Part shown: positions 1 to 64,000 of the stretch, piece by piece | How the letters are laid out: each line of letters begins with the position of its first letter | Numbering within the stretch: position 1 is the first letter of the stretch | Origin: Blautia pseudococcoides | Lineage (GTDB): Bacteria; Bacillota; Clostridia; Lachnospirales; Lachnospiraceae | Reading direction: 5' to 3' | Length of the DNA: 64,000 nt | NCBI RefSeq assembly: GCF_001689125.2 | Contig: NZ_CP015405.2 | Coordinates: forward strand, 1,207,001 to 1,271,000 | The notes under the pieces: generated by a model | Told to the model about the DNA's origin: nothing | What the model saw: only the letters and a program-made list of their open reading frames with translations | The model's database searches: none | Position numbers and translations under genes: made by a program

Positions 1-1412
1 TAGGGGTAGTGGGACCGGTACGGACGGGAAAGTCCACGTTCGTCCGCCGTTTTATGGAGCTGGCGGCACTGCCCAACATGGAAGAGACAGCACAGAAAGA
101 GGTAAGGGACCAGCTTCCTTTGAGCGGTTCCGGAAAACTGATCACCACCGTGGAGCCAAAATTCATTCCAAAAGATGCCGCTAAAATTAAGATCGGCGAT
201 GATATGACTGCGAAAATACGTCTTATTGACTGTGTGGGGTATATGGTGCCCGATGCGGCGGGAAATATGGAGGACGGCAAGGAGCGTATGGTGAAGACGC
301 CCTGGTTCGGCTATGAGATACCTTTCCATCAGGCAGCGGAGACAGGCACAAAAAAGGTGATCGAGGAACACTCCAACATCGGCCTGGTCATCACATGTGA
401 CGGCTCTTTTGGAGAGATTCCCAGGAATAATTACATAGAGAGTGAGGAGAAAACCGTTGCCGAGCTAAAAAAAGCGGGAAAGCCGTTTTTGATTCTGGTA
501 AATTCCCAGAAGCCCTACAAGGAGGAGACACTTGCTTTGTGTGAGGAGCTGAAACAGAAGTACCAGGCAGGTGTCCTGAGTGTAAACTGTGAGCAGCTCC
601 GCAGGGACGACGTGACAAGGATCATGGAAAAGGTGTTATATGAGTTCCCTATTGTGCAGATGGAATTTTTTATTCCGAAATGGGTGGAAATCCTTCCCAC
701 AGACCATTACCTGAAAGCGGAACTGCTAAGCTGTATCCGGGAACTTATGGGGAACATGAAATATGTGAAGGATGCCACCAGGGATAAGATGGTCCTCAAG
801 TCCCAGTATGTGCGCAATCTGGTACCGGAAGCCCTGGATCTGTCCACCGGCAAAGTGCGGATACGGGTGGATATGGATGAGAACTGGTATTATGCAGTTC
901 TAAGCGAAATGACCGGAGTTTCTATTTCAGATGAGTATGAGCTGATCCACACCATGCAGGAGCTGGCGAAGATGAAGGAAGAATATGTGAAGGTGCGTGA
1001 AGCAATCTCCTCTGTCAGGGGTAAAGGCTACGGTGTGGTGACTCCCGATAAATCGGAGATCAGGCTGGAAGAACCCATGGTTATCAAACAGGGCAGCAAA
1101 TACGGCGTGAAGATCAAATCAGTCAGCCCGTCCATCCATATGATACGGGCCAATATTGAGACAGAGATCGCACCCATCGTGGGTAGTGAGGAGCAGGCAA
1201 AAGATCTGATCGAATATATCAAGAACAGTGATGAACGGCAGGAGAGCATCTGGCAGACCAATATTTTTGGCAAATCCATCGGACAGCTGGTGGAGGACGG
1301 CATTCACACCAAGCTGGTGCAGATCAGTGATGAGAGCCAGGTAAAACTTCAGGATACCATGCAGAAAATTGTCAATGACAGCAAAGGTGGGATGGTCTGC
1401 ATCATCATCTGA
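1..1412 (+). CDS. spoIVA: Stage IV sporulation protein A (5' end cut by window edge)
   Basis: SpoIVA is the ATPase that polymerises on the forespore outer membrane and forms the base of the spore coat. The reading frame is open from base 3, and the residues before the GTG at 9 (GVVGPVRTGKST) already belong to the conserved Walker A region, so the gene continues off the left edge and the GTG at 9 is not its start. About 469 codons are present; the B. subtilis protein has 492, so roughly 20 residues are missing. The protein ends in the family-typical hydrophobic tail CIII. A downstream promoter for the cobalamin operon begins only 18 bases after the stop. Identification is confident and implies a spore former. 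Confidence 0.95.
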   Translation, partial: GVVGPVRTGKSTFVRRFMELAALPNMEETAQKEVRDQLPLSGSGKLITTVEPKFIPKDAAKIKIGDDMTAKIRLIDCVGYMVPDAAGNMEDGKERMVKTPWFGYEIPFHQAAETGTKKVIEEHSNIGLVITCDGSFGEIPRNNYIESEEKTVAELKKAGKPFLILVNSQKPYKEETLALCEELKQKYQAGVLSVNCEQLRRDDVTRIMEKVLYEFPIVQMEFFIPKWVEILPTDHYLKAELLSCIRELMGNMKYVKDATRDKMVLKSQYVRNLVPEALDLSTGKVRIRVDMDENWYYAVLSEMTGVSISDEYELIHTMQELAKMKEEYVKVREAISSVRGKGYGVVTPDKSEIRLEEPMVIKQGSKYGVKIKSVSPSIHMIRANIETEIAPIVGSEEQAKDLIEYIKNSDERQESIWQTNIFGKSIGQLVEDGIHTKLVQISDESQVKLQDTMQKIVNDSKGGMVCIII

Positions 1413-1429
1413 CAGAACTTCTTTTTACA

Positions 1430-1458
1430 TTGACTTTTCCTAGGGAAAATTATATAAT
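1430..1458 (+). promoter_or_regulatory. Sigma-70 type promoter of the cobalamin operon
   Basis: TTGACT (1430-1435) and TATAAT (1453-1458) are separated by 17 bases. Transcription would begin near 1465 and run into the cobalamin riboswitch. The match to the vegetative consensus is nearly perfect. Confidence 0.75.
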
Positions 1459-1475
1459 TACAACAGTGATTATAT

Positions 1476-1590
1476 GACCCGGAAACGTTACGGAAGCAGG
1501 TGAAATTCCTGTGCAAGTCCGTTACTGTACAGCCAGATACGTGCGGAGCCGGAGATGGGGACGTCTGCGGCAACCGGACAGTTCAAGACA
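1476..1590 (+). promoter_or_regulatory. Cobalamin riboswitch (B12 element) upstream of cbiD
   Basis: The leader carries B12-element hallmarks in order: GGAAGCAGGTGAAATTCC near 1492-1509, GCAAGTCCG then TTACTGTA near 1513-1530, and a later GAGCCGGAGAT...GTCTGC segment (about 1545-1568) in place of the usual GAGTCAGGA...CTGCC. It lies between a consensus promoter and an intrinsic terminator at 1642-1675. Expected behaviour is premature termination of the cob operon when cobalamin is bound. Exact boundaries are approximate. Confidence 0.82.
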
Positions 1591-1641
1591 ACAGGATAAG
1601 TGTATCATTTTTATTCTGCTGCAGCCCAAAAGAGAAGGAAT

Positions 1642-1675
1642 CCGTTGTCAGTTTTCTGGCAGCGGTTTTTATTTT
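1642..1675 (+). terminator. Riboswitch expression-platform terminator
   Basis: CCGTTGTCAG (1642-1651) pairs with CTGGCAGCGG (1656-1665) over ten base pairs, two of them G-U, around a TTTT loop. TTTTTATTTT follows directly. Its place between the B12 element and cbiD fits transcription-attenuation control. Confidence 0.75.
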
Positions 1676-1720
1676 AGAAGGAAAAGCGGCAGACTTTGGC
1701 CGATTCGGAGACATGTACAT

Positions 1721-2887
1721 ATGACACATAAGACTGGTTTGGAAGACTATTACATTATCAGGAATAATAAGAAAATGCGTTTTGGCTACACTACCGGAAC
1801 ATGTGCAGCCGCGGCTTCTAAAGCTGCAGCCCAGATGCTTTTGTCAGGAGAGGAGATCCGGGAGATCCCTTTTTTGACGCCAAAAGGGATTCTGCTGAAT
1901 CTGGAGGTTGGGCAAATTGAAAAGGGGGAGGATCATGTATCCTGCGCCGTGCGTAAGGATGCGGGAGATGATCCGGATATGACGGATGGCCTGGAGATTT
2001 ATTCCAGGGTGAGGAAAACCGGGGAAGCAAGAATCGTGCTGGACGGGGGACCCGGGGTGGGACGTGTGACAAAAAAGGGCCTGGAGCAGCCGGTTGGAAA
2101 TGCGGCAATCAACAAAGTACCCCGCAGTATGATCCTGAAAGCAGTGGAGGATGTCAGCTCAGAGTATGATTATGAGGGCGGCCTGGAAATCATCATAAGC
2201 GTTCCGGGAGGGGAGGAGGCGGCAAAAAAAACCTTCAACCCAAGACTTGGCATTCAGGGAGGCATCTCTATTTTGGGGACCTCCGGTATTGTGGAGCCTA
2301 TGAGTGAAAGTGCACTGATAAAAACCATAGAAGTGGAAATGCGCCAGCGGGTGGAAAACGGCAGCCGTTTTCTTTTGGTGACCCCCGGCAATTATGGCTC
2401 CGCATATCTGAAGGAGCATATGGACCTTCCCCTTGAGGAAGCCATGAAATGCAGCAACTACGTGGGTGAGACAATCGACATGGCAGTTTCTATGGGAGTG
2501 GAAGGCATTCTTTTTGTATCCCATATCGGAAAATTCGTTAAAGTGGCAGCAGGGATCATGAACACCCATTCCCGCTGTGCGGATGCCAGAGCGGAGGTTT
2601 TGGCTTCCAATGCTATACGTGCAGGGATCTCTGCCCCTGCGGCGCTTGAAATTTTAAATACAGTCACTACGGATGAGGCTTTGGCGCTTATTGAAAGAGA
2701 AGGAAAACTACAGGAAACCATAAAGGAGATAACAGACAGGATTTCTTATTATCTGCATCATCGTGCATATGACAGAATGATGCTGGGTGCTGTTATTTTT
2801 TCAAATGAATTCGGTTATCTGGGGGAGACAGAAAAAGCCGGGGAACTGATGGAACTTCTGAGAGAACAAGACGTAACGGATCAGTAG
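1721..2887 (+). CDS. cbiD: Cobalt-precorrin-5B (C1)-methyltransferase CbiD
   Basis: CbiD transfers a methyl group to C1 of cobalt-precorrin-5B in the anaerobic corrin pathway. The protein has 388 residues, the usual size, and near its start carries the diagnostic RFGYTTGTCAAAASKAA motif. The frame is open further upstream to 1511, but that part is riboswitch and terminator sequence with no protein homology, so the ATG at 1721, with GGAG at 1707-1710, is chosen. It is the first gene of the riboswitch-controlled cob operon. Oddly, the last codons and the TAG stop lie inside the left end of a 135-bp repeat element (2873-3007). Confidence 0.95.
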   Translation: MTHKTGLEDYYIIRNNKKMRFGYTTGTCAAAASKAAAQMLLSGEEIREIPFLTPKGILLNLEVGQIEKGEDHVSCAVRKDAGDDPDMTDGLEIYSRVRKTGEARIVLDGGPGVGRVTKKGLEQPVGNAAINKVPRSMILKAVEDVSSEYDYEGGLEIIISVPGGEEAAKKTFNPRLGIQGGISILGTSGIVEPMSESALIKTIEVEMRQRVENGSRFLLVTPGNYGSAYLKEHMDLPLEEAMKCSNYVGETIDMAVSMGVEGILFVSHIGKFVKVAAGIMNTHSRCADARAEVLASNAIRAGISAPAALEILNTVTTDEALALIEREGKLQETIKEITDRISYYLHHRAYDRMMLGAVIFSNEFGYLGETEKAGELMELLREQDVTDQ

Positions 2888-3007
2888 GTCTGCGCATTCA
2901 CTGCGCTGACCGTAAGAAGGCATTTTGTGAGCCAGGCAGAAATCCCATCACCAAAGGCGGTTCTGCATGGATTTTTGCGTGTAACTGTGAGGGTACTGAA
3001 CCGTTAC
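2873..3007 (+). repeat. Repeat family A, full copy A1 (135 bp)
   Basis: Begins GTAACGGATCAG and ends CTGAACCGTTAC, a terminal inverted repeat. It contains the family hairpin GGTCTGCGCATTCACTGCGC followed by TGACC. It shares this layout with copies at 38121-38254 (opposite strand) and 59979-60112, which have nearly identical lengths. It fills the cbiD-cbiL gap and overlaps the end of cbiD. Confidence 0.8.
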
Positions 3008-3041
3008 AACAAGATACTAAAAGATAAAGGAGATAGTACAG

Positions 3042-3743
3042 ATGAAAGGTATATTATTTGGATTAGGGGTGGGACCGGGAGACCCGGAGCTGCTGACACT
3101 CAAAGCACTCCGCCTGATAAGGGAAAGCGAAGTGATTGCTGTGCCCGGTAATAACGTAAAGGAGAGTGTGGCATATAAAATCGTAAAGGGCGCCTATGAC
3201 AGCCTGGATGAGAAAAAACTCATTCCTGTTGCCATGCCCATGACAAAGGACCCCAAGGTTCTGGAGGCAAATCACGACAAAGCGGCGGACGATGTGGAGG
3301 CCTGGCTGAAAGAGGGAAAAAACGTAGCCTTTCTCACCCTGGGAGACCCCACCGTGTATTCTACCTACCTCTATGTACATAAAAGAATTGTGGAGCGCGG
3401 ATATGAGGCGGAAATCGTAAGCGGCATCACTTCCTTCTGCGCGGTGGCGGCCAGACTGAACATGGGGCTTGTGGAAATGGCGGAGCCTCTTCATGTGATC
3501 CCGGCCACGTATAATGCGGCCACCATGGATGATATCCTGAAGCTTCCGGGCACAAAGGTGCTGATGAAGACAGGAAAGAAACTGAAACAGGTGCGGGAAA
3601 GCATACTGGAAAGCGGACAGGCAGCCGTTATGATCGAGGACTGTGGTATGCCCACAGAGAAAATTTATGAGTGTGCAGAGGATATACCGGAACAGTCCGG
3701 TTATTATTCCCTGATCATTGCAAAAGAGAAGGAGACATTATGA
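3042..3743 (+). CDS. cbiL: Cobalt-precorrin-2 C20-methyltransferase CbiL
   Basis: CbiL methylates C20 of cobalt-precorrin-2 using S-adenosylmethionine, the first committed methylation of the corrin branch. It has 233 residues, standard for the tetrapyrrole methylase family, with the N-terminal GLGVGPGDPELLTLKA motif and the mid-protein LTLGDPTVYSTY motif that binds SAM. The ATG at 3042 follows AAGGAGAT at 3027-3034. It is separated from cbiD by repeat A1 and overlaps cbiF by four bases (ATGA), indicating translational coupling. The neighbouring methylases of the same fold make the assignment to CbiL rather than another methylase clear from its sequence features and order. Confidence 0.94.
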   Translation: MKGILFGLGVGPGDPELLTLKALRLIRESEVIAVPGNNVKESVAYKIVKGAYDSLDEKKLIPVAMPMTKDPKVLEANHDKAADDVEAWLKEGKNVAFLTLGDPTVYSTYLYVHKRIVERGYEAEIVSGITSFCAVAARLNMGLVEMAEPLHVIPATYNAATMDDILKLPGTKVLMKTGKKLKQVRESILESGQAAVMIEDCGMPTEKIYECAEDIPEQSGYYSLIIAKEKETL

Positions 3744-4504
3744 TACATTTTGTTGGAGCGGGGAGCGGTGCCCCGGATTTAATCACCCTGAGAGGAAAAA
3801 AATTTCTGGAGGAAGCAGATGTGATCATCTATGCAGGTTCCCTGGTGAATCCGCAGCTTCTGGAATATGCAAAAGAAGGCTGTGAGATTTTCAACAGTGC
3901 CAAAATGACACTGGAGGAAGTGCTGGAGGTTATGCGCAGAGCGGAGCGTGAGAAGAAAATGACCGTGCGCCTCCACACAGGAGATCCCTGTCTGTACGGT
4001 GCCATCAGAGAACAGATGGATGTATTGGATGAAGAGAATATTGCCTATGACTACTGTCCCGGTGTAAGCTCCTTTAGCGGGGCTGCAGCAGCCCTGGATC
4101 TGGAATATACCCTGCCGAATGTGTCTCAGAGTGTGGTCATTACAAGAATGGCAGGCAGAACGCCTGTGCCGGAAAAAGAGAGCATTGAGTCCTTTGCCGC
4201 GCACCATGCAACTATGGTGATATTCCTGAGCACAGGCCTTTTAGAGGAGCTTTCCAAACGGCTGACCGCAGGCGGTTATACTGCGGATACGCCGGCTGCC
4301 ATTGTATACAAGGCTACCTGGGAAGATGAGAAATCCTTTGTCTGTACGGTGGGTACCCTGGCTGAGACTGCCAGAGAGAACCATATCACCAAGACCGCAC
4401 TTATGATCATCGGCGATGTGGTGGCGCACAACGGGTATGCCCGTTCCAAATTATATGATCCCGGATTTACAACAGAATTCAGAAAGGGTACGGATTCCAT
4501 ATGA
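3740..4504 (+). CDS. cbiF: Cobalt-precorrin-4 C11-methyltransferase CbiF
   Basis: CbiF adds the C11 methyl group to cobalt-precorrin-4. The product is 254 residues with the tetrapyrrole methylase signature HFVGAGSGAPDLITLRG at the N-terminus and HTGDPCLYGAIREQM around residues 95-110. The frame extends upstream to 3671, but that part overlaps the cbiL coding region; the ATG at 3740, coupled to the cbiL stop by ATGA and preceded by GGAG at 3731-3734, is the expected start. The gene ends in another ATGA overlap with cbiG. Confidence 0.95.
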   Translation: MIHFVGAGSGAPDLITLRGKKFLEEADVIIYAGSLVNPQLLEYAKEGCEIFNSAKMTLEEVLEVMRRAEREKKMTVRLHTGDPCLYGAIREQMDVLDEENIAYDYCPGVSSFSGAAAALDLEYTLPNVSQSVVITRMAGRTPVPEKESIESFAAHHATMVIFLSTGLLEELSKRLTAGGYTADTPAAIVYKATWEDEKSFVCTVGTLAETARENHITKTALMIIGDVVAHNGYARSKLYDPGFTTEFRKGTDSI

Positions 4505-5619
4505 AAGTTTCCATTATTAGCTTCAGCCGTGCGGGATACCGTCTGAGCGAAATGCTCTACTGGGTGATGAAAGAGCGCGGGTATGAGGTGGAGTCATATA
4601 CAAAGAGCAAATATACGAAAAAAGTCATGGACGAGTCACAGCTAGAGGTGGATGATAAATCATTCCGTAATGTGAAGCAGTTTGCAAAGCCGGTGGATGC
4701 CTCCATTAAAGAGTGGGCAGGCAGGAGGTTCCAGGATTCCGACGCTATTGTGTTTGTGGGGGCCTGCGGAATCGCTGTGCGCAGCATTGCTCCTTTTGTG
4801 ACCAGCAAGAAAATAGACCCGGCTGTCATTGTGGTGGACGAGCAGGGCGGTTTTGCCATTTCCCTGCTTTCCGGTCATATCGGAGGAGCCAATGAACTCA
4901 CGGAAGAGATCGCCGATATCCTTCACGCCACACCGGTCATAACTACAGCGACGGACATCAATAAAAAGTTCGCAGTGGATGTGTTTGCCAGAAAAAACGG
5001 GTGCTATATCTCTGACATGGATTTGGCGAAAGAGATCTCCGCCGCGCTTGTGGATGGAAAGGAAGTGGGATTTGCCAGCGATTTTCCATGGATAGGGGAC
5101 ATTCCCTCTGAACTAGTGCTCCTGGATGAGGAAAAAGAGAAGCCGGAAATCGGCATCTATGTGACAAACAGTTACCAGAAACATCCCTTTGTCCACACGC
5201 TGTATCTGGTGCCCAGAGTGGTGACCGTGGGCGTGGGCTGCAGAAAGGATACCCCAAAAGAAACGGTGGAACGGGTCATTAGAAGAGCCTGTGATGAACT
5301 TCTGGTCCCCTCTGTATCCATGGAGCGGGTGGCCAGCATTGATCTGAAAAAAGAGGAGGCGGGCATTATCGGTTACTGCCGGGACAGAAATCTGCCTTTT
5401 GTGACTTACACAAAGGAAGAATTGGCTTTGGTGGAAGGTACCTTTGCGGAGTCAAGATTTGTGGAAGAGGTCACAGGTGTTGACAATGTCTGTGAACGGA
5501 GTGCAGTCCTCGGCAGCAGCCAGGATGGTGTGAAGAGTATGCTGATCTTAAGAAAATATGCGGAGGACGGCGTGACCGTTGCTCTTGCCAGAAGGAAATG
5601 GAGTGTGCATTTTGAATAA
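4501..5619 (+). CDS. cbiG: Cobalt-precorrin-5A hydrolase CbiG
   Basis: CbiG opens the delta-lactone ring of cobalt-precorrin-5A and releases acetaldehyde. The product has 372 residues and the three-part family layout: an N-terminal domain, a central segment containing GACGIAVRSIAPF and LLSGHIGGANELTEEI, and a C-terminal CobE/CbiG domain beginning near TVGVGCRKDTPKE (about residue 240). It is coupled to cbiF by ATGA at 4501 and its 3' end overlaps cbiH by eight bases. It catalyses the step between CbiF and CbiD. Confidence 0.94.
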   Translation: MKVSIISFSRAGYRLSEMLYWVMKERGYEVESYTKSKYTKKVMDESQLEVDDKSFRNVKQFAKPVDASIKEWAGRRFQDSDAIVFVGACGIAVRSIAPFVTSKKIDPAVIVVDEQGGFAISLLSGHIGGANELTEEIADILHATPVITTATDINKKFAVDVFARKNGCYISDMDLAKEISAALVDGKEVGFASDFPWIGDIPSELVLLDEEKEKPEIGIYVTNSYQKHPFVHTLYLVPRVVTVGVGCRKDTPKETVERVIRRACDELLVPSVSMERVASIDLKKEEAGIIGYCRDRNLPFVTYTKEELALVEGTFAESRFVEEVTGVDNVCERSAVLGSSQDGVKSMLILRKYAEDGVTVALARRKWSVHFE

Positions 5620-6343
5620 ATTATACGTGGTAGGCATCGGTCCGGGTGCCTATGAGAAGATGACGATTGAGGCCGCAGAAGCCCTGAAGAACAGTGATGT
5701 GATCATTGGATATACCGTGTATGTGGACCTGGTAAAGGACCATTTTCCGGGAAAGGAGTTTCTCACAACGCCCATGAAGAAGGAAGTGGAGCGCTGTGTG
5801 ATGGCCTTTGTGGAGGCCATGAAAGGAAAGACAGTGGCTATGATCTGCAGCGGGGATGCAGGTGTATACGGCATGGCAGGCCTTATGTATGAGGTGGGCA
5901 CAGGATACCCTGACGTGGAGCTTTCCATCATTCCGGGTGTCACGGCAGCCACCGGAGGGGCAGCAGTCCTTGGTGCGCCCTTGATCCACGACTTCTGTCT
6001 GATCAGCTTAAGCGACCTGCTGACACCATGGGAGAAAATTGAGCGCAGGCTGACTGATGCGGCACACGGGGATTTTGTGGTCTGCCTGTATAACCCGTCC
6101 AGCAAAAAACGCCATGATTACCTGATGAAAGCCTGTGACCTGATGATGAAATATAAGGCAGAAGACACGGTCTGCGGAATCGTGGGCAATATCGGAAGGG
6201 AAGGGGAAGAGATGAAGGTCATGACCCTGAAAGAGTTAAGGGAGACAACAGTGGATATGTTTACCACAGTCTTCGTTGGCAATTCCCAGACAAAGGAGAT
6301 CGGCGGCAGGATGGTGACGCCCAGAGGTTACAAAAATGTGTAA
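5612..6343 (+). CDS. cbiH: Cobalt-precorrin-3 C17-methyltransferase CbiH
   Basis: CbiH methylates C17 and drives ring contraction in the anaerobic pathway. The family signature starts NKLYVVGIGPGAYEKMT, followed by MICSGDAGVYGMAG, the SAM-binding loop. I choose the TTG at 5612 because homologues start right before NKLYVVGIGPG, GGAG sits at 5600-5603 with an eight-base spacer, and it overlaps the cbiG stop; an in-frame GTG at 5603 is the alternative. The product is 243 residues. It ends eight bases inside the start of the cbiJ-E-T fusion, so the operon is tightly packed here. Confidence 0.92.
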   Translation: MNKLYVVGIGPGAYEKMTIEAAEALKNSDVIIGYTVYVDLVKDHFPGKEFLTTPMKKEVERCVMAFVEAMKGKTVAMICSGDAGVYGMAGLMYEVGTGYPDVELSIIPGVTAATGGAAVLGAPLIHDFCLISLSDLLTPWEKIERRLTDAAHGDFVVCLYNPSSKKRHDYLMKACDLMMKYKAEDTVCGIVGNIGREGEEMKVMTLKELRETTVDMFTTVFVGNSQTKEIGGRMVTPRGYKNV

Positions 6344-8315
6344 GGTTCTTGTGTTTGCCGGCACCACGGAAGGACGTAAGATCGCGGAATTTCTGGACAG
6401 CCATTCAATCCCTTCCCATATCTGTGTAGCCACGGAATACGGAGAAGAACTGCTGCCAAAGAGCGGGCAGATGACCGTCTCCCATACCCGCCTCCACAGG
6501 GAGGATATGGAAAGGCTTATGGGGGAGATCCAGGCAAACCCGGTCATAGACGCCACCCACCCCTATGCGGCTGAGGTGACAAAGAATATCCGCGCTGCCT
6601 GCCAGAAGGCAGGGTGCCGTTATGTACGGCTTCTTCGCAGCAGTAAAGACGGTGGAGGAATGAATGACCGGGCAGTTTACGTGTCCAGTGTGGATGAGGC
6701 AGCAGAGTATCTGAAGGGTACCAAGGGAAATGTTTTGGTGACCACCGGGAGCAAGGAGATCGCAAAATATACGGTAATTCCGGGATATAAGGAAAGAGTG
6801 TTTGCCAGGGTTCTCTCTTTGGCAAATGTGGCAGAGCAGTGTGCGGCACACGGATTTGAAGGGAGAAACCTGATCTGTATGCAGGGGCCTTTTTCAAAAG
6901 AGATGAACAGAGCCATGATCGGGCAGCTTGACTGTAAATACCTGGTCACAAAAATGTCGGGCACAACCGGAGGATATCAGGAAAAACTGGATGCGGCCCG
7001 GGAGACAGGCTGTGTGCCTGTGGTGGTGGGAAGGCCTCTTCTGGAGGAAGGGATTTCCCTTTCCCAGTGCAGAAAAATGCTCTGCAGTCAGTTTGCCCTT
7101 TGCCCGCCAAAAGAAATCTCTCTGGTGGGGATCGGTGTGGGAAGCCCATTGCTCATGACAGTGGAGGCGCAGCAGGTTCTTGAAAAGGCAGAGCTGGTGA
7201 TTGGCGCCAAACGTATGGTGGAGGCAGCAGCCCTTGAGGGGCAGGATGTCTGCATAGAGTATGACAGTGATAAAATCAGCAGGTATATAGAGGAACACCC
7301 GGAATATGAGAAGATTGCGGTGGTATTGTCCGGGGATGTGGGATTTTACAGCGGTGCCAGAAAACTTCTGGAAAAGCTTTCCGGATATCATGTACAGATC
7401 ATCTGCGGAATTTCCTCCCTGGTTTATTTTATGGGAAAGATCGGGAAATCCTGGGATGACGCGTTTATCACCAGTGCCCATGGAAGAAAGGCAAATCTTC
7501 TGGCAGCGATCCGTACCCATGAGAAGGTGTTCTCCATTCTGGGCAGCAGTGACGGTGTGTCGGCTTTGGCAAAAAAACTGAAGGAATACAATATGGGCCG
7601 GGTGCGTCTGTTTGTAGGGGAACAGCTCTCCTATGCCCAGGAAAAAATCCTGACCGGATATCCTGAGGATTTTGTCTCTTATACCGGGGACGCCCTAAGC
7701 GTAGTGTATGTGGAAAATGAAACATATATGCCAATGCCTGCCACCCATGGGATTCGGGATGAGGAATTTGTAAGGGACAAGGTACCCATGACAAAAGAGG
7801 AAATACGGACCGTTTCCCTTGCAAAACTAGGTCTTTTAAAAGATTCTGTCTGCTGGGATGTGGGAGCCGGAACCGGTTCGGTCTCTGTGGAAATGGCTCT
7901 TCGGGCAGCAGAGGGAAGGGTATATGCCATTGAGAAGAAATCTCTGGCAGCGGAACTGCTTCTGAAAAACAAAATGAAATTTGCGGCAGATAACCTGATC
8001 ATTGTGGAAGGGGAGGCACCGGAGGTACTTCGCGGCCTGGAGGCACCAACCCATGCGTTTATCGGGGGTTCATCAGGGAACATGAAAGCAATCATGGAAC
8101 TTTTGCTCCACAAAAATCCCCGTGTCAGAATCGTGATGAACTGCATTGCTTTGGAGAGTGTGGCGGAAGCCCTGCGGTGTCTGAAGGAACTGCCGGTCAC
8201 AGACACAGAGGTGGTGCAGCTCAGTGTGGGAAGAGCCAGAAAAGCAGGGCCTTACCATATGATGATGGGGGAAAATCCAATCACCATTATTTCCTGCACA
8301 GGGGATATCAGATAG
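6336..8315 (+). CDS. Fused CbiJ-CbiE-CbiT: cobalt-precorrin-6A reductase and 7-methyltransferase/decarboxylase
   Basis: One 659-residue chain carries three enzymes. Residues 1-250 are CbiJ (start VLVFAGTTEGRKIAEFL, central IDATHPYAAEVTKNI), the reductase of cobalt-precorrin-6A. Residues 258-462 are CbiE (SLVGIGVGSPLLMTVEA, LSGDVGFYSGA), the C5-methyltransferase. Residues 470-659 are CbiT, with the Rossmann SAM motif WDVGAGTGSVSVEMA near 507-521, which methylates C15 and decarboxylates the C12 acetate. CbiE-CbiT fusions (CobL-like) are well known; a reductase attached to the front is less common. The ATG at 6336 overlaps the cbiH stop. No frameshift is visible and no internal ribosome site was seen at the CbiE boundary. 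Confidence 0.94.
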   Translation: MCKVLVFAGTTEGRKIAEFLDSHSIPSHICVATEYGEELLPKSGQMTVSHTRLHREDMERLMGEIQANPVIDATHPYAAEVTKNIRAACQKAGCRYVRLLRSSKDGGGMNDRAVYVSSVDEAAEYLKGTKGNVLVTTGSKEIAKYTVIPGYKERVFARVLSLANVAEQCAAHGFEGRNLICMQGPFSKEMNRAMIGQLDCKYLVTKMSGTTGGYQEKLDAARETGCVPVVVGRPLLEEGISLSQCRKMLCSQFALCPPKEISLVGIGVGSPLLMTVEAQQVLEKAELVIGAKRMVEAAALEGQDVCIEYDSDKISRYIEEHPEYEKIAVVLSGDVGFYSGARKLLEKLSGYHVQIICGISSLVYFMGKIGKSWDDAFITSAHGRKANLLAAIRTHEKVFSILGSSDGVSALAKKLKEYNMGRVRLFVGEQLSYAQEKILTGYPEDFVSYTGDALSVVYVENETYMPMPATHGIRDEEFVRDKVPMTKEEIRTVSLAKLGLLKDSVCWDVGAGTGSVSVEMALRAAEGRVYAIEKKSLAAELLLKNKMKFAADNLIIVEGEAPEVLRGLEAPTHAFIGGSSGNMKAIMELLLHKNPRVRIVMNCIALESVAEALRCLKELPVTDTEVVQLSVGRARKAGPYHMMMGENPITIISCTGDIR

Positions 8316-8325
8316 GAGAGATGAT

Positions 8326-9711
8326 ATGAAAATACCGCGTGTACTTCTTTGTGCCGGTGCCAGCGGCAGCGGCAAGACTCTGCTCACCTGCGGGATCCTG
8401 CAGGTCTTAAAAAACCGTGGGCTTAGGACTGCTTCCTTCAAGTGCGGACCTGACTATATTGATCCCATGTTCCATACAAAAGTCATTGGAACCAAATCCA
8501 GGAACCTGGACACCTTTTTTACAGACGGAGATGTGGTGCGGTACCTGCTTGCAAAGAACAGCTGCGATATGGATATTGCGGTCATGGAAGGCGTCATGGG
8601 GTATTACGACGGGGTGGGCGGAACCACCAGCAAAGCCAGCGCCTACGAACTGGCGAATGTGACCGGGACCCCTGCGGTCCTGATCGTGAACTGCCGGGGT
8701 ATGAGTGTATCTGTGCTCCCTTACATAAAGGGATTTGCGGAATACAAAAAAGACAGCCGGATCGCAGGTGTGATCCTGAACCAGATGACAGCCATGTTGT
8801 ATCCAAGAGTGAAAAAAATGATTGAGGAGGAACTTTCCATACCTGTCCTGGGATATGTCCCCAAAGTGGAGGACTGTGTTCTTGAAAGCCGCCACCTGGG
8901 TCTTGTAATGCCGGAGGAAGTGGAGGGGTTCCGGGAAAAGCTTATGAAGCTGGCCGGGATTTTGGAGCAGACACTCTGTGTGGATAAAATCCTTGAGATC
9001 GCCGGAAATGCCCCTGAGATCTCACCCAGAAGACCATGGAAGGAGGACAGCGCCTATGCGTTTTGTCTGCCTGAGAAGGTGAGGATCGGAATCGCCAGGG
9101 ATGAGGCGTTTTGTTTTGTCTATGAGGACAATCTAAAGCTTTTGGAGCAGATGGGAGCAGAGATCGTATATTTTTCTCCTATCCATGACAAGCGGCTGCC
9201 CGAGGGGCTTTGCGGCCTGATCTTTTACGGCGGGTATCCGGAGCTTTTGGGCAAAGAGCTGGAGGATAATTATTCTGTCCGCCGGGCCATTCTGGCAGAA
9301 TATCAGAGAGGGATCCCTGTTCTGGCAGAGTGCGGGGGATTTATGTACCTCCATGAGTCCATGGAGGATATGGACAAAAATCCATGTGACGGTGTGGGCA
9401 TCATACCGGGCCATGCGTACAGGACGGAAAAACTGGGACGGTTCGGGTATGTGACACTCACCCAGAGGGAGGGAACCGTTTTTGGAAAAAGGATTGGGAA
9501 GAGTCCGGCCCATGAGTTCCATTACTTTGATTCCACCTCCTGCGGAGAAGACTTTCTGGCAGAGAAGCCTATGAGCAGCAGGTCCTGGAACTGCCTGCAC
9601 GCTTCCGAACATCTGCTGGCAGGATTTCCGCATTTTTATTACTATGGAAATCCCGAGCTGCCGCAGGCGTTTCTGGAGAAGTGCCTGGAGTACAGAAGAA
9701 CAGGAAAATAA
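8326..9711 (+). CDS. cbiA: Cobyrinate a,c-diamide synthase CbiA
   Basis: CbiA amidates the a and c side chains of cobyrinic acid using ATP and glutamine. The 461-residue protein has the N-terminal P-loop GASGSGKTLLTCGIL, the downstream FKCGPDYIDPMFH motif, and a C-terminal class I glutamine amidotransferase domain with the nucleophile cysteine in VLAECGGFMYL and the histidine region HEFHYF. The ATG at 8326 follows AGGAGAG at 8314-8320; an ATG at 8321 leads to an immediate stop. It follows the fusion gene by ten bases. Confidence 0.95.
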   Translation: MKIPRVLLCAGASGSGKTLLTCGILQVLKNRGLRTASFKCGPDYIDPMFHTKVIGTKSRNLDTFFTDGDVVRYLLAKNSCDMDIAVMEGVMGYYDGVGGTTSKASAYELANVTGTPAVLIVNCRGMSVSVLPYIKGFAEYKKDSRIAGVILNQMTAMLYPRVKKMIEEELSIPVLGYVPKVEDCVLESRHLGLVMPEEVEGFREKLMKLAGILEQTLCVDKILEIAGNAPEISPRRPWKEDSAYAFCLPEKVRIGIARDEAFCFVYEDNLKLLEQMGAEIVYFSPIHDKRLPEGLCGLIFYGGYPELLGKELEDNYSVRRAILAEYQRGIPVLAECGGFMYLHESMEDMDKNPCDGVGIIPGHAYRTEKLGRFGYVTLTQREGTVFGKRIGKSPAHEFHYFDSTSCGEDFLAEKPMSSRSWNCLHASEHLLAGFPHFYYYGNPELPQAFLEKCLEYRRTGK

Positions 9712-9749
9712 AGGAAATAGAAATATACAGAGGAAGAGAGGAAAGGAAC

Positions 9750-10799
9750 ATGAAACTGGAAGAGGCTTTAAAAAGGATTGAACCGGTCAATGAGGAAGTG
9801 ATGGAGGAGAGCAGGAAGCGCTGGGACAGTATCGCACATCCCCTTCACAGCCTGGGCAAGCTGGAGGACCTGCTGGTACAGATCACCGGTATCACGGGAT
9901 GCCTGGATATCCATCTGGAAAAGAAAGCACTTGTCCCCATGTGTGCGGACAATGGCGTGGTTGAGGAGGGCGTGACCCAGACCGGACAGGAGATCACAGC
10001 CCTTGTGGCAGAGAACTTCCTGCAGACAAAAGCGGTCTCCAGTATTATGTGTAAAACCGTTGGTGCGGAAATCTTCCCTGTAGATGTAGGGGTGGCAAAA
10101 GAGGTAAGTATCTTAAACCGCAAGATCGCCTACGGGACAAAAAATATGACAAAGGAGCCTGCCATGACAAGGCAGCAGGCCATCCGGGCCATGGAGACGG
10201 GTATCGAGATGGTGGAAATGCTGAAAGAAAAGGGCTATGGTGTGATCGCCACCGGTGAGATGGGGATCGGAAATACCACCACCAGCAGTGCAGTGGCTTC
10301 TGTGCTTCTTGATATGCCTGTGGAGAACATGACAGGCCGCGGCGCGGGACTTTCCAGTGCGGGACTGAACCGTAAGATCAATGCCATCAAAAAGGCTGTT
10401 GAGGTAAACAAACCGGATAAAAATGATGCGGTTGATGTGGTTGCAAAAGTGGGCGGATTTGATATCGCGGCAATTGCCGGACTGTTTTTGGGCGGCGCTG
10501 CCCTTAAAATTCCGGTGGTGATAGACGGTGTCATTTCAGCTACAGGTGCACTGGTTGCGGCCGGAATCTGTCCCACTGCAAAACAATATATGATTGCCAG
10601 CCATGTATCCAAAGAGCCTGCGGGCCATCTGCTTCTCCAGGCTCTTGGAAAGGAAGCCTGTCTTCACTGTGATATGTGCCTGGGAGAGGGTACAGGAGCA
10701 GTGGCGTTCTTCCCGCTTCTGGATATTGCCACAGCGGTATTTTACGGCATGAGCGATTTCGGCGGCATGGGCATGGATGCTTACGTGCCCTTAGATTGA
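9750..10799 (+). CDS. cobT: Nicotinate-nucleotide-dimethylbenzimidazole phosphoribosyltransferase CobT
   Basis: CobT activates the lower-ligand base by forming alpha-ribazole 5'-phosphate from nicotinate mononucleotide. The product is 349 residues, standard for the family, with SLGKLEDL near the start, CADNGVVEEGV, the ATGEMGIGNTTTSSA motif and the catalytic glutamate region LGEGTGAVAFFPLLD near the C-terminus. The frame is open from 9681 but this overlaps cbiA; the ATG at 9750 with GAAAGGA at 9741-9747 is chosen. No genes for making the lower-ligand base are present in this window. Confidence 0.95.
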   Translation: MKLEEALKRIEPVNEEVMEESRKRWDSIAHPLHSLGKLEDLLVQITGITGCLDIHLEKKALVPMCADNGVVEEGVTQTGQEITALVAENFLQTKAVSSIMCKTVGAEIFPVDVGVAKEVSILNRKIAYGTKNMTKEPAMTRQQAIRAMETGIEMVEMLKEKGYGVIATGEMGIGNTTTSSAVASVLLDMPVENMTGRGAGLSSAGLNRKINAIKKAVEVNKPDKNDAVDVVAKVGGFDIAAIAGLFLGGAALKIPVVIDGVISATGALVAAGICPTAKQYMIASHVSKEPAGHLLLQALGKEACLHCDMCLGEGTGAVAFFPLLDIATAVFYGMSDFGGMGMDAYVPLD

Positions 10800-10818
10800 T
10801 TCGCGGGAAAGCTGCGAT

Positions 10819-10842
10819 GTAACGGTTCACAGGCCACTGTAC
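10819..10842 (+). repeat. Possible truncated family-A repeat end
   Basis: GTAACGGTTCACAGGCCACTG resembles the left end of repeat family A (GTAACNNTTCAGACAGGTC). It lies 20 bases after the cobT stop. Only one end is recognisable, so the assignment is weak. Confidence 0.35.
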
Positions 10843-10862
10843 CCGGAGGTTGGAGCAAAAGT

Positions 10863-11426
10863 ATGATAACTTTGGTGACAGGGGGAAGCGGGAGCGGAAA
10901 ATCTGCCTTTGCGGAGGATATGCTGACAGGATTCGGCGATGGCGACAGGATTTATATAGCTACCATGTACCCCTTTGATGAGGAGAGCAAGAAGCGTGTG
11001 GAACGCCACAGGCGTATGCGTGCGGAAAAAAAATTTACAACAATAGAGTGTTACACAGGGCTTAAAAACGTGCAGGTGCCAAAAGGCGCCTGTGTACTTC
11101 TGGAATGCCTGTCCAACCTGACAGCCAATGAGATGTTTCAGGAAGATGGTGCCGGGAGCCGTACGGTGAAGGCGGTTCTGGAGGGTATTGCCTCCCTGGA
11201 TGCCCAGGCAGCGGAGCTGGTGATTGTAACAAATGAGATTTTTTCAGACGGGATCGAGTATGATGAGGAGACCAGGCAGTACCAGAAATATCTGGGTGAG
11301 ATCAACCGGGAAACTGCACGCCGGGCCTGCCAGGTCACAGAGGTCGTGTATGGCCTGCCCCTCACATACAAGAGCAGGACAGATAAAAATGACAGGATGG
11401 GGGAAATGTGTGATGAGACAGAGTAA
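10863..11426 (+). CDS. cobU: Adenosylcobinamide kinase / adenosylcobinamide-phosphate guanylyltransferase CobU
   Basis: CobU phosphorylates adenosylcobinamide and then attaches GMP, giving AdoCbi-GDP. The protein is 187 residues with P-loop VTGGSGSGKSAFAE (residues 5-18), the RVERHRRMR segment whose histidine (about H49) corresponds to the guanylylated residue, and the C-terminal VTNEIFSDGIEYDEETRQY block typical of the family. It begins with ATG at 10863 behind CCGGAGG at 10843-10849 and overlaps cobS by 14 bases. A shorter CobU-like gene lies three positions downstream. Confidence 0.94.
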   Translation: MITLVTGGSGSGKSAFAEDMLTGFGDGDRIYIATMYPFDEESKKRVERHRRMRAEKKFTTIECYTGLKNVQVPKGACVLLECLSNLTANEMFQEDGAGSRTVKAVLEGIASLDAQAAELVIVTNEIFSDGIEYDEETRQYQKYLGEINRETARRACQVTEVVYGLPLTYKSRTDKNDRMGEMCDETE

Positions 11427-12201
11427 AGCGGGACAGTTTTGGAACAGTTTTAAGATAGCGTTTTCCATGTATTCCAAGATTCCCATGCCACAGAGTGAAT
11501 GGACAAAGGAAAATATGCGCTATGTCATGTGCTTTTTCCCATTGATCGGCGTGGTGATCGGGGGTCTCTCCTGGCTCTGGGGGGCATATGCCCCAAAAGT
11601 TCTGGACAGCCGTGTTTTTATCACAATAGTTCTGCTTCTGATTCCCGTTGCCATAAGCGGCGGCATTCATTTGGACGGCCTTCTGGATACCTCGGATGCC
11701 CTGAATTCCTATCAGCCCAGGGAGAAGAAACTGGAAATATTAAAAGATTCCAATGCAGGCGCTTTTGCTATTATTGTGGGTATCTGCTATTTTCTTCTGT
11801 ATTTTGGTGTCTACAGTGAGCTGACGAGTGCGGGGCTTCCGGTGGTGTGTTTGGGATTTGTTCTCTCCAGAGGGATGGGGGCTTTTTCAATCGCGTCTTT
11901 TCCCATGGCAAAAAATACGGGGCTTGCGGCAGCTTTTTCAGATGGTGCCCAAAAACATGCGGTCAGGGTGGTTTCCGTATTATTCTCTCTGGCAGCAGCA
12001 GTACTGATGGTCCTTCATCAGCCGGTTATCGGCGGTTCTGCCGTTCTGGGCGCTGCGCTGGAATACCTGTACTACTACCGCATGTCCATGAAACAGTTCG
12101 GGGGGATCACGGGGGATCTGGCTGGTTTTCATATGCAGATCTGTGAACTTGCCATTGCCCTGTTCGCAGTGGCCGGTGAGGTGATCGTGCGTCATCTGTA
12201 A
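11413..12201 (+). CDS. cobS: Adenosylcobinamide-GDP ribazoletransferase (cobalamin synthase) CobS
   Basis: CobS joins AdoCbi-GDP and alpha-ribazole (phosphate) at the membrane, closing the nucleotide loop. The product is a 262-residue multispanning membrane protein with the family markers AFSMYSKIPMP, GGIHLDGLLDTSDAL and ILKDSNAGAFA. The frame is open upstream to 11233 inside cobU, but the ATG at 11413 (GGGGG just upstream) gives the expected N-terminus; a GTG at 11410 is also possible. It overlaps the cobU stop by 14 bases. Confidence 0.94.
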   Translation: MRQSKAGQFWNSFKIAFSMYSKIPMPQSEWTKENMRYVMCFFPLIGVVIGGLSWLWGAYAPKVLDSRVFITIVLLLIPVAISGGIHLDGLLDTSDALNSYQPREKKLEILKDSNAGAFAIIVGICYFLLYFGVYSELTSAGLPVVCLGFVLSRGMGAFSIASFPMAKNTGLAAAFSDGAQKHAVRVVSVLFSLAAAVLMVLHQPVIGGSAVLGAALEYLYYYRMSMKQFGGITGDLAGFHMQICELAIALFAVAGEVIVRHL

Positions 12202-12236
12202 AGCCATTACATAACAAATGATTGGAGGAAAGGCAT

Positions 12237-12623
12237 ATGCAGCTTATTATAGGCGGAGCATTTCAGGGTAAAAAAGAATATGCTATGGCAGTGCAGGGGT
12301 TGGAGGAAAAGGATATGAAGGACGGTGCGAAAGCCTCCTATGAGGATATTTTTTCCACCAGATGCCTGTACCATTTCCATGAGTGGATACGTGCCAGGCT
12401 TTTGGAGAACAGGGATTTGTCCAATCTGGAGGAGGAACTGTCCGGGAAAAACCCTGAGATCGTGCTTATATCCAATGAATTGGGCTATGGCGTAGTTCCT
12501 GTGGATGCCTTTGACCGGAAATACCGGGAGGCTGTGGGCAGGATCTGTACCAGGACAGCAGCCAGAGCTAAGCGTGTTGTCCGGGTGACCTGCGGAATCG
12601 GGACGGTGATAAAAGATGCTTAA
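12237..12623 (+). CDS. Short CobU-like protein with degenerate P-loop
   Basis: This 128-residue protein resembles CobU at both ends but lacks much of the middle. The N-terminus LIIGGAFQGKKEYA has a Walker A-like GxxxxGK in which the Ser/Thr after the lysine is replaced by lysine (K13). The C-terminal part LISNELGYGVVPVDAFDRKYRE and GRICTRTAARAKRVV matches the second conserved block of CobU. It begins with ATG 12237 behind GGAGG at 12224-12228 and overlaps cobC by eight bases. A normal CobU is encoded upstream, so this may be a specialised paralogue or a partner rather than the main kinase. Activity is uncertain. Confidence 0.7.
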   Translation: MQLIIGGAFQGKKEYAMAVQGLEEKDMKDGAKASYEDIFSTRCLYHFHEWIRARLLENRDLSNLEEELSGKNPEIVLISNELGYGVVPVDAFDRKYREAVGRICTRTAARAKRVVRVTCGIGTVIKDA

Positions 12624-13233
12624 AATCATGTTGATCCGCCATTCCATGACAGCCGGAAACAAGCTGGGACGTTACATCGGATCCCGCACAGACGAGCCTC
12701 TTAGCAGGGAGGGGATCTGTCTCCTTGAAAAATTCTCCTACCCGCCTGTAAAGCGGGTTTTTGTAAGCCCCATGCTCCGGTGCACCCAGACTGCGGAAAT
12801 TTTGTTTCCGGGAATAGAAAAAGAGACGGAAGAACGATTGAAAGAGTGCGATTTCGGAATATTTGAGAACAGGAATTATAAGGAGCTTTCCGGGGAACCC
12901 AGATACCAGGCATGGATTGACAGTAACGGAACCCTGCCTTTTCCGGAGGGGGAAAGTCAGGAGGGATTCAGGAAACGTTGTGTGGAGGGATTTGTCCGCT
13001 GCCTGGGGCAGTGTCTGGAGGACGGGATTTCTACAGCGGCTTTCGTGGTGCACGGCGGAACCATTATGAGTATCCTCAGTATCCTTGCTGACTCAGACCG
13101 AAGTTATTTTGACTGGCAGGTAAAGAATGCCCAGGGCTATGAGATACTGGTTGATGAAAAAAAATGGAAAGAGGGTCAAAAGGTAGAGGTGACCGGAAAA
13201 TATACACAGGAAGGATTTGGCAAGATATGGTGA
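12616..13233 (+). CDS. cobC: Histidine-phosphatase family protein, likely alpha-ribazole phosphatase CobC
   Basis: The 205-residue protein belongs to the phosphoglycerate-mutase-like histidine phosphatases: catalytic motif LIRHSMT at residues 6-12 (serine replaces the common glycine of RHG), SPMLRCTQTAEIL, the acid ECDFGIFENR and the second histidine in VVHGGTIM. In cobalamin operons such proteins remove phosphate from alpha-ribazole phosphate or adenosylcobalamin phosphate. Its position between the CobU-like gene and cbiB supports that role; the family alone would not. It overlaps both neighbours by seven or eight bases. Confidence 0.85.
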   Translation: MLKIMLIRHSMTAGNKLGRYIGSRTDEPLSREGICLLEKFSYPPVKRVFVSPMLRCTQTAEILFPGIEKETEERLKECDFGIFENRNYKELSGEPRYQAWIDSNGTLPFPEGESQEGFRKRCVEGFVRCLGQCLEDGISTAAFVVHGGTIMSILSILADSDRSYFDWQVKNAQGYEILVDEKKWKEGQKVEVTGKYTQEGFGKIW

Positions 13234-14198
13234 AATGGACAGCACTGGCCCTGGTACTGGGCTTTTTGATAGATTTGCTTTTGGGAGACCCCAGATGGCT
13301 GTACCATCCTGTCCGCATGATCGGAAACGGGATCACGCTGCTGGAAAAAATGCTGAGGCGGATTTTCCCCAAAACGGCCAAAGGGGAGAGAACAGCCGGG
13401 CTTTTTCTTGTACTGCTGATTTGTATCGGAAGCGGAGGGGTTCCGTTTTTACTTCTGTATCTGGCATATCATATCCATACGGTCCTGGGAATTGTGCTGG
13501 AGACCTTTATGTGTTATCAGATGCTGGCAGTGAAATCCCTGAAGGCGGAGAGTATGCGGGTGTATGAGGAACTGAAAAAATTGGATCTGCCGGGAGCCAG
13601 AACAGCGGTTTCCATGATCGTGGGAAGAGATACCAAGAGTCTGTCTGAAGCAGGTGTGACGAAGGCAGCAGTGGAAACTATTGCGGAAAACACATCCGAT
13701 GGAATTATTGCCCCTCTGTTTTACATGGCGATAGGGGGTCCTGCCCTTATGTTCCTGTATAAGGGGATCAATACCATGGACTCCATGGTGGGATATAAAA
13801 ATGACAAATATCTGAATTTTGGACGGTATGCGGCCAGACTGGACGATATTGCCAATTACATACCGGCCAGGATCAGTGCCTGGCTGATGATACTGGCCTC
13901 CCTGTGCGCGGGATTTGACTGGAAAAATGCAAAGAAAATATTTTTGAGGGACCGCTACAATCATGCAAGCCCTAATTCTGCCCAGACAGAGGCAGTCATG
14001 GCAGGTGCGCTGGATATCCAGCTTGCGGGAAATGCGTTTTATTTCGGAAAATTATATGAAAAACCAACGATCGGAGATGCGGTCAGGGAAGTGGAGATAC
14101 AGGATATTCCAAGGGCAAACCGCCTTCTGTATGTAAGTGCAGCCCTGGGAACCCTGCTTTTTGCACTGATCCGCATGGGCATTTTTTTGTTATATTAG
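13227..14198 (+). CDS. cbiB: Adenosylcobinamide-phosphate synthase CbiB
   Basis: CbiB attaches the aminopropanol (phosphate) arm to adenosylcobyric acid; it is a membrane protein of the CbiB/CobD family. The 323-residue product has the hydrophobic N-terminus ALVLGFLIDLLLGDPRWLYHPVR, the block VSMIVGRDTKSLSEA and ETIAENTSDGIIAPLFY, all diagnostic. The ATG at 13227 overlaps the cobC stop; the longer frame from 13164 lies inside cobC. The TAG stop sits within the left arm of a perfect 22-bp inverted repeat (14184-14232). Confidence 0.94.
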   Translation: MVKWTALALVLGFLIDLLLGDPRWLYHPVRMIGNGITLLEKMLRRIFPKTAKGERTAGLFLVLLICIGSGGVPFLLLYLAYHIHTVLGIVLETFMCYQMLAVKSLKAESMRVYEELKKLDLPGARTAVSMIVGRDTKSLSEAGVTKAAVETIAENTSDGIIAPLFYMAIGGPALMFLYKGINTMDSMVGYKNDKYLNFGRYAARLDDIANYIPARISAWLMILASLCAGFDWKNAKKIFLRDRYNHASPNSAQTEAVMAGALDIQLAGNAFYFGKLYEKPTIGDAVREVEIQDIPRANRLLYVSAALGTLLFALIRMGIFLLY

Positions 14199-14232
14199 GA
14201 AAGTTATCTGAACTTTCCTAATATAACAAAAA
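14184..14232. repeat. Perfect 22-bp inverted repeat across the cbiB stop
   Basis: The 22 bases at 14184-14205 are exactly complementary to 14211-14232, with the five-base loop ATCTG. The left arm contains the cbiB stop codon. The flanks are T-rich on the left and A-rich on the right, so neither strand has a U-tract after the hairpin and it is not a normal intrinsic terminator. Confidence 0.9.
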
Positions 14233-14284
14233 GCCATCCGGGCGGGATGCGCACTTCGCGCAAGAGGTAGATGACCGCAGGCGG

Positions 14285-14326
14285 CCGCGCTTCGGCGCGG
14301 GAATCCTGCGAGCAGGATTCTTTTTA
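14285..14326 (+). terminator. Double hairpin with intrinsic terminator between cbiB and cobD
   Basis: CCGCGC-TTCG-GCGCGG (14285-14300) is a tetraloop hairpin. It is followed directly by GAATCCTG-CGAG-CAGGATTC (14301-14320) and TTTTTATTA, a good intrinsic terminator. It would reduce read-through into cobD, so cobD-cbiP-cbiC may have their own promoter or depend on antitermination. I saw no clear promoter here. Confidence 0.7.
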
Positions 14327-14346
14327 TTACTGTAAGGAGAAAATAA

Positions 14347-15417
14347 ATGATAAGTTACCACACCCATGGCGGTGATGTCTACCGCCATCAAAATGTGACG
14401 GATTTTTCCGCAAACTGTAATCCTTTCGGCACCCCGGAGTCTGTAAAGCAGGCTGTAGCCAGGGCCATGGAGCAGATCTGCCATTATCCGGATGTAAAAT
14501 GTGAGCGTCTCAGAGATGCCATCAGTCATTATGAGGGGGTTCCCGCAGAACAGGTTATCTGCGGAAATGGTGCGGCGGATTTGATCTTTGCCCTGGTACT
14601 GGCGCTGAAGCCAAAAAAGGCGCTGCTTCCTGCCCCGACCTTTGCGGAATATGAGCAGGCGCTTGCCACGGTAGACTGTGAGATTAAGCGGTATGTGCTG
14701 GAGGAGAGCCGTGGATTTTCCGTGGGAAGGGAATTTCTGGATCGTATCACAGAGGATTTGGATATGGTTTTTCTCTGCAATCCCAACAACCCCACAGGTG
14801 TGCTCATGGAGCAGACATTTTTGAGAGAAGTGCTGCTTCGCTGCCAGGAATGCGGCTGTATCCTTATGCTGGATGAGTGTTTTGTTGACTTTGTGGAACA
14901 TCCCGAAGCGCACACCATGAAACCTTTTTTAGAGCAGTATAACAGCCTTTTTCTGCTGAAGGCATTTACAAAACGATATGCCATGGCCGGTGTCAGGCTG
15001 GGATACGCGCTGTGCGGGAACAGGGAACTCCTTGAAAATATGCAGATGGTGACCCAGCCCTGGAATGTGTCAATTCTGGCTCAGGAGGCCGGCATCGCCG
15101 CACTTTCGGAGAAGGAATATGTGGAGCATTCCATGGCCGTGATACACAGGGAACGCACGTATCTTTTGGAAGGCCTTGGGCGACTGGGATATGAGACGTT
15201 TGCCTCAAGCGCCAACTATATTTTTTTTAAAGGGCCGATAAACCTTCAAAAGAGCTGTCTTGACAAGGGGATTTTAATTCGGGACTGCAGCAACTACTAC
15301 GGGCTTTCCAAAGGGTATTACCGGATCGCGGTGAGACTCAGGGAAGAAAATGATAAACTTCTGCGCGTGCTTGGAGAGATACCGGCGGCAGGCAGCAAGA
15401 ATAGACAGATACCATAA
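14347..15417 (+). CDS. cobD: Threonine-phosphate decarboxylase CobD
   Basis: CobD is a PLP enzyme that makes (R)-1-amino-2-propanol O-2-phosphate, the arm used by CbiB. The 356-residue protein has the aminotransferase fold I features: DFSANCNPFG near the start, FLCNPNNPTG, LDECFVDF and the PLP-lysine segment LLKAFTKRYAMAGVRLGY. It begins with ATG 14347 behind TAAGGAG at 14332-14338 and is the first gene after the internal terminator. A histidinol-phosphate aminotransferase is the main alternative within the family, but the operon context strongly favours CobD. Confidence 0.92.
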   Translation: MISYHTHGGDVYRHQNVTDFSANCNPFGTPESVKQAVARAMEQICHYPDVKCERLRDAISHYEGVPAEQVICGNGAADLIFALVLALKPKKALLPAPTFAEYEQALATVDCEIKRYVLEESRGFSVGREFLDRITEDLDMVFLCNPNNPTGVLMEQTFLREVLLRCQECGCILMLDECFVDFVEHPEAHTMKPFLEQYNSLFLLKAFTKRYAMAGVRLGYALCGNRELLENMQMVTQPWNVSILAQEAGIAALSEKEYVEHSMAVIHRERTYLLEGLGRLGYETFASSANYIFFKGPINLQKSCLDKGILIRDCSNYYGLSKGYYRIAVRLREENDKLLRVLGEIPAAGSKNRQIP

Positions 15418-15438
15418 GAGAAAGGCAGGTAACGGGAA

Positions 15439-16947
15439 ATGGCAAAAGCAATTATGGTGCAGGGCACCATGTCAAATGCGGGGAAAAGTCTTTTGACGGC
15501 AGGTCTGTGCCGTATTTTCAAACAGGACGGATACAAGGTGGCGCCTTTTAAGTCACAGAATATGGCGCTTAATTCCTTCATCACAGAGGAGGGGCTGGAG
15601 ATGGGCCGCGCCCAGGTGATGCAGGCTGAGGCCGCGGGCATTACGCCGTCTGTGTACATGAATCCTATTTTGTTAAAGCCTACAAATGAGACGGGCAGCC
15701 AGGTGATCGTAAACGGAGAGGTTCTGGGAACCATGAGTGCGAGAGAATATTTTGCATATAAAAGGAACCTGATCCCGGAAGTTAAGAAAGCTTATGAAAA
15801 ACTGGCATCAGAATATGATATTGTAGTGATTGAAGGCGCGGGGAGTCCTGCGGAAATCAACCTGAAGCAGGAAGACCTTGTAAATATGGGAATGGCTAAA
15901 ATGGCGAAAGCACCGGTGCTGCTGGTGGGGGATATTGACCGTGGCGGTGTGTTCGCGCAGCTGATCGGCACGGTGATGCTCCTTGAGGAGGACGAGCGGG
16001 AAATCGTCAAGGGCATGATCATCAATAAATTCCGGGGAGATAAGACCATTCTGGACCCGGGGATCACAATGCTGGAGGAAAAAAGCGGCATTCCCGTAGT
16101 GGGAGTGGCACCCTACCTGAATATCGAGGTGGAGGATGAGGACAGCCTAACCGAACGTTTTGACGGAAAACAGGAAGTGGATGTAATTGATATTGCCGTC
16201 ATCCGTATTCCACGCATCTCCAATTTTACGGATTTCAATGCCCTGGAAGTGATACCGGGGGTATCGGTGCGTTATGTGAAAACGGTGGGTGATCTGAAGA
16301 ATCCGGATATGATCGTGCTGCCGGGTTCCAAAAACACCATGGAAGACCTTCTCTGGATGCGGCAGAACGGTCTGGAGGCTGCGATTTTAAAGAAGGCAGC
16401 AGAGGGAAAGATCATTTTCGGTGTGTGCGGCGGTTACCAGATGCTGGGTGAAACTCTGTCGGACCCTGACGGTGTGGAGGCCGGAGGGCAGATAAAGGGC
16501 ATGGGACTTCTTCCTATGGATACGGTATTTCAGGGGGCAAAGACAAGGACCCGAGTGGAGGGCAGTTTCCCGGAAGTGGAGGGCGCTTTGAAGGGGCTTT
16601 CCGGCGTGTCACTTGCAGGGTATGAAATCCATATGGGTATTTCGTCCCTGCGGGAAGGGGCCAGACCCCTTGTGAGGATCACGGATACCGTGAAAGGCAG
16701 TTCCAAAGAGGACGGGGCTTATGCGGGAAATGTTTACGGTTCCTATGTCCACGGTATTTTTGACAAAGAGGAAGTGGCAAAGAAGATAGTGGAAGCTATA
16801 GGGGAAGTAAAAGGCCTGGATGTAAGCCAGATGGCAGGTGTGGAGTTTGCAGAATTCAAGGAAACGCAGTATGATATTCTGGCAGATGGGCTGAGAAAAC
16901 ATCTGGATATGAAAAAGATATATGAAATCCTGGAAGCCGGCATATAG
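15439..16947 (+). CDS. cbiP: Cobyric acid synthase CbiP
   Basis: CbiP amidates the b, d, e and g side chains of adenosylcobyrinate diamide. The 502-residue protein has the dethiobiotin-synthetase-like P-loop [14 protein letters not shown] at the N-terminus, [26 protein letters not shown], and a C-terminal glutamine amidotransferase domain with nucleophile motif [11 protein letters not shown] and histidine in GSYVHGIFD. It starts at ATG 15439 after AAAGGCAGG and precedes cbiC by 14 bases. Confidence 0.95.
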
Positions 16948-16961
16948 AAAGGGCGGATAAG

Positions 16962-17612
16962 ATGAAGACAGAATTAGAAAATGTAAGACCAAAAGAGATT
17001 GAAACCAGAAGTTTTGAGATTATCACAGAGGAGCTGGGGGACAAAATACTGGTGCCCGGTACAGAGCTGATCGTAAAACGCTGCATCCATACAAGTGCAG
17101 ATTTTGACTATGCAGATAATCTCTGTTTTTCCGACCATGCAGTGGAACAGGCGGTCCAGGCCATTAAAAACGGTGCCTGTATTGTGACAGATACGCAGAT
17201 GGCAAAAGCGGGTATCAACAAGAAAGCGCTTAAAAAGTACGGCGGGGAGGTTTTTTGTTTTATGTCTGATGAGGATGTTGCCTGTGCGGCAAAAAGTCAG
17301 GGATCCACCCGGGCAGTGGCAAGTATGGATAAGGCTGTCTCTATAGGAAAACCTCTTATTTTTGCCATCGGCAATGCGCCCACAGCCCTGGTCCGCCTGT
17401 ACGAACTGATAAATGAGAAAAAAATTTCCCCATATCTTATAATTGGTGTTCCGGTAGGCTTTGTAAATGTGGTACAATCTAAGGAAATGATCATGGAGAC
17501 AGGGGTGCCCTACATTGTAGCAAGGGGAAGAAAAGGCGGCAGCAATATCGCAGCCTGTATCTGCAATGCACTTCTCTATATGATCGATAATGAGAGAGAT
17601 TACTGGAAATAG
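16962..17612 (+). CDS. cbiC: Cobalt-precorrin-8 methylmutase CbiC
   Basis: CbiC moves the C11 methyl group to C12, giving cobyrinic acid. The 216-residue protein has the catalytic histidine H43 in VKRCIHTSADFDY, TDTQMAKAGI and the C-terminal VGVPVGFVNVVQSKE typical of the family (written here as it reads, IIGVPVGFVNVV). It starts at ATG 16962. It is the last recognised cobalamin gene of the long rightward operon. A minimal family-A repeat hairpin follows three bases after the stop. Confidence 0.95.
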   Translation: MKTELENVRPKEIETRSFEIITEELGDKILVPGTELIVKRCIHTSADFDYADNLCFSDHAVEQAVQAIKNGACIVTDTQMAKAGINKKALKKYGGEVFCFMSDEDVACAAKSQGSTRAVASMDKAVSIGKPLIFAIGNAPTALVRLYELINEKKISPYLIIGVPVGFVNVVQSKEMIMETGVPYIVARGRKGGSNIAACICNALLYMIDNERDYWK

Positions 17613-17614
17613 AG

Positions 17615-17640
17615 AACTGTTCAGACCGTTGAGCAGTTAC
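17615..17640 (-). repeat. Minimal family-A repeat (26 bp)
   Basis: Read on the minus strand, GTAACTGCTCAACGGTCTGA then ACAGTT joins the two terminal repeats of family A with almost nothing between. It forms a short hairpin directly after the cbiC stop. Confidence 0.5.
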
Positions 17641-17690
17641 GGAAACAGACCTTCAATACAAAGGGAAAGAACAGGAAGGGGAAGTATAAT

Positions 17691-18962
17691 ATGAAGTGTG
17701 AAAGATGCGGCCATGAACTGGACAACGACGATCTGTTCTGCTCAAAGTGCGGAAAAGCGGTGTTCGAGGAATACATGGATGAGGACGACATCTGGGAGTT
17801 TTATAAAAGCGATGAAGAACTGAAGGATATAAAAAAGGAAACCGCCGCAGCAAAAGAAAGCGATCCTAAAGAACAGAGAGCTGAAAATGCGGCAGCGGAT
17901 CCAAAAGAAGAAAAAGTAGGGGCAGAACCTCCGAAACCTGAAAGGACAGACCATACAGAAACGGATGGGGAAGGCATTGTTCTCGGGGATACAGTGACGG
18001 AGGAGTTGAGTCAGGATACGTTAGGGGATACGGATGCAGAAGCGGCGGAGCGTGAGAGGGAGACGCCTCCAACATTTCTGCAGAAGGAGGAGAACCCCAG
18101 GGAAGAATCCTCCTACAAGCCGAAAAAAGAAAAGCGGCAGGGAGAACCGGAGAAGAGAAATCCGGTCTGGCTCATATCCGGATGTATTCTAATTGTCTGC
18201 CTTCTCATTGGAATTCTGTGGGGTGTACACGCCATGCAGCAGATGGATGAGGAAAAAAAGGCATACTATGCCAAGGCAGAACAGGAAGACAAAACAGCCG
18301 GTGCCAAGGGGCAGGATTCTGAAAATACGCAGGGGTCAGCCGATAAGGAAGCGGATGCCAAAAAAGAGACGGAAACCGGAGAGAAGCACAACAGCGGCGC
18401 AGAGGCTGAAAAAGAAGAAAAAGACAAAGCGGCGGAGAAAAAGGAAGAAAAATCCAAAGAAGAAAAAAAGGAAGAAAAGAAACAGGAATATTTTAAACCG
18501 GTGGATGCGGACAGCGTAGACTTTTCCAAATTCCAAAAAATCTCCATTGCTTCCACGGACCAGAATTCCCAGCAGTCCTCCGATAAATATGATTACAGCG
18601 CGGCCAGCGCTGCGGATGGGGATACTGCTTCCTCCTGGCAGGAGGGGGAAGACGGACTGGGGGAGGGTACCGGTATCCGTCTGGATTTTGACAAGGCTCA
18701 CAAAGTGCGCTACATGGTACTTTACCTGGGGAACTGGAGAAGTGAGGACATGTGGAAGGCAAATGCCAGACCGGCGTCCCTGACGATCAGTGTGGGAGAT
18801 TCCCAGAAGAAGGATGTGGAGTTTTCCAATGAAAAGAAGGCGTTCTGCCTTTCCTTTGATGAACCGGTGGAGGCCTCTTATGTATCCCTTTATATTAAAA
18901 GCGGATTTGAGGGAGACAGATGGAATGACAACTGTATTTCAGAAATTGAACTATATGAATAA
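17691..18962 (+). CDS. Zinc-ribbon membrane protein with C-terminal discoidin-like domain
   Basis: The 423-residue protein starts with a zinc ribbon (C3, C6, C17, C20), followed by a long acidic Glu/Lys-rich linker, one membrane segment at about 158-182 (WLISGCILIVCLLIGILWG), an extreme Lys/Glu stretch at about 230-270, and a C-terminal beta-rich domain from about 285 (SDKYDYSAASAADGDTAS..., GIRLDFDKAHKVRYMVLYLGN) that resembles the NADase-type glycan-binding (discoidin-fold) domain. The likely topology puts the zinc ribbon in the cytoplasm and the sugar-binding-like domain outside. It follows cbiC but nothing links it to cobalamin. Function unknown. Confidence 0.8.
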   Translation: MKCERCGHELDNDDLFCSKCGKAVFEEYMDEDDIWEFYKSDEELKDIKKETAAAKESDPKEQRAENAAADPKEEKVGAEPPKPERTDHTETDGEGIVLGDTVTEELSQDTLGDTDAEAAERERETPPTFLQKEENPREESSYKPKKEKRQGEPEKRNPVWLISGCILIVCLLIGILWGVHAMQQMDEEKKAYYAKAEQEDKTAGAKGQDSENTQGSADKEADAKKETETGEKHNSGAEAEKEEKDKAAEKKEEKSKEEKKEEKKQEYFKPVDADSVDFSKFQKISIASTDQNSQQSSDKYDYSAASAADGDTASSWQEGEDGLGEGTGIRLDFDKAHKVRYMVLYLGNWRSEDMWKANARPASLTISVGDSQKKDVEFSNEKKAFCLSFDEPVEASYVSLYIKSGFEGDRWNDNCISEIELYE

Positions 18963-18983
18963 AAGATCAGGGCAGAAATGATT

Positions 18984-19026
18984 AAGCCATGAAACAGAAA
19001 GCTATAATTCTGTTTCATGGCTTTTT
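18984..19026 (+). terminator. Intrinsic terminator after the zinc-ribbon gene
   Basis: AAGCCATGAAACAGAA (18984-18999) pairs perfectly with TTCTGTTTCATGGCTT (19008-19023), followed by TTTTGTTT. It ends rightward transcription against the converging cbi importer operon. Confidence 0.9.
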
Positions 19027-19059
19027 GTTTGCTGTCAAGGTCATCCAAAAGGGGCTTTC

Positions 19060-19107
19060 TTACAGCCAGACCAGTGAATACATAGACCTGTATAGCAGTG
19101 ATTCTTA
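19060..19107 (-). repeat. Degenerate family-A repeat fragment
   Basis: On the minus strand the segment reads ACTGCTATACAGGTCTATG and then TATTCACTGGTCTGGCTGTA, matching the left third of family A (AGACAGGTCTGCGCATTCACTGCGCTG). It abuts the stop codon of the cbiO-cbiK gene. Confidence 0.5.
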
Positions 19108-20769
19108 TTTGTCAACTGCACGGATGTGGTCAATAAAGAGACGGCGTATGCCCTTGTATTCTCCGAGACCTTTTAACACAGCCTTCACTTCATATCCTTC
19201 GTCCTTAAACTGGCTGTACCAGGATTCCGGGTCATCCCCCGCCATATCATTTTTGGCGTGGTCACCGGCCACGATCATAAAGGGCGCCAGCACCACTTCC
19301 TTCGGCTGGTAGGCTTTCAGCATTTTTTTCAGACTCTCCATAGAAGGGTAGGCCTCCACAGTGCCCAAAAAGAAGTTGGGATATCCTTTATCTTTGAAGG
19401 TGTAATCCAGGGCAGCATAGATGGAGTTGGCAAAATGGGTCGTGCCGTGCCCCATGAATACCAGTGCCTGTTCCTTTGTAATATGAGAGAATTCGTCCGC
19501 AATAGCAGTAATAACTTTATGGCTGTCATCCTCCGTGGTAAGAAGCGGGTCCCCGAAAGAAATCGAATGGAAGGAATCCCGGTAGGTAAGGGCATCCTCC
19601 TTCATCAGGTCATTTTCAATGCCATTGATCACATGAGTGGGCTGTACCAGTACATCTGTAATGCCGTCTGACATCATCTGCTCCATGGCTTCCTTTACAG
19701 TGGGAATGATCAGGTTATCCCGGTTTTTAAGCTTTCGGATGATCATTTTGCTGGTCCATGCCCGATAGACAGGATACTCCGGGAAAGCCTGTCTCATGGA
19801 ATCTTCGATGGCATCAATGGTAACCTTTCTGGTGTCATCATGGCTGGTGCCGAAGCTGACTGCCAGGATCGCTTTCTTTGTCTTCATGTTCACTGGTGAT
19901 ATTCCTCCGTAATGTGTAGTATTGATATTGACATCTGCTATGTATTTCTCTAAGGTCTGCAGATTTTTGGGAACAGGCAGCGCAGGCTTTAAAATACCTT
20001 TCATACACAGGCTGTCAAACAGTTCCAGCACGGCAGGCGCTTCCAGGTTCGTCTGGGCCAGCACTGCTTTGTTGCTGAACACATCAGCGGGGGTGCCGTG
20101 CATGAGAACTTTTCCCTCGTGAAACAGCATAATTTCGTCCGCCCACTCATAGGCATAATTTACATCATGGGTTGCCATGAGGACTGTGATCCCGGCCTCT
20201 GTCAGACGGTTTACGATCTGGTTCACCATGGTGGTATGCTTGGGGTCCAGGGCGGCAGCCGGTTCATCTAAAATAATAATGTCCGGATGCATGACAAGAA
20301 TGTCAGCTATGGACACCTGTTTTTTCTGGCCTCCGCTTAAAGAGTGGGTGGGCTTATGGCGGAAAGGTGTGATTTCCAGATGCTCGATGACCTCCTCCAC
20401 CTCTTTTTTTGCCTCCTCCTCTGATACACCCAGATTGAGGATGCCAAAAGAAATCTCCTGGTATACACTGGCTGAAAAAAGCTGGTTGTCAGGGTCCTGA
20501 AACACGATCCCTATTTTGCTCCGCAGTTTTAAGAGGCCTTTCTTGTCATAGGTGAACGGTTCGCCGTTAAAATACAGGGCGCCTGAGGAAGGGCGGTGTA
20601 TGCCGTTGCAGCACAGAAAGAAAGTGGATTTTCCTGAGCCGTTGGAGCCCATGAAAGCAACCTTCTGTCCCCGTTTGATTTCCAGGCTGAGACCATTTAA
20701 CGAATGGGAATTCTCGTCGTCATATGAAAAAAATAAATTCTCTGCTTTTAATATGATGTCATTGTTCAT
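19105..20769 (-). CDS. Fused cobalt-importer ATPase (CbiO) and sirohydrochlorin cobaltochelatase (CbiK)
   Basis: A single 554-residue frame joins two enzymes. Residues 1-250 are CbiO, the energy-coupling-factor ATPase: Walker A GSNGSGKST (41-49), Q91, signature LSGGQKKQ (144-151), Walker B IIILDEP (164-170), H201. After a linker of about 45 residues, residues 295-554 are CbiK: KKAILAVSFGTSHDD, H441 in FMGHGTTH, E472 in GTVEAYPS, H504 in AGDHAKNDMAG, matching the metal and catalytic residues of anaerobic cobaltochelatase. It overlaps cbiQ by ATGA. An internal GGAGGA with GTG/ATG at the CbiK boundary could also give a separate chelatase. Import and insertion of cobalt would thus be physically linked. 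Confidence 0.93.
   Translation of the reverse strand: MNNDIILKAENLFFSYDDENSHSLNGLSLEIKRGQKVAFMGSNGSGKSTFFLCCNGIHRPSSGALYFNGEPFTYDKKGLLKLRSKIGIVFQDPDNQLFSASVYQEISFGILNLGVSEEEAKKEVEEVIEHLEITPFRHKPTHSLSGGQKKQVSIADILVMHPDIIILDEPAAALDPKHTTMVNQIVNRLTEAGITVLMATHDVNYAYEWADEIMLFHEGKVLMHGTPADVFSNKAVLAQTNLEAPAVLELFDSLCMKGILKPALPVPKNLQTLEKYIADVNINTTHYGGISPVNMKTKKAILAVSFGTSHDDTRKVTIDAIEDSMRQAFPEYPVYRAWTSKMIIRKLKNRDNLIIPTVKEAMEQMMSDGITDVLVQPTHVINGIENDLMKEDALTYRDSFHSISFGDPLLTTEDDSHKVITAIADEFSHITKEQALVFMGHGTTHFANSIYAALDYTFKDKGYPNFFLGTVEAYPSMESLKKMLKAYQPKEVVLAPFMIVAGDHAKNDMAGDDPESWYSQFKDEGYEVKAVLKGLGEYKGIRRLFIDHIRAVDK
19885..19908 (-). promoter_or_regulatory. Internal ribosome-binding site and start codons before the CbiK domain
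   Basis: On the minus strand GGAGGA (19908-19903) is followed nine bases later by an in-frame GTG (19893-19891, residue 293) and then by ATG (19887-19885, residue 295). The following residues MKTKKAILAVSFGTS are the usual N-terminus of stand-alone CbiK. Whether it is used is untested. Confidence 0.5.
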
Positions 20770-21542
20770 GCGAAGAACCTCCTCCAGATAGTTATGGAAA
20801 ATAAAATGATTTCAAATAAAACGATCCACACGATCACTTTTTTCTTGGGAGGATAGGTTTCATTCAAAACATGGATGGTGCCGTCATAGCAGCGTGCCTC
20901 CATGGCGCTGTAGAGGGCATTGGAACGCTTAACCGCCCGGATCATCAGGACAGATCCCAGGGCACCGAAGGACTTTAAGCTTGTCTTGTAATTTCTATTT
21001 CCCAGGCGGCTGTTCTGTGACGTGGAAATATAATAGGCAGTATCCAGCAGCACAAAAATAAAACGGTAAATCAGCAGCATCAGCTCAATCATCAGTTTGG
21101 GGCAGTGCAGCTTTCCCAGTACATTCAGAATGTCCGGTATAGGGGTTGTCATGGACAGAAAATACAGGCAGGAGACTGCGGACAGGGCTGTCAGAATCAA
21201 CTGCAGGGCATAAAGCAGCGCGTCCACGCTCCCTGTGAGATACCAACTGCCCATAGAAACAGCAAATAGATCCAGGGGCTCGTGTTTCAAATTCAGAACA
21301 ATGGCAATGGTGCTCAGAATCAGGAAAGCCAGCGGCACAGTCATAAAATGTATATAGCGGGAAAAAGGGATTCCCCCCTTATAAACGGTGAGAATCCCTG
21401 TGACTGCTAAAACCATGCATGCGACCACGATGGAACGACTCATTACACAGAAAAGAAGTGTAATCATCGCGAACGCAAACTTTTCACCGGCATTTTCATA
21501 TCTAAGCTTAGAATTGTAACAAAGCTTATCAATGGTTATCAT
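20766..21542 (-). CDS. cbiQ: Cobalt ECF transporter transmembrane protein CbiQ
   Basis: CbiQ is the T component that couples the ATPase to the substrate-binding CbiMN. The 258-residue membrane protein has several hydrophobic segments and the coupling motif region SNALYSAMEARCYDG, which contains the conserved Ala-Arg pair contacting CbiO. It starts at 21542 behind AGGAGT and ends with an ATGA overlap with the cbiO-cbiK gene. It is third in the importer operon. Confidence 0.93.
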   Translation of the reverse strand: MITIDKLCYNSKLRYENAGEKFAFAMITLLFCVMSRSIVVACMVLAVTGILTVYKGGIPFSRYIHFMTVPLAFLILSTIAIVLNLKHEPLDLFAVSMGSWYLTGSVDALLYALQLILTALSAVSCLYFLSMTTPIPDILNVLGKLHCPKLMIELMLLIYRFIFVLLDTAYYISTSQNSRLGNRNYKTSLKSFGALGSVLMIRAVKRSNALYSAMEARCYDGTIHVLNETYPPKKKVIVWIVLFEIILFSITIWRRFFA

Positions 21543-21571
21543 AAGTTACTCCTTTCGCCGGATGCAAAGTA

Positions 21572-21871
21572 TCATTGGCCTTTTCCCAGCTTCTTTCTTT
21601 CTACAAAGCGTCCCATAAAGAAGGCCAGGATGCCAACTCCGATGGAAGACTGTACACAGAATAAAAGACTTTCCACTTCGCCGGGAAGCTCGCGGCCAAG
21701 TATTTTTTCAAGGATCGGTTCTGCGATGGGCTGAAAACCGGAGTCCACTTCCGCCACCACCTGGCTGCCGGCATCGTCAGAGCCGCCGAATTCCGCGTCC
21801 TTTAAAGCAAAGAGCGGTATGAACGCAATTAGAATGATCACAACTAATAATCCGATTACTGTTTTTTTCAT
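21572..21871 (-). CDS. cbiN: Cobalt transport protein CbiN
   Basis: CbiN is the small accessory subunit needed with CbiM for cobalt uptake. The 99-residue protein has an N-terminal membrane segment (VIGLLVVIILIAFIPLFAL), an extracytoplasmic middle containing AEFGGSDDAGSQVV and FQPIAEPI, and a second membrane segment near the C-terminus (QSSIGVGILAFFMGRFV). It begins one base after the cbiM stop, behind AGGAGG. Confidence 0.93.
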   Translation of the reverse strand: MKKTVIGLLVVIILIAFIPLFALKDAEFGGSDDAGSQVVAEVDSGFQPIAEPILEKILGRELPGEVESLLFCVQSSIGVGILAFFMGRFVERKKLGKGQ

Positions 21872-21872
21872 A

Positions 21873-22619
21873 TTACTTTGCCTCCTTTAAAAAACCGATG
21901 GTACGGAGTTCCGGTTTCGCATAGGTCTCAAGACCCATGATGATAAGAACTGTGATGACGCCTTCGATAATTGCCAGAGGTAACTGTGTGGGTGCGAACA
22001 CCAGCAGGAATTTTCCCATAGCGCCCATGATGGTAGTGTCTGCATGGTGAGCCAGTGCCATCTGTACGGCAGTTACACAGTATGTAAATAAATCGCCCAG
22101 GGTTGCTGCAAGGAAAACAGAAACATATCGGTTCACCTTGCATTTTTTACAGATAAAGAAAATTCCGTAAGATACAAAAGGTCCTGCGATCGCCATAGAA
22201 AAAGTATTGGCACCCAGGGTGGTAAGTCCGCCGTGGGCCAGCAGGATAGCCTGGAAGAGGAGCACAATGATTCCCAGAATAGAAACTGCGCTGGGGCCGA
22301 AAAGGATGGCGCCAAGCCCGGTTCCTGTCATATGGGAACAGCTTCCTGTCACAGACGGGATCTTAAGGGATGAGATCACGAATACAAAGGCTCCTGACAT
22401 AGCCAGCAGGGTGATCAGGTTTCTGTGTTCATTCAGGGTTTTCTTGATGGACATAAAACCTGCGATCAAAAATGGGACGCAGATCACACCCCATGCGATG
22501 CAGAACCCTCCGGGAAGATAACCTTCCATGATGTGCATGGCACTTACATTCGGCACAATACCAAAGGTCAGTGCGAACATGCTTGCCAATACAATGATTC
22601 TTTTCTGTTGCTTACTCAT
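21873..22619 (-). CDS. cbiM: Cobalt ECF transporter substrate-binding protein CbiM
   Basis: CbiM binds cobalt ions. The 248-residue protein begins MSKQQKRIIVLASMFALTF, a cleavable signal, and continues SAMHIMEGYLPGG; after cleavage the Met-His N-terminus coordinates the metal. Multiple membrane segments follow. The frame extends to 22703, but that part is leader RNA; ATG 22619 has an excellent AAGGAGGAAAAG upstream. It is the first gene of the leftward operon cbiM-cbiN-cbiQ-cbiO::cbiK and is preceded by a B12 riboswitch and terminator. Confidence 0.95.
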   Translation of the reverse strand: MSKQQKRIIVLASMFALTFGIVPNVSAMHIMEGYLPGGFCIAWGVICVPFLIAGFMSIKKTLNEHRNLITLLAMSGAFVFVISSLKIPSVTGSCSHMTGTGLGAILFGPSAVSILGIIVLLFQAILLAHGGLTTLGANTFSMAIAGPFVSYGIFFICKKCKVNRYVSVFLAATLGDLFTYCVTAVQMALAHHADTTIMGAMGKFLLVFAPTQLPLAIIEGVITVLIIMGLETYAKPELRTIGFLKEAK

Positions 22620-22667
22620 TTTGTCTTTTCCTCCTTCTGATTGAGTAATATAATGCCCAAATGGGTA

Positions 22668-22699
22668 TAAAAAAACCTGGCGGTAAAAACACCGACAGG
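22668..22699 (-). terminator. Riboswitch-linked terminator upstream of cbiM
   Basis: On the minus strand CCTGTCGGT (22699-22691) pairs with ACCGCCAGG (22684-22676) around a T-rich loop, with one mismatch, and TTTTTTTA follows. It lies between the B12 element and cbiM, so cobalamin binding is expected to switch off cobalt import. Confidence 0.8.
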
Positions 22700-22794
22700 C
22701 CATCAGAAGAACAAATGCGGACAGCAGACCTTATTTTAATAAGCGCCTATACCGCCTGTTCTTACACAAGGCCATCGTTCGTAACCATTGTGTA

Positions 22795-22930
22795 AATCGC
22801 TTGTGACAGGCAGGTCTTCTGACTCGGGCCTCATCACCACATTTTGCCTTCCCAGTTTCCCAGTGACATCATAAAATGCAGCTCTTCCCTCACAGCGGCG
22901 CGACCGTGTGAGCTTTTAACTCAACTTTCC
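22795..22930 (-). promoter_or_regulatory. Cobalamin riboswitch upstream of cbiM
   Basis: The minus strand shows the classical B12 element: CACACGGTCGCGCCGCTGTGAGGG near 22915-22890 (shortened here), then later GAGTCAGAAGACCTGCC near 22830-22812, which is the B12 box. It lies in a leader of about 350 bases between a consensus promoter and the cbiM terminator. Confidence 0.9.
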
Positions 22931-22977
22931 TATTATTCCGACGTAGCGGACACCTGTACACACTCAATTCTGTGATT

Positions 22978-23006
22978 ATTGTATCGCCCTGGAAGTTTTT
23001 TGTCAA
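22978..23006 (-). promoter_or_regulatory. Promoter of the cobalt importer operon
   Basis: On the minus strand TTGACA (23006-23001) and TACAAT (22983-22978) are separated by 17 bases. It is back to back with the hemA promoter. Confidence 0.75.
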
Positions 23007-23031
23007 TTGAATTCGACAAAAAATCAAGATG

Positions 23032-23060
23032 TTGCACCTGGTAACATTCTGTGCTAATAT
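23032..23060 (+). promoter_or_regulatory. Putative promoter of the hemA operon
   Basis: TTGCAC (23032-23037) and TAATAT (23055-23060) are 17 bases apart, about 90 bases before the hemA start. The match is fair. Confidence 0.5.
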
Positions 23061-23151
23061 GAAAAAACAAAAGGTGCGTATAAAACAGTGCAATGTCCTG
23101 GCTTTCTTAGCATCTAAAAAACGGAAACGAAAGATATGGAGTGTAGGAACT

Positions 23152-24381
23152 ATGAGTATTTCCATGATTGGAATTGACCACAGCAGAGCATCCGTGGATA
23201 TCAGGGCCAGATTTTCTTTCACCAGAAAAAATGCGGTGAGCGCTATGGAGCGGCTGAAAGAAGACAAAGATATCTTAGGGTGTATTATTTTGTCTACCTG
23301 CAACCGGATGGAGATCTGGGCCAGCGTGCAGGATGACTGGGAGGGTTCCCTTTACAGTTTTCTTTGCAGGGAAAAAGATGTTTGCGAGGAGGAACACCGG
23401 GAGTTTTTCATCACAAGAGAAGGCAGTGAGGCAGTGGAGCACCTGTTCTATCTGACCAGCGGTTTAAAATCCCAGATTCTGGCGGAGGACCAGATCATCA
23501 CCCAGGTGAAGGATGCGCTGACACTATCCAGGGATGCTTACTGTACGGACGGTGTGCTGGAAGTGCTTTTCAGGATGGCAGTGACGGCAGCCAAAAAAGT
23601 GAAAACAGAAGTGGCGTTTTCAAGAGCCAATACCTCTGTCATCCATCAGGCAATTGACAGGCTGGAAAACCAGGGATTTTCCATCCAGGGCAAGACCTGT
23701 ATGGTCATCGGAAACGGAGAGATGGGGAAAGTGACGGCTCTGGCACTGAAAGAGGCAGGCGCGGATGTGACGGTGACGGTCCGCCAGTACCGAAGCGGTA
23801 TGGTGACCATTCCCCAGGGATGTGAGCGTATCAATTATGGGGACAGGATGGAACTGCTGCCAAAGTGTGATCTGGTGGTGTCAGCTACGGCCAGCCCGAA
23901 CTGTACCATAACAAAAGAACTTTTTGAAAATGCGGAGGTTCCCCATCATGTGATCCTGATCGATCTGGCTGTGCCGAGAGATATTGACCAGGAGGTGGGA
24001 GAACTTCAGAATGTGACCCTCTATGATATTGACAGCTTTAAGATCGACGCTGCATCCCCCAGGCTTCAGGCCAGTATGCAGAAGGCAGGGGCTATTTTAA
24101 AGGAACAGATGTCAGAGTTTTACGACTGGTTTTCTGGTCGTGATGTATTTCCGAGAATCCAGGACATCAAGACAGAGGCTGTGGAGGATTTGAATGCGCG
24201 GATCCTGAAGATCCTGAAAAAGACCCCTATGGAGGACAGTGACAGGGAAAGGCTTCTGAAGGCTATTGACACCGCTGCGGGGAAGGTGGTAGGCAAGATG
24301 ATCTTCGGGCTGAGGGATTCTCTGGAGCAGGATTTGTTCATGGAGTGTGTGGCCGGATTGGAGAAGGTTTATGAAGACTGA
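23152..24381 (+). CDS. hemA: Glutamyl-tRNA reductase HemA
   Basis: HemA reduces glutamyl-tRNA to glutamate-1-semialdehyde, the first step of C5-pathway tetrapyrrole synthesis. The 409-residue protein has ISMIGIDHSRASVDIR at the start, the catalytic cysteine C50 in STCNRMEIW, ILAEDQIITQVKDA, and the NADPH-binding segment VIGNGEMGKVTALALKEAGA. The upstream in-frame extension to 23029 is leader sequence; ATG 23152 gives the family N-terminus. It heads a rightward operon with sirC, hemC-cobA-hemD, hemB and hemL, and its end overlaps the sirC-like gene by 11 bases. Confidence 0.95.
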   Translation: MSISMIGIDHSRASVDIRARFSFTRKNAVSAMERLKEDKDILGCIILSTCNRMEIWASVQDDWEGSLYSFLCREKDVCEEEHREFFITREGSEAVEHLFYLTSGLKSQILAEDQIITQVKDALTLSRDAYCTDGVLEVLFRMAVTAAKKVKTEVAFSRANTSVIHQAIDRLENQGFSIQGKTCMVIGNGEMGKVTALALKEAGADVTVTVRQYRSGMVTIPQGCERINYGDRMELLPKCDLVVSATASPNCTITKELFENAEVPHHVILIDLAVPRDIDQEVGELQNVTLYDIDSFKIDAASPRLQASMQKAGAILKEQMSEFYDWFSGRDVFPRIQDIKTEAVEDLNARILKILKKTPMEDSDRERLLKAIDTAAGKVVGKMIFGLRDSLEQDLFMECVAGLEKVYED

Positions 24382-24847
24382 GAAAAAACGGTTTCCCCTG
24401 TACACAGACCTGACTGAGAAAAAAGCTGTGGTCATAGGCGGAGGAAACATAGCTTCCAGAAGGATCAAAAGCCTTCTTGGATTTGTGGGGGAACTGATAG
24501 TGATCGCCCCCGATGTTCAGCCGGAAATCCAGGAGCTTGCAAAAAGCGGTGAGCTGGTCTGGAAACAGAAAAAATACGAACGGGAAGATTTATATGATGC
24601 GGATCTGGCATTGGCGGCCACAGATGACAGGAAGGTAAATGAAGATATCTACAGTGCCTGTAAATGTCTGGGCATACTGGTGAACACAGCCAGTGACCAA
24701 AACAAATGTGATTTTCATTTTCCTGGAATCATAAACCACGATGGTGTGGTCATTGGGTTCAACGCAGCGGGAAAAGATCATAAGAAGACAAGGCAGATGC
24801 GGGAAAAGGTGGAAGAATTTTTAAAGACGCCGGGAGGTAGGAAATGA
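24371..24847 (+). CDS. Precorrin-2 dehydrogenase (SirC-like)
   Basis: The 158-residue protein has the N-terminal Rossmann motif of the CysG/Met8/SirC family, KKAVVIGGGNIASRRIKSLL, then LALAATDDRKVNEDIYSAC and KCDFHFPGIINHDGVVIGF. It oxidises precorrin-2 to sirohydrochlorin with NAD. It lacks the C-terminal ferrochelatase part of Met8, fitting a pathway in which cobalt is inserted by the CbiK domain encoded at 19.1-19.9 kb. ATG 24371 overlaps hemA; the stop overlaps the next gene by four bases. Confidence 0.88.
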   Translation: MKTEKKRFPLYTDLTEKKAVVIGGGNIASRRIKSLLGFVGELIVIAPDVQPEIQELAKSGELVWKQKKYEREDLYDADLALAATDDRKVNEDIYSACKCLGILVNTASDQNKCDFHFPGIINHDGVVIGFNAAGKDHKKTRQMREKVEEFLKTPGGRK

Positions 24848-27279
24848 GCAGCAAAACAGTAGTGATCGGGAGCCGGGAGAGCCGGCTTGCCGTAATACAG
24901 AGTGAGATGGTGAGAGACTACATAGAGAAGAACAATGAAGGACTGAAAGCTGAGCTTCTCACTATGAAGACAACAGGGGATATTATTTTGGACAGAACCC
25001 TTGACAAAGTGGGGGGGAAGGGCCTGTTTGTAAAAGAGCTGGACCGGGCGCTTCTGGACGGAAGAAGCCAGCTTTCCGTACACAGTCTGAAGGATATGCC
25101 CATGGAAGTCCCGGAGGAACTGCCTCTTCTGGCTTTCTCAAAAAGGGAGGACCCAAGGGACGCGCTGGTGCTTCCCGAGGGAGCGACGGAACTGGATAAG
25201 ACAAAGCCCATCGGCTGTTCCAGTCTCAGGCGTACCCTGCAGCTTGGTGAATTGTTTCCTGAGATGGAGTGTAAAAGTGTCAGGGGGAATGTACAGACAA
25301 GGCTTGGAAAGCTTGACAGAGGAGAATACAGTGCTCTGGTTCTGGCTGCGGCAGGGCTTAAAAGGCTGGGGCTGACCCACAGGATATCCAGATATTTTGA
25401 GCCGGAGGAGATGCTGCCCGCGGCAGGACAGGGGATTCTGACTGTACAGGGCAGAAAAGGGAAAGACTATTCTTACCTGGATGGCTACGGGGATGCGGAC
25501 AGTACCTGTGCGGCCCTGGCGGAGCGCTCTTTTGTAAGAGTTCTGGACGGCGGATGTTCCTCACCGGTTGCGGCCCATGCGGTGGTGGACCGGGACAGAA
25601 TCGTGCTTACCGGCCTCTATTATGAGGAGGAGACCGGTGCATATAAAAAGGGCAGTCTGGAAGGGACCAGGGCTGAGGCAGAGGAACTGGGCGTTCGTCT
25701 TGCAAGAAAACTGAGAGAGGAGTGCAGAGCGGAATCCATGACAGCAGGTGGACAGGAGACAGACCGTGCATACGGTAAGGGAAAGGTCTGGCTTGTGGGC
25801 GCAGGCCCGGGAGATATCGGACTTTTTACCCTGAAAGGTATGGAAACTTTGAAAAATGCCCAGGTGGTTGTGTATGACAGCCTTGTGGGACAGGGCGTCC
25901 TTTCCCAGATTCCGGCTGGTGTGCGCCTGATCAATGTGGGGAAACGTGCGTCTCACCATATTATGCCTCAGGAGCAGATCAACCAGGTACTTGTGGATGA
26001 GGCAAAAAAGGGATACCGGGTAGTCCGGTTAAAGGGCGGAGACCCATTTCTCTTCGGAAGAGGCGGAGAGGAGCTGGAGCTTCTCACAAAAGAGGGAATC
26101 CCCTATGAAGTGGTGCCCGGAGTCACCTCCTCTTTGGCCGTTCCTGCATATAACGGTATTCCGGTGACACACAGGGATTTCTGTTCCTCCCTGCATATTA
26201 TCACAGGACATAAAAAGCAGGGGGAGGCCTATGACATTGATTTTGAAGCACTGGTGCGCACAAAGGGAACACTGGTGTTCCTCATGGGTGTCACGGCACT
26301 TGCTGATATCTGCAATTCCCTGCTGCGGGCAGGTATGCCGGGTGAGATGCCGGCCGCCATACTGCAGAAAGGAACTACGGCAGGGCAGAAGCGGATCGTG
26401 GCTACCGTCTCCACTTTGGAGGAGGAGGTAAAACGCCAGGGGATCGAGACGCCGGCTATCATTGTGGTTGGCCAGGTTTGTTCTCTTGCTGATACCTTTG
26501 GATGGTATGAGAAGCTGCCCCTGGCAGGATATAAAGTGCTGGTCACAAGGCCCAGAGAGACGGTTTCCACCATGTCTCAAAAGCTGCGCCTGATGGGAGC
26601 GGAAGTACTGGAGCTTCCCGCTATCAAAACAGCACCGCTTAAAGACCAGAGCGCGCTTTTCAGCGCATTCGGACAGCTTGACAGCTATGACTGGCTGGCA
26701 TTTACAAGCCCTATCGGTGTGAATGTATTTTTTGAGGAGATGAAAAAGGCAGGGACAGACGTGAGAAAACTGGGCGGAGCAAAGATCGCTGCCATTGGAA
26801 AAGGTACGAAAAAGGCACTGGAAGAGAGAGGCCTGTTTGTGGATCTGATGCCTGAGGTGTTTGACGGGGAATCCCTGGGAAGAGTGCTGTGTGAAGTCTG
26901 CAGCGGAAATGAAAAGATTCTTCTTCCGAGAGCAAAGATCGGAGGAAAAGAGATCATCCAGGAGCTGGAGAAAAAGCCAGGGCTTTTGATCTGTGATGTG
27001 CCGACCTATGATACCTTTTATGAAAAACAGGAAATGATCAATGAGAAAAAGGCTTTTGAGAGCGGAGAGATCAACTGTGCTGTCTTTACAAGTGCGTCTA
27101 CCGTAAAAGGATTTGCGGAGGCAGTAGAAGGCCTTGATTATACAAAAGTGACGGCTGCCTGCATTGGAAAGCAGACGAAAGCTGCGGCGGACGCATACGG
27201 AATGAAGACATTTATGGCAAAACAGGCGACCATTGACAGTGTGGTGGATTTGGTTGTAAACTTGAAAAACAACAGGTAA
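24844..27279 (+). CDS. Fused HemC-CobA-HemD: hydroxymethylbilane synthase, uroporphyrinogen-III methyltransferase and uroporphyrinogen-III synthase
   Basis: The 811-residue chain contains three enzymes. Residues 1-300 are HemC, starting [17 protein letters not shown], with the dipyrromethane-binding cysteine C238 in [13 protein letters not shown]. Residues about 314-555 are CobA (SUMT), starting [18 protein letters not shown], with [17 protein letters not shown]. Residues about 560-811 are HemD, starting [18 protein letters not shown], with [14 protein letters not shown] near the end. The order follows the pathway except that HemD acts before CobA. CobA-HemD fusions are common; a HemC at the front is less so. 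The TAA stop lies within a family-A repeat end. Confidence 0.94.
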
Positions 27280-27328
27280 CTGTGAAAACACGGAACAAAT
27301 GAATACACAGACCTGTCTGGAGCGTTAC
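27276..27328 (-). repeat. Truncated family-A repeat (53 bp)
   Basis: Read on the minus strand it starts GTAACGCTCCAGACAGGTCT and then GTGTATTCA, matching the family-A left end, and finishes CACAGTTAC. The internal part of the 134-bp element is missing. The plus-strand GTAAC supplies the stop codon of the preceding gene. Confidence 0.6.
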
Positions 27329-27383
27329 GAATATACGAATAATTGAAAATTACAATAAGAGAGGATAAAAGGAGTGTAGCAGC

Positions 27384-28367
27384 ATGGAAATGACAGTCAG
27401 ACCGAGAAGGCTTCGGAAAAACGATACCCTGCGCAGAATGGTGCGGGAAACCAGGATGGATAAGAGTTCCCTGATTTACCCCATTTTTGTCCGCGAGGGA
27501 GAGAATATGGAGGAGGAAATCCCCTCTATGGAAGGACAGTTCCGATACAGCATAGACAGACTGCCTTACGCCCTGGAAGGGCTTAGGAAGGCAGGGGTGG
27601 ATAAAGTCATGTTCTTTGGTATCCCGGATGAGAAGGACGAAGTGGGAAGCCAGGCATACGCAGAGAATGGTATTGTACAGAGGGCGCTTCGGGAGGCCAG
27701 AAAACAGTTCCCGGAAATGTATCTGCTCACTGATGTGTGCATGTGTGAGTATACATCCCACGGACACTGCGGCGTACTGTGCGGCCATGATGTGGAAAAT
27801 GATGAAACCCTTAAACTTTTGGCTAAGACGGCCCTATCCCATGTGGAGGCGGGGGCTGATATGGTTGCCCCTTCAGATATGATGGACGGCAGAGTCCGGG
27901 CCATCCGTGAAGTCCTGGATGCCAATCAGCATAAGGATATCCCCATCATGTCCTATGCTGTAAAATATGCCTCTGCATTTTACGGTCCTTTCCGGGAAGC
28001 AGCGGGTTCTGCCCCTTCTTTTGGGGACAGAAAGAGCTATCAGATGGATTTCCACAATAAGCGGGAGGGCCTGAAGGAGGCGCTTCTGGATGTGCAGGAG
28101 GGTGCTGATATTATCATGGTGAAACCGGCGCTTTCCTATCTGGATGTGATCCATGAGGTAAAGAACAGCATCAATCTGCCTGTAGCGGCCTATTCGGTCA
28201 GTGGGGAGTATGCTATGGTGAAGGCAGCGGCAAAGCTTGGATATATTGATGAGGAAAACATCATCTGTGAGATGGCAGTGAGCACTTACCGGGCCGGAGC
28301 AGATATCTACCTGACTTATTTTGCAAAAGAACTGGCCGGATTTATGGATGAAGGGAGAATCGGATAA
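27384..28367 (+). CDS. hemB: Delta-aminolevulinic acid dehydratase (porphobilinogen synthase) HemB
   Basis: HemB condenses two 5-aminolevulinate molecules into porphobilinogen. The 327-residue protein starts RPRRLRKNDTLRRMVRET, has LIYPIFVREG, the metal-site segment LTDVCMCEYTSHGHCGVL with the cysteines typical of zinc enzymes, the Schiff-base lysines in MSYAVKYASAFYGPFREA and IIMVKPALSYLD. ATG 27384 has AAAGGAG upstream. Its TAA stop overlaps the hemL ATG (TAATG). Confidence 0.95.
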   Translation: MEMTVRPRRLRKNDTLRRMVRETRMDKSSLIYPIFVREGENMEEEIPSMEGQFRYSIDRLPYALEGLRKAGVDKVMFFGIPDEKDEVGSQAYAENGIVQRALREARKQFPEMYLLTDVCMCEYTSHGHCGVLCGHDVENDETLKLLAKTALSHVEAGADMVAPSDMMDGRVRAIREVLDANQHKDIPIMSYAVKYASAFYGPFREAAGSAPSFGDRKSYQMDFHNKREGLKEALLDVQEGADIIMVKPALSYLDVIHEVKNSINLPVAAYSVSGEYAMVKAAAKLGYIDEENIICEMAVSTYRAGADIYLTYFAKELAGFMDEGRIG

Positions 28368-29644
28368 TGACAAGATCAGAGGAATTATTTGCGCGCGCCG
28401 TAAAACGGATTCCCGGAGGCGTAAACAGCCCTGTGAGAGCTTACGGCGCCATTGGGGAGACTCCGCGTTTTATACAGGGGGCAGTGGGAAGTAAAATATT
28501 TGATGTGGACGGCAATTCCTACACGGATTACATTGGCTCCTGGGGACCTATGATCTTAGGACATAACCATCCTGCCATCCGTGAAGCGGTGATCAAGGCC
28601 AGTGAAAACGGGTTAAGCTTTGGCTGTGCCACCGCCAAAGAGGTGGAGATGGCCGAATTTATCTGTGAAAGGATCCCCCATGTGGAGATGATCCGTATGG
28701 TAAATTCCGGCACAGAGGCCGTGATGAGTGCCCTCCGGGCCGCCAGAGGTTTTACCGGCAGGGATAAGATCATTAAGTTTGCAGGATGCTACCATGGCCA
28801 CACAGATGCCATGCTGGTGAGTGCGGGAAGCGGTGTCATGACCAGCGGTGTGCCGGACAGTGCCGGTGTGCCCAAGGGCTGCACACAGGATACCATGATC
28901 GCTGTGTATAATGATCTGGGGAGTGTGGAAGAACTTCTGGAGGAGAGCAGAGGCCGGGTGGCTGCTGTGATCGTGGAGCCTGTGGGTGCCAACATGGGTG
29001 TGGTCCCACCTGCTGACGGATTTCTGGAGGGACTCCGGAGGCTGTGTGATAAGCACGGGGCAGTGCTGATCTTTGATGAAGTCATTACAGGCTTCCGGCT
29101 GAAATTTGACGGTGCCGCAGGATTTTACGGCGTGACACCGGACCTTGTCACCTATGGAAAGATCATCGGCGCGGGAATGCCCGTGGGTGCTTATGGCGGA
29201 AGAAAAGAGATCATGGAAAAAATCTCCCCCGCAGGTCCGGTGTACCAGGCGGGAACACTCAGCGGAAACCCCATTGCCATGGCAGCAGGCCTGGCACAGC
29301 TTCAAATCCTGTTTGAGGATCCGGAGATTTATACAAGGCTGTACCAGAAAGGGGAGATGATGTTCGAGGGGATCCGCAGGATTTTCGTGGAGAATAATAT
29401 CCCATATCAGGTGAACAGCGTGGCATCTCTTGGATGTATTTTCTTTACAGAAGAGAAGGTGACGGACTATGCATCTGCAAAAACTTCGGATACAGATGCT
29501 TTTGCTGCATATTTTAAATATATGCTGAACCACGGCGTACATCTGGCACCTTCCCAGTTTGAAGCCATGTTCCTGTCAGATGCCCATACAGAAGAGGATA
29601 TAGAAGCAGCACTGAAGCTGATAAAGGAATATTTTTATGCATGA
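28367..29644 (+). CDS. hemL: Glutamate-1-semialdehyde 2,1-aminomutase HemL
   Basis: HemL converts glutamate-1-semialdehyde to 5-aminolevulinate using PLP. The 425-residue protein has the usual size and motifs: KRIPGGVNSPVRAY at the start, GSWGPMILGHNHP, MVNSGTEAVMSALRAARG, LIFDEVITGFR and the PLP lysine in TYGKIIGAGMPVGAYGG. It is coupled to hemB by a one-base overlap and is the last gene of the hem operon. Its tryptophan- and lysine-free family relatives (other class III aminotransferases) are unlikely because of the near-complete motif match. Confidence 0.95.
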   Translation: MTRSEELFARAVKRIPGGVNSPVRAYGAIGETPRFIQGAVGSKIFDVDGNSYTDYIGSWGPMILGHNHPAIREAVIKASENGLSFGCATAKEVEMAEFICERIPHVEMIRMVNSGTEAVMSALRAARGFTGRDKIIKFAGCYHGHTDAMLVSAGSGVMTSGVPDSAGVPKGCTQDTMIAVYNDLGSVEELLEESRGRVAAVIVEPVGANMGVVPPADGFLEGLRRLCDKHGAVLIFDEVITGFRLKFDGAAGFYGVTPDLVTYGKIIGAGMPVGAYGGRKEIMEKISPAGPVYQAGTLSGNPIAMAAGLAQLQILFEDPEIYTRLYQKGEMMFEGIRRIFVENNIPYQVNSVASLGCIFFTEEKVTDYASAKTSDTDAFAAYFKYMLNHGVHLAPSQFEAMFLSDAHTEEDIEAALKLIKEYFYA

Positions 29645-29671
29645 CCGGTGAAAGGAAAACGGAGGACAGCT

Positions 29672-31372
29672 ATGAGTGAGACTACTTTGTGGACAGGATT
29701 GATCGTCATTTTTATGGCAGTCGTATTTGTGACCATGTTTCGGGAAAACAGGAGAAAACGAAGAGAATTTCTTCAGAAGATCAAAAAAAGCTGGGGACAG
29801 ATTCCGGACCGGGAGTATACCTGGGATAAGCTGGAACAGACCGCAGAGTATTTCCGGGAGCGAAAAGACGGTCGTTTTATCATTGATGACATTACCTGGA
29901 ACGATCTGGACATGGACAGAGTGTTCATGCTCATGAACCAGACCGTATCTTCCCCGGGGGAGGATTATCTGTACTATCTTCTGCGTACCCCCGAATTTGA
30001 TGAGGAAAAGCTTGTGGAGAGAGAGCGGCTGTACATGTTCTTCCGGGAACATGAAGAGGAGCGGCAGAAGGTCCAGGAAATACTCACACATATCAAAAAG
30101 CCGCCCACAGCGTCTGTCTATCAGGCCATCCACGTGACGAAAGAGTATGATGCCGGGAAGCCGTGGAAGCAGGTCCTCATGTGTCTGGCCTTTCTGCTGT
30201 CCATAGCTGCCTTTATAGCGGTTCCCAGGTATGGCGTCTTTGTATTTCTGCTTGTGACCTGTATCAATATGGGCACGTATCTGAAAGACAAAGAGGTCAT
30301 CCATGTTTACCTGACCGGGTTTAAATGTATGATGCAGCTCATTAACAGCGCAGGTGACCTGAGCAAGCTGAAGATAGAGGCGCTTTTCCGTTATACAAAA
30401 CGTCTGAATACCTGTAAAAAAGGATTTTCCAGCTTTAAAAACGGAGCAAATCTGGTTCTGGACCGGGACGGTTTTGCCAGCGGTCCGGAGTCCTTCATTC
30501 TGGATTATATCAGGATGATGACGCATATTGATCTGATCAAATTTAACTCCATGATGAAAGCTATGAAGGAGCATAAGGCGGAAGCAGAGGAGATGCTGGA
30601 GATATTCGGACTTCTGGATGCCTGCATTTCCATTGCATCGTTCAGGGAGGCCATGCCTTATTACTGTGTACCGGAGTTTACGGTATATAAAAAGGGAAGC
30701 GGTGTGCGGATGAAGGTGGAGAATCTTTATCATCCGCTGATCCACGAACCTGTGGCAAACAGTATTGACGCGTCCGGCGGTATTCTGGTGACCGGTTCCA
30801 ATGCCTCGGGTAAATCCACATTTTTGAAGAATGTGGCACTGAATGCAATTCTCGCCCAGACAGTATATACTTGTACGGCCACGGAATATGCTGCGCCGTT
30901 TTTTAAGATACAAACCTCCATGGCACTGCGGGATGACCTGGAGAGCAAGGAGAGCTATTACATTGTGGAGATCAAGTCTCTGAAGAGGATCCTGGAGGAA
31001 TCCGGGGATGAGGCCCCCCTTTTGTGTATCATTGACGAGGTGCTGCGGGGGACTAACACCATAGAGCGAATTGCGGCTTCTTCCAATATTCTGGCGCACC
31101 TGAAAAAGCCTCATGTGCTTCCTTTTGCGGCAACACATGATATTGAACTTTCATATATGCTGGAGGGGGCGTACACCAACTATCATTTTGAGGAGGAAGT
31201 CAAGGAGGATGATGTGGAATTTAACTATCTGCTGAAAAAGGGCAGGGTTACCACCAGAAATGCCATCCGTCTGCTCTCTATGGTGGGTTATGACCGGGAT
31301 ATTGTAAAAGAATCGGAAGCCGCGGTGGCGGATTTTGAGGCCACCGGAATCTGGAAAAAGGTAGGAAATTAA
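29672..31372 (+). CDS. Membrane-anchored MutS-like ATPase
   Basis: The 566-residue protein has a MutS C-terminal ATPase domain: Walker A VTGSNASGKSTFLKN (around residue 375), Walker B LLCIIDEVLRGTNTIER and ATHDIELSYML. It lacks the mismatch-recognition domains of MutS. The N-terminus is a membrane segment (LWTGLIVIFMAVVFVTMF) and a second hydrophobic region lies around 170-205 (LMCLAFLLSIAAFIAV, VFVFLLVTCINMG). It resembles the MutS-V-domain family of unknown role found in Firmicutes. ATG 29672 follows GGAGGA at 29661-29666. It directly precedes the RNase HI gene with one base between. Confidence 0.85.
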   Translation: MSETTLWTGLIVIFMAVVFVTMFRENRRKRREFLQKIKKSWGQIPDREYTWDKLEQTAEYFRERKDGRFIIDDITWNDLDMDRVFMLMNQTVSSPGEDYLYYLLRTPEFDEEKLVERERLYMFFREHEEERQKVQEILTHIKKPPTASVYQAIHVTKEYDAGKPWKQVLMCLAFLLSIAAFIAVPRYGVFVFLLVTCINMGTYLKDKEVIHVYLTGFKCMMQLINSAGDLSKLKIEALFRYTKRLNTCKKGFSSFKNGANLVLDRDGFASGPESFILDYIRMMTHIDLIKFNSMMKAMKEHKAEAEEMLEIFGLLDACISIASFREAMPYYCVPEFTVYKKGSGVRMKVENLYHPLIHEPVANSIDASGGILVTGSNASGKSTFLKNVALNAILAQTVYTCTATEYAAPFFKIQTSMALRDDLESKESYYIVEIKSLKRILEESGDEAPLLCIIDEVLRGTNTIERIAASSNILAHLKKPHVLPFAATHDIELSYMLEGAYTNYHFEEEVKEDDVEFNYLLKKGRVTTRNAIRLLSMVGYDRDIVKESEAAVADFEATGIWKKVGN

Positions 31373-31373
31373 T

Positions 31374-31847
31374 ATGCTTGTAAAAATATATACAGACGGT
31401 TCTGCCAGGGGCAACCCGGACGGACCGGGAGGATACGGCTGTGTCCTCCACTATACAGATGCCAAAGGAACGCTGCATGAGCGTGAATTTTCCCAGGGAT
31501 ACGTGCGCACCACCAACAACCGCATGGAGCTGATGGCAGCTATTGTGGGCATGGAGGCACTGACAAAACCCTGTGAGGTGGAACTGTACTCAGATTCCAA
31601 ATATCTGGTGGATGCTTTTAACCAGCACTGGATTGACGGCTGGCTGAAAAAGGGCTGGAAACGGGGGAAAAATGAGCCGGTAAAGAATGTGGATTTATGG
31701 AAGCGGCTGTTAAAAGCAAAAGAGCCTCACCGTGTTACTTTTATCTGGGTGAAAGGGCATGACGGACACGAAATGAATGAACGGTGTGACTATCTGGCAA
31801 CCAGCGCAGCGGATGGGGATGATCTGCTGGTGGATCCGGGGGTGTAA
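31374..31847 (+). CDS. rnhA: Ribonuclease HI
   Basis: RNase HI cuts the RNA strand of RNA-DNA hybrids. The 157-residue protein contains the catalytic acids in IYTDGSARGNPDGPGGYG, NRMELMAA, LYSDSKYLVDAF and the late ERCDYLA, plus the conserved histidine in VKGHDGHEMNERCD. It includes the basic handle region WLKKGWKRGKNEPVKN, as in E. coli RnhA. It starts one base after the MutS-like gene and is probably co-transcribed. Confidence 0.95.
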   Translation: MLVKIYTDGSARGNPDGPGGYGCVLHYTDAKGTLHEREFSQGYVRTTNNRMELMAAIVGMEALTKPCEVELYSDSKYLVDAFNQHWIDGWLKKGWKRGKNEPVKNVDLWKRLLKAKEPHRVTFIWVKGHDGHEMNERCDYLATSAADGDDLLVDPGV

Positions 31848-32058
31848 AACCGTAATATGATACGGTATCGTGTTGGCTGCCGCTTACTACAAATGCTGTT
31901 AAGTATGATGCCGGATCACAAAAGCTGTGGTTAAGAAACATGTATATCTTATAGTTATTTATATGGGGAATGTCCGGGCAATGAATCTCAGAGCGCAGAC
32001 ATTCCCTTTTTCAATTACAGCCGTCAGTAATGAAATTGTGACAAAAAATGGAAGGTTT

Positions 32059-32498
32059 TCAAAGTTCCTGGTCACAGGCTGTCCGCATCTTGTGTTTTGT
32101 GGAATAGACAATAACCACGCGGTAAGCGTTCAGGTACTCAAAGGGCGTCTGGTGCAGGAGCCGTTTACAGATTCTTCCCCATTCACCTGTGCTCAATGCC
32201 GCGGCATAGTGGAGGCCTGGCCGCTTACGGCTGTGCCCATATGCAGACAGTTGGAATTGATAAAAAGACCCTCTCCCTTCTTCATATCATGGATGGTCTC
32301 ATTGACCTGATACCGCATGGAACCGTCCAGAACTATCATCAGCTCCGTTTCGGGATGCCAATGACAGACAAAGTAGGAGGGAGCGCCGATTCCCTCTGAC
32401 TGGAAAAATTCACTGTGCACATCCACAGGAAATGCGTAATTTCCATGGGATATCTGCTCCTTTAAATTTTTATCCTCTGCCACCACCGATGATCTCAT
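32059..32498 (-). pseudogene. Decayed AraC-family regulator
   Basis: From ATG 32498 (GGAGGCAGGATTCT upstream) the minus strand encodes an AraC-type N-terminal cupin: CHWHPETELMIVLDGSMRYQ and KKGEGLFINSNCLHMG, about 95 residues, ending at 32193. After a stop and frame change, a short stretch (32060-32190) encodes EWGRICKRLLHQTPFEYLNAYR, which matches the first helix-turn-helix part of AraC proteins, then stops again at 32059. The linker and most of the DNA-binding domain are missing, so the gene is non-functional. The 200 bases to its left show nothing recognisable. Confidence 0.7.
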
Positions 32499-32646
32499 AG
32501 AATCCTGCCTCCAAATTGAAAATGATGATATTGTTATAAAATCCGCCGTAATCCTGATAGAAAATAATACTTTTTGTCATTATACTAAAGACCGGAAAGA
32601 AGTACAATATGATTCCAAAATAAAAAATGCCGGAAATTGGTACATA

Positions 32647-32751
32647 TTACTGTTCACAGTATACTGAAAATGTAACTCTTTGCACAGTATTACGCTTCGC
32701 GGCGCACAGTTCTGCCCTGGGCAACCGTGGACATTAGTCTGTGAACAGTAA
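32647..32751. repeat. Repeat family B, copy B2 (105 bp)
   Basis: TTACTGTTCAC at the left end and GTGAACAGTAA at the right are exact inverted repeats. The interior contains ACGCTTCGCG, also found in copy B1 at 54334-54476. It fills the gap between the AraC remnant and the YczE-type gene. Confidence 0.7.
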
Positions 32752-32788
32752 GGATAACATTCCAATAAATAAAACGGAGGATCAGAAA

Positions 32789-33418
32789 ATGGAAAGAAAA
32801 AATAAAAGGATAGGCATGGCATTCATAGGTATTATTATGACTGCGGTCAGTGTGGGGATTTTTCGTTATGCGGATTTTGGGGTTGACCCTTACTGTGTTC
32901 TGCTGACAGGACTGGCTCGGATATTCTATACCAGCTTTACCATCACAGCCAATGTGATATGTGCCCTGCTTCTGGTATTTGCCTGGAGGATGAAAAAAAG
33001 TCTGGTGGGCGTGTCCACGCTTTTAAATCTGCTCATATACGGCGTGGTGGCAGATGGGGTGTTCGCAGCGCTGAAAAGTGTTTCCGAGACCCCTGCTCTC
33101 AGTGTCAGAATCATATGTCTTACAGGCGCCCTATTCCTTCTGGCATTTTCGGGTGCTATGTATTATACCGCAGACTTAGGGGTTTCCACCTATGATGCCA
33201 TTGCTCTCATCATGGCTGACAGAAAGATCGGAAAATTTAAATACTGCAGGATCGCCATTGACCTTACCTGCCTGACCGCAGGGATCCTGGCAGGTGGGGA
33301 GATCGGGATCGCAACCGTCATCATTGCCCTTACAGTGGGTCCGCTTATCCAGTATTTCCGCACCAATTTGGCAGAACCATTCCTGGAAGGCCGCAAAATT
33401 CCCGCTTTTCTTTCTTGA
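32789..33418 (+). CDS. YczE/YitT-type integral membrane protein
   Basis: The 209-residue protein has about five hydrophobic segments and resembles the YczE family of unknown function: VSVGIFRYADFGVDPYCVLLTGL near the start (shortened motif ADFGVDPYCVL) repeated in part later as ADLGVSTYDAI, suggesting an internal duplication. The reading frame is open from 32741, but that start lies inside repeat B2; ATG 32789 has ACGGAGG at 32774-32780 eight bases upstream. It stands alone between the decayed regulator and alaS. Confidence 0.75.
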   Translation: MERKNKRIGMAFIGIIMTAVSVGIFRYADFGVDPYCVLLTGLARIFYTSFTITANVICALLLVFAWRMKKSLVGVSTLLNLLIYGVVADGVFAALKSVSETPALSVRIICLTGALFLLAFSGAMYYTADLGVSTYDAIALIMADRKIGKFKYCRIAIDLTCLTAGILAGGEIGIATVIIALTVGPLIQYFRTNLAEPFLEGRKIPAFLS

Positions 33419-33443
33419 AACCTGACAATTCCTGTGCTATTAT
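33415..33443 (+). promoter_or_regulatory. Putative alaS promoter
   Basis: TTGAAA (33415-33420, overlapping the preceding stop) and TATTAT (33438-33443) are 17 bases apart, about 45 bases before the alaS start. No T-box leader fits in this space. Confidence 0.5.
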
Positions 33444-33487
33444 TAAAAACAGTAATTTATGATAGTAACCATCAGGAGGTATGAACC

Positions 33488-36127
33488 GTGCAAAAATACG
33501 GAGTGAACGAACTTCGGAAAATGTTTTTGGAGTTCTTTGAAGGAAAAGGCCATCTGGCTATGAAGAGTTTTTCTCTTGTTCCCCATAATGATAAGAGTTT
33601 ATTGTTGATCAATTCCGGTATGGCGCCGCTGAAGCCATATTTTACAGGCGCTGAGGTGCCGCCCAGAAAAAGGGTGACCACCTGTCAGAAGTGTATCCGT
33701 ACCGGTGATATTGAAAATGTAGGTAAGACTGCCCGTCACGGCACTTTTTTTGAGATGCTGGGAAACTTCTCGTTTGGAGATTATTTTAAGAAGGAGGCAA
33801 TCCGCTGGTCCTGGGAATTTTTGACCGAGGTTGTGGGACTTGACGCGGACCGTCTGTATCCTTCTGTCTATCTTGACGATGACGACGCGTATGATATCTG
33901 GAATAAGGAAATTGGTATTCCGGCTGACCGTATTTTCCGTTTCGGAAAAGAGGACAACTTCTGGGAGCACGGTGCAGGCCCCTGCGGACCATGCTCTGAG
34001 GTATATTATGACAGAGGCGAGAGGTACGGATGCAAGGAACCGGGCTGTACGGTAGGCTGTGAGTGCGACCGTTACATGGAAGTGTGGAATAATGTATTCA
34101 CCCAGTTTGAAAATGACGGGGAAGGACACTACGAAGAACTGCAGCAGAAGAACATTGACACAGGCATGGGCCTGGAGCGTCTGGCTGTTGCTGTGCAGGA
34201 CGTGGATTCCATCTTTGATATTGATACTATCTGTGCCCTTCGGAATAAAGTCTGTGAGCTGACACACACAGAGTATAAAAAAGACGAGAACGTGGATATT
34301 TCCATCCGTCTGATCACGGACCATATCCGTTCCGCCACGTTTATGATTTCCGATGGTATTATGCCGACTAACGAAGGAAGAGGATACGTGCTGCGCCGCC
34401 TGATCCGCCGTGCTGCCCGTCATGGCCGTCTTTTGGGCGTCAAAGGGAATTTCCTTGCAGAACTCAGCAGCACAGTGATCGAAGGCTCTAAGGATGGCTA
34501 TCCGGAGCTGGATGAGAAAAGAGATTTCATCTTCAATGTGCTGACAAAGGAAGAGGAACAGTTCAGCAAGACCATTGACCAGGGCCTTCATATTCTGGAA
34601 GAGATGGAAGCGGAGATGAAAGCAGCGGGAAGCACACAGCTTTCCGGTGAGAATGCATTTAAATTATACGATACCTATGGCTTCCCTCTGGATCTGACAA
34701 AAGAGATCCTGGAAGAAAAAGAGATCTCTATTGATGAGGCCGGTTTCAAGGCCGCTATGGAAGAGCAGAGAGAGAAGGCCAGGAAAGCCCGCGAAGTGAC
34801 CAACTATATGGGCGCTGACGCTACGGTATACGATGAGATAGACCCTAAAGTCACCACAGAGTTTGTGGGTTATGACAATCTGTCCCATCAGTCCAAAATC
34901 ACAGTTCTCACAACCGAGACAGAGATTGTGGAGGCTTTGACAGAGGATGAGAAGGGGACCGTATTCGTGGAAGAGACTCCTTTCTATGCCACCATGGGCG
35001 GACAGGAAGGTGACAAAGGCCTTATTGTTCTGGGGGATGCCCAGTTTGTTGTAGAAGACACCATCAAGCTGCGCGGCGGCAAAGTGGGCCATGTGGGAAG
35101 ACTGACAAAAGGTATGTTAAAGACAGGTGATGTGGTGACACTGAAAGTCAGCGCAAAAGACCGCGCAGATACCTGTAAGAACCACAGTGCCACACATCTG
35201 CTGCAGAAAGCCCTGAAGACAGTTCTCGGCTCCCATGTAGAACAGAAGGGTTCTCTGGTAACACCGGACAGGCTGCGTTTTGACTTTGCACATTTCCAGG
35301 CTATGACCCGGGAGGAACTGGCCCGGGTGGAGGCAATGGTCAATGAGGAGATCCAGGCAGCACTTCCTGTTGTGACAGAGGTTATGAGCATTGAGGATGC
35401 CAAGAAGACAGGAGCAATGGCTCTCTTTGGAGAAAAGTACGGGGACAGCGTGCGCGTGGTTTCCATGGGAGATTTCTCCAAAGAATTGTGCGGCGGTACC
35501 CATGTATCCAATACAGGTGTGATCACTACCTTTAAGATCGTATCTGAGGCAGGCATTGCAGCCGGTGTGCGCCGTATAGAGGCACTGACCGGTGACGGTG
35601 TGTTTGGTTACTATAAAGAGATGGAACAGAAGCTGGCTCAGATCGCGTCCCTTTTGAAAACCACTCCGGCGGAGGCCGCAGACAAGATCGCTCATCTGCA
35701 GGCAGAGGTGAAAGAACTCCATAGTGAGAACGAATCCCTGAAAGCCAAACTGGCACAGGAAGCAGTGGGTGATGTGATGAACCAGGTAAAAGAGATAAAA
35801 GGCACAAAACTTCTGGCTGTATCCGTGGCAGATGTGGATATGAACGGGCTTCGCGACTTAGGCGACCAGTTAAAAGAGAAACTGGGTGAAGGTGTAGTAG
35901 TTCTTGCCAGCGTGAACAGCGGCAAAGTAAACTTGCTGGCTATGGTGACGGACAGCGCTATGAAGGGCGGAGCACATGCAGGAAATCTGGTGAAGGGCAT
36001 GGCAGCAGTGGTCGGCGGCGGCGGCGGCGGACGTCCGAACATGGCTCAGGCCGGCGGAAAAAATCCGGAAAAAGTGCCGGAAGCCCTGGAAAAAGCGGCA
36101 GAATTGCTGGAAGGCCAGTTAAAATAA
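33488..36127 (+). CDS. alaS: Alanyl-tRNA synthetase AlaS
   Basis: AlaS charges tRNA-Ala. The 879-residue protein has the complete layout: aminoacylation domain starting ELRKMFLEFFEGKGH and SGMAPLKPYF, the editing-domain zinc residues in NHSATHLLQKALK and LCGGTHVSNTG, and the C-terminal glycine-rich segment GGGGGGRPNMAQAGGK of the C-Ala domain. The start is GTG 33488 behind AGGAGG at 33474-33479; an ATG at 33481 is out of frame. A monocistronic unit by appearance. Confidence 0.97.
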   Translation: MQKYGVNELRKMFLEFFEGKGHLAMKSFSLVPHNDKSLLLINSGMAPLKPYFTGAEVPPRKRVTTCQKCIRTGDIENVGKTARHGTFFEMLGNFSFGDYFKKEAIRWSWEFLTEVVGLDADRLYPSVYLDDDDAYDIWNKEIGIPADRIFRFGKEDNFWEHGAGPCGPCSEVYYDRGERYGCKEPGCTVGCECDRYMEVWNNVFTQFENDGEGHYEELQQKNIDTGMGLERLAVAVQDVDSIFDIDTICALRNKVCELTHTEYKKDENVDISIRLITDHIRSATFMISDGIMPTNEGRGYVLRRLIRRAARHGRLLGVKGNFLAELSSTVIEGSKDGYPELDEKRDFIFNVLTKEEEQFSKTIDQGLHILEEMEAEMKAAGSTQLSGENAFKLYDTYGFPLDLTKEILEEKEISIDEAGFKAAMEEQREKARKAREVTNYMGADATVYDEIDPKVTTEFVGYDNLSHQSKITVLTTETEIVEALTEDEKGTVFVEETPFYATMGGQEGDKGLIVLGDAQFVVEDTIKLRGGKVGHVGRLTKGMLKTGDVVTLKVSAKDRADTCKNHSATHLLQKALKTVLGSHVEQKGSLVTPDRLRFDFAHFQAMTREELARVEAMVNEEIQAALPVVTEVMSIEDAKKTGAMALFGEKYGDSVRVVSMGDFSKELCGGTHVSNTGVITTFKIVSEAGIAAGVRRIEALTGDGVFGYYKEMEQKLAQIASLLKTTPAEAADKIAHLQAEVKELHSENESLKAKLAQEAVGDVMNQVKEIKGTKLLAVSVADVDMNGLRDLGDQLKEKLGEGVVVLASVNSGKVNLLAMVTDSAMKGGAHAGNLVKGMAAVVGGGGGGRPNMAQAGGKNPEKVPEALEKAAELLEGQLK

Positions 36128-36167
36128 AATTTATATAAAATTTTTTAAAGAAAATAAGTCAAAATAG

Positions 36168-36195
36168 TTGACGTACGGCAAAAATCTGATATAAT
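36168..36195 (+). promoter_or_regulatory. rpsU promoter
   Basis: TTGACG (36168-36173) and TATAAT (36190-36195) are 16 bases apart, in an A/T-rich stretch upstream of rpsU. Confidence 0.7.
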
Positions 36196-36222
36196 ATTTG
36201 ATGTGCAGTAAAAATACCCAGA

Positions 36223-36250
36223 CAGTTGTATTATGCACAATCTACAACTG
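36223..36250 (+). promoter_or_regulatory. Leader hairpin touching the rpsU ribosome-binding site
   Basis: CAGTTGTA (36223-36230) and TACAACTG (36243-36250) form a perfect eight-base-pair stem with a 12-base loop. GAGGGAGG, the Shine-Dalgarno sequence of rpsU, follows directly. Its position suggests translational control but this is inference. Confidence 0.45.
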
Positions 36251-36272
36251 GAGGGAGGTTAGGTGTGAGACT

Positions 36273-36449
36273 ATGTCAAATGTAATCGTAAAAGAAAACG
36301 AAACTTTGGATAGCGCTTTACGTCGTTTCAAGCGTAGCTGTGCAAAAGCAGGCATTCAGCAGGAAATCCGTAAAAGAGAGCATTACGAGAAACCAAGCGT
36401 TCGTCGTAAGAAAAAATCTGAAGCAGCTAGAAAACGTAAATATAATTAA
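36273..36449 (+). CDS. rpsU: 30S ribosomal protein S21
   Basis: S21 is a small basic protein of the 30S subunit. The 58-residue product reads [20 protein letters not shown] at the start, the family signature, and ends in a Lys/Arg-rich tail ([15 protein letters not shown]). The frame is open from 36198 but ATG 36273 gives the standard N-terminus; the strong GAGGGAGG lies at 36251-36258. It has its own promoter and is followed by a terminator. Confidence 0.96.
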
Positions 36450-36457
36450 TGTGCAGT

Positions 36458-36488
36458 AAAAGCCTCTGGACAAAGCCAGAGGCTTTTT
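36458..36488 (+). terminator. Intrinsic terminator of rpsU
   Basis: AAAAGCCTCTGG (36458-36469) pairs with CCAGAGGCTTTT (36476-36487) around a six-base loop, with a T-run at the end. It lies nine bases after the rpsU stop. Confidence 0.92.
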
Positions 36489-36533
36489 TACGACTCTGCA
36501 GCCAAAGAAACGCAAAGAGAGGATGGTGAGAAG

Positions 36534-38069
36534 ATGAAAAAGATTATTGACCTGGTATCCAGCCGGATCTTTGTATTTGCCCTGGCTGTGCTGCTGCAGC
36601 TTGTATGGCTGGTGGCGCTGGCATGGGGGATGAGGAATATTTCCACCACGGTGGGATGGGTTATGAACATCCTGAGCCTGTTCCTGGTACTGTGGCTGGT
36701 CAATAAGAAAATCAACCCTTCTTACAAGCTTGCCTGGACTATTTTGATCCTTGTCATCCCTGTCTTCGGTGCAATTGTGTACCTGCTGTTCGGTGAATCC
36801 CGTGTGGCGAAAAAAATGACAAGGGAATCTGAGGCAGTTCTCACGGAAATCGGCAATTATTTCAAGGAAGATCCCAGAACCAGGTCAGAGCTTCAGGATA
36901 CGGACCGGGGCGTATCCATCCAATCCGCCTATATCAGGGACTATGCTGGTTTTCCTCTCCACAAGAATACCACCACCAAGTATTACCCGGTGGGGGATAC
37001 CATGTTTGTGGACATGCTGGAGGAGATCAAAAAGGCAGAGCATTTTATCTTTCTGGAATATTTTATCATACATGACGGAAGAATGTGGCGGGAAATCCTT
37101 CAGGTCCTGGAGGAGAAGGTCAGGGAAGGCGTGGATGTGCGCCTGATCTATGACGATATGGGGTGTGTGACTACCCTGCCCCACAGATATTATAAAGAAC
37201 TGCAGAAAAAGGGGATTAAATGTGCCGCGTTTAATCCGGTCCGGCCTGTGCTGAATATTATCCTCAACAACCGGGACCACAGAAAGATCCTGGTGATTGA
37301 CGGTCATACAGGATTCACAGGCGGTATCAATCTGGCGGATGAATATATCAACGAGGATGTGCGGTTTGGGCATTGGAAAGATACCGGTGTCATGCTGCAT
37401 GGGGAAGGTGTCTGGAACCTGACCGTGATGTTTCTGCAGATGTGGGCAGTGATCACCCATACTAGAAGCCATCTGCCGGCTTACGGACCTTATATTTACC
37501 ATCCGGAAGAATTTGAAAATGACGGTTTTGTACAGCCCTACGGAGACAGCCCTCTGGATAACGAGATCGTTGGGGAGAATGTTTACCTGAATATCATCAA
37601 CCAGGCAAAACGGTATGTGTATATCTGTACGCCGTATCTGATCATTGACAATGAGATGATGACAGCCTTGTGCCTGGCTTCCAAAAAGGGCGTGGATGTG
37701 CGGATCGTGACACCGGGAATCCCTGATAAGAAAATGGTGTTCCTCCTGACCCAGTCCTACTATGAACAGCTTCTGGAGGCAGGTGTGAGAATTTTTCAGT
37801 ACACACCGGGATTTATCCATTCCAAATCTTTTGTCTGTGATGACGAGATCGCATCTGTAGGCACTATTAATCTGGACTACAGAAGCCTGTATCTGCATTT
37901 TGAATGTGCAGTGTGGATGTACAAAAGCCGGGCTGTTATGCAGGTAAAGGACGATATGGAGGATACATTTCCAAAATGCAGGGAAATCTGCATGAAGTTC
38001 TGCCGCAGCCGGAATATTGTTGTGCGTATGACACAGAGTATTCTCAGGCTATTTGCACCCATGCTTTAG
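36534..38069 (+). CDS. cls: Cardiolipin synthase
   Basis: The enzyme makes cardiolipin from phosphatidylglycerol at the membrane. The 511-residue protein has two N-terminal membrane segments (VFALAVLLQLVWLVALAWGM; LAWTILILVIPVFGAIVYLL), then two phospholipase-D HKD motifs: HRKILVIDGHTGFTGG near residue 247 and HSKSFVCDDEIASVGTINLD near residue 429. Length and layout match bacterial ClsA. ATG 36534 begins MKKIIDLVSSRIF. A promoter for the next transcript starts within ten bases of the stop. Confidence 0.94.
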   Translation: MKKIIDLVSSRIFVFALAVLLQLVWLVALAWGMRNISTTVGWVMNILSLFLVLWLVNKKINPSYKLAWTILILVIPVFGAIVYLLFGESRVAKKMTRESEAVLTEIGNYFKEDPRTRSELQDTDRGVSIQSAYIRDYAGFPLHKNTTTKYYPVGDTMFVDMLEEIKKAEHFIFLEYFIIHDGRMWREILQVLEEKVREGVDVRLIYDDMGCVTTLPHRYYKELQKKGIKCAAFNPVRPVLNIILNNRDHRKILVIDGHTGFTGGINLADEYINEDVRFGHWKDTGVMLHGEGVWNLTVMFLQMWAVITHTRSHLPAYGPYIYHPEEFENDGFVQPYGDSPLDNEIVGENVYLNIINQAKRYVYICTPYLIIDNEMMTALCLASKKGVDVRIVTPGIPDKKMVFLLTQSYYEQLLEAGVRIFQYTPGFIHSKSFVCDDEIASVGTINLDYRSLYLHFECAVWMYKSRAVMQVKDDMEDTFPKCREICMKFCRSRNIVVRMTQSILRLFAPML

Positions 38070-38077
38070 TTTTTTTC

Positions 38078-38106
38078 TTTACAAGCCAGGGCTCCCATGA
38101 TAGAAT
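38078..38106 (+). promoter_or_regulatory. Promoter upstream of repeat A2
   Basis: TTTACA (38078-38083) and TAGAAT (38101-38106) are separated by 17 bases. Transcription would run through repeat A2 into the gene at 38315, making the repeat part of its leader. Confidence 0.5.
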
Positions 38107-38120
38107 GGGCACATAAAACC

Positions 38121-38254
38121 GTAACAGTTCAGACAGCTGAACTGCTACAGGCATCCAGCCATTAAAAATCGCTTTGGGATGGTCTGGATGCCTACTGCTG
38201 CCACACGTATGTATGGTCAGCGCAGTGAATGCGCGGACCTGTCTGAACTGTTAC
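38121..38254 (-). repeat. Repeat family A, full copy A2 (134 bp)
   Basis: Ends are GTAACAGTTCAGACAG and CTGTCTGAACTGTTAC on the plus strand, a 16-bp perfect terminal inverted repeat. Inside are the hairpin GGTCCGCGCATTCACTGCGC (minus strand) and a second long stem GGCATCCAG / CTGGATGCC. It is the same element as 59979-60112 in the opposite orientation. Confidence 0.9.
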
Positions 38255-38314
38255 ATAAAACCTACAATGAAGACACATGTTAAGAGATGCGCCAATTATA
38301 AGGGGAGATTAGTT

Positions 38315-38911
38315 ATGATTTGGACAAAGAGTATGTTTGGGATAGATCTCTACCATGTCACCCAGTGGTTTTTAGTTTACAGCATTCTGGGATGGATCGT
38401 GGAATCTATCTACATGTCAATCTGCAACAGGCGGATTACCAACAGGGGGTTTGTAAGAGGGCCGTTCTGCCCGATTTACGGAGTGGGGGCTTTATCTGTG
38501 TTTTTTCTGCTGAGACCGTTCTGCGATAACCTTCTGCTGTTATATATACTGGGCTGTGTGTTTCCCACACTGCTTGAGTATCTGACAGCCAGGCTTATGC
38601 TTTCCATGTTCGGAGAGGTGTGGTGGGATTATTCGGAGAAGCCTTTTAATTACAAAGGAATTCTCTGTCTGGAAAGCACCATAGCATGGGGATTTTATAC
38701 TTTAGGCCTGTTTCTGTTTCTGCATGAAGGGGTGGAACGTTTTGTGGACAGCTATCCGTTTTCCGTTGGATACCGGGCAGGGTCCCTGATTCTGTTCTTG
38801 TTCACAGCAGATTTTTTACATACTTTATACGAAAAGAAAAAGGACAGTCTGCCTTCCTCTTTCGGAGAGGTGCGGGAGGGAATACGTTCCCTGATCTACG
38901 GCAGATTTTAA
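38315..38911 (+). CDS. Putative ABC-transporter type IV family membrane protein
   Basis: The 198-residue membrane protein matches the CmpB-like family (putative ABC-transporter type IV): YSILGWIVESIYMS, NRRITNRGFVRGPFCPIYGVG and a later EKPFNYKGILCLESTIAWG. About five hydrophobic segments are visible. No ATPase gene is nearby, and the transport role of the family is not established. The frame is open from 38174 within repeat A2, but ATG 38315 with AGGGGAG at 38301-38307 is the natural start. Confidence 0.8.
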   Translation: MIWTKSMFGIDLYHVTQWFLVYSILGWIVESIYMSICNRRITNRGFVRGPFCPIYGVGALSVFFLLRPFCDNLLLLYILGCVFPTLLEYLTARLMLSMFGEVWWDYSEKPFNYKGILCLESTIAWGFYTLGLFLFLHEGVERFVDSYPFSVGYRAGSLILFLFTADFLHTLYEKKKDSLPSSFGEVREGIRSLIYGRF

Positions 38912-38914
38912 AAA

Positions 38915-38944
38915 AAGAGGGGCGCCTGCGGGCGTCCCTCTTGC
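38915..38944. terminator. Hairpin after the type IV family gene
   Basis: AAGAGGGGCGCC and GGGCGTCCCTCTT form an imperfect stem around TGC. The T-run lies on the minus-strand side (AAAAAAA to the left on plus), so it is a better terminator for leftward transcription; for the plus gene it is only a hairpin. Confidence 0.45.
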
Positions 38945-38948
38945 CAAT

Positions 38949-39191
38949 GAATATATCGGATGTAGTGTTGATGTATTAGATGAAAACGGAACTATTATTT
39001 ATACAGGATATATGGGCGAAATCAAGCAATTTGGACCAGGGCAGAAAGCTCAATTAGAAATGTATACGGGAGTACAAGGGGCAAGTCTCTGTCCTGCTGC
39101 CCCTGCTATTATGGTTTTAATCCATTATATGTCATTGATTTTGTATCGTTTTAGGCTGAGAGTGAAAGTTCCCAGCCTTTTCATTTTATAA
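38949..39191 (+). pseudogene. Possible coding remnant, 5'-truncated
   Basis: An open frame without start codon reads EYIGCSVDVLDENGTIIYTG and then MGEIKQFGPGQKAQLEMYTG, which looks like real protein, before degenerating into LCPAAPAIMVLIHY and stopping at 39191. The composition is more A/T-rich than its neighbours. No family was recognised. It may be the tail of a lost gene joined to unrelated DNA; evidence is only the protein-like reading frame. Confidence 0.3.
39153..39184 (+). terminator. Weak terminator-like hairpin
   Basis: AGGCTG (39153-39158) and CAGCCT (39173-39178) form a six-base-pair stem followed by TTTCATTTT. Weak, but placed after the coding remnant. Confidence 0.35.
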
Positions 39192-39290
39192 AATCACTGT
39201 GTCAACGTTTCAATTTGGTATAGTATATCATCTGTGTAATTACTGTCAGGATTGTATACAAAGACGCTTTGAACGCTACACGAGGGAGAT

Positions 39291-39596
39291 GTGAACGAAG
39301 GACTCATGGAAGCAGAAATAAAAAATGTCAAAATATATAGTCAAAAAAAGCAGGAAATAAAAGCAGATGCACTAAAACCCGGAATGTATATTCAATTGTC
39401 ACTTCAAGAAGGCAGTTCGGTTATGGAGAGTTATCCCTTGTTGATCAGTGGTGCGCTGGAAGTTCATGTTCTGGAACAGGGGAATGATTACATAGGTTTG
39501 TATCTGGATATAATAAAGGAGATTTATGGCAGAGATTCCGCCCTAAATGACGGAATGGGGGTTATGGCACTGGACTCGGCAGTCCGGGTACCGTGA
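39291..39596 (+). CDS. Small hypothetical protein
   Basis: The frame gives 101 residues from GTG 39291 or 96 from ATG 39306. The sequence has charged and beta-strand-like stretches (NVKIYSQKKQEIKADALK; YPLLISGALEVHVLEQGND) and no membrane segment or signal. GAGGGAG at 39281-39287 is very close to the GTG and far from the ATG, so neither start is ideal. No family recognised. The flanking 270 bases to the right (39597-39869) contain only broken, protein-like fragments in other frames (such as NPNVILAGQ, ETEKTALLFRLKNGVPVLMQ), so this may be part of a decayed locus. Confidence 0.4.
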   Translation: MNEGLMEAEIKNVKIYSQKKQEIKADALKPGMYIQLSLQEGSSVMESYPLLISGALEVHVLEQGNDYIGLYLDIIKEIYGRDSALNDGMGVMALDSAVRVP

Positions 39597-39869
39597 AGTG
39601 CCCGAATCCGAATGTGATCCTTGCAGGACAGTAAGAAACAGAAAAAACAGCTTTACTTTTTCGGCTAAAAAATGGTGTTCCGGTCTTAATGCAAATGGAT
39701 ATGATGACTGCAACGCTTCTTTTAAGGAGGGAGCAGGGACATTCAAACTGAATTATACCTGGATTTCCTGAATATAGCAACGAAAATGTCATGGAGCCAG
39801 GCTTTCCGTATTCTATTTTTTATCCCGGTGTAATACAATTCTATAAGAGCATTTCTACGGGAGAGCGGT

Positions 39870-41033
39870 ATGTTTCGGAAAGCATCTGTTTTTCTGGTCT
39901 TATTTTCCCTTATTGTCAATATAGCCCTGCCGGTCACGGTGCACGCGGAGGGGGAGGATTTGATCACCGCACCTCATGGGGTTCTGATGGAGGCATCCAC
40001 AGGAACCATAATCTACGAGAAGGACAAAGACACCAAGGTCTACCCAGCCAGTATTACAAAAATTATGACTCTGGTGCTGATATTTGATGAGATCGCCAAG
40101 GGCACCCTACATATGGAGGATGAAGTGACTACAAGCGCCTACGCCAAATCCATGGGCGGTTCCCAGGTCTATCTGGAGGAGGGCGAGAAGCAGACTGTGG
40201 AGACTATGATAAAATGTATTGTCATTGCCTCCGGTAACGATGCCAGTGTGGCCATGGCGGAACACATAGCGGGAAGTGAGGCGGAGTTTGTCAAACGTAT
40301 GAATGAGAGGGCAGCAGGGCTTAACATGACAGGCACGCATTTCGAGGACTGCTGCGGACTGACGGAGTCCACCAACCACTATACCACGGCATATGACGTG
40401 GCCCTCATGTCCAGGGAGCTGGTGACAAAATACCCCAAGATTTTGGATTACTCCTCCATCTGGATGGAGAATATCACCCATAATACAGCAAAGGGAAGCA
40501 GTGAGTTCGGCCTTACCAATACAAATAAGCTTCTGCGCAGCTATGACGGCTGTGTAGGACTTAAAACAGGGAGTACCAGTCTGGCAAAATACTGTGTCTC
40601 CGAGGTGGCCGAGAGAAACGGGATCACACTCATAAGCGTGGTCATGACAGCGCCTGACTATAAAGTGCGGTTTAAGGACGCAGCGGCAATGCTGAACCTG
40701 GGCTTTGGTGCCTGCAGTCTTTATGTGGACGAAAATAAAGACAGCCTGCCAAAGGTTCCGGTAAAGGGTTCCATTCAGGAAAAGACGTCTGTATCTTACG
40801 AGGGGGATTTCCGCTATCTGGATACAAAGGGGGAGGCTCTTGACCATATACAGAAGAAGATCAATCTGAAAAAAAGCACAGACGCCCCTGTAAAGAAAGG
40901 CAGCAAGGCAGGGACTGCGGATTATTATCTGAATGGAAAAAAAATAGGCAGTGTCAGCCTGTTATTTAACGAGACGGTGGAGAAGGCCGGGTATATGGAT
41001 TATGTGAAAAAGGTATTCAAAACTTTTTTCTAA
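39870..41033 (+). CDS. D-alanyl-D-alanine carboxypeptidase (DacF/PBP5 family)
   Basis: This secreted low-molecular-weight penicillin-binding protein trims the terminal D-Ala from peptidoglycan stem peptides. The 387-residue protein has a signal peptide (VFLVLFSLIVNIALPVTVHA), the active-site SxxK in PASITKIM, SxN in ASGNDAS and KTG in GLKTGSTSLAK, then a C-terminal domain and a final amphipathic segment (YMDYVKKVFKTFF) likely to associate with the membrane. ATG 39870 follows GGGAGAG at 39859-39865. A second member of the family is encoded at 50420-51655. Confidence 0.92.
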   Translation: MFRKASVFLVLFSLIVNIALPVTVHAEGEDLITAPHGVLMEASTGTIIYEKDKDTKVYPASITKIMTLVLIFDEIAKGTLHMEDEVTTSAYAKSMGGSQVYLEEGEKQTVETMIKCIVIASGNDASVAMAEHIAGSEAEFVKRMNERAAGLNMTGTHFEDCCGLTESTNHYTTAYDVALMSRELVTKYPKILDYSSIWMENITHNTAKGSSEFGLTNTNKLLRSYDGCVGLKTGSTSLAKYCVSEVAERNGITLISVVMTAPDYKVRFKDAAAMLNLGFGACSLYVDENKDSLPKVPVKGSIQEKTSVSYEGDFRYLDTKGEALDHIQKKINLKKSTDAPVKKGSKAGTADYYLNGKKIGSVSLLFNETVEKAGYMDYVKKVFKTFF

Positions 41034-41093
41034 AAAATAAAATTTGGGTATTGCAGGATAGAAATGTTTGCATTATAATAGCCCGGTAACAAA

Positions 41094-41127
41094 AAGACGG
41101 AGGGTGCCCGCTGGCACCTTCCTTTTT
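41094..41127 (+). terminator. Intrinsic terminator after the dac gene
   Basis: GGAGGGTGCC (41099-41108) pairs with GGCACCTTCC (41113-41122), with one G-U pair, around CGCT; TTTTT follows. AAAAAG to the left suggests it may work in both directions. Confidence 0.88.
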
Positions 41128-41220
41128 CGTGAAAAAATGACTTGATGGCAGAGGAAAGCCGCGCCCGCGCTTTTTTGTCTGCCGGTGGACACATTGTTTA
41201 CAGAGAGAATGAGGAGAGGC

Positions 41221-42567
41221 ATGCAGAAAGATATGACAGCCGGCAGCCCGGCAAAAGCGATTGTAGGATTTACAATTCCGGTATTCATCGGAAATATTTT
41301 TCAGCAGTTTTACAGTATGGTGGACACCATCATTGTAGGAAAATTCGTAGGTACCAAAGCACTGGCAGCCGTGGGGAGCGTGGGTACCATTAACTTTTTG
41401 ATCATTGGTTTTATGCTGGGTCTGACAGCGGGATTCACCGTGCTGACAGCCCAGAGATACGGTGCGGGAGACATGAAGAATATGAGGCGGACTGTGGGGT
41501 CAGCGGCCGTGCTGTCCCTGATCGTCACCCTTGTCATGACATTGGTGAGTATGCTGGGAATGCGTGGGCTTCTGCAGTTTATGCACACCCCCGAGGACAT
41601 TTTTGGTGACGCATACAGGTATATTATGATCATCTGCGGCGGCATTTTTGCCACCGTGCTATATAACCTGCTTGCCAGTGTGCTGAGAGCACTGGGAAAC
41701 AGCCAGGTGCCGCTGTATTTTCTGATTTTGTCGGCACTGCTGAATGTGGTGCTGGATCTTTTGTTTATCATTGTATTTCACTGGGGAGCCGCCGGAGCAG
41801 CCTACGCCACGGTTATATCCCAGGGGGTTTCCGGGATTCTCTGCCTGGTGTATATAGCAAAGAAAATGCCGGAACTGCGCCTTGAGAAAGGGGATTTCCG
41901 CCTGTCCGCCCATATTGTGAAAATGCAGGTGGGAATCGGCATCCCCATGGCGCTTCAGTATTCCATCACAGCCATTGGAACCATGATGGTACAGTCTGCG
42001 CTGAACATGCTGGGGTCCATGGCGGTGGCAGCCTTTACCGCAGCCAGCAAGGTGGAGCAGATCGCTACCCAGGCCTATGTGGCACTTGGGACTACTATGG
42101 CAACCTTCTGTGCCCAGAATATGGGGGCAGGAAAGCTTGACAGGATACGCAGGGGATTTCGGGCGACAACCTGGATCGGTGTGGCCTATTCCCTGGTCTT
42201 TGGCCTTCTGACCGCCTTTTTTGGAAAATATCTGACTTATCTTTTTGTGTCCAGCGATGTGCAGACACTGATGGGGCAGGTGGATATTTACCTGAAATGT
42301 GCATCCCTGTTTTTTATTGCCCTGAATATTGTAAATGTCTACCGGAACGGCATACAGGGGATGGGATACGGTGTCCTGCCTATGATGGCAGGTGTGGCGG
42401 AGCTTTTAGGCCGCGGTATCGTGGCTTTGGCCGCGGGATTAAACAGGAGTTACCTTCTGGCCTGCCTGGCAAGCCCGGTGGCCTGGGTATTTGCAGGTGT
42501 GCTGCTGCTTTTCATGTACCGGGTAGTTATGAAGCAGCAGGAAAAAGTTTTCGGAAAAACCAGATAG
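41221..42567 (+). CDS. MATE family efflux transporter
   Basis: The 448-residue protein has twelve predicted membrane segments and the MATE N-terminal signature AIVGFTIPVFIGNIFQQFYS followed by MVDTIIVGKFVG. In the second half, VAAFTAASKVEQIATQ and NMGAGKLDRIRRG are also typical. MATE pumps export cationic drugs or metabolites using sodium or proton gradients. In-frame starts exist at 41185, 41209, 41221 and 41233; ATG 41221 is chosen for GAGGAG at 41211-41216 and for the N-terminus MQKDMTAGSPAKAI. Substrate cannot be inferred. Confidence 0.9.
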   Translation: MQKDMTAGSPAKAIVGFTIPVFIGNIFQQFYSMVDTIIVGKFVGTKALAAVGSVGTINFLIIGFMLGLTAGFTVLTAQRYGAGDMKNMRRTVGSAAVLSLIVTLVMTLVSMLGMRGLLQFMHTPEDIFGDAYRYIMIICGGIFATVLYNLLASVLRALGNSQVPLYFLILSALLNVVLDLLFIIVFHWGAAGAAYATVISQGVSGILCLVYIAKKMPELRLEKGDFRLSAHIVKMQVGIGIPMALQYSITAIGTMMVQSALNMLGSMAVAAFTAASKVEQIATQAYVALGTTMATFCAQNMGAGKLDRIRRGFRATTWIGVAYSLVFGLLTAFFGKYLTYLFVSSDVQTLMGQVDIYLKCASLFFIALNIVNVYRNGIQGMGYGVLPMMAGVAELLGRGIVALAAGLNRSYLLACLASPVAWVFAGVLLLFMYRVVMKQQEKVFGKTR

Positions 42568-42637
42568 TCTTGCCTTTTCTTTTTTCTCTTTTTGAGTTAA
42601 AATAGAAAAAAAACAGAGAGAAAAGCAGGGAGTATTT

Positions 42638-43489
42638 GTGAAGAGATTTGTGACCACAACTTACAAGATTACAACAGATAAGATAAAAAGACATCCGCTG
42701 AAATTCGTGATGATAAGCGACCTCCACAACGTGGTGTTGGGAAAGAAGAATGAACCTGTCTTTGACAGAATAAAGTCTCTTGCCCCAGATGCCATATTGA
42801 TCGCCGGGGATTTGGTGCTTGGGAAAACCGACGCTTCCCTGAAACCGGCTGCGGCATTTTTGAGCGAGGCCGTGAAACTGGCTCCCGTATTGTACGGACC
42901 GGGTAATCACGAGCAGCGGATGAAATTATTTACAAAGGATTATGGTGGCAGGTTCTCCGCGTTTGAGAAAAAAATAAAACAGATGGGAGTCACCTATCTG
43001 GAAAATGAGCGTATGATTCTGAAGATAAACGGTGAAACCGTGGCAGTCACCGGACTGGATCTGCCCTATGAATATTATGAAAGGGGTCCTGTCAAGGGAC
43101 CGGGCAGAACGGAGCTTGAAGGACTGATAGGCGGGCCGGATAAACAGGTATATGAAATCCTGCTGGCGCATACGCCCAGGTATGGGGATGCATACTTTGC
43201 CTGGGGCGCGGATTTGATCCTGTCAGGCCATTATCATGGGGGCATTGTGCGGCTGCCCTTTTTGGGAAGTATTATCAGCCCTGATCTGCGGCTGTTTCCC
43301 CGCTACGGATATGGGGAATACAGGAAAAGAGACGGCGCTTCGCCCAAAAAAGCGGGCAGAAGACAGAGGATAACAGGCAGTGAACAGATCATGATTACAG
43401 GAGCAGGACTTGGAGAGCATACGCTGCCTCTTAGGATCAACAATCCAAGAGAGCTGATCGTGCTGGAATGTCTGCCGAAAGAGGTGTGA
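42638..43489 (+). CDS. Metallophosphoesterase (YkuE-like)
   Basis: The 283-residue protein has the calcineurin-like motifs in order: ISDLHN (DxH), AGDLVLG (GDxx), GPGNHE (GNHE), LLAHTP and LSGHYHGG (GHxH), which bind two metals. An N-terminal signal is not evident. YkuE-like enzymes act on lipids or cell-wall-related phosphates; the substrate here is unknown. It starts at GTG 42638 with GGGAG upstream and is followed one base later by the MoxR gene, suggesting co-transcription. Confidence 0.88.
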   Translation: MKRFVTTTYKITTDKIKRHPLKFVMISDLHNVVLGKKNEPVFDRIKSLAPDAILIAGDLVLGKTDASLKPAAAFLSEAVKLAPVLYGPGNHEQRMKLFTKDYGGRFSAFEKKIKQMGVTYLENERMILKINGETVAVTGLDLPYEYYERGPVKGPGRTELEGLIGGPDKQVYEILLAHTPRYGDAYFAWGADLILSGHYHGGIVRLPFLGSIISPDLRLFPRYGYGEYRKRDGASPKKAGRRQRITGSEQIMITGAGLGEHTLPLRINNPRELIVLECLPKEV

Positions 43490-43490
43490 G

Positions 43491-44441
43491 ATGGAAGAGA
43501 AAAACTGTATGGAAAAAATACGCGGGAACATCAGTCAGGTCATTGTGGGAAAAGACAAGGTACTGGAGCTTTTGCTCACGGCTCTGACTGCAGGAGGCCA
43601 TGTCCTTTTGGAGGATGTGCCGGGAACAGGCAAGACCATGATGGCAAAATCCCTGGCACGTTCCATGGACGGAAAATTCTCCAGGATCCAGTTCACTCCG
43701 GATCTGCTGCCCTCAGACGTGACGGGGCTGAATTATTATAACCAGAAAGAAGGAGAATTCCTTTTCAAGGAAGGTCCGGCCTTCTGCAACATCCTTCTGG
43801 CCGATGAAATCAACCGGGCTACACCCAGAACCCAGTCAAGCCTTCTGGAGTGTATGGAGGAGCATCAGATTACCATTGACGGGGAAACCAGAACATTGGA
43901 GGAACCGTTTTTCGTGATCGCCACCCAGAATCCGGTGGAGACCACAGGTACATTTCCGCTTCCGGAAGCACAGATGGACCGTTTTTTTATGCGCCTTTCC
44001 ATGGGCCTTCCTGACAAAGCGGAGGAGCTGGCAATCCTGGACCGTTTTGAGGACAGGCAGCCACTTTTGGAACTTCCCTGTGTGTGCACACGGGAGGAAC
44101 TGTTAAATGCCAGGGAGGCGTATAAGAAAGTATATGTACACCCGGATTTGAGATCCTATCTGGTGGAGGTGGTACAGGCTACCAGAGCGGCCGGGGATGT
44201 GATAGCAGGTGTCAGTCCCAGAGGAACCCTGGCATTATTTAACGGGGCAAAAGCCTATGCCTATGTACAGAACAGGGATTACGTGGTGCCTGAGGATATA
44301 AAAACCGTGGCAGTTCCCATACTCGCGCACCGGATGGTCATGACCTCTGGATACGGGCAGGAGGAGAGCGGCAGTCAGGCGGTCAAACGGATACTGGAAC
44401 AGGTCCCTGTACCCACGGAGGAGTGGAAGAGAAAACCATGA
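43491..44441 (+). CDS. MoxR family AAA+ ATPase
   Basis: MoxR ATPases act as chaperone-like assembly factors with VWA or DUF58 partners. The 316-residue protein has Walker A LEDVPGTGKTMMAKSLA, Walker B ILLADEINRATPRTQSSLLE and sensor FVIATQNPVETTGTFPLPEAQ. It is directly followed, with ATGA coupling, by a DUF58 protein and a membrane protein, the classical MoxR-DUF58-membrane arrangement. Target is unknown. Confidence 0.93.
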   Translation: MEEKNCMEKIRGNISQVIVGKDKVLELLLTALTAGGHVLLEDVPGTGKTMMAKSLARSMDGKFSRIQFTPDLLPSDVTGLNYYNQKEGEFLFKEGPAFCNILLADEINRATPRTQSSLLECMEEHQITIDGETRTLEEPFFVIATQNPVETTGTFPLPEAQMDRFFMRLSMGLPDKAEELAILDRFEDRQPLLELPCVCTREELLNAREAYKKVYVHPDLRSYLVEVVQATRAAGDVIAGVSPRGTLALFNGAKAYAYVQNRDYVVPEDIKTVAVPILAHRMVMTSGYGQEESGSQAVKRILEQVPVPTEEWKRKP

Positions 44442-45562
44442 CAATTTTTTTACTTTTGCTGGGAGCTGTCCTGCTGCAGTTTTTGGCGGAATGGTTCTAC
44501 CGGAACCATTGGGACAGGCATCTGGAAGTGGATGTTAAATTCCAGGATCATCCCGTCCATGAGGGTGAGCACGCGTATCTGACAGAGACCATTGAAAACA
44601 GAAAGTGGCTTCTTCTCCCCATGCTGCAGGCAGCGTTCCGGGTACATAGAAATCTATTTTTTGAGGAGGAGGAAAATACCAGCATCTCTGACTATACCTA
44701 TAAAAGAGATATATTTTCCGTGCTTTTTTATCAGAAGATCCAGAGGGAAATCCCATTTCTGGCGAAGAAAAGGGGATATTACGAGATTGGGCAGGCAGAA
44801 ATCCTCACAAGAGGCCTGCTCATGAACCGTGAACTGTATCTGACCGTGCCTCTTTCCACCCATTTGTATGTGTATCCCAGAACCACCCCTGTGTCTAATA
44901 TGGAGATTCCTTTTAAAAAGCTGATGGGACAGGTTTTGGTGCGGCAGCGGATGTATGAGGACCCCTTTTCTTTCCGGGGCCTGCGTGAATATCAGCCCGG
45001 GGACCCCATGAACAAGATTAACTGGAAAGCCTCCGCAAAAGAAGGGGATATGATGGTGAACCTGTTAGATTCCAGCTCCAGCGCCCAGGTCCTTATATTC
45101 CTGGATGTGGAGGATGAAACCATATGGAAATACGAGGAAATCCACGAGGCAGGCATATCCCTGGCGGTCTCTCTGGCAGAACAACTTTTGAAAAGAGGCG
45201 TTGCCACAGGCCTTATCACCAACGGCAGAGACCACATCACAAAGCTGCCGATCGCAGTGATGCCGGGCACGGGAAGAGGGCAGCTTGTAAAACTGTACCA
45301 GAACCTGGCCAGACTGGATCTGGACCTTCCTGCCGGTAAATTCCCTGAACTTTTAAGCGCGCAGTGCCGTCTTTTAGCAGAAGGCCGGGGAATCCCCCTT
45401 CTCATCTCCAAAAACCAGGGCAGGCCCCTGTTTGCCGGGATGGAAAGCCTTGCAAAAGCCGGAGGCAGTGCCATGTGGATTTCCACCCTGTACAAGGATA
45501 TGGAATGGAAACTTCCGTCCTCACCCTATATGGAAATAATGCGCTGGGAGGTGCCGAGATGA
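44438..45562 (+). CDS. DUF58 domain protein
   Basis: The 374-residue protein begins with a membrane anchor (TIFLLLLGAVLLQFLAEWFY), has a beta-rich middle and the DUF58 core LREYQPGDPMNKINWKASAK, followed by a VWA-like part with VLIFLDVEDET. It is the usual partner of MoxR ATPases. ATG 44438 is coupled to the MoxR stop (ATGA); the GTG at 44423 is an alternative. Its own stop is coupled to the next gene. Role of the family is not settled. Confidence 0.9.
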   Translation: MTIFLLLLGAVLLQFLAEWFYRNHWDRHLEVDVKFQDHPVHEGEHAYLTETIENRKWLLLPMLQAAFRVHRNLFFEEEENTSISDYTYKRDIFSVLFYQKIQREIPFLAKKRGYYEIGQAEILTRGLLMNRELYLTVPLSTHLYVYPRTTPVSNMEIPFKKLMGQVLVRQRMYEDPFSFRGLREYQPGDPMNKINWKASAKEGDMMVNLLDSSSSAQVLIFLDVEDETIWKYEEIHEAGISLAVSLAEQLLKRGVATGLITNGRDHITKLPIAVMPGTGRGQLVKLYQNLARLDLDLPAGKFPELLSAQCRLLAEGRGIPLLISKNQGRPLFAGMESLAKAGGSAMWISTLYKDMEWKLPSSPYMEIMRWEVPR

Positions 45563-46776
45563 AACCGGATTTGCTGGTGATATACCGTTTCTTTCATACA
45601 TTTCTTCTGATTGACAGTCTGGCTTTAATGATTTTGTCTTTCGGCGGGGATATCACGCCCCTTCAGTTTACAAAGAGTCTCCTATTGTTTATCCCGATAC
45701 TGCTTTTATACTGGATCGTGCGCCGTTTCAAAAGTCTGTTTCTATTTGCGGTGTCAGGCGCCGCAAGTCTGGCAGTGCTGTATTTTTCAGCTTCAACCAT
45801 ATGGGAGCGGGGCGCATTTACAGTATGCGGAGTCTTTCTGGTGCTTCTGTACTTTTTTGAGCGGGCAGGCAGCGGGGAGAGTATGCTCGTGCGCCCTTCC
45901 TATGCGGGGCTTCTGGTTTTTGCCGGAATCTATATTTACGCACTGGCCTATCACAGAAGCACTTTGGGAAGGATCATATGCATCAGTACAGGCGTTTACT
46001 GGCTGCTCACCATCCTGTCTGAGAACCGCCGTTCCCTTTTGAAACTCTACGAACAGAATGAGAAGCTTCACAGATTTCCCGGAAACAGGATCGCGGAGGG
46101 AAACAGGATCGCGCTTGGAGGGTTCTGCGCTCTTATCACTGCAGGTATGGTGTTTCTGCCGATGTCTGGTTTTGACAAAATCCTGAAAAGGCTGGGACAC
46201 CTGTTTTTGAACATGATCCGAAAACTTCTTGCAGGTCTTGGCGGTGCGGAGGAAATGATACCCGACGAACCGCAGATGGCAGAACAGATGCCGTTTTTTC
46301 CGGGGGAATTCCGCGAGGCTTGGCCTATCTGGCAGACACTTTTTCAGATATTGGAGAAGGTGTTCATTTTTCTGTTTCTGGCAGCATCCGTATATTGGGT
46401 CTTCCGGATTCTCTACGGATTATATAAAAAATATCACGAAACCGCCTTTACGGACGGGGACCGTGTGGAGTTCCTCTCTCCTGTAAAAGGGGATAAGAAA
46501 GAATCCCTGAAAAGGGAAAGGAGAAGAAGCGGGCTGTTCTCTGCACGTTCACTGGGGGAAAAAATCCGCAGGTGTTATAAAAAGAAGATTGAGAGTTCCA
46601 TGGAACAGAAGATTAAGGAGGCGTTTACGCCGGAGCAGATAGAAGAAGCTGCAGGGCTTACGAATGCGGAGGGGGTTGAGGAGTTTCATGGGATATACGA
46701 GAAGGCAAGGTACGGGAAAGAGGACTGCGGGCAGGAAGAATGGGGGAGGATGAAGGAACTGGGAAAGAGGCTGTAA
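45559..46776 (+). CDS. Polytopic membrane protein of the MoxR-DUF58 module
   Basis: The 405-residue protein has about seven hydrophobic segments in the N-terminal half, a loop region and one more membrane segment near residue 270 (LEKVFIFLFLAASVYWVFRI), then a charged cytoplasmic tail rich in Lys/Glu (EKIRRCYKKKIESSMEQKIKE shortened). In this genomic position one usually finds a transglutaminase-like TgpA protein; no Cys-His-Asp transglutaminase core is visible, so it may be a reduced version. ATGA coupling to the DUF58 gene. No firm family assignment. Confidence 0.65.
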   Translation: MKPDLLVIYRFFHTFLLIDSLALMILSFGGDITPLQFTKSLLLFIPILLLYWIVRRFKSLFLFAVSGAASLAVLYFSASTIWERGAFTVCGVFLVLLYFFERAGSGESMLVRPSYAGLLVFAGIYIYALAYHRSTLGRIICISTGVYWLLTILSENRRSLLKLYEQNEKLHRFPGNRIAEGNRIALGGFCALITAGMVFLPMSGFDKILKRLGHLFLNMIRKLLAGLGGAEEMIPDEPQMAEQMPFFPGEFREAWPIWQTLFQILEKVFIFLFLAASVYWVFRILYGLYKKYHETAFTDGDRVEFLSPVKGDKKESLKRERRRSGLFSARSLGEKIRRCYKKKIESSMEQKIKEAFTPEQIEEAAGLTNAEGVEEFHGIYEKARYGKEDCGQEEWGRMKELGKRL

Positions 46777-46886
46777 AGCTGTCCGTTTTTCCAGGCAAGG
46801 AATATTCTGGACTTTTCCCTGAAAATAGTGTAAAATGCTGTAAGCGGTATGACCGTGTAATAACTGCAGGAAAAGGATGATAGTAA

Positions 46887-47657
46887 ATGGGAATTCCGGT
46901 AAAGCTTCCGGTGTTTGAGGGACCTTTGGATTTGCTTCTGCACCTGATTGAGAAAAATAAAGTGAATATTTACGATATTCCCATTGTGAAGATAACAGAC
47001 CAGTATATGGAATACATTCACCAGATGGAACGGGAAGACCTGAATCTTATGAGTGAATTTATGGTTATGGCTGCAACGCTTATCTCCATCAAGTGCAGGA
47101 TGCTCCTCCCGAAAGAAGTCAATGAGGACGGCCAGGAGGAGGACCCCAGAGATGAACTGGTGCGCCAGCTTCTGGAGTATAAAATGTATAAGTATATGTC
47201 ATATGAGCTCAGGGACAGGATGTCAGAAGCGGCAAAGAGTATTTATAAGCTCCCCTCTCTTCCAAAGGAAGTGGAGGATTACAGGGAGCCGGTGGATACC
47301 AGTGAACTGCTTTGCGGGCTGACACTGGGCCGTCTTCATAAAATTTTTCAGGATGTACTGAAGCGGCAGGAAGATAAGAAGGACCCGATCCGAAGTAATT
47401 TCGGCAAGATTGAGCAGGAGGAGGTCAGCCTGCCGGAGAAAATGACGGATGTGGAGGCGTATGCCAGACGGCACCGTCGTTTCAGTTTCCGGGATCTTCT
47501 GGGAAAACAGGCCAGTAAATTCCAGGTGGTGGTTACATTTCTGGCTATTCTGGAGCTTATGAAGACAGGAAAGATTTTTATCCGGCAGGAGTATATCTTC
47601 GATGATATTCAGATTGAGAGCAGGGAGGATAAGAAAGGGGACCCGTATGGAAATTGA
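46887..47657 (+). CDS. scpA: Segregation and condensation protein A
   Basis: ScpA is the kleisin that bridges the two heads of the SMC complex in chromosome condensation. The 256-residue protein begins PVKLPVFEGPLDLLLHLIEK, the family hallmark, with NIYDIPIVKITDQYMEYI, and ends with the winged-helix region VVVTFLAILELMKTGKI. ATG 46887 follows AAAAGGATG. It overlaps scpB by 11 bases. Confidence 0.95.
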   Translation: MGIPVKLPVFEGPLDLLLHLIEKNKVNIYDIPIVKITDQYMEYIHQMEREDLNLMSEFMVMAATLISIKCRMLLPKEVNEDGQEEDPRDELVRQLLEYKMYKYMSYELRDRMSEAAKSIYKLPSLPKEVEDYREPVDTSELLCGLTLGRLHKIFQDVLKRQEDKKDPIRSNFGKIEQEEVSLPEKMTDVEAYARRHRRFSFRDLLGKQASKFQVVVTFLAILELMKTGKIFIRQEYIFDDIQIESREDKKGDPYGN

Positions 47658-48216
47658 ACATCTGGAGGGCGCTGTTGAGGCGCTTTTGTTTGCTGTGGGA
47701 GAATCTGTGGAAGTTTCTGCCATTGCCAAGGCTATAGGACACGATACGGAAACCACCAGAAAAATCATTCGGAATATGATGCTGAAATATAATGCCAAAG
47801 ACCGTGGGATCAAGATAATCGAGCTGGAGAACGCTTATCAGATGTGTACAAAGGAAGAATATTATGACTATCTGGTCAAGCTTGCCCTGCAGCCGAAAAA
47901 GGCGGTGCTTACAGATGTTATGCTGGAGACACTCTCCATCATTGCCTATAAGCAGCCGGTCACAAAGCTTGAGATAGAGAAAATCCGCGGTGTCAAGTCC
48001 GACCATGCAGTGAACAAGCTGATGGAATATAATCTGGTCCAGGAGGTTGGACGTCTGGACGCGCCGGGAAGGCCCCTTCTTTTTGGAACTACGGAGGAAT
48101 TTTTGAGGAACTTCGGGGTGCAGGGGCTGGATGAACTGCCGGAACTGGATCCGGTACAGATTGAAGATTTCAAAGCAGAGGCAGAAGAAGAAATTCAGCT
48201 GAAGCTGGATGTATAA
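47647..48216 (+). CDS. scpB: Segregation and condensation protein B
   Basis: ScpB dimerises through winged helices and binds ScpA in the SMC complex. The 189-residue protein begins EIEHLEGAVEALLFAVGE and has TDVMLETLSIIAYKQPVTK and RGVKSDHAVNKLMEYNLVQE, GRPLLFGTTEEFLRNFG, all diagnostic. The start at ATG 47647 lies within the end of scpA; the longer frame from 47602 is not used. Its acidic C-terminus is typical. Confidence 0.95.
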   Translation: MEIEHLEGAVEALLFAVGESVEVSAIAKAIGHDTETTRKIIRNMMLKYNAKDRGIKIIELENAYQMCTKEEYYDYLVKLALQPKKAVLTDVMLETLSIIAYKQPVTKLEIEKIRGVKSDHAVNKLMEYNLVQEVGRLDAPGRPLLFGTTEEFLRNFGVQGLDELPELDPVQIEDFKAEAEEEIQLKLDV

Positions 48217-48231
48217 ACGGGGGAAAGAGAC

Positions 48232-49020
48232 ATGCCAACAACTTACACACATGACATTTTCGGCAAGGAAGTTTATAAAAGGCTTCCTTCTGAGATAAAA
48301 GAGGCGATCAGGGAATCAAAAAGTATGTATTTAACCGGCCTGCACGGTTCGGATATTTTGTTTTATTATCAGCCCCTGGTGAAGAACCGGGTGAGTGGAC
48401 TGGGACATCAGGTGCACAAAAGAGAGGCGGCGGAGTTTTTCTGCCAGGCGGTTGTCAAGTACCAGGAGGAGCCCACGGCGCAGATGCTTTCCTATCTGCT
48501 GGGGTTTGGGTGTCATTACATTCTGGACAGTACCTGCCACCCTTATGTGCGGCGGTTTGAAAAGGAAACAGGTGCTTCACACGCAGAGATTGAATCCGAG
48601 CTTGACCGTTATTATATGCTGCGTGAGGGAAAAGACCCGTTCACCTACAAGCCGGCAGTAAATATCTGCCCCACCTTGGAGGGCTGCAGGACCATAAGCA
48701 GGGCCTTTGGAAAGATTACAGTGAAACAGGCTGCAAAAGCGTTAAGGGGCATGAAATTCTATACAGGTGCCCTTGTCTGCGAGGGAAGTCTGAAGAGAAA
48801 AGGGCTTTGGGGAATAATGAAGCTGTTTGGATGCCGGGATACACTTGGCGGTCATATCATACCGGCCAAACCGGACAGAAGATGTGACATGGCAACAGAT
48901 GTGCTGCGTCATCTGTATGACGAGGCATTGGATGAGGCTGTGGAGGCACTTACCAATCTGTACGGCTGCATGGTAAAGGAAGAGCGGCTGTCACAGCGTT
49001 TCGGCAGGAATTTCGGCTGA
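48232..49020 (+). CDS. Zinc-dependent phospholipase C family protein
   Basis: The 262-residue protein resembles the zinc-dependent phospholipase C / S1-P1 nuclease fold: MPTTYTHDIFGKEVYKRLP near the start, HGSDILFYYQP, LGHQVHKREAAEFF and YLLGFGCHYILDSTCHPYV provide the histidines and aspartates expected to bind zinc. No signal peptide is seen, so it appears cytoplasmic. It follows scpB by 15 bases with GGGGAAAGAGA as ribosome site. Substrate unknown. Confidence 0.8.
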   Translation: MPTTYTHDIFGKEVYKRLPSEIKEAIRESKSMYLTGLHGSDILFYYQPLVKNRVSGLGHQVHKREAAEFFCQAVVKYQEEPTAQMLSYLLGFGCHYILDSTCHPYVRRFEKETGASHAEIESELDRYYMLREGKDPFTYKPAVNICPTLEGCRTISRAFGKITVKQAAKALRGMKFYTGALVCEGSLKRKGLWGIMKLFGCRDTLGGHIIPAKPDRRCDMATDVLRHLYDEALDEAVEALTNLYGCMVKEERLSQRFGRNFG

Positions 49021-49036
49021 GAAAAACGGGGGGTAT

Positions 49037-50272
49037 ATGAAAGGATTAAGCAAACTGGAAAAACAGTGGGTGCTGTATGATGTGGGAAATTCAGCATTTG
49101 TTATGCTGTGTACCACAATAATCCCGATCTATTTTAAAAATATCGCCACAGCGGAAGGGATTTCCCTGGCGGATTCTACTGCGTATTTGAGTTATGCCCT
49201 GTCCGTCTGTACGGTTCTCGTGGCACTGATGGGGCCGGTGTTTGGAACCCTGGCGGATACAAAAGGGTATAAGAAGCCTATGTTTGCCTCCTTTTTTGTG
49301 ATCGGCGTGATGGGATGTCTTTCCCTTGCCATACCAAATGAGTGGCTGGCTTTTCTGGTGGTTCTGGTGATCGCCAAGACCACATACAGTATGAGCCTGA
49401 TCTTTTACGACTCCATGCTTGCGGATGTGACAACGGATGAGAGGATGGACATGGTATCTTCACACGGATATGCGTGGGGGTATATTGGAAGCTGTATTCC
49501 TTTCACCGCCTGCCTGCTTCTTATCCTTTTCGCTGAGAAACTGGGTATATCAGGTGTCACGGCCACCATGATCTCTTTTGGGATCACAGGAATCTGGTGG
49601 TTTGCGGTAACCATTCCGCTTCTGAAAAATTATGAGCAGAAGCATTGGGTGGAAGTGAAGAAGAACCCGCTGAGGGAAAGCTTTGTGAGACTGAAAAATG
49701 TTGTTTTTAAGATCAACAAGGACAAAAAGGTACTTTATTTTCTGGCTGCTTTTTTCTTCTATATTGATGGTGTCTATACCATCATTGATTTGGCGACTTC
49801 CTACGGAAAAGATGTGGGGATTGACGATACCCATCTGCTCCTGGCACTTTTGCTGACCCAGATCGTGGCATTCCCCTGTTCTTTGTTGTTTGGAAAGTTT
49901 TCGGCAAAGTTTAAGAGTGAGAAGCTGATCAAAGTCTGTATTCTGGGCTATCTGGGCATTGCACTGTTTGCCCTTCAGCTTGACCGGGCATGGGAATTCT
50001 GGTTTCTGGCTGTCTGTGTGGCTGTATTCCAGGGGGCTATCCAGGCGCTGTCCCGGTCATATTTTGCAAGGATCATCCCAAAGGAAAATTCCAGCGAATA
50101 TTTCGGATTCTATGATATCTTCGGCAAAGGCGCGGCATTTATGGGAACCATGCTTATGGGAATCTCCACGCAGTTAAGCGGAAGTTCAAGGACAGGCGTG
50201 GGAATGCTGGCTGTGATGTTTATCATCGGATTTTTCCTGTTTGGAAAAACAGAGAAGTTGGAGCGTGTCTGA
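49037..50272 (+). CDS. MFS transporter of the UMF1/Atg22 type
   Basis: The 411-residue membrane protein has about twelve hydrophobic segments and the UMF1 features: EKQWVLYDVGNSAFVML at the start, FGTLADTKGYKKP, FYDSMLADVTTDERMDMVSS and GYAWGYIGS. Relatives include yeast vacuolar Atg22 (amino acid efflux), but bacterial substrates are unknown. It follows the phospholipase-like gene by 16 bases and ends at a strong terminator. Confidence 0.88.
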   Translation: MKGLSKLEKQWVLYDVGNSAFVMLCTTIIPIYFKNIATAEGISLADSTAYLSYALSVCTVLVALMGPVFGTLADTKGYKKPMFASFFVIGVMGCLSLAIPNEWLAFLVVLVIAKTTYSMSLIFYDSMLADVTTDERMDMVSSHGYAWGYIGSCIPFTACLLLILFAEKLGISGVTATMISFGITGIWWFAVTIPLLKNYEQKHWVEVKKNPLRESFVRLKNVVFKINKDKKVLYFLAAFFFYIDGVYTIIDLATSYGKDVGIDDTHLLLALLLTQIVAFPCSLLFGKFSAKFKSEKLIKVCILGYLGIALFALQLDRAWEFWFLAVCVAVFQGAIQALSRSYFARIIPKENSSEYFGFYDIFGKGAAFMGTMLMGISTQLSGSSRTGVGMLAVMFIIGFFLFGKTEKLERV

Positions 50273-50275
50273 TTG

Positions 50276-50324
50276 GAAGCTGTACCAAAGCAGGAAAAAA
50301 CTGTTTTGGTACAGCTTCTTGTTA
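50276..50324 (+). terminator. Intrinsic terminator after the MFS gene
   Basis: GAAGCTGTACCAAAGCAG (50276-50293) pairs with CTGTTTTGGTACAGCTTC (50301-50318), with one G-U pair, then TTGTTATTC. An 18-base-pair stem. Confidence 0.9.
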
Positions 50325-50419
50325 TTCTTATACAGGAGCCGTTATCCTGGACTTTTTGTTATAATTGTCCGAGGACAGGCATATAATGTATAAGAAATTT
50401 TGTGTGCAGGGATGGAAGC

Positions 50420-51655
50420 ATGAAAAAAATTATAAGCTGGATTTTAGTATGCGCAGTGATAACAGGATGCTTCGTGGGACATAGAGATATCGTCTGGGCA
50501 GGGGAAAATGGACAGGATGTTGGAAGTCTGTATGCCACCTCAGCGGTACTTATGGATGCGGATTCAGGCAGGATACTGTATGAAAAAAACGGGTTTGAGA
50601 AAAGGCCCATGGCCAGTACAACCAAGATCATGACCTGTATTCTGGCTCTGGAGAAGGGGAATGCGGAGGATATTGTGACGGCATCCGCCTATGCGGCATC
50701 CAGGCCCAAAGTGCATCTGGGGGTGGCGGAAGGGGAGACCTTCCGTTTTGGGGACCTTCTCTATTCCCTGATGCTGGAGAGCCACAACGATGCGGCCGTG
50801 ATGATCGCGGAGCATTTGGGAGGAAGTGTGGAGGGATTCGCAGACATGATGAACGCGAAAGCCGGGGAGCTTGGATGTGAGGACACGTATTTCATTACGC
50901 CCAACGGGCTGGACGCGTCCGTGACTGTGGGGGAGGAGCAGAAAGTACACTCTACCACAGCGGCAGACCTGGCACGTATTATGCGGTATTGTATTAAGGA
51001 ATCGCCCTGCCGGGAAGAGTTTCTCAATGTGACCAGAACTGCCTCCTACAGCTTTTCAGATGTTGACGGAAAACGAAGTTTTTCCTGTAATAACCACAAC
51101 GCCTTTCTGAATATGATGGAGGGTGCGCTCACCGGAAAGACCGGGTTTACGGCAAATGCAGGATACTGCTATGTGGGAGCCCTTACCAGGGATGGCAAGA
51201 CCTTTATTGTGGCCCTTCTTGCATGTGGGTGGCCCAATAACAAGACTTATAAGTGGAAGGATACTATGAAACTTATGAATTACGGTCTGGAGAATTACAG
51301 CTACCGCTCTTTTTCCGATGCAGAGCTTCCCCATATACCGGCTGCCATACCGGTTAAAAACGGGCAGAGCGCTTCGCTGGGAAATACGGCATTTACCAAC
51401 CTGGAGGTGGAGAAGGCAAAGGATTTCGGAATGCTGATGCGCCAGGATGAGGAAATAGAAGTGGGATATGAGGGAAAAGAATCTCTGAAAGCGCCCGTAA
51501 GAGCGGGAACCCAGGTGGGAACCATCACTTACCGGGTAGGAGGGCAGACATTTCTCACCTGCCCTGTGAAGGTGAAGCAGTCCGTGAAAAAGATTGATTT
51601 TCCATGGTGTCTGGAGAAGACCATGGACAAATGGGCTTTCGGCGCGGCGGGCTGA
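50420..51655 (+). CDS. D-alanyl-D-alanine carboxypeptidase (DacF family)
   Basis: A second low-molecular-weight penicillin-binding protein, 411 residues. It has a signal peptide (KIISWILVCAVITGCFVG), the SxxK nucleophile in MASTTKIM, SxN as ESHNDAA and KTG in LTGKTGFTANAG. The C-terminal part has beta strands (VGTITYRVGGQTFLTC) as in the PBP5 second domain. ATG 50420 gives the signal peptide; the ORF extension to 50402 adds only MCRDGS. It may be sporulation-related like DacF, but nothing local shows that. Confidence 0.9.
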   Translation: MKKIISWILVCAVITGCFVGHRDIVWAGENGQDVGSLYATSAVLMDADSGRILYEKNGFEKRPMASTTKIMTCILALEKGNAEDIVTASAYAASRPKVHLGVAEGETFRFGDLLYSLMLESHNDAAVMIAEHLGGSVEGFADMMNAKAGELGCEDTYFITPNGLDASVTVGEEQKVHSTTAADLARIMRYCIKESPCREEFLNVTRTASYSFSDVDGKRSFSCNNHNAFLNMMEGALTGKTGFTANAGYCYVGALTRDGKTFIVALLACGWPNNKTYKWKDTMKLMNYGLENYSYRSFSDAELPHIPAAIPVKNGQSASLGNTAFTNLEVEKAKDFGMLMRQDEEIEVGYEGKESLKAPVRAGTQVGTITYRVGGQTFLTCPVKVKQSVKKIDFPWCLEKTMDKWAFGAAG

Positions 51656-51720
51656 GAGGCGGACACTTTACAATCTTTGATATTGTGATAAAATAAAGAA
51701 AAACACAAGGAGGAATCAGG

Positions 51721-52239
51721 ATGAATGCAGTAATGGAAAATATTTTGACGAGAAGAAGTATCCGGGCATTTCAGAATAAGGAAATCCTTAAGAATGAGCT
51801 GGAACAGATTGTGCAGGCAGGTCTTTATGCACCCAGCGGCCAGAACCGTCAGACATGGAAATTTACAGTGGTGACGGACAGAGATAAGATCCGGAAGCTG
51901 GCAGAGGTGATCGGAAGGAAACTTGGCAGAGACGGCTATGACATGTACAGCCCCCAGGTTCTGGTGATTCCGTCCAATGAAAAGGAGAACCGGCATTCCA
52001 TGGAGGATAATGCCTGTGCTCTGGAAAATATATTTCTGGCAGCCCATTCCTTTGGTATCGGTTCTGTGTGGATCAACCAGATGCGCGATCTCTGCCAGGA
52101 GTCTGAAGTGCGGGAGATATTAAACAGCTGGGATATTCCAAGATCACATAAGGTATTCGGCATGGCTGCTCTTGGATATGCTGCGGCATCTGAGAACAAG
52201 GAAGTGAAAAAAACAGGAGAGGTACATTTTGTAGAATAG
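51721..52239 (+). CDS. Nitroreductase family protein
   Basis: The 172-residue flavoprotein shows the nitroreductase signature VMENILTRRSIRAFQNKEI, then LYAPSGQNRQTWKFTVV, which bind FMN, and a C-terminal SHKVFGMAALGYAA. It reduces nitro or quinone-type substrates with NAD(P)H. AAGGAGG lies at 51707-51713. The adjacent iron-sulfur gene 11 bases downstream suggests an electron-transfer partnership. Confidence 0.92.
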   Translation: MNAVMENILTRRSIRAFQNKEILKNELEQIVQAGLYAPSGQNRQTWKFTVVTDRDKIRKLAEVIGRKLGRDGYDMYSPQVLVIPSNEKENRHSMEDNACALENIFLAAHSFGIGSVWINQMRDLCQESEVREILNSWDIPRSHKVFGMAALGYAAASENKEVKKTGEVHFVE

Positions 52240-52249
52240 GACGTTTAGA

Positions 52250-53554
52250 ATGGGACATATCACATCAAAAGACGCATATAAAAATCTGGAAGACAGAATC
52301 AACTGGTTTACCCAGGGAGCGCCGCCGTCGGATACTTTTTATAAGATCCTGCAGGTACTCTATACAGAGAAAGAGGCAAAGTGGGTGGCGCTTCTGCCAG
52401 TACGTCCCTTTACGCTGAAAAAAGCGGCACGTATCTGGGGGACCACGGAGGCAAAGGCGGAAAAAGTGCTGGACCATCTGTGTGAGAAGGCTCTGCTGGT
52501 GGACTCCACATACAGGGGCGTACGCCGTTTTGTCATGCCGCCGCCCATGGCCGGATTCATTGAATTTGCGCTCATGCGGACCAGGGGGGACATTGACCAG
52601 AAATATTTAAGTGAACTGTATTATCAGTATATGAATGTGGAGGAGGATTTTGTCAAAGATCTTTTCTATGCCACAGAGACGAAGCTTGGGCGTGTCTACG
52701 TTCAGGAACCGGTGCTTACCACGGAGAATACGCTGCATATCCTGGACCATGAGCGGGCCAGCCACATAGTGGAGGAGGCGGCGTATATCGGCCTTGGCAC
52801 CTGCTACTGCAGGCATAAGGCATTCCACGCGGGACATCCCTGTGCGATTGACGCTCCCTGGGATGTATGCCTGACTTTCGGTAATGTAGCCCGCTCTCTG
52901 GCAGAGCACGGCGGACATGCCAGGCTCATCTCCAAGGAGGAAGCCATGGATGCCCTGGAGCGTTCTTATGACGCGGGACTTGTGCAGATTGGGGAGAATG
53001 TCAGGGAGGACCCGGCATTTATCTGCAACTGCTGCGGATGCTGTTGCGAGGCCCTCCAGGCTGCCAGAAAGTTTTCCCCCATGCAGCCTGTTGCAACTAC
53101 CAATTATATCCCGTCGGTGGAAGACACGACCTGTATGGGATGCGGAAAATGCGAAAAAGCATGTCCCATTTTTGCCATTTCCATGGAGGAAGTCCAGGAG
53201 GGCGGGAAAAAGAAAAAACGCCCTGTGGTGGATACGGATATCTGCCTTGGCTGCGGTGTGTGCGCGTCCAGATGCCCCAATGGTTCCCTGAAACTTCAGC
53301 GGCGCCCGGTACAGGTCATAACACCGGTGAACAGCACGCACAGGTTTGTGCTGCAGGCCATTGAAAAAGGGACCCTGCAGAACCTTATTTTTGACAATCA
53401 GGCATTTGCCAATCACAGAGCCATGGCTGCCGTGTTTGGTGTCATTTTGAATCTTCCTCCGCTGAAACAGGCCTTGGCCAGCAAGCAGTTCAAATCCGTT
53501 TATCTGGATAAACTGCTGTCCAGCGCTGTGAATAAGAACAGGAAGAAAAAATAA
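52250..53554 (+). CDS. 4Fe-4S protein with N-terminal winged-helix-like region
   Basis: The 434-residue protein has a helical N-terminal region (residues 1-120) reminiscent of a winged helix, a Cys-rich middle with GTCYCRHKAFHAGHPCAI and FICNCCGCCCEAL, and a ferredoxin module with TTCMGCGKCEKACPIFAI and DICLGCGVCASRCPNGSL, two classical CxxCxxCxxxCP sites for 4Fe-4S clusters. It likely passes electrons to or from the neighbouring nitroreductase. The specific reaction is unknown. Confidence 0.85.
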   Translation: MGHITSKDAYKNLEDRINWFTQGAPPSDTFYKILQVLYTEKEAKWVALLPVRPFTLKKAARIWGTTEAKAEKVLDHLCEKALLVDSTYRGVRRFVMPPPMAGFIEFALMRTRGDIDQKYLSELYYQYMNVEEDFVKDLFYATETKLGRVYVQEPVLTTENTLHILDHERASHIVEEAAYIGLGTCYCRHKAFHAGHPCAIDAPWDVCLTFGNVARSLAEHGGHARLISKEEAMDALERSYDAGLVQIGENVREDPAFICNCCGCCCEALQAARKFSPMQPVATTNYIPSVEDTTCMGCGKCEKACPIFAISMEEVQEGGKKKKRPVVDTDICLGCGVCASRCPNGSLKLQRRPVQVITPVNSTHRFVLQAIEKGTLQNLIFDNQAFANHRAMAAVFGVILNLPPLKQALASKQFKSVYLDKLLSSAVNKNRKKK

Positions 53555-53573
53555 AAGGCTGGTTTCAGTAATT

Positions 53574-53640
53574 AAAAAGGAACTTTTCGTTTCCATGATT
53601 TGCATAAGGTGCAGAAAATGGAAACGGAGGGTTCTTTTTT
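53574..53640 (+). terminator. Terminator with a long interrupted stem
   Basis: AAAGGAAC then GTTTCCAT on the left pairs with ATGGAAAC then GGTTCTTT on the right (53576-53596 with 53618-53637), with small internal loops and a T-run at 53634-53640. It ends the nitroreductase-Fe-S transcript. Confidence 0.75.
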
Positions 53641-53683
53641 AATGAGTCGCACAACAAAAGAAAAATGTGAAAAAAGTGTGAAA

Positions 53684-53726
53684 TTAGCACTCTACTCTTG
53701 ACACTGCTAATAATGCGTGCTATATT
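53684..53726 (+). promoter_or_regulatory. CIRCE-like HrcA operator overlapping the hsp20 promoter
   Basis: TTAGCACTC (53684-53692), nine bases, then CACTGCTAA (53702-53710) resembles the CIRCE consensus TTAGCACTC-N9-GAGTGCTAA with two mismatches in the right half. TTGACA (53698-53703) and TATATT (53721-53726), 17 bases apart, are the promoter. The -35 box lies within the operator, so bound HrcA would block RNA polymerase. Confidence 0.75.
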
Positions 53727-53809
53727 ACAATTAGAACAAGGGAAAAGAAAGAATCCCCTGTTATATGTAACAATTCGTTGATTGATATACATGGAAAGGA
53801 GAATGACTT

Positions 53810-54262
53810 ATGAGAATGATACCCAGTATTTTTGGAGAAGATTTATTTGACGAATGGATGGACTTTCCTTTTGAGAGAGAGTTTTTCGGAAGAAAAAATC
53901 CTCTGTACGGAAAGAACGAGAAGAATCTTATGAAGACCGATGTAAAAGAGAGGGAAGATTCCTACGAAGTTGATATCGACCTGCCGGGCTTCAAGAAAGA
54001 GAACGTATCTGCCAGACTGGAGAACGGATATCTTATCATACAGGCAGCAAAATCTCTTGACAAAGACAAAGAGGACAAGGAAGGAAAATATATCCGCAGA
54101 GAGCGTTATGCGGGAAGCTGTTCCAGGAGCTTCTATGTGGGAGAGGGTATCACCCAGAATGAGATCAACGCCAAATTTGAAGATGGGATCCTTCGCCTGA
54201 CCGTACCAAAGAAGGACAGAAAGCAGGTTGAAGAGAACAAGTATATCTCCATCGAAGGATAA
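53810..54262 (+). CDS. Small heat-shock protein Hsp20
   Basis: The 150-residue protein has an N-terminal segment starting MIPSIFGEDLFDEWMDFPF, the alpha-crystallin domain from about residue 42 (TDVKEREDSYEVDIDLPG FKKEN) to the FEDGILRLTVPKK motif, and a short C-terminal tail. It prevents aggregation of denatured proteins without ATP. ATG 53810 follows GGAAAGGAGAA. The upstream CIRCE-like operator points to HrcA repression and heat induction, and a terminator follows 21 bases after the stop. Confidence 0.93.
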   Translation: MRMIPSIFGEDLFDEWMDFPFEREFFGRKNPLYGKNEKNLMKTDVKEREDSYEVDIDLPGFKKENVSARLENGYLIIQAAKSLDKDKEDKEGKYIRRERYAGSCSRSFYVGEGITQNEINAKFEDGILRLTVPKKDRKQVEENKYISIEG

Positions 54263-54283
54263 GCTTTTTGTTACTCCTCCTTT

Positions 54284-54320
54284 AAGGGCCGCCGCTTCAT
54301 TTGGAAGCGGCGGTCCTTTT
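54284..54320 (+). terminator. Intrinsic terminator of hsp20
   Basis: AAGGGCCGCCGCTTC (54284-54298) pairs with GAAGCGGCGGTCCTT (54304-54318), with one G-U pair, then TT and a G-rich stretch. Strong GC stem. Confidence 0.85.
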
Positions 54321-54333
54321 GGGTGTACGGTTG

Positions 54334-54476
54334 GTTACTGTTCACTCCGTGCCCAGCAACACGCTTCGCGATGTACAGATATGGAGCATTCTGCTCCATA
54401 TCGCGCTGGCTGCCTTGGGATTATCATGCCTTCGGCCTGAAAACACCTGGCGGGACAGTGGCGCGTGAACAGTAAC
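54334..54476. repeat. Repeat family B, copy B1 (143 bp)
   Basis: GTTACTGTTCAC at the left and GTGAACAGTAAC at the right are perfect inverted repeats. Inside is a strong hairpin GATATGGAGCA-TTC-TGCTCCATATC and CACGCTTCGCG. It resembles copy B2 at 32647-32751. This and the hsp20 terminator account for the gap 54263-54573. Confidence 0.75.
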
Positions 54477-54573
54477 TACGGTTGTAACAGCCGGTGGCCT
54501 TCACAGTCATGTACGGTTTACAAATTCTGCCCGTCTGTGCTATGGTAAAAGAAAAAACAGGAGATGTCCAGAT

Positions 54574-55353
54574 ATGAAAACAGTTATCATGAATTTTTCC
54601 GGTGTGTATCCGGAGGAGGATTTTTATAAACAGGAATCATATGAGATGATGGATCTTACCCGGGCGGAAGGTGTGAACTGCTACTGTACCGGTGAGGCAG
54701 AGCAGGAGATCAAGGGGAAAATGGAAACGTACGGCCCTTATGGTATCCATTTTCTGGATTCCGGCAATTATCACTATGTGAGCAAACTCTGGATGGAGAT
54801 GATAGACACACCGTTTTCCCTTCTTCTCTTTGACAACCATACAGATATGCAGGAGTCCGCGTTTTTCGGGCTTTTGTCCTGCGGTAGCTGGGTGAGGGAG
54901 GCCCTGTTGTCCAATCCTATGCTGAAAAGTGTGTGTATTGCAGGTCCGAAAGAGGCGGACCTTAAAAGGGATATCCCTGCAGACCGGGTGACATGGATAT
55001 CAGGGGAGGAACTGGGGGAAGGAAGCATGGAAAAATTTTATGAGTTTTTAGAGAAGGATCCCTGGCCTTTATACATTTCTGTGGACAAGGACATTCTCTG
55101 CCGTGAGGATGCAGCCACGAACTGGGACCAGGGGGAAGTGAAACTGGACTGTCTCACAGGCTGGATCGAGGAGGCCGCGGCCGCAAGGAAATGTATTGGA
55201 GCAGACATCTGCGGTGAAAATCCACCGGAAGGCGGTTTCTGTGAAAATAGGGAATTACACATAAACAGTCAGACAAATAAAAGATTACAACAGGTAATGG
55301 CTAAAGTGTTGGTAAAATTTCTTAATAATAGTAATTCTTATCAGAATGATTGA
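54574..55353 (+). CDS. Arginase-fold (ureohydrolase-like) protein
   Basis: The 259-residue protein has the metal-binding motifs of the arginase superfamily: LLLFDNHTDMQ supplies D87, H89 and D91, YISVDKDIL supplies D171 and D173, and SGNYHY (H67) is a candidate for the first histidine. Sequence outside these motifs is divergent, so the substrate (arginine, agmatine, formyl- or acyl-polyamine) cannot be assigned. ATG 54574 follows ACAGGAGA. It precedes the ligase remnant and an ACP. Confidence 0.72.
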   Translation: MKTVIMNFSGVYPEEDFYKQESYEMMDLTRAEGVNCYCTGEAEQEIKGKMETYGPYGIHFLDSGNYHYVSKLWMEMIDTPFSLLLFDNHTDMQESAFFGLLSCGSWVREALLSNPMLKSVCIAGPKEADLKRDIPADRVTWISGEELGEGSMEKFYEFLEKDPWPLYISVDKDILCREDAATNWDQGEVKLDCLTGWIEEAAAARKCIGADICGENPPEGGFCENRELHINSQTNKRLQQVMAKVLVKFLNNSNSYQND

Positions 55354-55396
55354 CAGGGGGAATTGGATGACTGTATAATAAAAACCCAAATTGCAA

Positions 55397-55594
55397 ATGT
55401 CGGAAATTGTAATAATAAGAAGGGAAATAGCAAGGGTATCCAAGGGGAGAAGGATCCCGGCTGTCCGGATTCAGGAGGAGATTTATGAGCTGAATAAAAA
55501 GCTGCCGTTCCATCAAAGGATCCAGCTTATCCGCATGACGGAAGCGGAATTTAAAAAGACATCTATCCAAAAAATAAGAAGGGGGCGTTTTTAA
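55397..55594 (+). pseudogene. C-terminal remnant of an acyl-adenylate (ANL) ligase
   Basis: The frame encodes about 65 residues that match the C-terminal lid of acyl-CoA/AMP ligases: IQEEIYELNKKLPFHQRIQL then the A10-type motif FKKTSIQKIRRGRF, where the catalytic lysine K follows the position of the usual G (PKTxxGKIxR). There is no ribosome-binding site before it and a stop codon lies just upstream, so the adenylation domain is gone. It directly abuts an ACP gene, the normal partner of such ligases. It could still be expressed as a short peptide. Confidence 0.6.
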
Positions 55595-55842
55595 TGCGCG
55601 GGGAAGATTTCCTGTCTGTGATTGAAGAACTGGTTTATCAGGTGACCGGAATCAGCGAACTGACCCCCGATACGGATTTTATCAGGGATCTGGCGCTGAA
55701 TTCTTTGGATGTGGCAAATCTTGTATGTGCCTTTGAGGACAGGTTTCAGGTGGAAATTCCTGTGCGGGATGTGTGGAAACTGTCCCAGGTGCGGGATGTG
55801 ATAGAATACATGCAGAAAAAGGCGCTGCCGTACAGTCTGTAA
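55594..55842 (+). CDS. Acyl carrier protein
   Basis: The 82-residue protein has the four-helix ACP pattern with the phosphopantetheine serine S37 in LALNSLDVANLVCAFEDRF. DSL is replaced by NSL. It starts at ATG 55594, overlapping the TAA of the ligase remnant. Because it is not near fatty-acid genes, it probably served the adjacent ligase, perhaps in lipid, D-alanylation or secondary metabolism; with the ligase broken its function is unclear. Confidence 0.85.
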   Translation: MRGEDFLSVIEELVYQVTGISELTPDTDFIRDLALNSLDVANLVCAFEDRFQVEIPVRDVWKLSQVRDVIEYMQKKALPYSL

Positions 55843-55911
55843 AAAACAGGTGTAAAATCTTCTGAATTATGGTAAACTGTTAAAAGTGAAAACCGAGAAG
55901 AGGTGTAAGAA

Positions 55912-56778
55912 ATGAAAAAAATAGGTTTTATCGGTGTGGGAGTCATGGGGAAATCCATGGTACGCAATCTGATGAAAGCAGGGTATGAACTGTCTGTCTA
56001 TACCAGAACAAAAGAGAAGGTGGCGGATATTATTGAGGAGGGTGCTTTATGGTGTGACACCATTGCAGACTGTGTCAAAGACAGGGAAGCTGTCATCACC
56101 ATGGTGGGTTATCCTGAAGATGTATGGGAGGTCTATTTTGGCGGGGCCGGAATCATAGCAAATGCCAGGCCAGGAACCTATGTCATTGACATGACCACCA
56201 CCAGTCCAAAGCTTTCTGTGGAGATTTACGAGAGAGCCAGGGAAGCCGGAATATACGCAGTGGATGCCCCGGTATCCGGCGGAGATGTGGGCGCAAGACA
56301 CGGTACATTGTCCATTATGGCCGGCGGTGATGAGGAGGCTTTTGAAGCCTGCCTGGAGCTGTTTAAATCCATGGGCAAGACTATCATCTACGAGGGAAAA
56401 GCCGGCAACGGACAGCATACAAAGGCAGCCAACCAGATCGCGCTGGGCGGAGTGATCGCCGGCGTGTGTGAGGCCATCACCTATGCCCGCGCAGCAGGTC
56501 TTGATGTGCAGACTATGCTGGACAGTATCAGCCAGGGCGCAGCGGGAAGCTGGCAGATGGATAACATGGCACCCCGCTTGTTAAAAGGGGATTACGACCC
56601 CGGATTTTTCATTAAACACTATATCAAGGATATGAAAATTGCGCTGGAGGAATCAGATGCCAGAAAGCTGACACTCCCCATCCTTATGGAAGTGCTTGAT
56701 ATGTATAAGAAGCTGGATGAAGAGGGAATGGGAGATATGGGTACTCAGGCCCTGATAAAATATTATGAAGAACAGTAG
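55912..56778 (+). CDS. Beta-hydroxyacid dehydrogenase (3-hydroxyisobutyrate / tartronate semialdehyde reductase family)
   Basis: The 288-residue NAD(P)-dependent enzyme has the Rossmann motif GFIGVGVMGKSMVRNLMKAG, then DMTTTSPKLSVEIYE, the substrate-binding DAPVSGGDVGARHGTLS and the catalytic lysine in GNGQHTKAANQIALGG. It may reduce 2-hydroxy-3-oxopropionate or oxidise 3-hydroxyisobutyrate; sequence alone does not decide. It overlaps the following small gene by 14 bases, so it is co-transcribed with the VWA-MoxR trio. Confidence 0.88.
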   Translation: MKKIGFIGVGVMGKSMVRNLMKAGYELSVYTRTKEKVADIIEEGALWCDTIADCVKDREAVITMVGYPEDVWEVYFGGAGIIANARPGTYVIDMTTTSPKLSVEIYERAREAGIYAVDAPVSGGDVGARHGTLSIMAGGDEEAFEACLELFKSMGKTIIYEGKAGNGQHTKAANQIALGGVIAGVCEAITYARAAGLDVQTMLDSISQGAAGSWQMDNMAPRLLKGDYDPGFFIKHYIKDMKIALEESDARKLTLPILMEVLDMYKKLDEEGMGDMGTQALIKYYEEQ

Positions 56779-57118
56779 CAGGGAGCTGGATGATAAATTT
56801 CTGTCAAGCGGACAGGAAAGCATCCGCCTTGCGATTGCGCTGGAGCGTTTTTTTGAACTGTGCCCACAGGACACTGTTTTATATGCCCGGTACAGGGAAT
56901 ATCTGAAAAAACGCTTTCGTCCTGCTATGGAAAAGCTGATCTTGACCAGGGAAACAGAGAAAGTAAAGGCTCTGTTTGGCCTGTCAGAGGTGACGCTTGT
57001 GCAGATGAACGAGCTTTTGGCATTGGCTCAGAAGTATGGAAATACGGAATGTGTTTTGTGGCTTCTGTCAAAGAAAGAGGAGCAGTTCGGATTTGGCGGA
57101 AAGGATATGGAATTATGA
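56765..57118 (+). CDS. Small helical protein of the VWA-MoxR locus
   Basis: This 117-residue protein is predicted to be mainly helical with no cysteine-rich or membrane segment (ESIRLAIALERFFELCP; VTLVQMNELLALAQKYG). I do not recognise a family; the C-terminal half resembles an ankyrin or TPR-like helix pair but this is weak. It overlaps the dehydrogenase upstream by 14 bases and is coupled to the VWA gene by ATGA, so it likely forms a functional unit with the next two genes. Confidence 0.65.
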   Translation: MKNSSRELDDKFLSSGQESIRLAIALERFFELCPQDTVLYARYREYLKKRFRPAMEKLILTRETEKVKALFGLSEVTLVQMNELLALAQKYGNTECVLWLLSKKEEQFGFGGKDMEL

Positions 57119-58398
57119 GACAGGCAGAGGAAATTGCGCAGGAAATCTGGGCACTGGCCATTCAGGAAATTTCCTGCGCCTGTCCTTTTTTTGCGCTGGC
57201 ATGCAGCTATTTGAAAACCGGTGCGGATGAGAAATGCATCTGTCCCTGTACAGACGGCAGGGTGATTCATTATTCCCCGGCGGCTGTTCTGTCTGATTTT
57301 CAGGAAAAGGGCAGGAAATACATAAACAGAATGTATCTGCACAGCCTGTTCCACTGTCTCTATCTGCACCCAGCTGACCGGGAAAAGAGAGAGGAAACAT
57401 TGTGGGATCTGGCCTGTGACATGGTGGCAGAGTATACGGTGGACTGCCTTGGCTTTCCGTTTCTTATCGGGGAGCCAGGGAGGGAAAAAGAAGAGGTTTA
57501 CCGTCTGTTCTGGAATGAAAAAGAATCCAGGACTGCAGCAGAGATTTACGGACTGCTGCTGGAGGGGAAATTTGAAAAAGGCTGTACCGATGCCTGGAGC
57601 CGCCTGTTTTTTATGGATGGCCACAGCCTCTGGAGAGACATTTCCGAAGGGGAACTTGCAGGCATCCGGGAAATATGGGAAAAGGCTGCAGCCTATACAA
57701 ACCGGGATGCAGGCAGTGCCGGCAAAAGATCGGGAACTGAAAAAGGGAATATGCAGGAATGGTATGAGCTGCAGCAAAAGAGAAGGTATGATTACCGGAA
57801 ATTTATGCGGCGTTTTGCTGTGCAGAGAGAAGAGGTACAGCTCGATATGGAAAATTTTGATTATATTTCCTATTGCCTTGGACTGTCCATGTATGGTAAC
57901 ATGCCACTGGTGGAGCCTCTGGAGTATACAGAGGCGTTCAAACTGGAGGAGATTGTCATAGCCATTGATACCTCCAGCTCCTGTTCCCGCCAGACGGTGC
58001 AGCGTTTCTTGGAGGAAACGTACTCCATGTTAAGTGAGAGGGAGAATTTTTTGAAAAAGATGAATGTCCATATCATACAGTGTGACTGCTATATTCAGGA
58101 GGATGTAACCCTCAGCTGTGAGGAAGACTGGCGGGCATACATGAAACATATCCGTATCCAGGGAAGGGGCGGCACGGACTTCCGTCCTGTATTTACTTAT
58201 GTGGACAGGCTGATCGAGAAGAAAAAAATCAGGAATTTAAAAGGGCTTCTGTATTTTACAGATGGGGACGGCATCTATCCCGCAAAGAAGCCGGACTATG
58301 AGACAGCATTTATCCTTATAAAGGAGCCTCCCCAAAACGTGAAAATTCCTTCGTGGGCCATCCGGCTGTATCTGGATGAGAGAAAGGCAGGGTCATAA
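57115..58398 (+). CDS. VWA-like protein with N-terminal metallopeptidase-like domain (DUF2201)
   Basis: The 427-residue protein resembles the DUF2201 family: an N-terminal region with NRMYLHSLFHCLYLHP, where the HSLFH resembles a degenerate HExxH zinc motif, and a C-terminal VWA-like domain with the MIDAS motif AIDTSSSCSR near residue 284, GRGGTDFRPVF and LLYFTDGDGIYP. Such proteins partner MoxR-type ATPases. ATGA coupling to the upstream small gene, and the ATPase starts three bases after the stop. The glutamate of HExxH is missing, so peptidase activity is doubtful. Confidence 0.82.
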   Translation: MRQAEEIAQEIWALAIQEISCACPFFALACSYLKTGADEKCICPCTDGRVIHYSPAAVLSDFQEKGRKYINRMYLHSLFHCLYLHPADREKREETLWDLACDMVAEYTVDCLGFPFLIGEPGREKEEVYRLFWNEKESRTAAEIYGLLLEGKFEKGCTDAWSRLFFMDGHSLWRDISEGELAGIREIWEKAAAYTNRDAGSAGKRSGTEKGNMQEWYELQQKRRYDYRKFMRRFAVQREEVQLDMENFDYISYCLGLSMYGNMPLVEPLEYTEAFKLEEIVIAIDTSSSCSRQTVQRFLEETYSMLSERENFLKKMNVHIIQCDCYIQEDVTLSCEEDWRAYMKHIRIQGRGGTDFRPVFTYVDRLIEKKKIRNLKGLLYFTDGDGIYPAKKPDYETAFILIKEPPQNVKIPSWAIRLYLDERKAGS

Positions 58399-58400
58399 GT

Positions 58401-59954
58401 ATGAATATTGGTCAGGCAAAACAGGAAATTGAAAATACAGTGCGGGCATACACAAAAAAGAAGGCTGACGGAAGTTATGCCATACCGGCGGTTCACCAAA
58501 GACCAGTGCTTCTGATCGGTCCGCCGGGAATCGGTAAGACGGCTATCATGGAACAGATTGCAGGAAGTCTGCAGATTGGTCTTGTGGCCTATACCATTAC
58601 CCACCATACAAGGCAGAGTGCCATCGGACTGCCGGTAATTGAAAAGCGGCTGTTTGACGGAAAAGAATATACCGTGACAGAATATACCATGAGTGAGATC
58701 GTGGCATCGGTTTACCAGTGCATGGAACGTACCGGGTGCAGGGAGGGGATCCTTTTTATTGATGAGATCAACTGTGTCTCAGAGACGCTTGCGCCCACCA
58801 TGCTGCAGTTTCTTCAGTGTAAAACATTCGGAAGCCATAAGATACCGGAAGGCTGGGTGATCGTGGCCGCCGGAAATCCGCCGGAGTATAACAAATCCGT
58901 GAGGGAATTTGACATGGTCACTCTGGACAGGATCAAGCGGATTGATGTGAAAGAGGATTACGCTGTGTGGAAATCCTATGCCAGGGAACACGAGGTGCAT
59001 CCCTCCATTCCTGCATATCTGGATGTGCGGAGGGAGAATTTCTATCGTACGGAGGCCAATGCGGAGGGGCATTATTTTGTTACAGCCAGAGGCTGGGAGG
59101 ATCTATCGCGGATGATGTATGTATATGAGGAGCTTGGGCTTCCTGTTACAGACGAATTTGTATTCCAGTATATCCAGCAGCCGGAGGTGGCAAAAGATTT
59201 TGCCGGATTCTACAGTCTCTGCAGAAAGTATCAGGAAGATTACGCGTTTCTTGAGCTTCTGGACGGAACCATGGAGAAGGCGGCAGTAAAAGCAAAAGAG
59301 GAACGGCTGAAAAGAGCAGGTTATGATGAGCGCTTTGCAGTGGTCAGTCTTCTGTTGGGAGCTGTACATGCGGCGCTGGCACAGTATTCCGCCAAAGAAA
59401 GAGAGTTAAGGAGTCTTTTTGAGGAAGTACGCAGGCTGAAAAACAGCCTGGATATTTTGAGGCCGGAGGAAGCGGATGAAATGCTGTGCCGTGAGATTGA
59501 AAAACGCCAACATGCTTTGGAAGTGAAAAAGGAAGCCGGACTGTATCGGGAGGATGAAGCTTTTCTTGCCGGGTATGTGACAGATTGGGTGAGAAGATTC
59601 CTTTATGAGTGGAAAAAAGTGAAAAACCGGGAGGAATGTACGGCATCCTCGTTCCTGAAAGAAATGTTTGGAAGGGAAAAAGAAAAACTGGATGAGTCCA
59701 GAGAGGATATGTGCCGCCTTTTGGAACGGGCGTTCGCATTTGCCGGGGAGGCGTTTGCGGGCGGACAGGAGATGGCTGTATTTACAGAAGAGATTTCCGG
59801 GGATGATACCGTGATGAAATTCATCATGGATAACGGCTGCAGGGCATATCAAAAGGCAGGAGAAATCCTGCAGACAGAGAAAAGGGAGCGTGAGCTTAGG
59901 GAGGAGATCCGGCAGTTGGCGGAATGCCTTCAGACAGGAGAAAAATTTTCATAA
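58401..59954 (+). CDS. MoxR-like AAA+ ATPase (VWA partner)
   Basis: The 517-residue protein has Walker A LLIGPPGIGKTAIMEQ (38-53), Walker B GILFIDEINCVSETLAPTML and the sensor region VIVAAGNPPEYNKSVREFDMV. A long helical, charged C-terminal extension follows (LREEADEMLCREIEKRQ, TEKRERELREEIRQL), consistent with coiled coil. It is the partner of the VWA-like protein and is the last gene of the dehydrogenase-small-VWA-MoxR operon. It is unlike the MoxR at 43491 and belongs to a different subfamily. Confidence 0.88.
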   Translation: MNIGQAKQEIENTVRAYTKKKADGSYAIPAVHQRPVLLIGPPGIGKTAIMEQIAGSLQIGLVAYTITHHTRQSAIGLPVIEKRLFDGKEYTVTEYTMSEIVASVYQCMERTGCREGILFIDEINCVSETLAPTMLQFLQCKTFGSHKIPEGWVIVAAGNPPEYNKSVREFDMVTLDRIKRIDVKEDYAVWKSYAREHEVHPSIPAYLDVRRENFYRTEANAEGHYFVTARGWEDLSRMMYVYEELGLPVTDEFVFQYIQQPEVAKDFAGFYSLCRKYQEDYAFLELLDGTMEKAAVKAKEERLKRAGYDERFAVVSLLLGAVHAALAQYSAKERELRSLFEEVRRLKNSLDILRPEEADEMLCREIEKRQHALEVKKEAGLYREDEAFLAGYVTDWVRRFLYEWKKVKNREECTASSFLKEMFGREKEKLDESREDMCRLLERAFAFAGEAFAGGQEMAVFTEEISGDDTVMKFIMDNGCRAYQKAGEILQTEKRERELREEIRQLAECLQTGEKFS

Positions 59955-59978
59955 ATAACCAAAAAAAGAAGATACTAA

Positions 59979-60112
59979 GTAACAATTCAGACAGGTCTGC
60001 GCAGTCACTGCACTGGCTGTATGAATGTATGGCAGCAGCAGGCATCCGGCCAATCTTAATGAAATTTTTAATGACCGGATACTTGTGACAGTTCAGGGTT
60101 CTGAAAGGTTAC
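59979..60112 (+). repeat. Repeat family A, full copy A3 (134 bp)
   Basis: Starts GTAACAATTCAGACAGGTCT and ends CTGAAAGGTTAC. It carries GGCATCCGG...CCGGATAC as inner stem and GCAGTCACTGC in the first hairpin, matching A2 (reverse strand) closely. It lies between the ATPase gene and agcS. Confidence 0.9.
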
Positions 60113-60164
60113 GATAGGAAACCGTAAAGACGGACCGGCAAAGAACTGGAAAGGACGAAACAAT

Positions 60165-61565
60165 ATGTTTAATAATATTTTGACTCGTGTGAATGATTTT
60201 ATGTACACCTACCCGTTATTGATACTGCTTGTGGGGGCTGGCGTATATTTTACCGTTAGAACCCGCTTTGTACAGGGGCGTCTGCTTGGGGAGGCTTTTC
60301 GCGTGCTGCTTGAGAAGGCGGAGGTGAAGGACGGTAAAAAGCAGGTGTCCTCTTTTCAGGCATTGATGATATCAACAGCATCCAGGGTGGGGACCGGTAA
60401 TATTGCCGGAATTGCCACCGCCATTGCTTCCGGTGGTCCCGGAGCTGTGTTCTGGATGTGGGTCATGGCCGTGATTGGCAGTGCATCCGCCTTTATTGAG
60501 AGTACCCTTGCACAGGTATATAAGGTGAAAGACGGGAAGGATTTCAGAGGCGGGCCTTCTTATTATATGGAGAAAGCCCTTGGAAAGAGATATCTCGGGA
60601 TTATTTTTTCGGTACTGCTGATTGTCTGTTTTGCCTATGGGTTTAACGGACTGCAGTCATTTAATATGTCATCCTCTCTGGAGTATTATATTCCAGGGTA
60701 TGCGGACAGTATTTATCCTGCTGTCATAGGTGCTGTGCTTGCAATAGCCACAGCTTTCGTTATTTTCGGCGGGGTACACAGGATTGGGTTTATCACCTCC
60801 GTGATCGTACCGGTGATGGCAGGGGGATACCTGCTTATGGGGCTTGCCACTATGGTGATGAATACAAACAGGATCCCAGAGGTGTTCGCCCTGATCTTTA
60901 GGGAGGCGTTTGACGGACAGGCTATTTTCGGAGGATTTGCGGGGAGCGCTGTGGTGATTGGGATAAAGAGAGGGCTTTTTTCCAATGAGGCAGGTATGGG
61001 AAGCGCGCCCAATGCTTCTGCCAGTGCGGCGGTAAGCCACCCTGCAAAGCAGGGGCTGGTGCAGGTGCTCTCGGTATTTATTGATACTCTGCTGATCTGT
61101 TCAGCGACCGCCATGATGCTGCTGCTTTCCGGTGTGGAAGGAAAGTCCGGGGTTCTGGATGGGATTCCGTATGTGCAGCAGGCGATTTCTGCGAATGTGG
61201 GTACATGGGGAATCCATTTTATCACGTTTTCTATTTTTACCTTTGCGTTTTCCAGTCTGGTGGGGAATTATTATTATGCGGAATCTAATATTAAGTTTAT
61301 TAAAGATGATAAGAGGCTTTTGTTTGTGTTCCGGGTGAGCTGTCTCTTGGCAGTGTTCTTGGGGGCGCAGGCAGATTTCTCTGTGATCTGGAATGTGGCG
61401 GATATCACTATGGGGGGAATGGCTGTGCTTAATATTGTTGTGATCCTGGTGCTTGGAGGGACGGCGGTTAAGGTGCTTAGGGATTATGAGGAGCAGAAGA
61501 AGAAAGGGGTGGAGCCGGTGTTTCGGGCTGAGGAATTGGGGATTGAGGATACGGAGTGTTGGTGA
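60165..61565 (+). CDS. Sodium:alanine symporter (AgcS family)
   Basis: The 466-residue membrane protein has the AgcS signature SRVGTGNIAGIATAIASGGPGAVFWMW with conserved SGGPGA, followed by STLAQVYKVKDGKDFRGGP and, later, GLFSNEAGMGSAPNA. Members import alanine or glycine with sodium. About eleven hydrophobic segments are visible. The start ATG 60165 follows AAAGGACG. The stop is 18 bases before the 271-bp palindrome at 61584. No glycine riboswitch was recognised in its leader. Confidence 0.93.
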   Translation: MFNNILTRVNDFMYTYPLLILLVGAGVYFTVRTRFVQGRLLGEAFRVLLEKAEVKDGKKQVSSFQALMISTASRVGTGNIAGIATAIASGGPGAVFWMWVMAVIGSASAFIESTLAQVYKVKDGKDFRGGPSYYMEKALGKRYLGIIFSVLLIVCFAYGFNGLQSFNMSSSLEYYIPGYADSIYPAVIGAVLAIATAFVIFGGVHRIGFITSVIVPVMAGGYLLMGLATMVMNTNRIPEVFALIFREAFDGQAIFGGFAGSAVVIGIKRGLFSNEAGMGSAPNASASAAVSHPAKQGLVQVLSVFIDTLLICSATAMMLLLSGVEGKSGVLDGIPYVQQAISANVGTWGIHFITFSIFTFAFSSLVGNYYYAESNIKFIKDDKRLLFVFRVSCLLAVFLGAQADFSVIWNVADITMGGMAVLNIVVILVLGGTAVKVLRDYEEQKKKGVEPVFRAEELGIEDTECW

Positions 61566-61583
61566 GGAGGGAGGATCACGGAC

Positions 61584-61854
61584 GTTAAAACAGAACGGCG
61601 CCGGGCAGGGGCATCCCTCTGTAAATATACCTTCGTCGGCAAGTCTTACTAAGTAAAAAACAGCGCCCCGGACAAGGCACCGGGCAGAACCGCTGTCCAG
61701 CCTTTATGGCTGAACAGCTCAACTGCCCTGAAATTTCGGATTGTAACCGAAATTTCTCCTTGCCCGGGGCGCTGTTTTTTACTAAGTAAGACTAGGCCTC
61801 CTGCGGAATATATTTACAGAGGGATGCCCCTGCCCGGCGCCGTTCTGTTTTAAC
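61584..61854. repeat. 271-bp nested palindrome with branched inner structure
   Basis: Outer arms 61584-61629 and 61809-61854 are perfectly complementary over 46 bp. Inner arms 61642-61671 and 61764-61793 match at 29 of 30 positions and include AAAAAACAGCGCCCCGG and its complement with TTTTTT, a bidirectional terminator signature. The centre holds CAAGG/CCTTG, GGGCAG/CTGCCC enclosing GCTGTCCAGCC/GGCTGAACAGC, and GAAATTTCGG/CCGAAATTTC with a seven-base loop. The RNA would fold as a branched multi-stem structure on either strand. No open reading frame is inside. Confidence 0.92.
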
Positions 61855-61860
61855 TGGCAG

Positions 61861-61986
61861 TGGATGCGGAAGGGTGAGTGGATGCGGAAGGGTGAGCGGA
61901 TGCGGAAGGGTGAGCGGAGGCGGAAGGATAAAAGGAGGCGTATGGATAAGCGAAGGCAGAAGGATAAGTGGAGGGAGGAATTGGGG
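61861..61986. repeat. 18-bp tandem repeat (about seven units)
   Basis: Units of TGGATGCGGAAGGGTGAG start at 61861, 61879 and 61897 and then diverge at 61915, 61933, 61951 and 61969. Because 18 is a multiple of three, two frames stay open: one reads a basic WMRKGE repeat from ATG 61864 to 62022 (52 residues), another an SGCGRV repeat. No ribosome site precedes them. There is no spacer structure, so it is not a CRISPR array. Confidence 0.8.
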
Positions 61987-62063
61987 AAGGGTTATGGTGA
62001 TGATGTGGGATTGTGGGAGTGATATTGGGGTGAAAAAAATGGAAAATTTTTTAAATGTTATAC

Positions 62064-62092
62064 TTGACTAATTTAATCCAGATTGTTATAAT
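62064..62092 (+). promoter_or_regulatory. acsA promoter
   Basis: TTGACT (62064-62069) and TATAAT (62087-62092) are 17 bases apart, 68 bases before the acsA start. The rest of the gap contains A/T-rich leader only. Confidence 0.75.
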
Positions 62093-62159
62093 ATTAACAG
62101 TTAATAAAATAATTTGGTAAATGATTAGGAAATTAATTTATTTTAGGAGGATGTTTGAG

Positions 62160-64000
62160 ATGAATCAGTGTTTTGGTTGTAACACATGTGCGAGTGCGGA
62201 TAAGAAGCTGGAGGGGTATATTCGGGAATTGCCGATGGAGACTTCACATCATAGAGTGGAAGGGCAGAGTACAAAGTGTGGTTTTGGACTGCAGGGAGTC
62301 TGTTGCAGGCTTTGCGCCAATGGGCCGTGTAGGATCACACCTAAGGCACCCAGAGGGATTTGCGGGGCTACGGCGGATGTGATCGTGGCTCGTAACTTTT
62401 TGAGGGCTGTGGCCAGCGGTTCCGGATGTTATATTCATATTGTGGAGAATACGGCGCTGAATGTGAAGAAGACAGCTATGGCAAAAGGTGAGATTAAAGG
62501 GGAGAAATCCCTGAAGAGACTGGCTGAGATTTTCGGCGTGGAAGGGAAGGATAAATGGGAGACTGCGCAGATGGTTGCCCAGAAAGTGCTGGATGATCTG
62601 TATAAACCGGAATATGAGAAGATGGAGCTGGTTGAGAAGATGGCTTATGCACCCAGGTTTAAAAAGTGGCAGGAGCTGAATATTTTACCGGGCGGCGCTA
62701 AGGGTGAAGTTTTCCATGGTGTTGTGAAATGTTCTACAAACTTGAATTCTGATCCGGTGGATATGCTGACAGACTGTTTGAAGCTGGGAATTTCCACAGG
62801 TATTTACGGACTGACACTGACTAACCTTCTGAATGATGTGCTGTTGGGTGAGCCTGAGCTTCGTCTGGCGCCTGTGGGACTTAGGGTGATTGATCCCGAT
62901 TACATAAATATCATGATCACAGGACATCAGCATACCATTTTTGTGGATCTGCAGGAAAGACTCACGTCCAAGGAGGCTGTGGAGAAAGCAAAAGCAGCAG
63001 GGGCAAAAGGATTTAAATTGGTTGGATGTACCTGTGTGGGACAGGATCTGCAGCTTCGCGGGGCACATTATACAGAAGTGTTTGACGGTCATGCCGGAAA
63101 CAACTACAGCAGTGAGGCGGTTCTGGCTACCGGTGGTATTGATGCAGTGCTTTCCGAGTTTAACTGTACGCTTCCCGGTATTGAGCCTATCTGTGAGGAA
63201 CTGAAGATTAAACAGATTTGTCTGGATGATGTGGCAAAGAAGGCAAATGCAGAGCTGAAACCCTATGTATTTGAAGACAGAGAAAAACAGAGCGAAGAGA
63301 TCATAGATGAAATTGTTGCGGCTTACAAGGAGAGAAGAGGAAATGTGCCCATGAACCTTCTGCCGGAACATGGTAATGATAATACACTTACCGGTGTAAG
63401 TGAAGGTTCTTTAAAAGAATTTCTGGGTGGTAACTGGCAGCCGCTTGTGGACCTGATCGTATCAGGGGATATCAAAGGTATTGCAGGTGTTGTGGGATGT
63501 TCTAACCTGACTGCAGGAGGACATGATGTGCTGACTGTAGAGATGACAAAAGAACTGATCGCCAAGGATATCCTGGTGCTGACTGCAGGATGTTCTTCAG
63601 GAGGGATTGAGAACTGCGGACTGATGACACCGGAGGCTGCTAAATATGCAGGACCCAAGCTGCGGGCAGTTTGTGAAAAACTGAATATCCCGCCAGTGCT
63701 GAATTTTGGTCCCTGTCTGGCGATCGGACGTCTGGAGATCGTTGCAACAGAGCTTGCGGAAACAATTGGTGTGGATATACCACAGCTGCCGCTGGTATTG
63801 TCTGCTGCACAATGGCTTGAAGAGCAGGCTTTAGCTGACGGGTGCTTCGGTCTGGCTCTGGGACTGCCGCTGCATCTGGGACTGCCGCCGTTTGTGACAG
63901 GAAGTAAGCAGGTGACAAAAGTGCTGACGGAGGATATGAAATCCCTCACCGGCGGACAGGTTATTATCAATGGTGATGCAAAAGAGAGCGCTGAAATTCT
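62160..64000 (+). CDS. acsA: Carbon monoxide dehydrogenase catalytic subunit (acetogen AcsA/CooS type), 3' end cut by window
   Basis: The enzyme reduces CO2 to CO for acetyl-CoA synthase in the Wood-Ljungdahl pathway. The frame is open from ATG 62160 to the window end (613 full codons), about 20 short of the usual length. Visible are CFGCNTCASADKK (D cluster), KCGFGLQGVCCRLCANGPCR (B cluster), ITGHQHTIFVDL (C-cluster histidine), VGCTCVGQDLQLRG, EFNCTLPG, VGCSNLTAGGHDVL, TAGCSSGGIENCG and NFGPCLAIGRL (C-cluster cysteines). AGGAGG at 62145-62150 is nine bases upstream; an ATG at 62151 is too close. It has its own promoter. Confidence 0.96.
   Translation, partial: MNQCFGCNTCASADKKLEGYIRELPMETSHHRVEGQSTKCGFGLQGVCCRLCANGPCRITPKAPRGICGATADVIVARNFLRAVASGSGCYIHIVENTALNVKKTAMAKGEIKGEKSLKRLAEIFGVEGKDKWETAQMVAQKVLDDLYKPEYEKMELVEKMAYAPRFKKWQELNILPGGAKGEVFHGVVKCSTNLNSDPVDMLTDCLKLGISTGIYGLTLTNLLNDVLLGEPELRLAPVGLRVIDPDYINIMITGHQHTIFVDLQERLTSKEAVEKAKAAGAKGFKLVGCTCVGQDLQLRGAHYTEVFDGHAGNNYSSEAVLATGGIDAVLSEFNCTLPGIEPICEELKIKQICLDDVAKKANAELKPYVFEDREKQSEEIIDEIVAAYKERRGNVPMNLLPEHGNDNTLTGVSEGSLKEFLGGNWQPLVDLIVSGDIKGIAGVVGCSNLTAGGHDVLTVEMTKELIAKDILVLTAGCSSGGIENCGLMTPEAAKYAGPKLRAVCEKLNIPPVLNFGPCLAIGRLEIVATELAETIGVDIPQLPLVLSAAQWLEEQALADGCFGLALGLPLHLGLPPFVTGSKQVTKVLTEDMKSLTGGQVIINGDAKESAEI

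Follow-up and report, generated by a model that had tools for sequence, protein, structure and literature searches.

The Fused cbiO-cbiK Locus

The gene studied here lies in a 64,000-nucleotide stretch of the Blautia pseudococcoides genome (contig NZ_CP015405.2), to which we refer as the window. It is the last gene of an operon with the order cbiM-cbiN-cbiQ-cbiOK, all on the minus strand, which is headed by a cobalamin riboswitch at 22792..22972 (RF00174, 93.1 bits against a gathering score of 31.5); the same riboswitch family precedes all 12 fused and all 4 unfused loci tested. We assign cbiM to 21873..22703 from matches to PF01891 and TIGR00123, both above their cut-offs, in a mechanically called frame whose true start is probably further in, as the family match begins at residue 56. 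The cbiN gene (21572..21871) scores above the cut-off of PF02553 and below those of both NCBIfam cbiN models, and cbiQ (20766..21542; TIGR02454 above cut-off) shares 4 bases with the start of the fused gene. The fused gene itself occupies 19105..20769 as a single ATG-started frame of 554 codons plus stop with no internal stop, and the plus strand of this interval, read in the same frame, contains many stops. The first-pass annotation of this DNA had the coordinates right and left the strand, which is minus, unstated. The product would be a protein of ∼62 kDa.

The first 274 residues (19948..20769) form the CbiO part. Pfam ABC_tran matches residues 24-171 with 109.7 bits against a cut-off of 25, NCBIfam TIGR01166 (cbiO) scores 231.6 bits, above its cut-off of 211.8, and the nearest solved structures are the CbiO entry 3gfo and 5x3x, the latter matching over residues 6-274. 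The nucleotide-binding motifs of a CbiO are intact and invariant in an alignment of 15 fused proteins, namely, the Walker A core, Q91 of the Q-loop, LSGGQ, D168-E169 of Walker B, and H201 of the H-loop. Residues 275-297 (19879..19947) fall outside the matches to 5x3x and 1qgo and make up a linker of ∼23 residues. The remainder, residues 298-554 (19108..19878), is a complete CbiK domain: PF06180 matches residues 299-552 with 285.4 bits against a cut-off of 26.2, covering model positions 1-260 of 262, and Salmonella CbiK (1qgo) aligns over residues 298-550. The NCBIfam CbiK equivalog NF047852 also matches (residues 298-551) at 259.8 bits, below its cut-off of 400, which is a naming threshold and not a biological definition; among the best 25 of 191 NCBIfam families, the remaining ones score below their own cut-offs. 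E89, H145, and H207 of the Salmonella enzyme align with E385, H441, and H504 of the fused protein, all three of which are invariant in the 15 fused proteins. We take E89 to be the catalytic glutamate. The two histidines are named as the catalytic ones of Salmonella CbiK in PMC7689651.

With these matches, motifs, and catalytic residues intact, the first-pass reading of one uninterrupted 554-codon frame that links a complete CbiO with a complete CbiK holds. Judged from its motifs and from cbiM, cbiN, and cbiQ directly upstream, the first half is the CbiO of a cobalt energy-coupling-factor importer, for which ATP-driven cobalt uptake is predicted, so that the fused protein would be both a cobalt-importer ATPase and a sirohydrochlorin cobaltochelatase. 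An AlphaFold model built from 16 close relatives was set aside because it was poor (mean pLDDT 55.5) and the placement of the domains could not be read from it; a wider alignment for structure modeling was dropped because its CbiK-only rows looked misaligned.

The genome contains the corrinoid-synthesis genes CbiD and CbiC, and CbiD, a B12-synthesis gene, is present in all 17 genomes tested, 14 of which carry the fusion. The plus strand next to the operon encodes further proteins of B12 and tetrapyrrole synthesis, namely, CbiC, glutamyl-tRNA reductase, and a HemC-methylase-HemD protein. The last is a second fusion in the same neighborhood, an 811-codon frame at 24844-27279 (+) that joins porphobilinogen deaminase (HemC), a tetrapyrrole methylase, and uroporphyrinogen-III synthase (HemD). 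Also inside the B12 gene cluster, the protein encoded at 17691-18962 (+) carries an N-terminal zinc ribbon and, at its C-terminal side, a discoidin-like NADase-type glycan-binding domain, with a charged stretch of low complexity between them. A search of the genome for a second CbiK found none, leaving the fused CbiK as its sole CbiK. A separate CbiX as the real chelatase was considered and rejected: in four genomes (G000, G258, G271, and G021), the sole CbiX match is the fused gene. When the fused gene was used as query, no other ATPase found in the genome exceeded 38% identity to it, and the fused protein is therefore most likely the ATPase that serves the importer. A plasmid search with the fused gene returned no match.

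Distribution and Origin of the Fusion

The fused frame is present in 20 of 20 genomes of the genus searched, in one of which (L041) it is cut by a contig edge. In a sample of the family, a stop-free fusion was found in 16 of 397 genomes and 14 of 334 genera (E 1e-120, domains checked), which is a lower bound. The best 120 relatives listed share 78-99% identity over 88-100% of the query, and some of them are drawn from many contigs (P0002 has 42 members on 92 contigs); the named relatives among the matches listed are Blautia producta, B. parvula, and Blautia sp., at ∼94% identity. No fusion was seen outside the family in a class sample (391 genomes, E 1e-75) or a phylum sample (398 genomes, 1e-90), both of which also include family members and were scored at three candidates per genome, so that absence is not proven. 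The first-pass annotation held CbiO and CbiK to be normally separate, which is true of most CbiK genes seen among the best matches listed, an incomplete list, and not of the source genus.

This distribution also bears on whether the frame is a sequencing error, for instance one that removed a stop between residues 250 and 295, a chance frame, or a gene in decay. One doubtful case elsewhere speaks for such an origin: in L239, a fused cbiO-cbiK gene of a second clade, the P-loop of CbiO is out of frame in the assembly, and the gene is either decayed or misassembled. The fused frame in every genome of the genus and in at least 14 genera, together with catalytic residues that are invariant in 15 proteins, refutes this explanation for the present gene, and we give it next to no weight. 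In another locus (L052), a single open frame spans CbiQ, CbiO, and CbiK; relative to L057, an additional base precedes the cbiO start near a contig edge, and this triple frame may be an assembly error.

Several relatives keep the two genes apart in the order cbiM-N-Q-O-K, with cbiO adjoining cbiK (e.g., L021/L224, L134, and L135). In L021/L224, which is 72% identical, a single in-frame TAA lies between cbiO and cbiK, and L248, from another family, likewise has one in-frame TAA there. Such neighbors, parted by a single in-frame stop, make stop loss a likely route to the fused frame, and we infer that the fusion arose by in-frame loss of the stop between two adjacent genes. A single clade of all fused genes was rejected in the CbiK tree (p = 0.0039 when L239 is left out, and much lower when it is included) and in the CbiO tree (p = 0.0017 without L239). 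The CbiK tree was computed from 123 rows scoring at least 200 bits and the CbiO tree from 57 rows, with identical sequences used once. Both are quick trees with many weak forks, and 49 of the 120 inner branches of the CbiK tree are open. As the fused genes do not form one clade in them, there was either repeated fusion or fusion with later splitting, two histories that quick trees cannot separate. The unfused CbiO sequences of L141 (starred support) and L242 (support 84) fall among the fused sequences of the genus in the CbiO tree. The position of the unfused L021, L141, and L242 among or next to fused genes suggests that the fusion is dispensable.

CbiK has also been joined to other partners in other genera of the family, namely, to a tetrapyrrole methylase at the N-terminal (L085) or C-terminal (L093) side and to porphobilinogen deaminase (L092). 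Five further CbiK-like proteins (L088, L095, L096, L097, and L098) lie in longer frames of 493-725 codons with no CbiO match, and the DNA upstream of L088 gives, on translation and by eye, a lipoprotein-like start. The heme-binding FetB (PDB 9b86) is a CbiK relative too, and these five proteins may bind heme or other tetrapyrroles at the cell surface.

A Candidate Internal Start Site in the Linker

The coding strand of the linker reads TAC GGA GGA ATA TCA CCA GTG AAC ATG. It contains a GGAGG ribosome-binding site in the codons of Gly288-Gly289 (19904..19908, minus strand), a probable internal start GTG (Val293, 19891..19893) that follows it by 10 bases in frame, and an ATG (Met295, 19885-19887) downstream of the GTG. 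The single-protein picture of the first-pass annotation was correct as to the fusion and missed this conserved ribosome-binding site and start codon. Chance sites of this kind are common, so that a lone site means nothing and only the pattern of conservation counts. An in-frame GGAGG with an NTG at a spacing of 5-11 occurs 26 times in 53 frames of the window, with 3 cases in the fused gene, and a spacing of 7-10 leaves 5 cases, the linker site among them. Across 34 fused genes, 17 GGAGG-NTG sites lie outside the junction, one of which, near residue 470 and at a spacing of 11, is found in 7 genes. The spacing of 10 is on the long side; among 21 window genes with a GGAGG, it is used in 2, and the commonest spacing, 8, is used in 7.

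For the codon counts, we used 34 of the 35 fused genes, leaving out L239 with its odd start region and its P-loop out of frame. Two genes (L234 and L041, the latter cut at a contig edge) were counted without a recognized first start, and L058 is a fragment. The GGAGG is intact in 29 of the 34 genes, a raw count that overstates independence because the genes are related (the 29 form 15 groups at 80% DNA identity), and in 27 of these 29, an in-frame ATG, GTG, or TTG follows at a spacing of exactly 10. With L086, which has a TTG at spacing 7, a GGAGG and an in-frame start are present in 28 of the 34. The residue at the start position varies among Met, Val, and Leu while the codon stays NTG. All 6 leucines there are encoded by TTG, which accounts for 5.8% of leucine codons in the fused genes, all 13 valines are encoded by GTG (28% of valine codons), and the 31 genes with a glycine at residue 288 all encode it by GGA (37.5% of glycine codons).

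We then counted base changes on a tree built without the junction, from which no gene was dropped for missing the site. Over all 34 genes, the start-codon column has 11 first-base against 4 third-base changes, where the column means are 2.9 and 9.4. No other of the 553 codon columns reaches this excess of 7, the next largest being 5. Scored by the majority share of bases, column 298 of the linker ties with it. In the 29 genes with a GGAGG, the counts are 9 and 2, and the next largest excess among 552 columns is 4. We did not use a count on the 27 genes selected for their NTG (7 first-base and 0 third-base changes), because that selection itself fixes the third base and makes the argument circular there. 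In the linker, both the ribosome-binding site and the start codon are thus conserved beyond what the protein needs, in the pattern expected from selection for a start site, which would not be expected from selection on the protein sequence alone.

The simplest alternative is a plain two-domain fusion that makes the 62-kDa protein alone, with the GGAGG-NTG of the linker as a functionless relic of the former cbiK gene. In a relic, changes should accumulate fastest at third codon positions; the start codon instead shows the largest first-over-third excess of all 553 columns, the glycines at residue 288 are GGA without exception, and every leucine at the start position is the rare TTG. On the other side, there is no stop between the domains, and the full site is missing in 6 of the 34 genes, including three whose genomes have no other CbiK or CbiX. 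We regard the relic explanation as unlikely, although it keeps some real weight. The site also sits between two folded domains, where the GGAGG might slow the ribosome and so aid folding, with the NTG as an incidental feature. Ribosome slowing would need the GGAGG only, and leaves unexplained why an NTG whose first base varies follows at a spacing of exactly 10 in 27 of 29 genes, so that we consider it very improbable.

The reading that we prefer to these two is that the old cbiK ribosome-binding site and start survive in the linker in most lineages seen, the source lineage included, and that ribosomes probably also start there, which would give a free CbiK of ∼29 kDa. The gene would then probably make both the fusion and the predicted free form. 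The genes that lack the full site set a limit to how far this applies. In four of the six (L079, L080, L082, and L234), the GGAGG is lost, and the YGG residues are lost with it, which indicates that YGG is not needed by the protein. Of the other two, L225 has a weaker GAAGG with an ATG, and L223 has an intact GGAGG with an ATT at spacing 10. The genomes of L079, L080, and L082 (G271, G021, and G258) contain CbiD and neither another CbiK nor a separate CbiX, so the fusion must be the early chelatase there, if B12 is made. Those of L234 (G708) and L223 (G788) have a second CbiK in its own frame, of 263 and 266 codons, respectively. The fused protein is thus very likely functional, and free CbiK would not always be needed; it appears to be usual and not obligatory.

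Cobalt Transfer and the Two Forms of CbiK

As there is no stop in the frame, any CbiO made for the importer carries CbiK unless it is cut afterward, and it is a fair inference that CbiK is tethered to the importer. The first-pass annotation went further and proposed that the importer hands its cobalt to the tethered chelatase, straight into sirohydrochlorin, and that free cobalt in the cell stays low. The order of the operon and the tethering itself are in keeping with such channeling, as are the fused frame in all 20 genomes of the genus and the one cobalamin riboswitch that importer and chelatase have in common. We estimated the gain from proximity by treating the importer as a steady-state point source with an assumed diffusion constant and assumed rates. 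At 1 ion per second, the extra cobalt 5 nm away comes to ∼0.04 nM, or 0.08 nM if the membrane acts as a wall, and at 10 ions per second, it comes to 0.4-0.8 nM. The sole value with which we compare these figures is the cobalt KD of Salmonella RcnR, given as 0.5 nM in PMC7689651. An excess of 0.04-0.08 nM means that proximity alone helps little unless transport is fast or hand-over is direct, and this part of the first-pass account is not supported. Furthermore, the conserved internal start would supply untethered CbiK, which is not what obligate channeling needs, and the fused genes are not one clade, with separate forms recurring. Direct transfer of cobalt from importer to chelatase is possible; as the explanation of the locus, we find channeling distinctly unlikely.

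The explanation that we favor instead combines the steps argued above. The last gene of the riboswitch-controlled cobalt-import operon would encode a protein in which the CbiO half drives the CbiMNQ importer and the CbiK half, attached through the linker, inserts cobalt into sirohydrochlorin; with stop loss as its origin and the internal start in use, one message would supply an importer-bound and a free pool of chelatase. We hold this explanation as a whole with moderate confidence, the activity of both halves, the use of the internal start, the place of the tethered half at the importer, and the stop-loss route all being predicted from sequence. A more specific version, in which the importer-bound form takes the entering cobalt and gives it a privileged path into B12 while the selected internal start provides the free form, is tentative, and we think it rather unlikely as it stands.

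Relation to Known Systems

Each half of the protein belongs to a known family, and public databases already contain the fused form. The few named relatives among the matches listed carry general or one-sided names, and those names that state a function cover one half only ("EcfA3", "cobalt/nickel transport system ATP-binding protein", or "sirohydrochlorin cobaltochelatase"). We found no description of a cbiO-cbiK fusion or of its internal start in an open-access library that lacks most subscription papers, and nothing decisive there on internal starts. Compared with the CbiO of the CbiMNQO importer (3gfo, 5x3x), the fused protein has the same ATPase domain, C-terminal region (within 6-274), motifs, and cbiM, cbiN, and cbiQ neighbors, and differs in bearing a complete CbiK at its C-terminus. 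Salmonella CbiK, a class II sirohydrochlorin cobaltochelatase (1qgo/2xwp), is matched over its full length with equivalents of E89, H145, and H207; here, however, the enzyme is the C-terminal half of a transporter ATPase, with a free form predicted from the internal start. The relatives with adjacent genes share the order cbiM-N-Q-O-K (L224, L134, and L135) and, in L224 and L248, have one in-frame stop at the junction, but unlike the fusion, they make two separate proteins. The CbiK-methylase (L085 and L093) and CbiK-porphobilinogen deaminase (L092) proteins likewise join CbiK to a protein of the tetrapyrrole pathway; their partners are pathway enzymes, whereas here the partner is a transporter subunit. 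A long and a short product from one bacterial gene have a parallel in AerR (PMC6199135), which has more than one isoform. Judging by the title of that paper, these are two forms of one regulator, whereas the short form here would be a whole separate enzyme.

The insertion of cobalt into B12 is treated in PMC7689651 as a model case for the open question of how metals are steered to the right enzyme. A natural importer-chelatase fusion, together with its unfused sisters and with lineages that lack the internal start, offers a ready comparison of tethered and free chelatase. The locus may further illustrate how the start signal of a gene can outlast its fusion to another, with the unfused product still being made.
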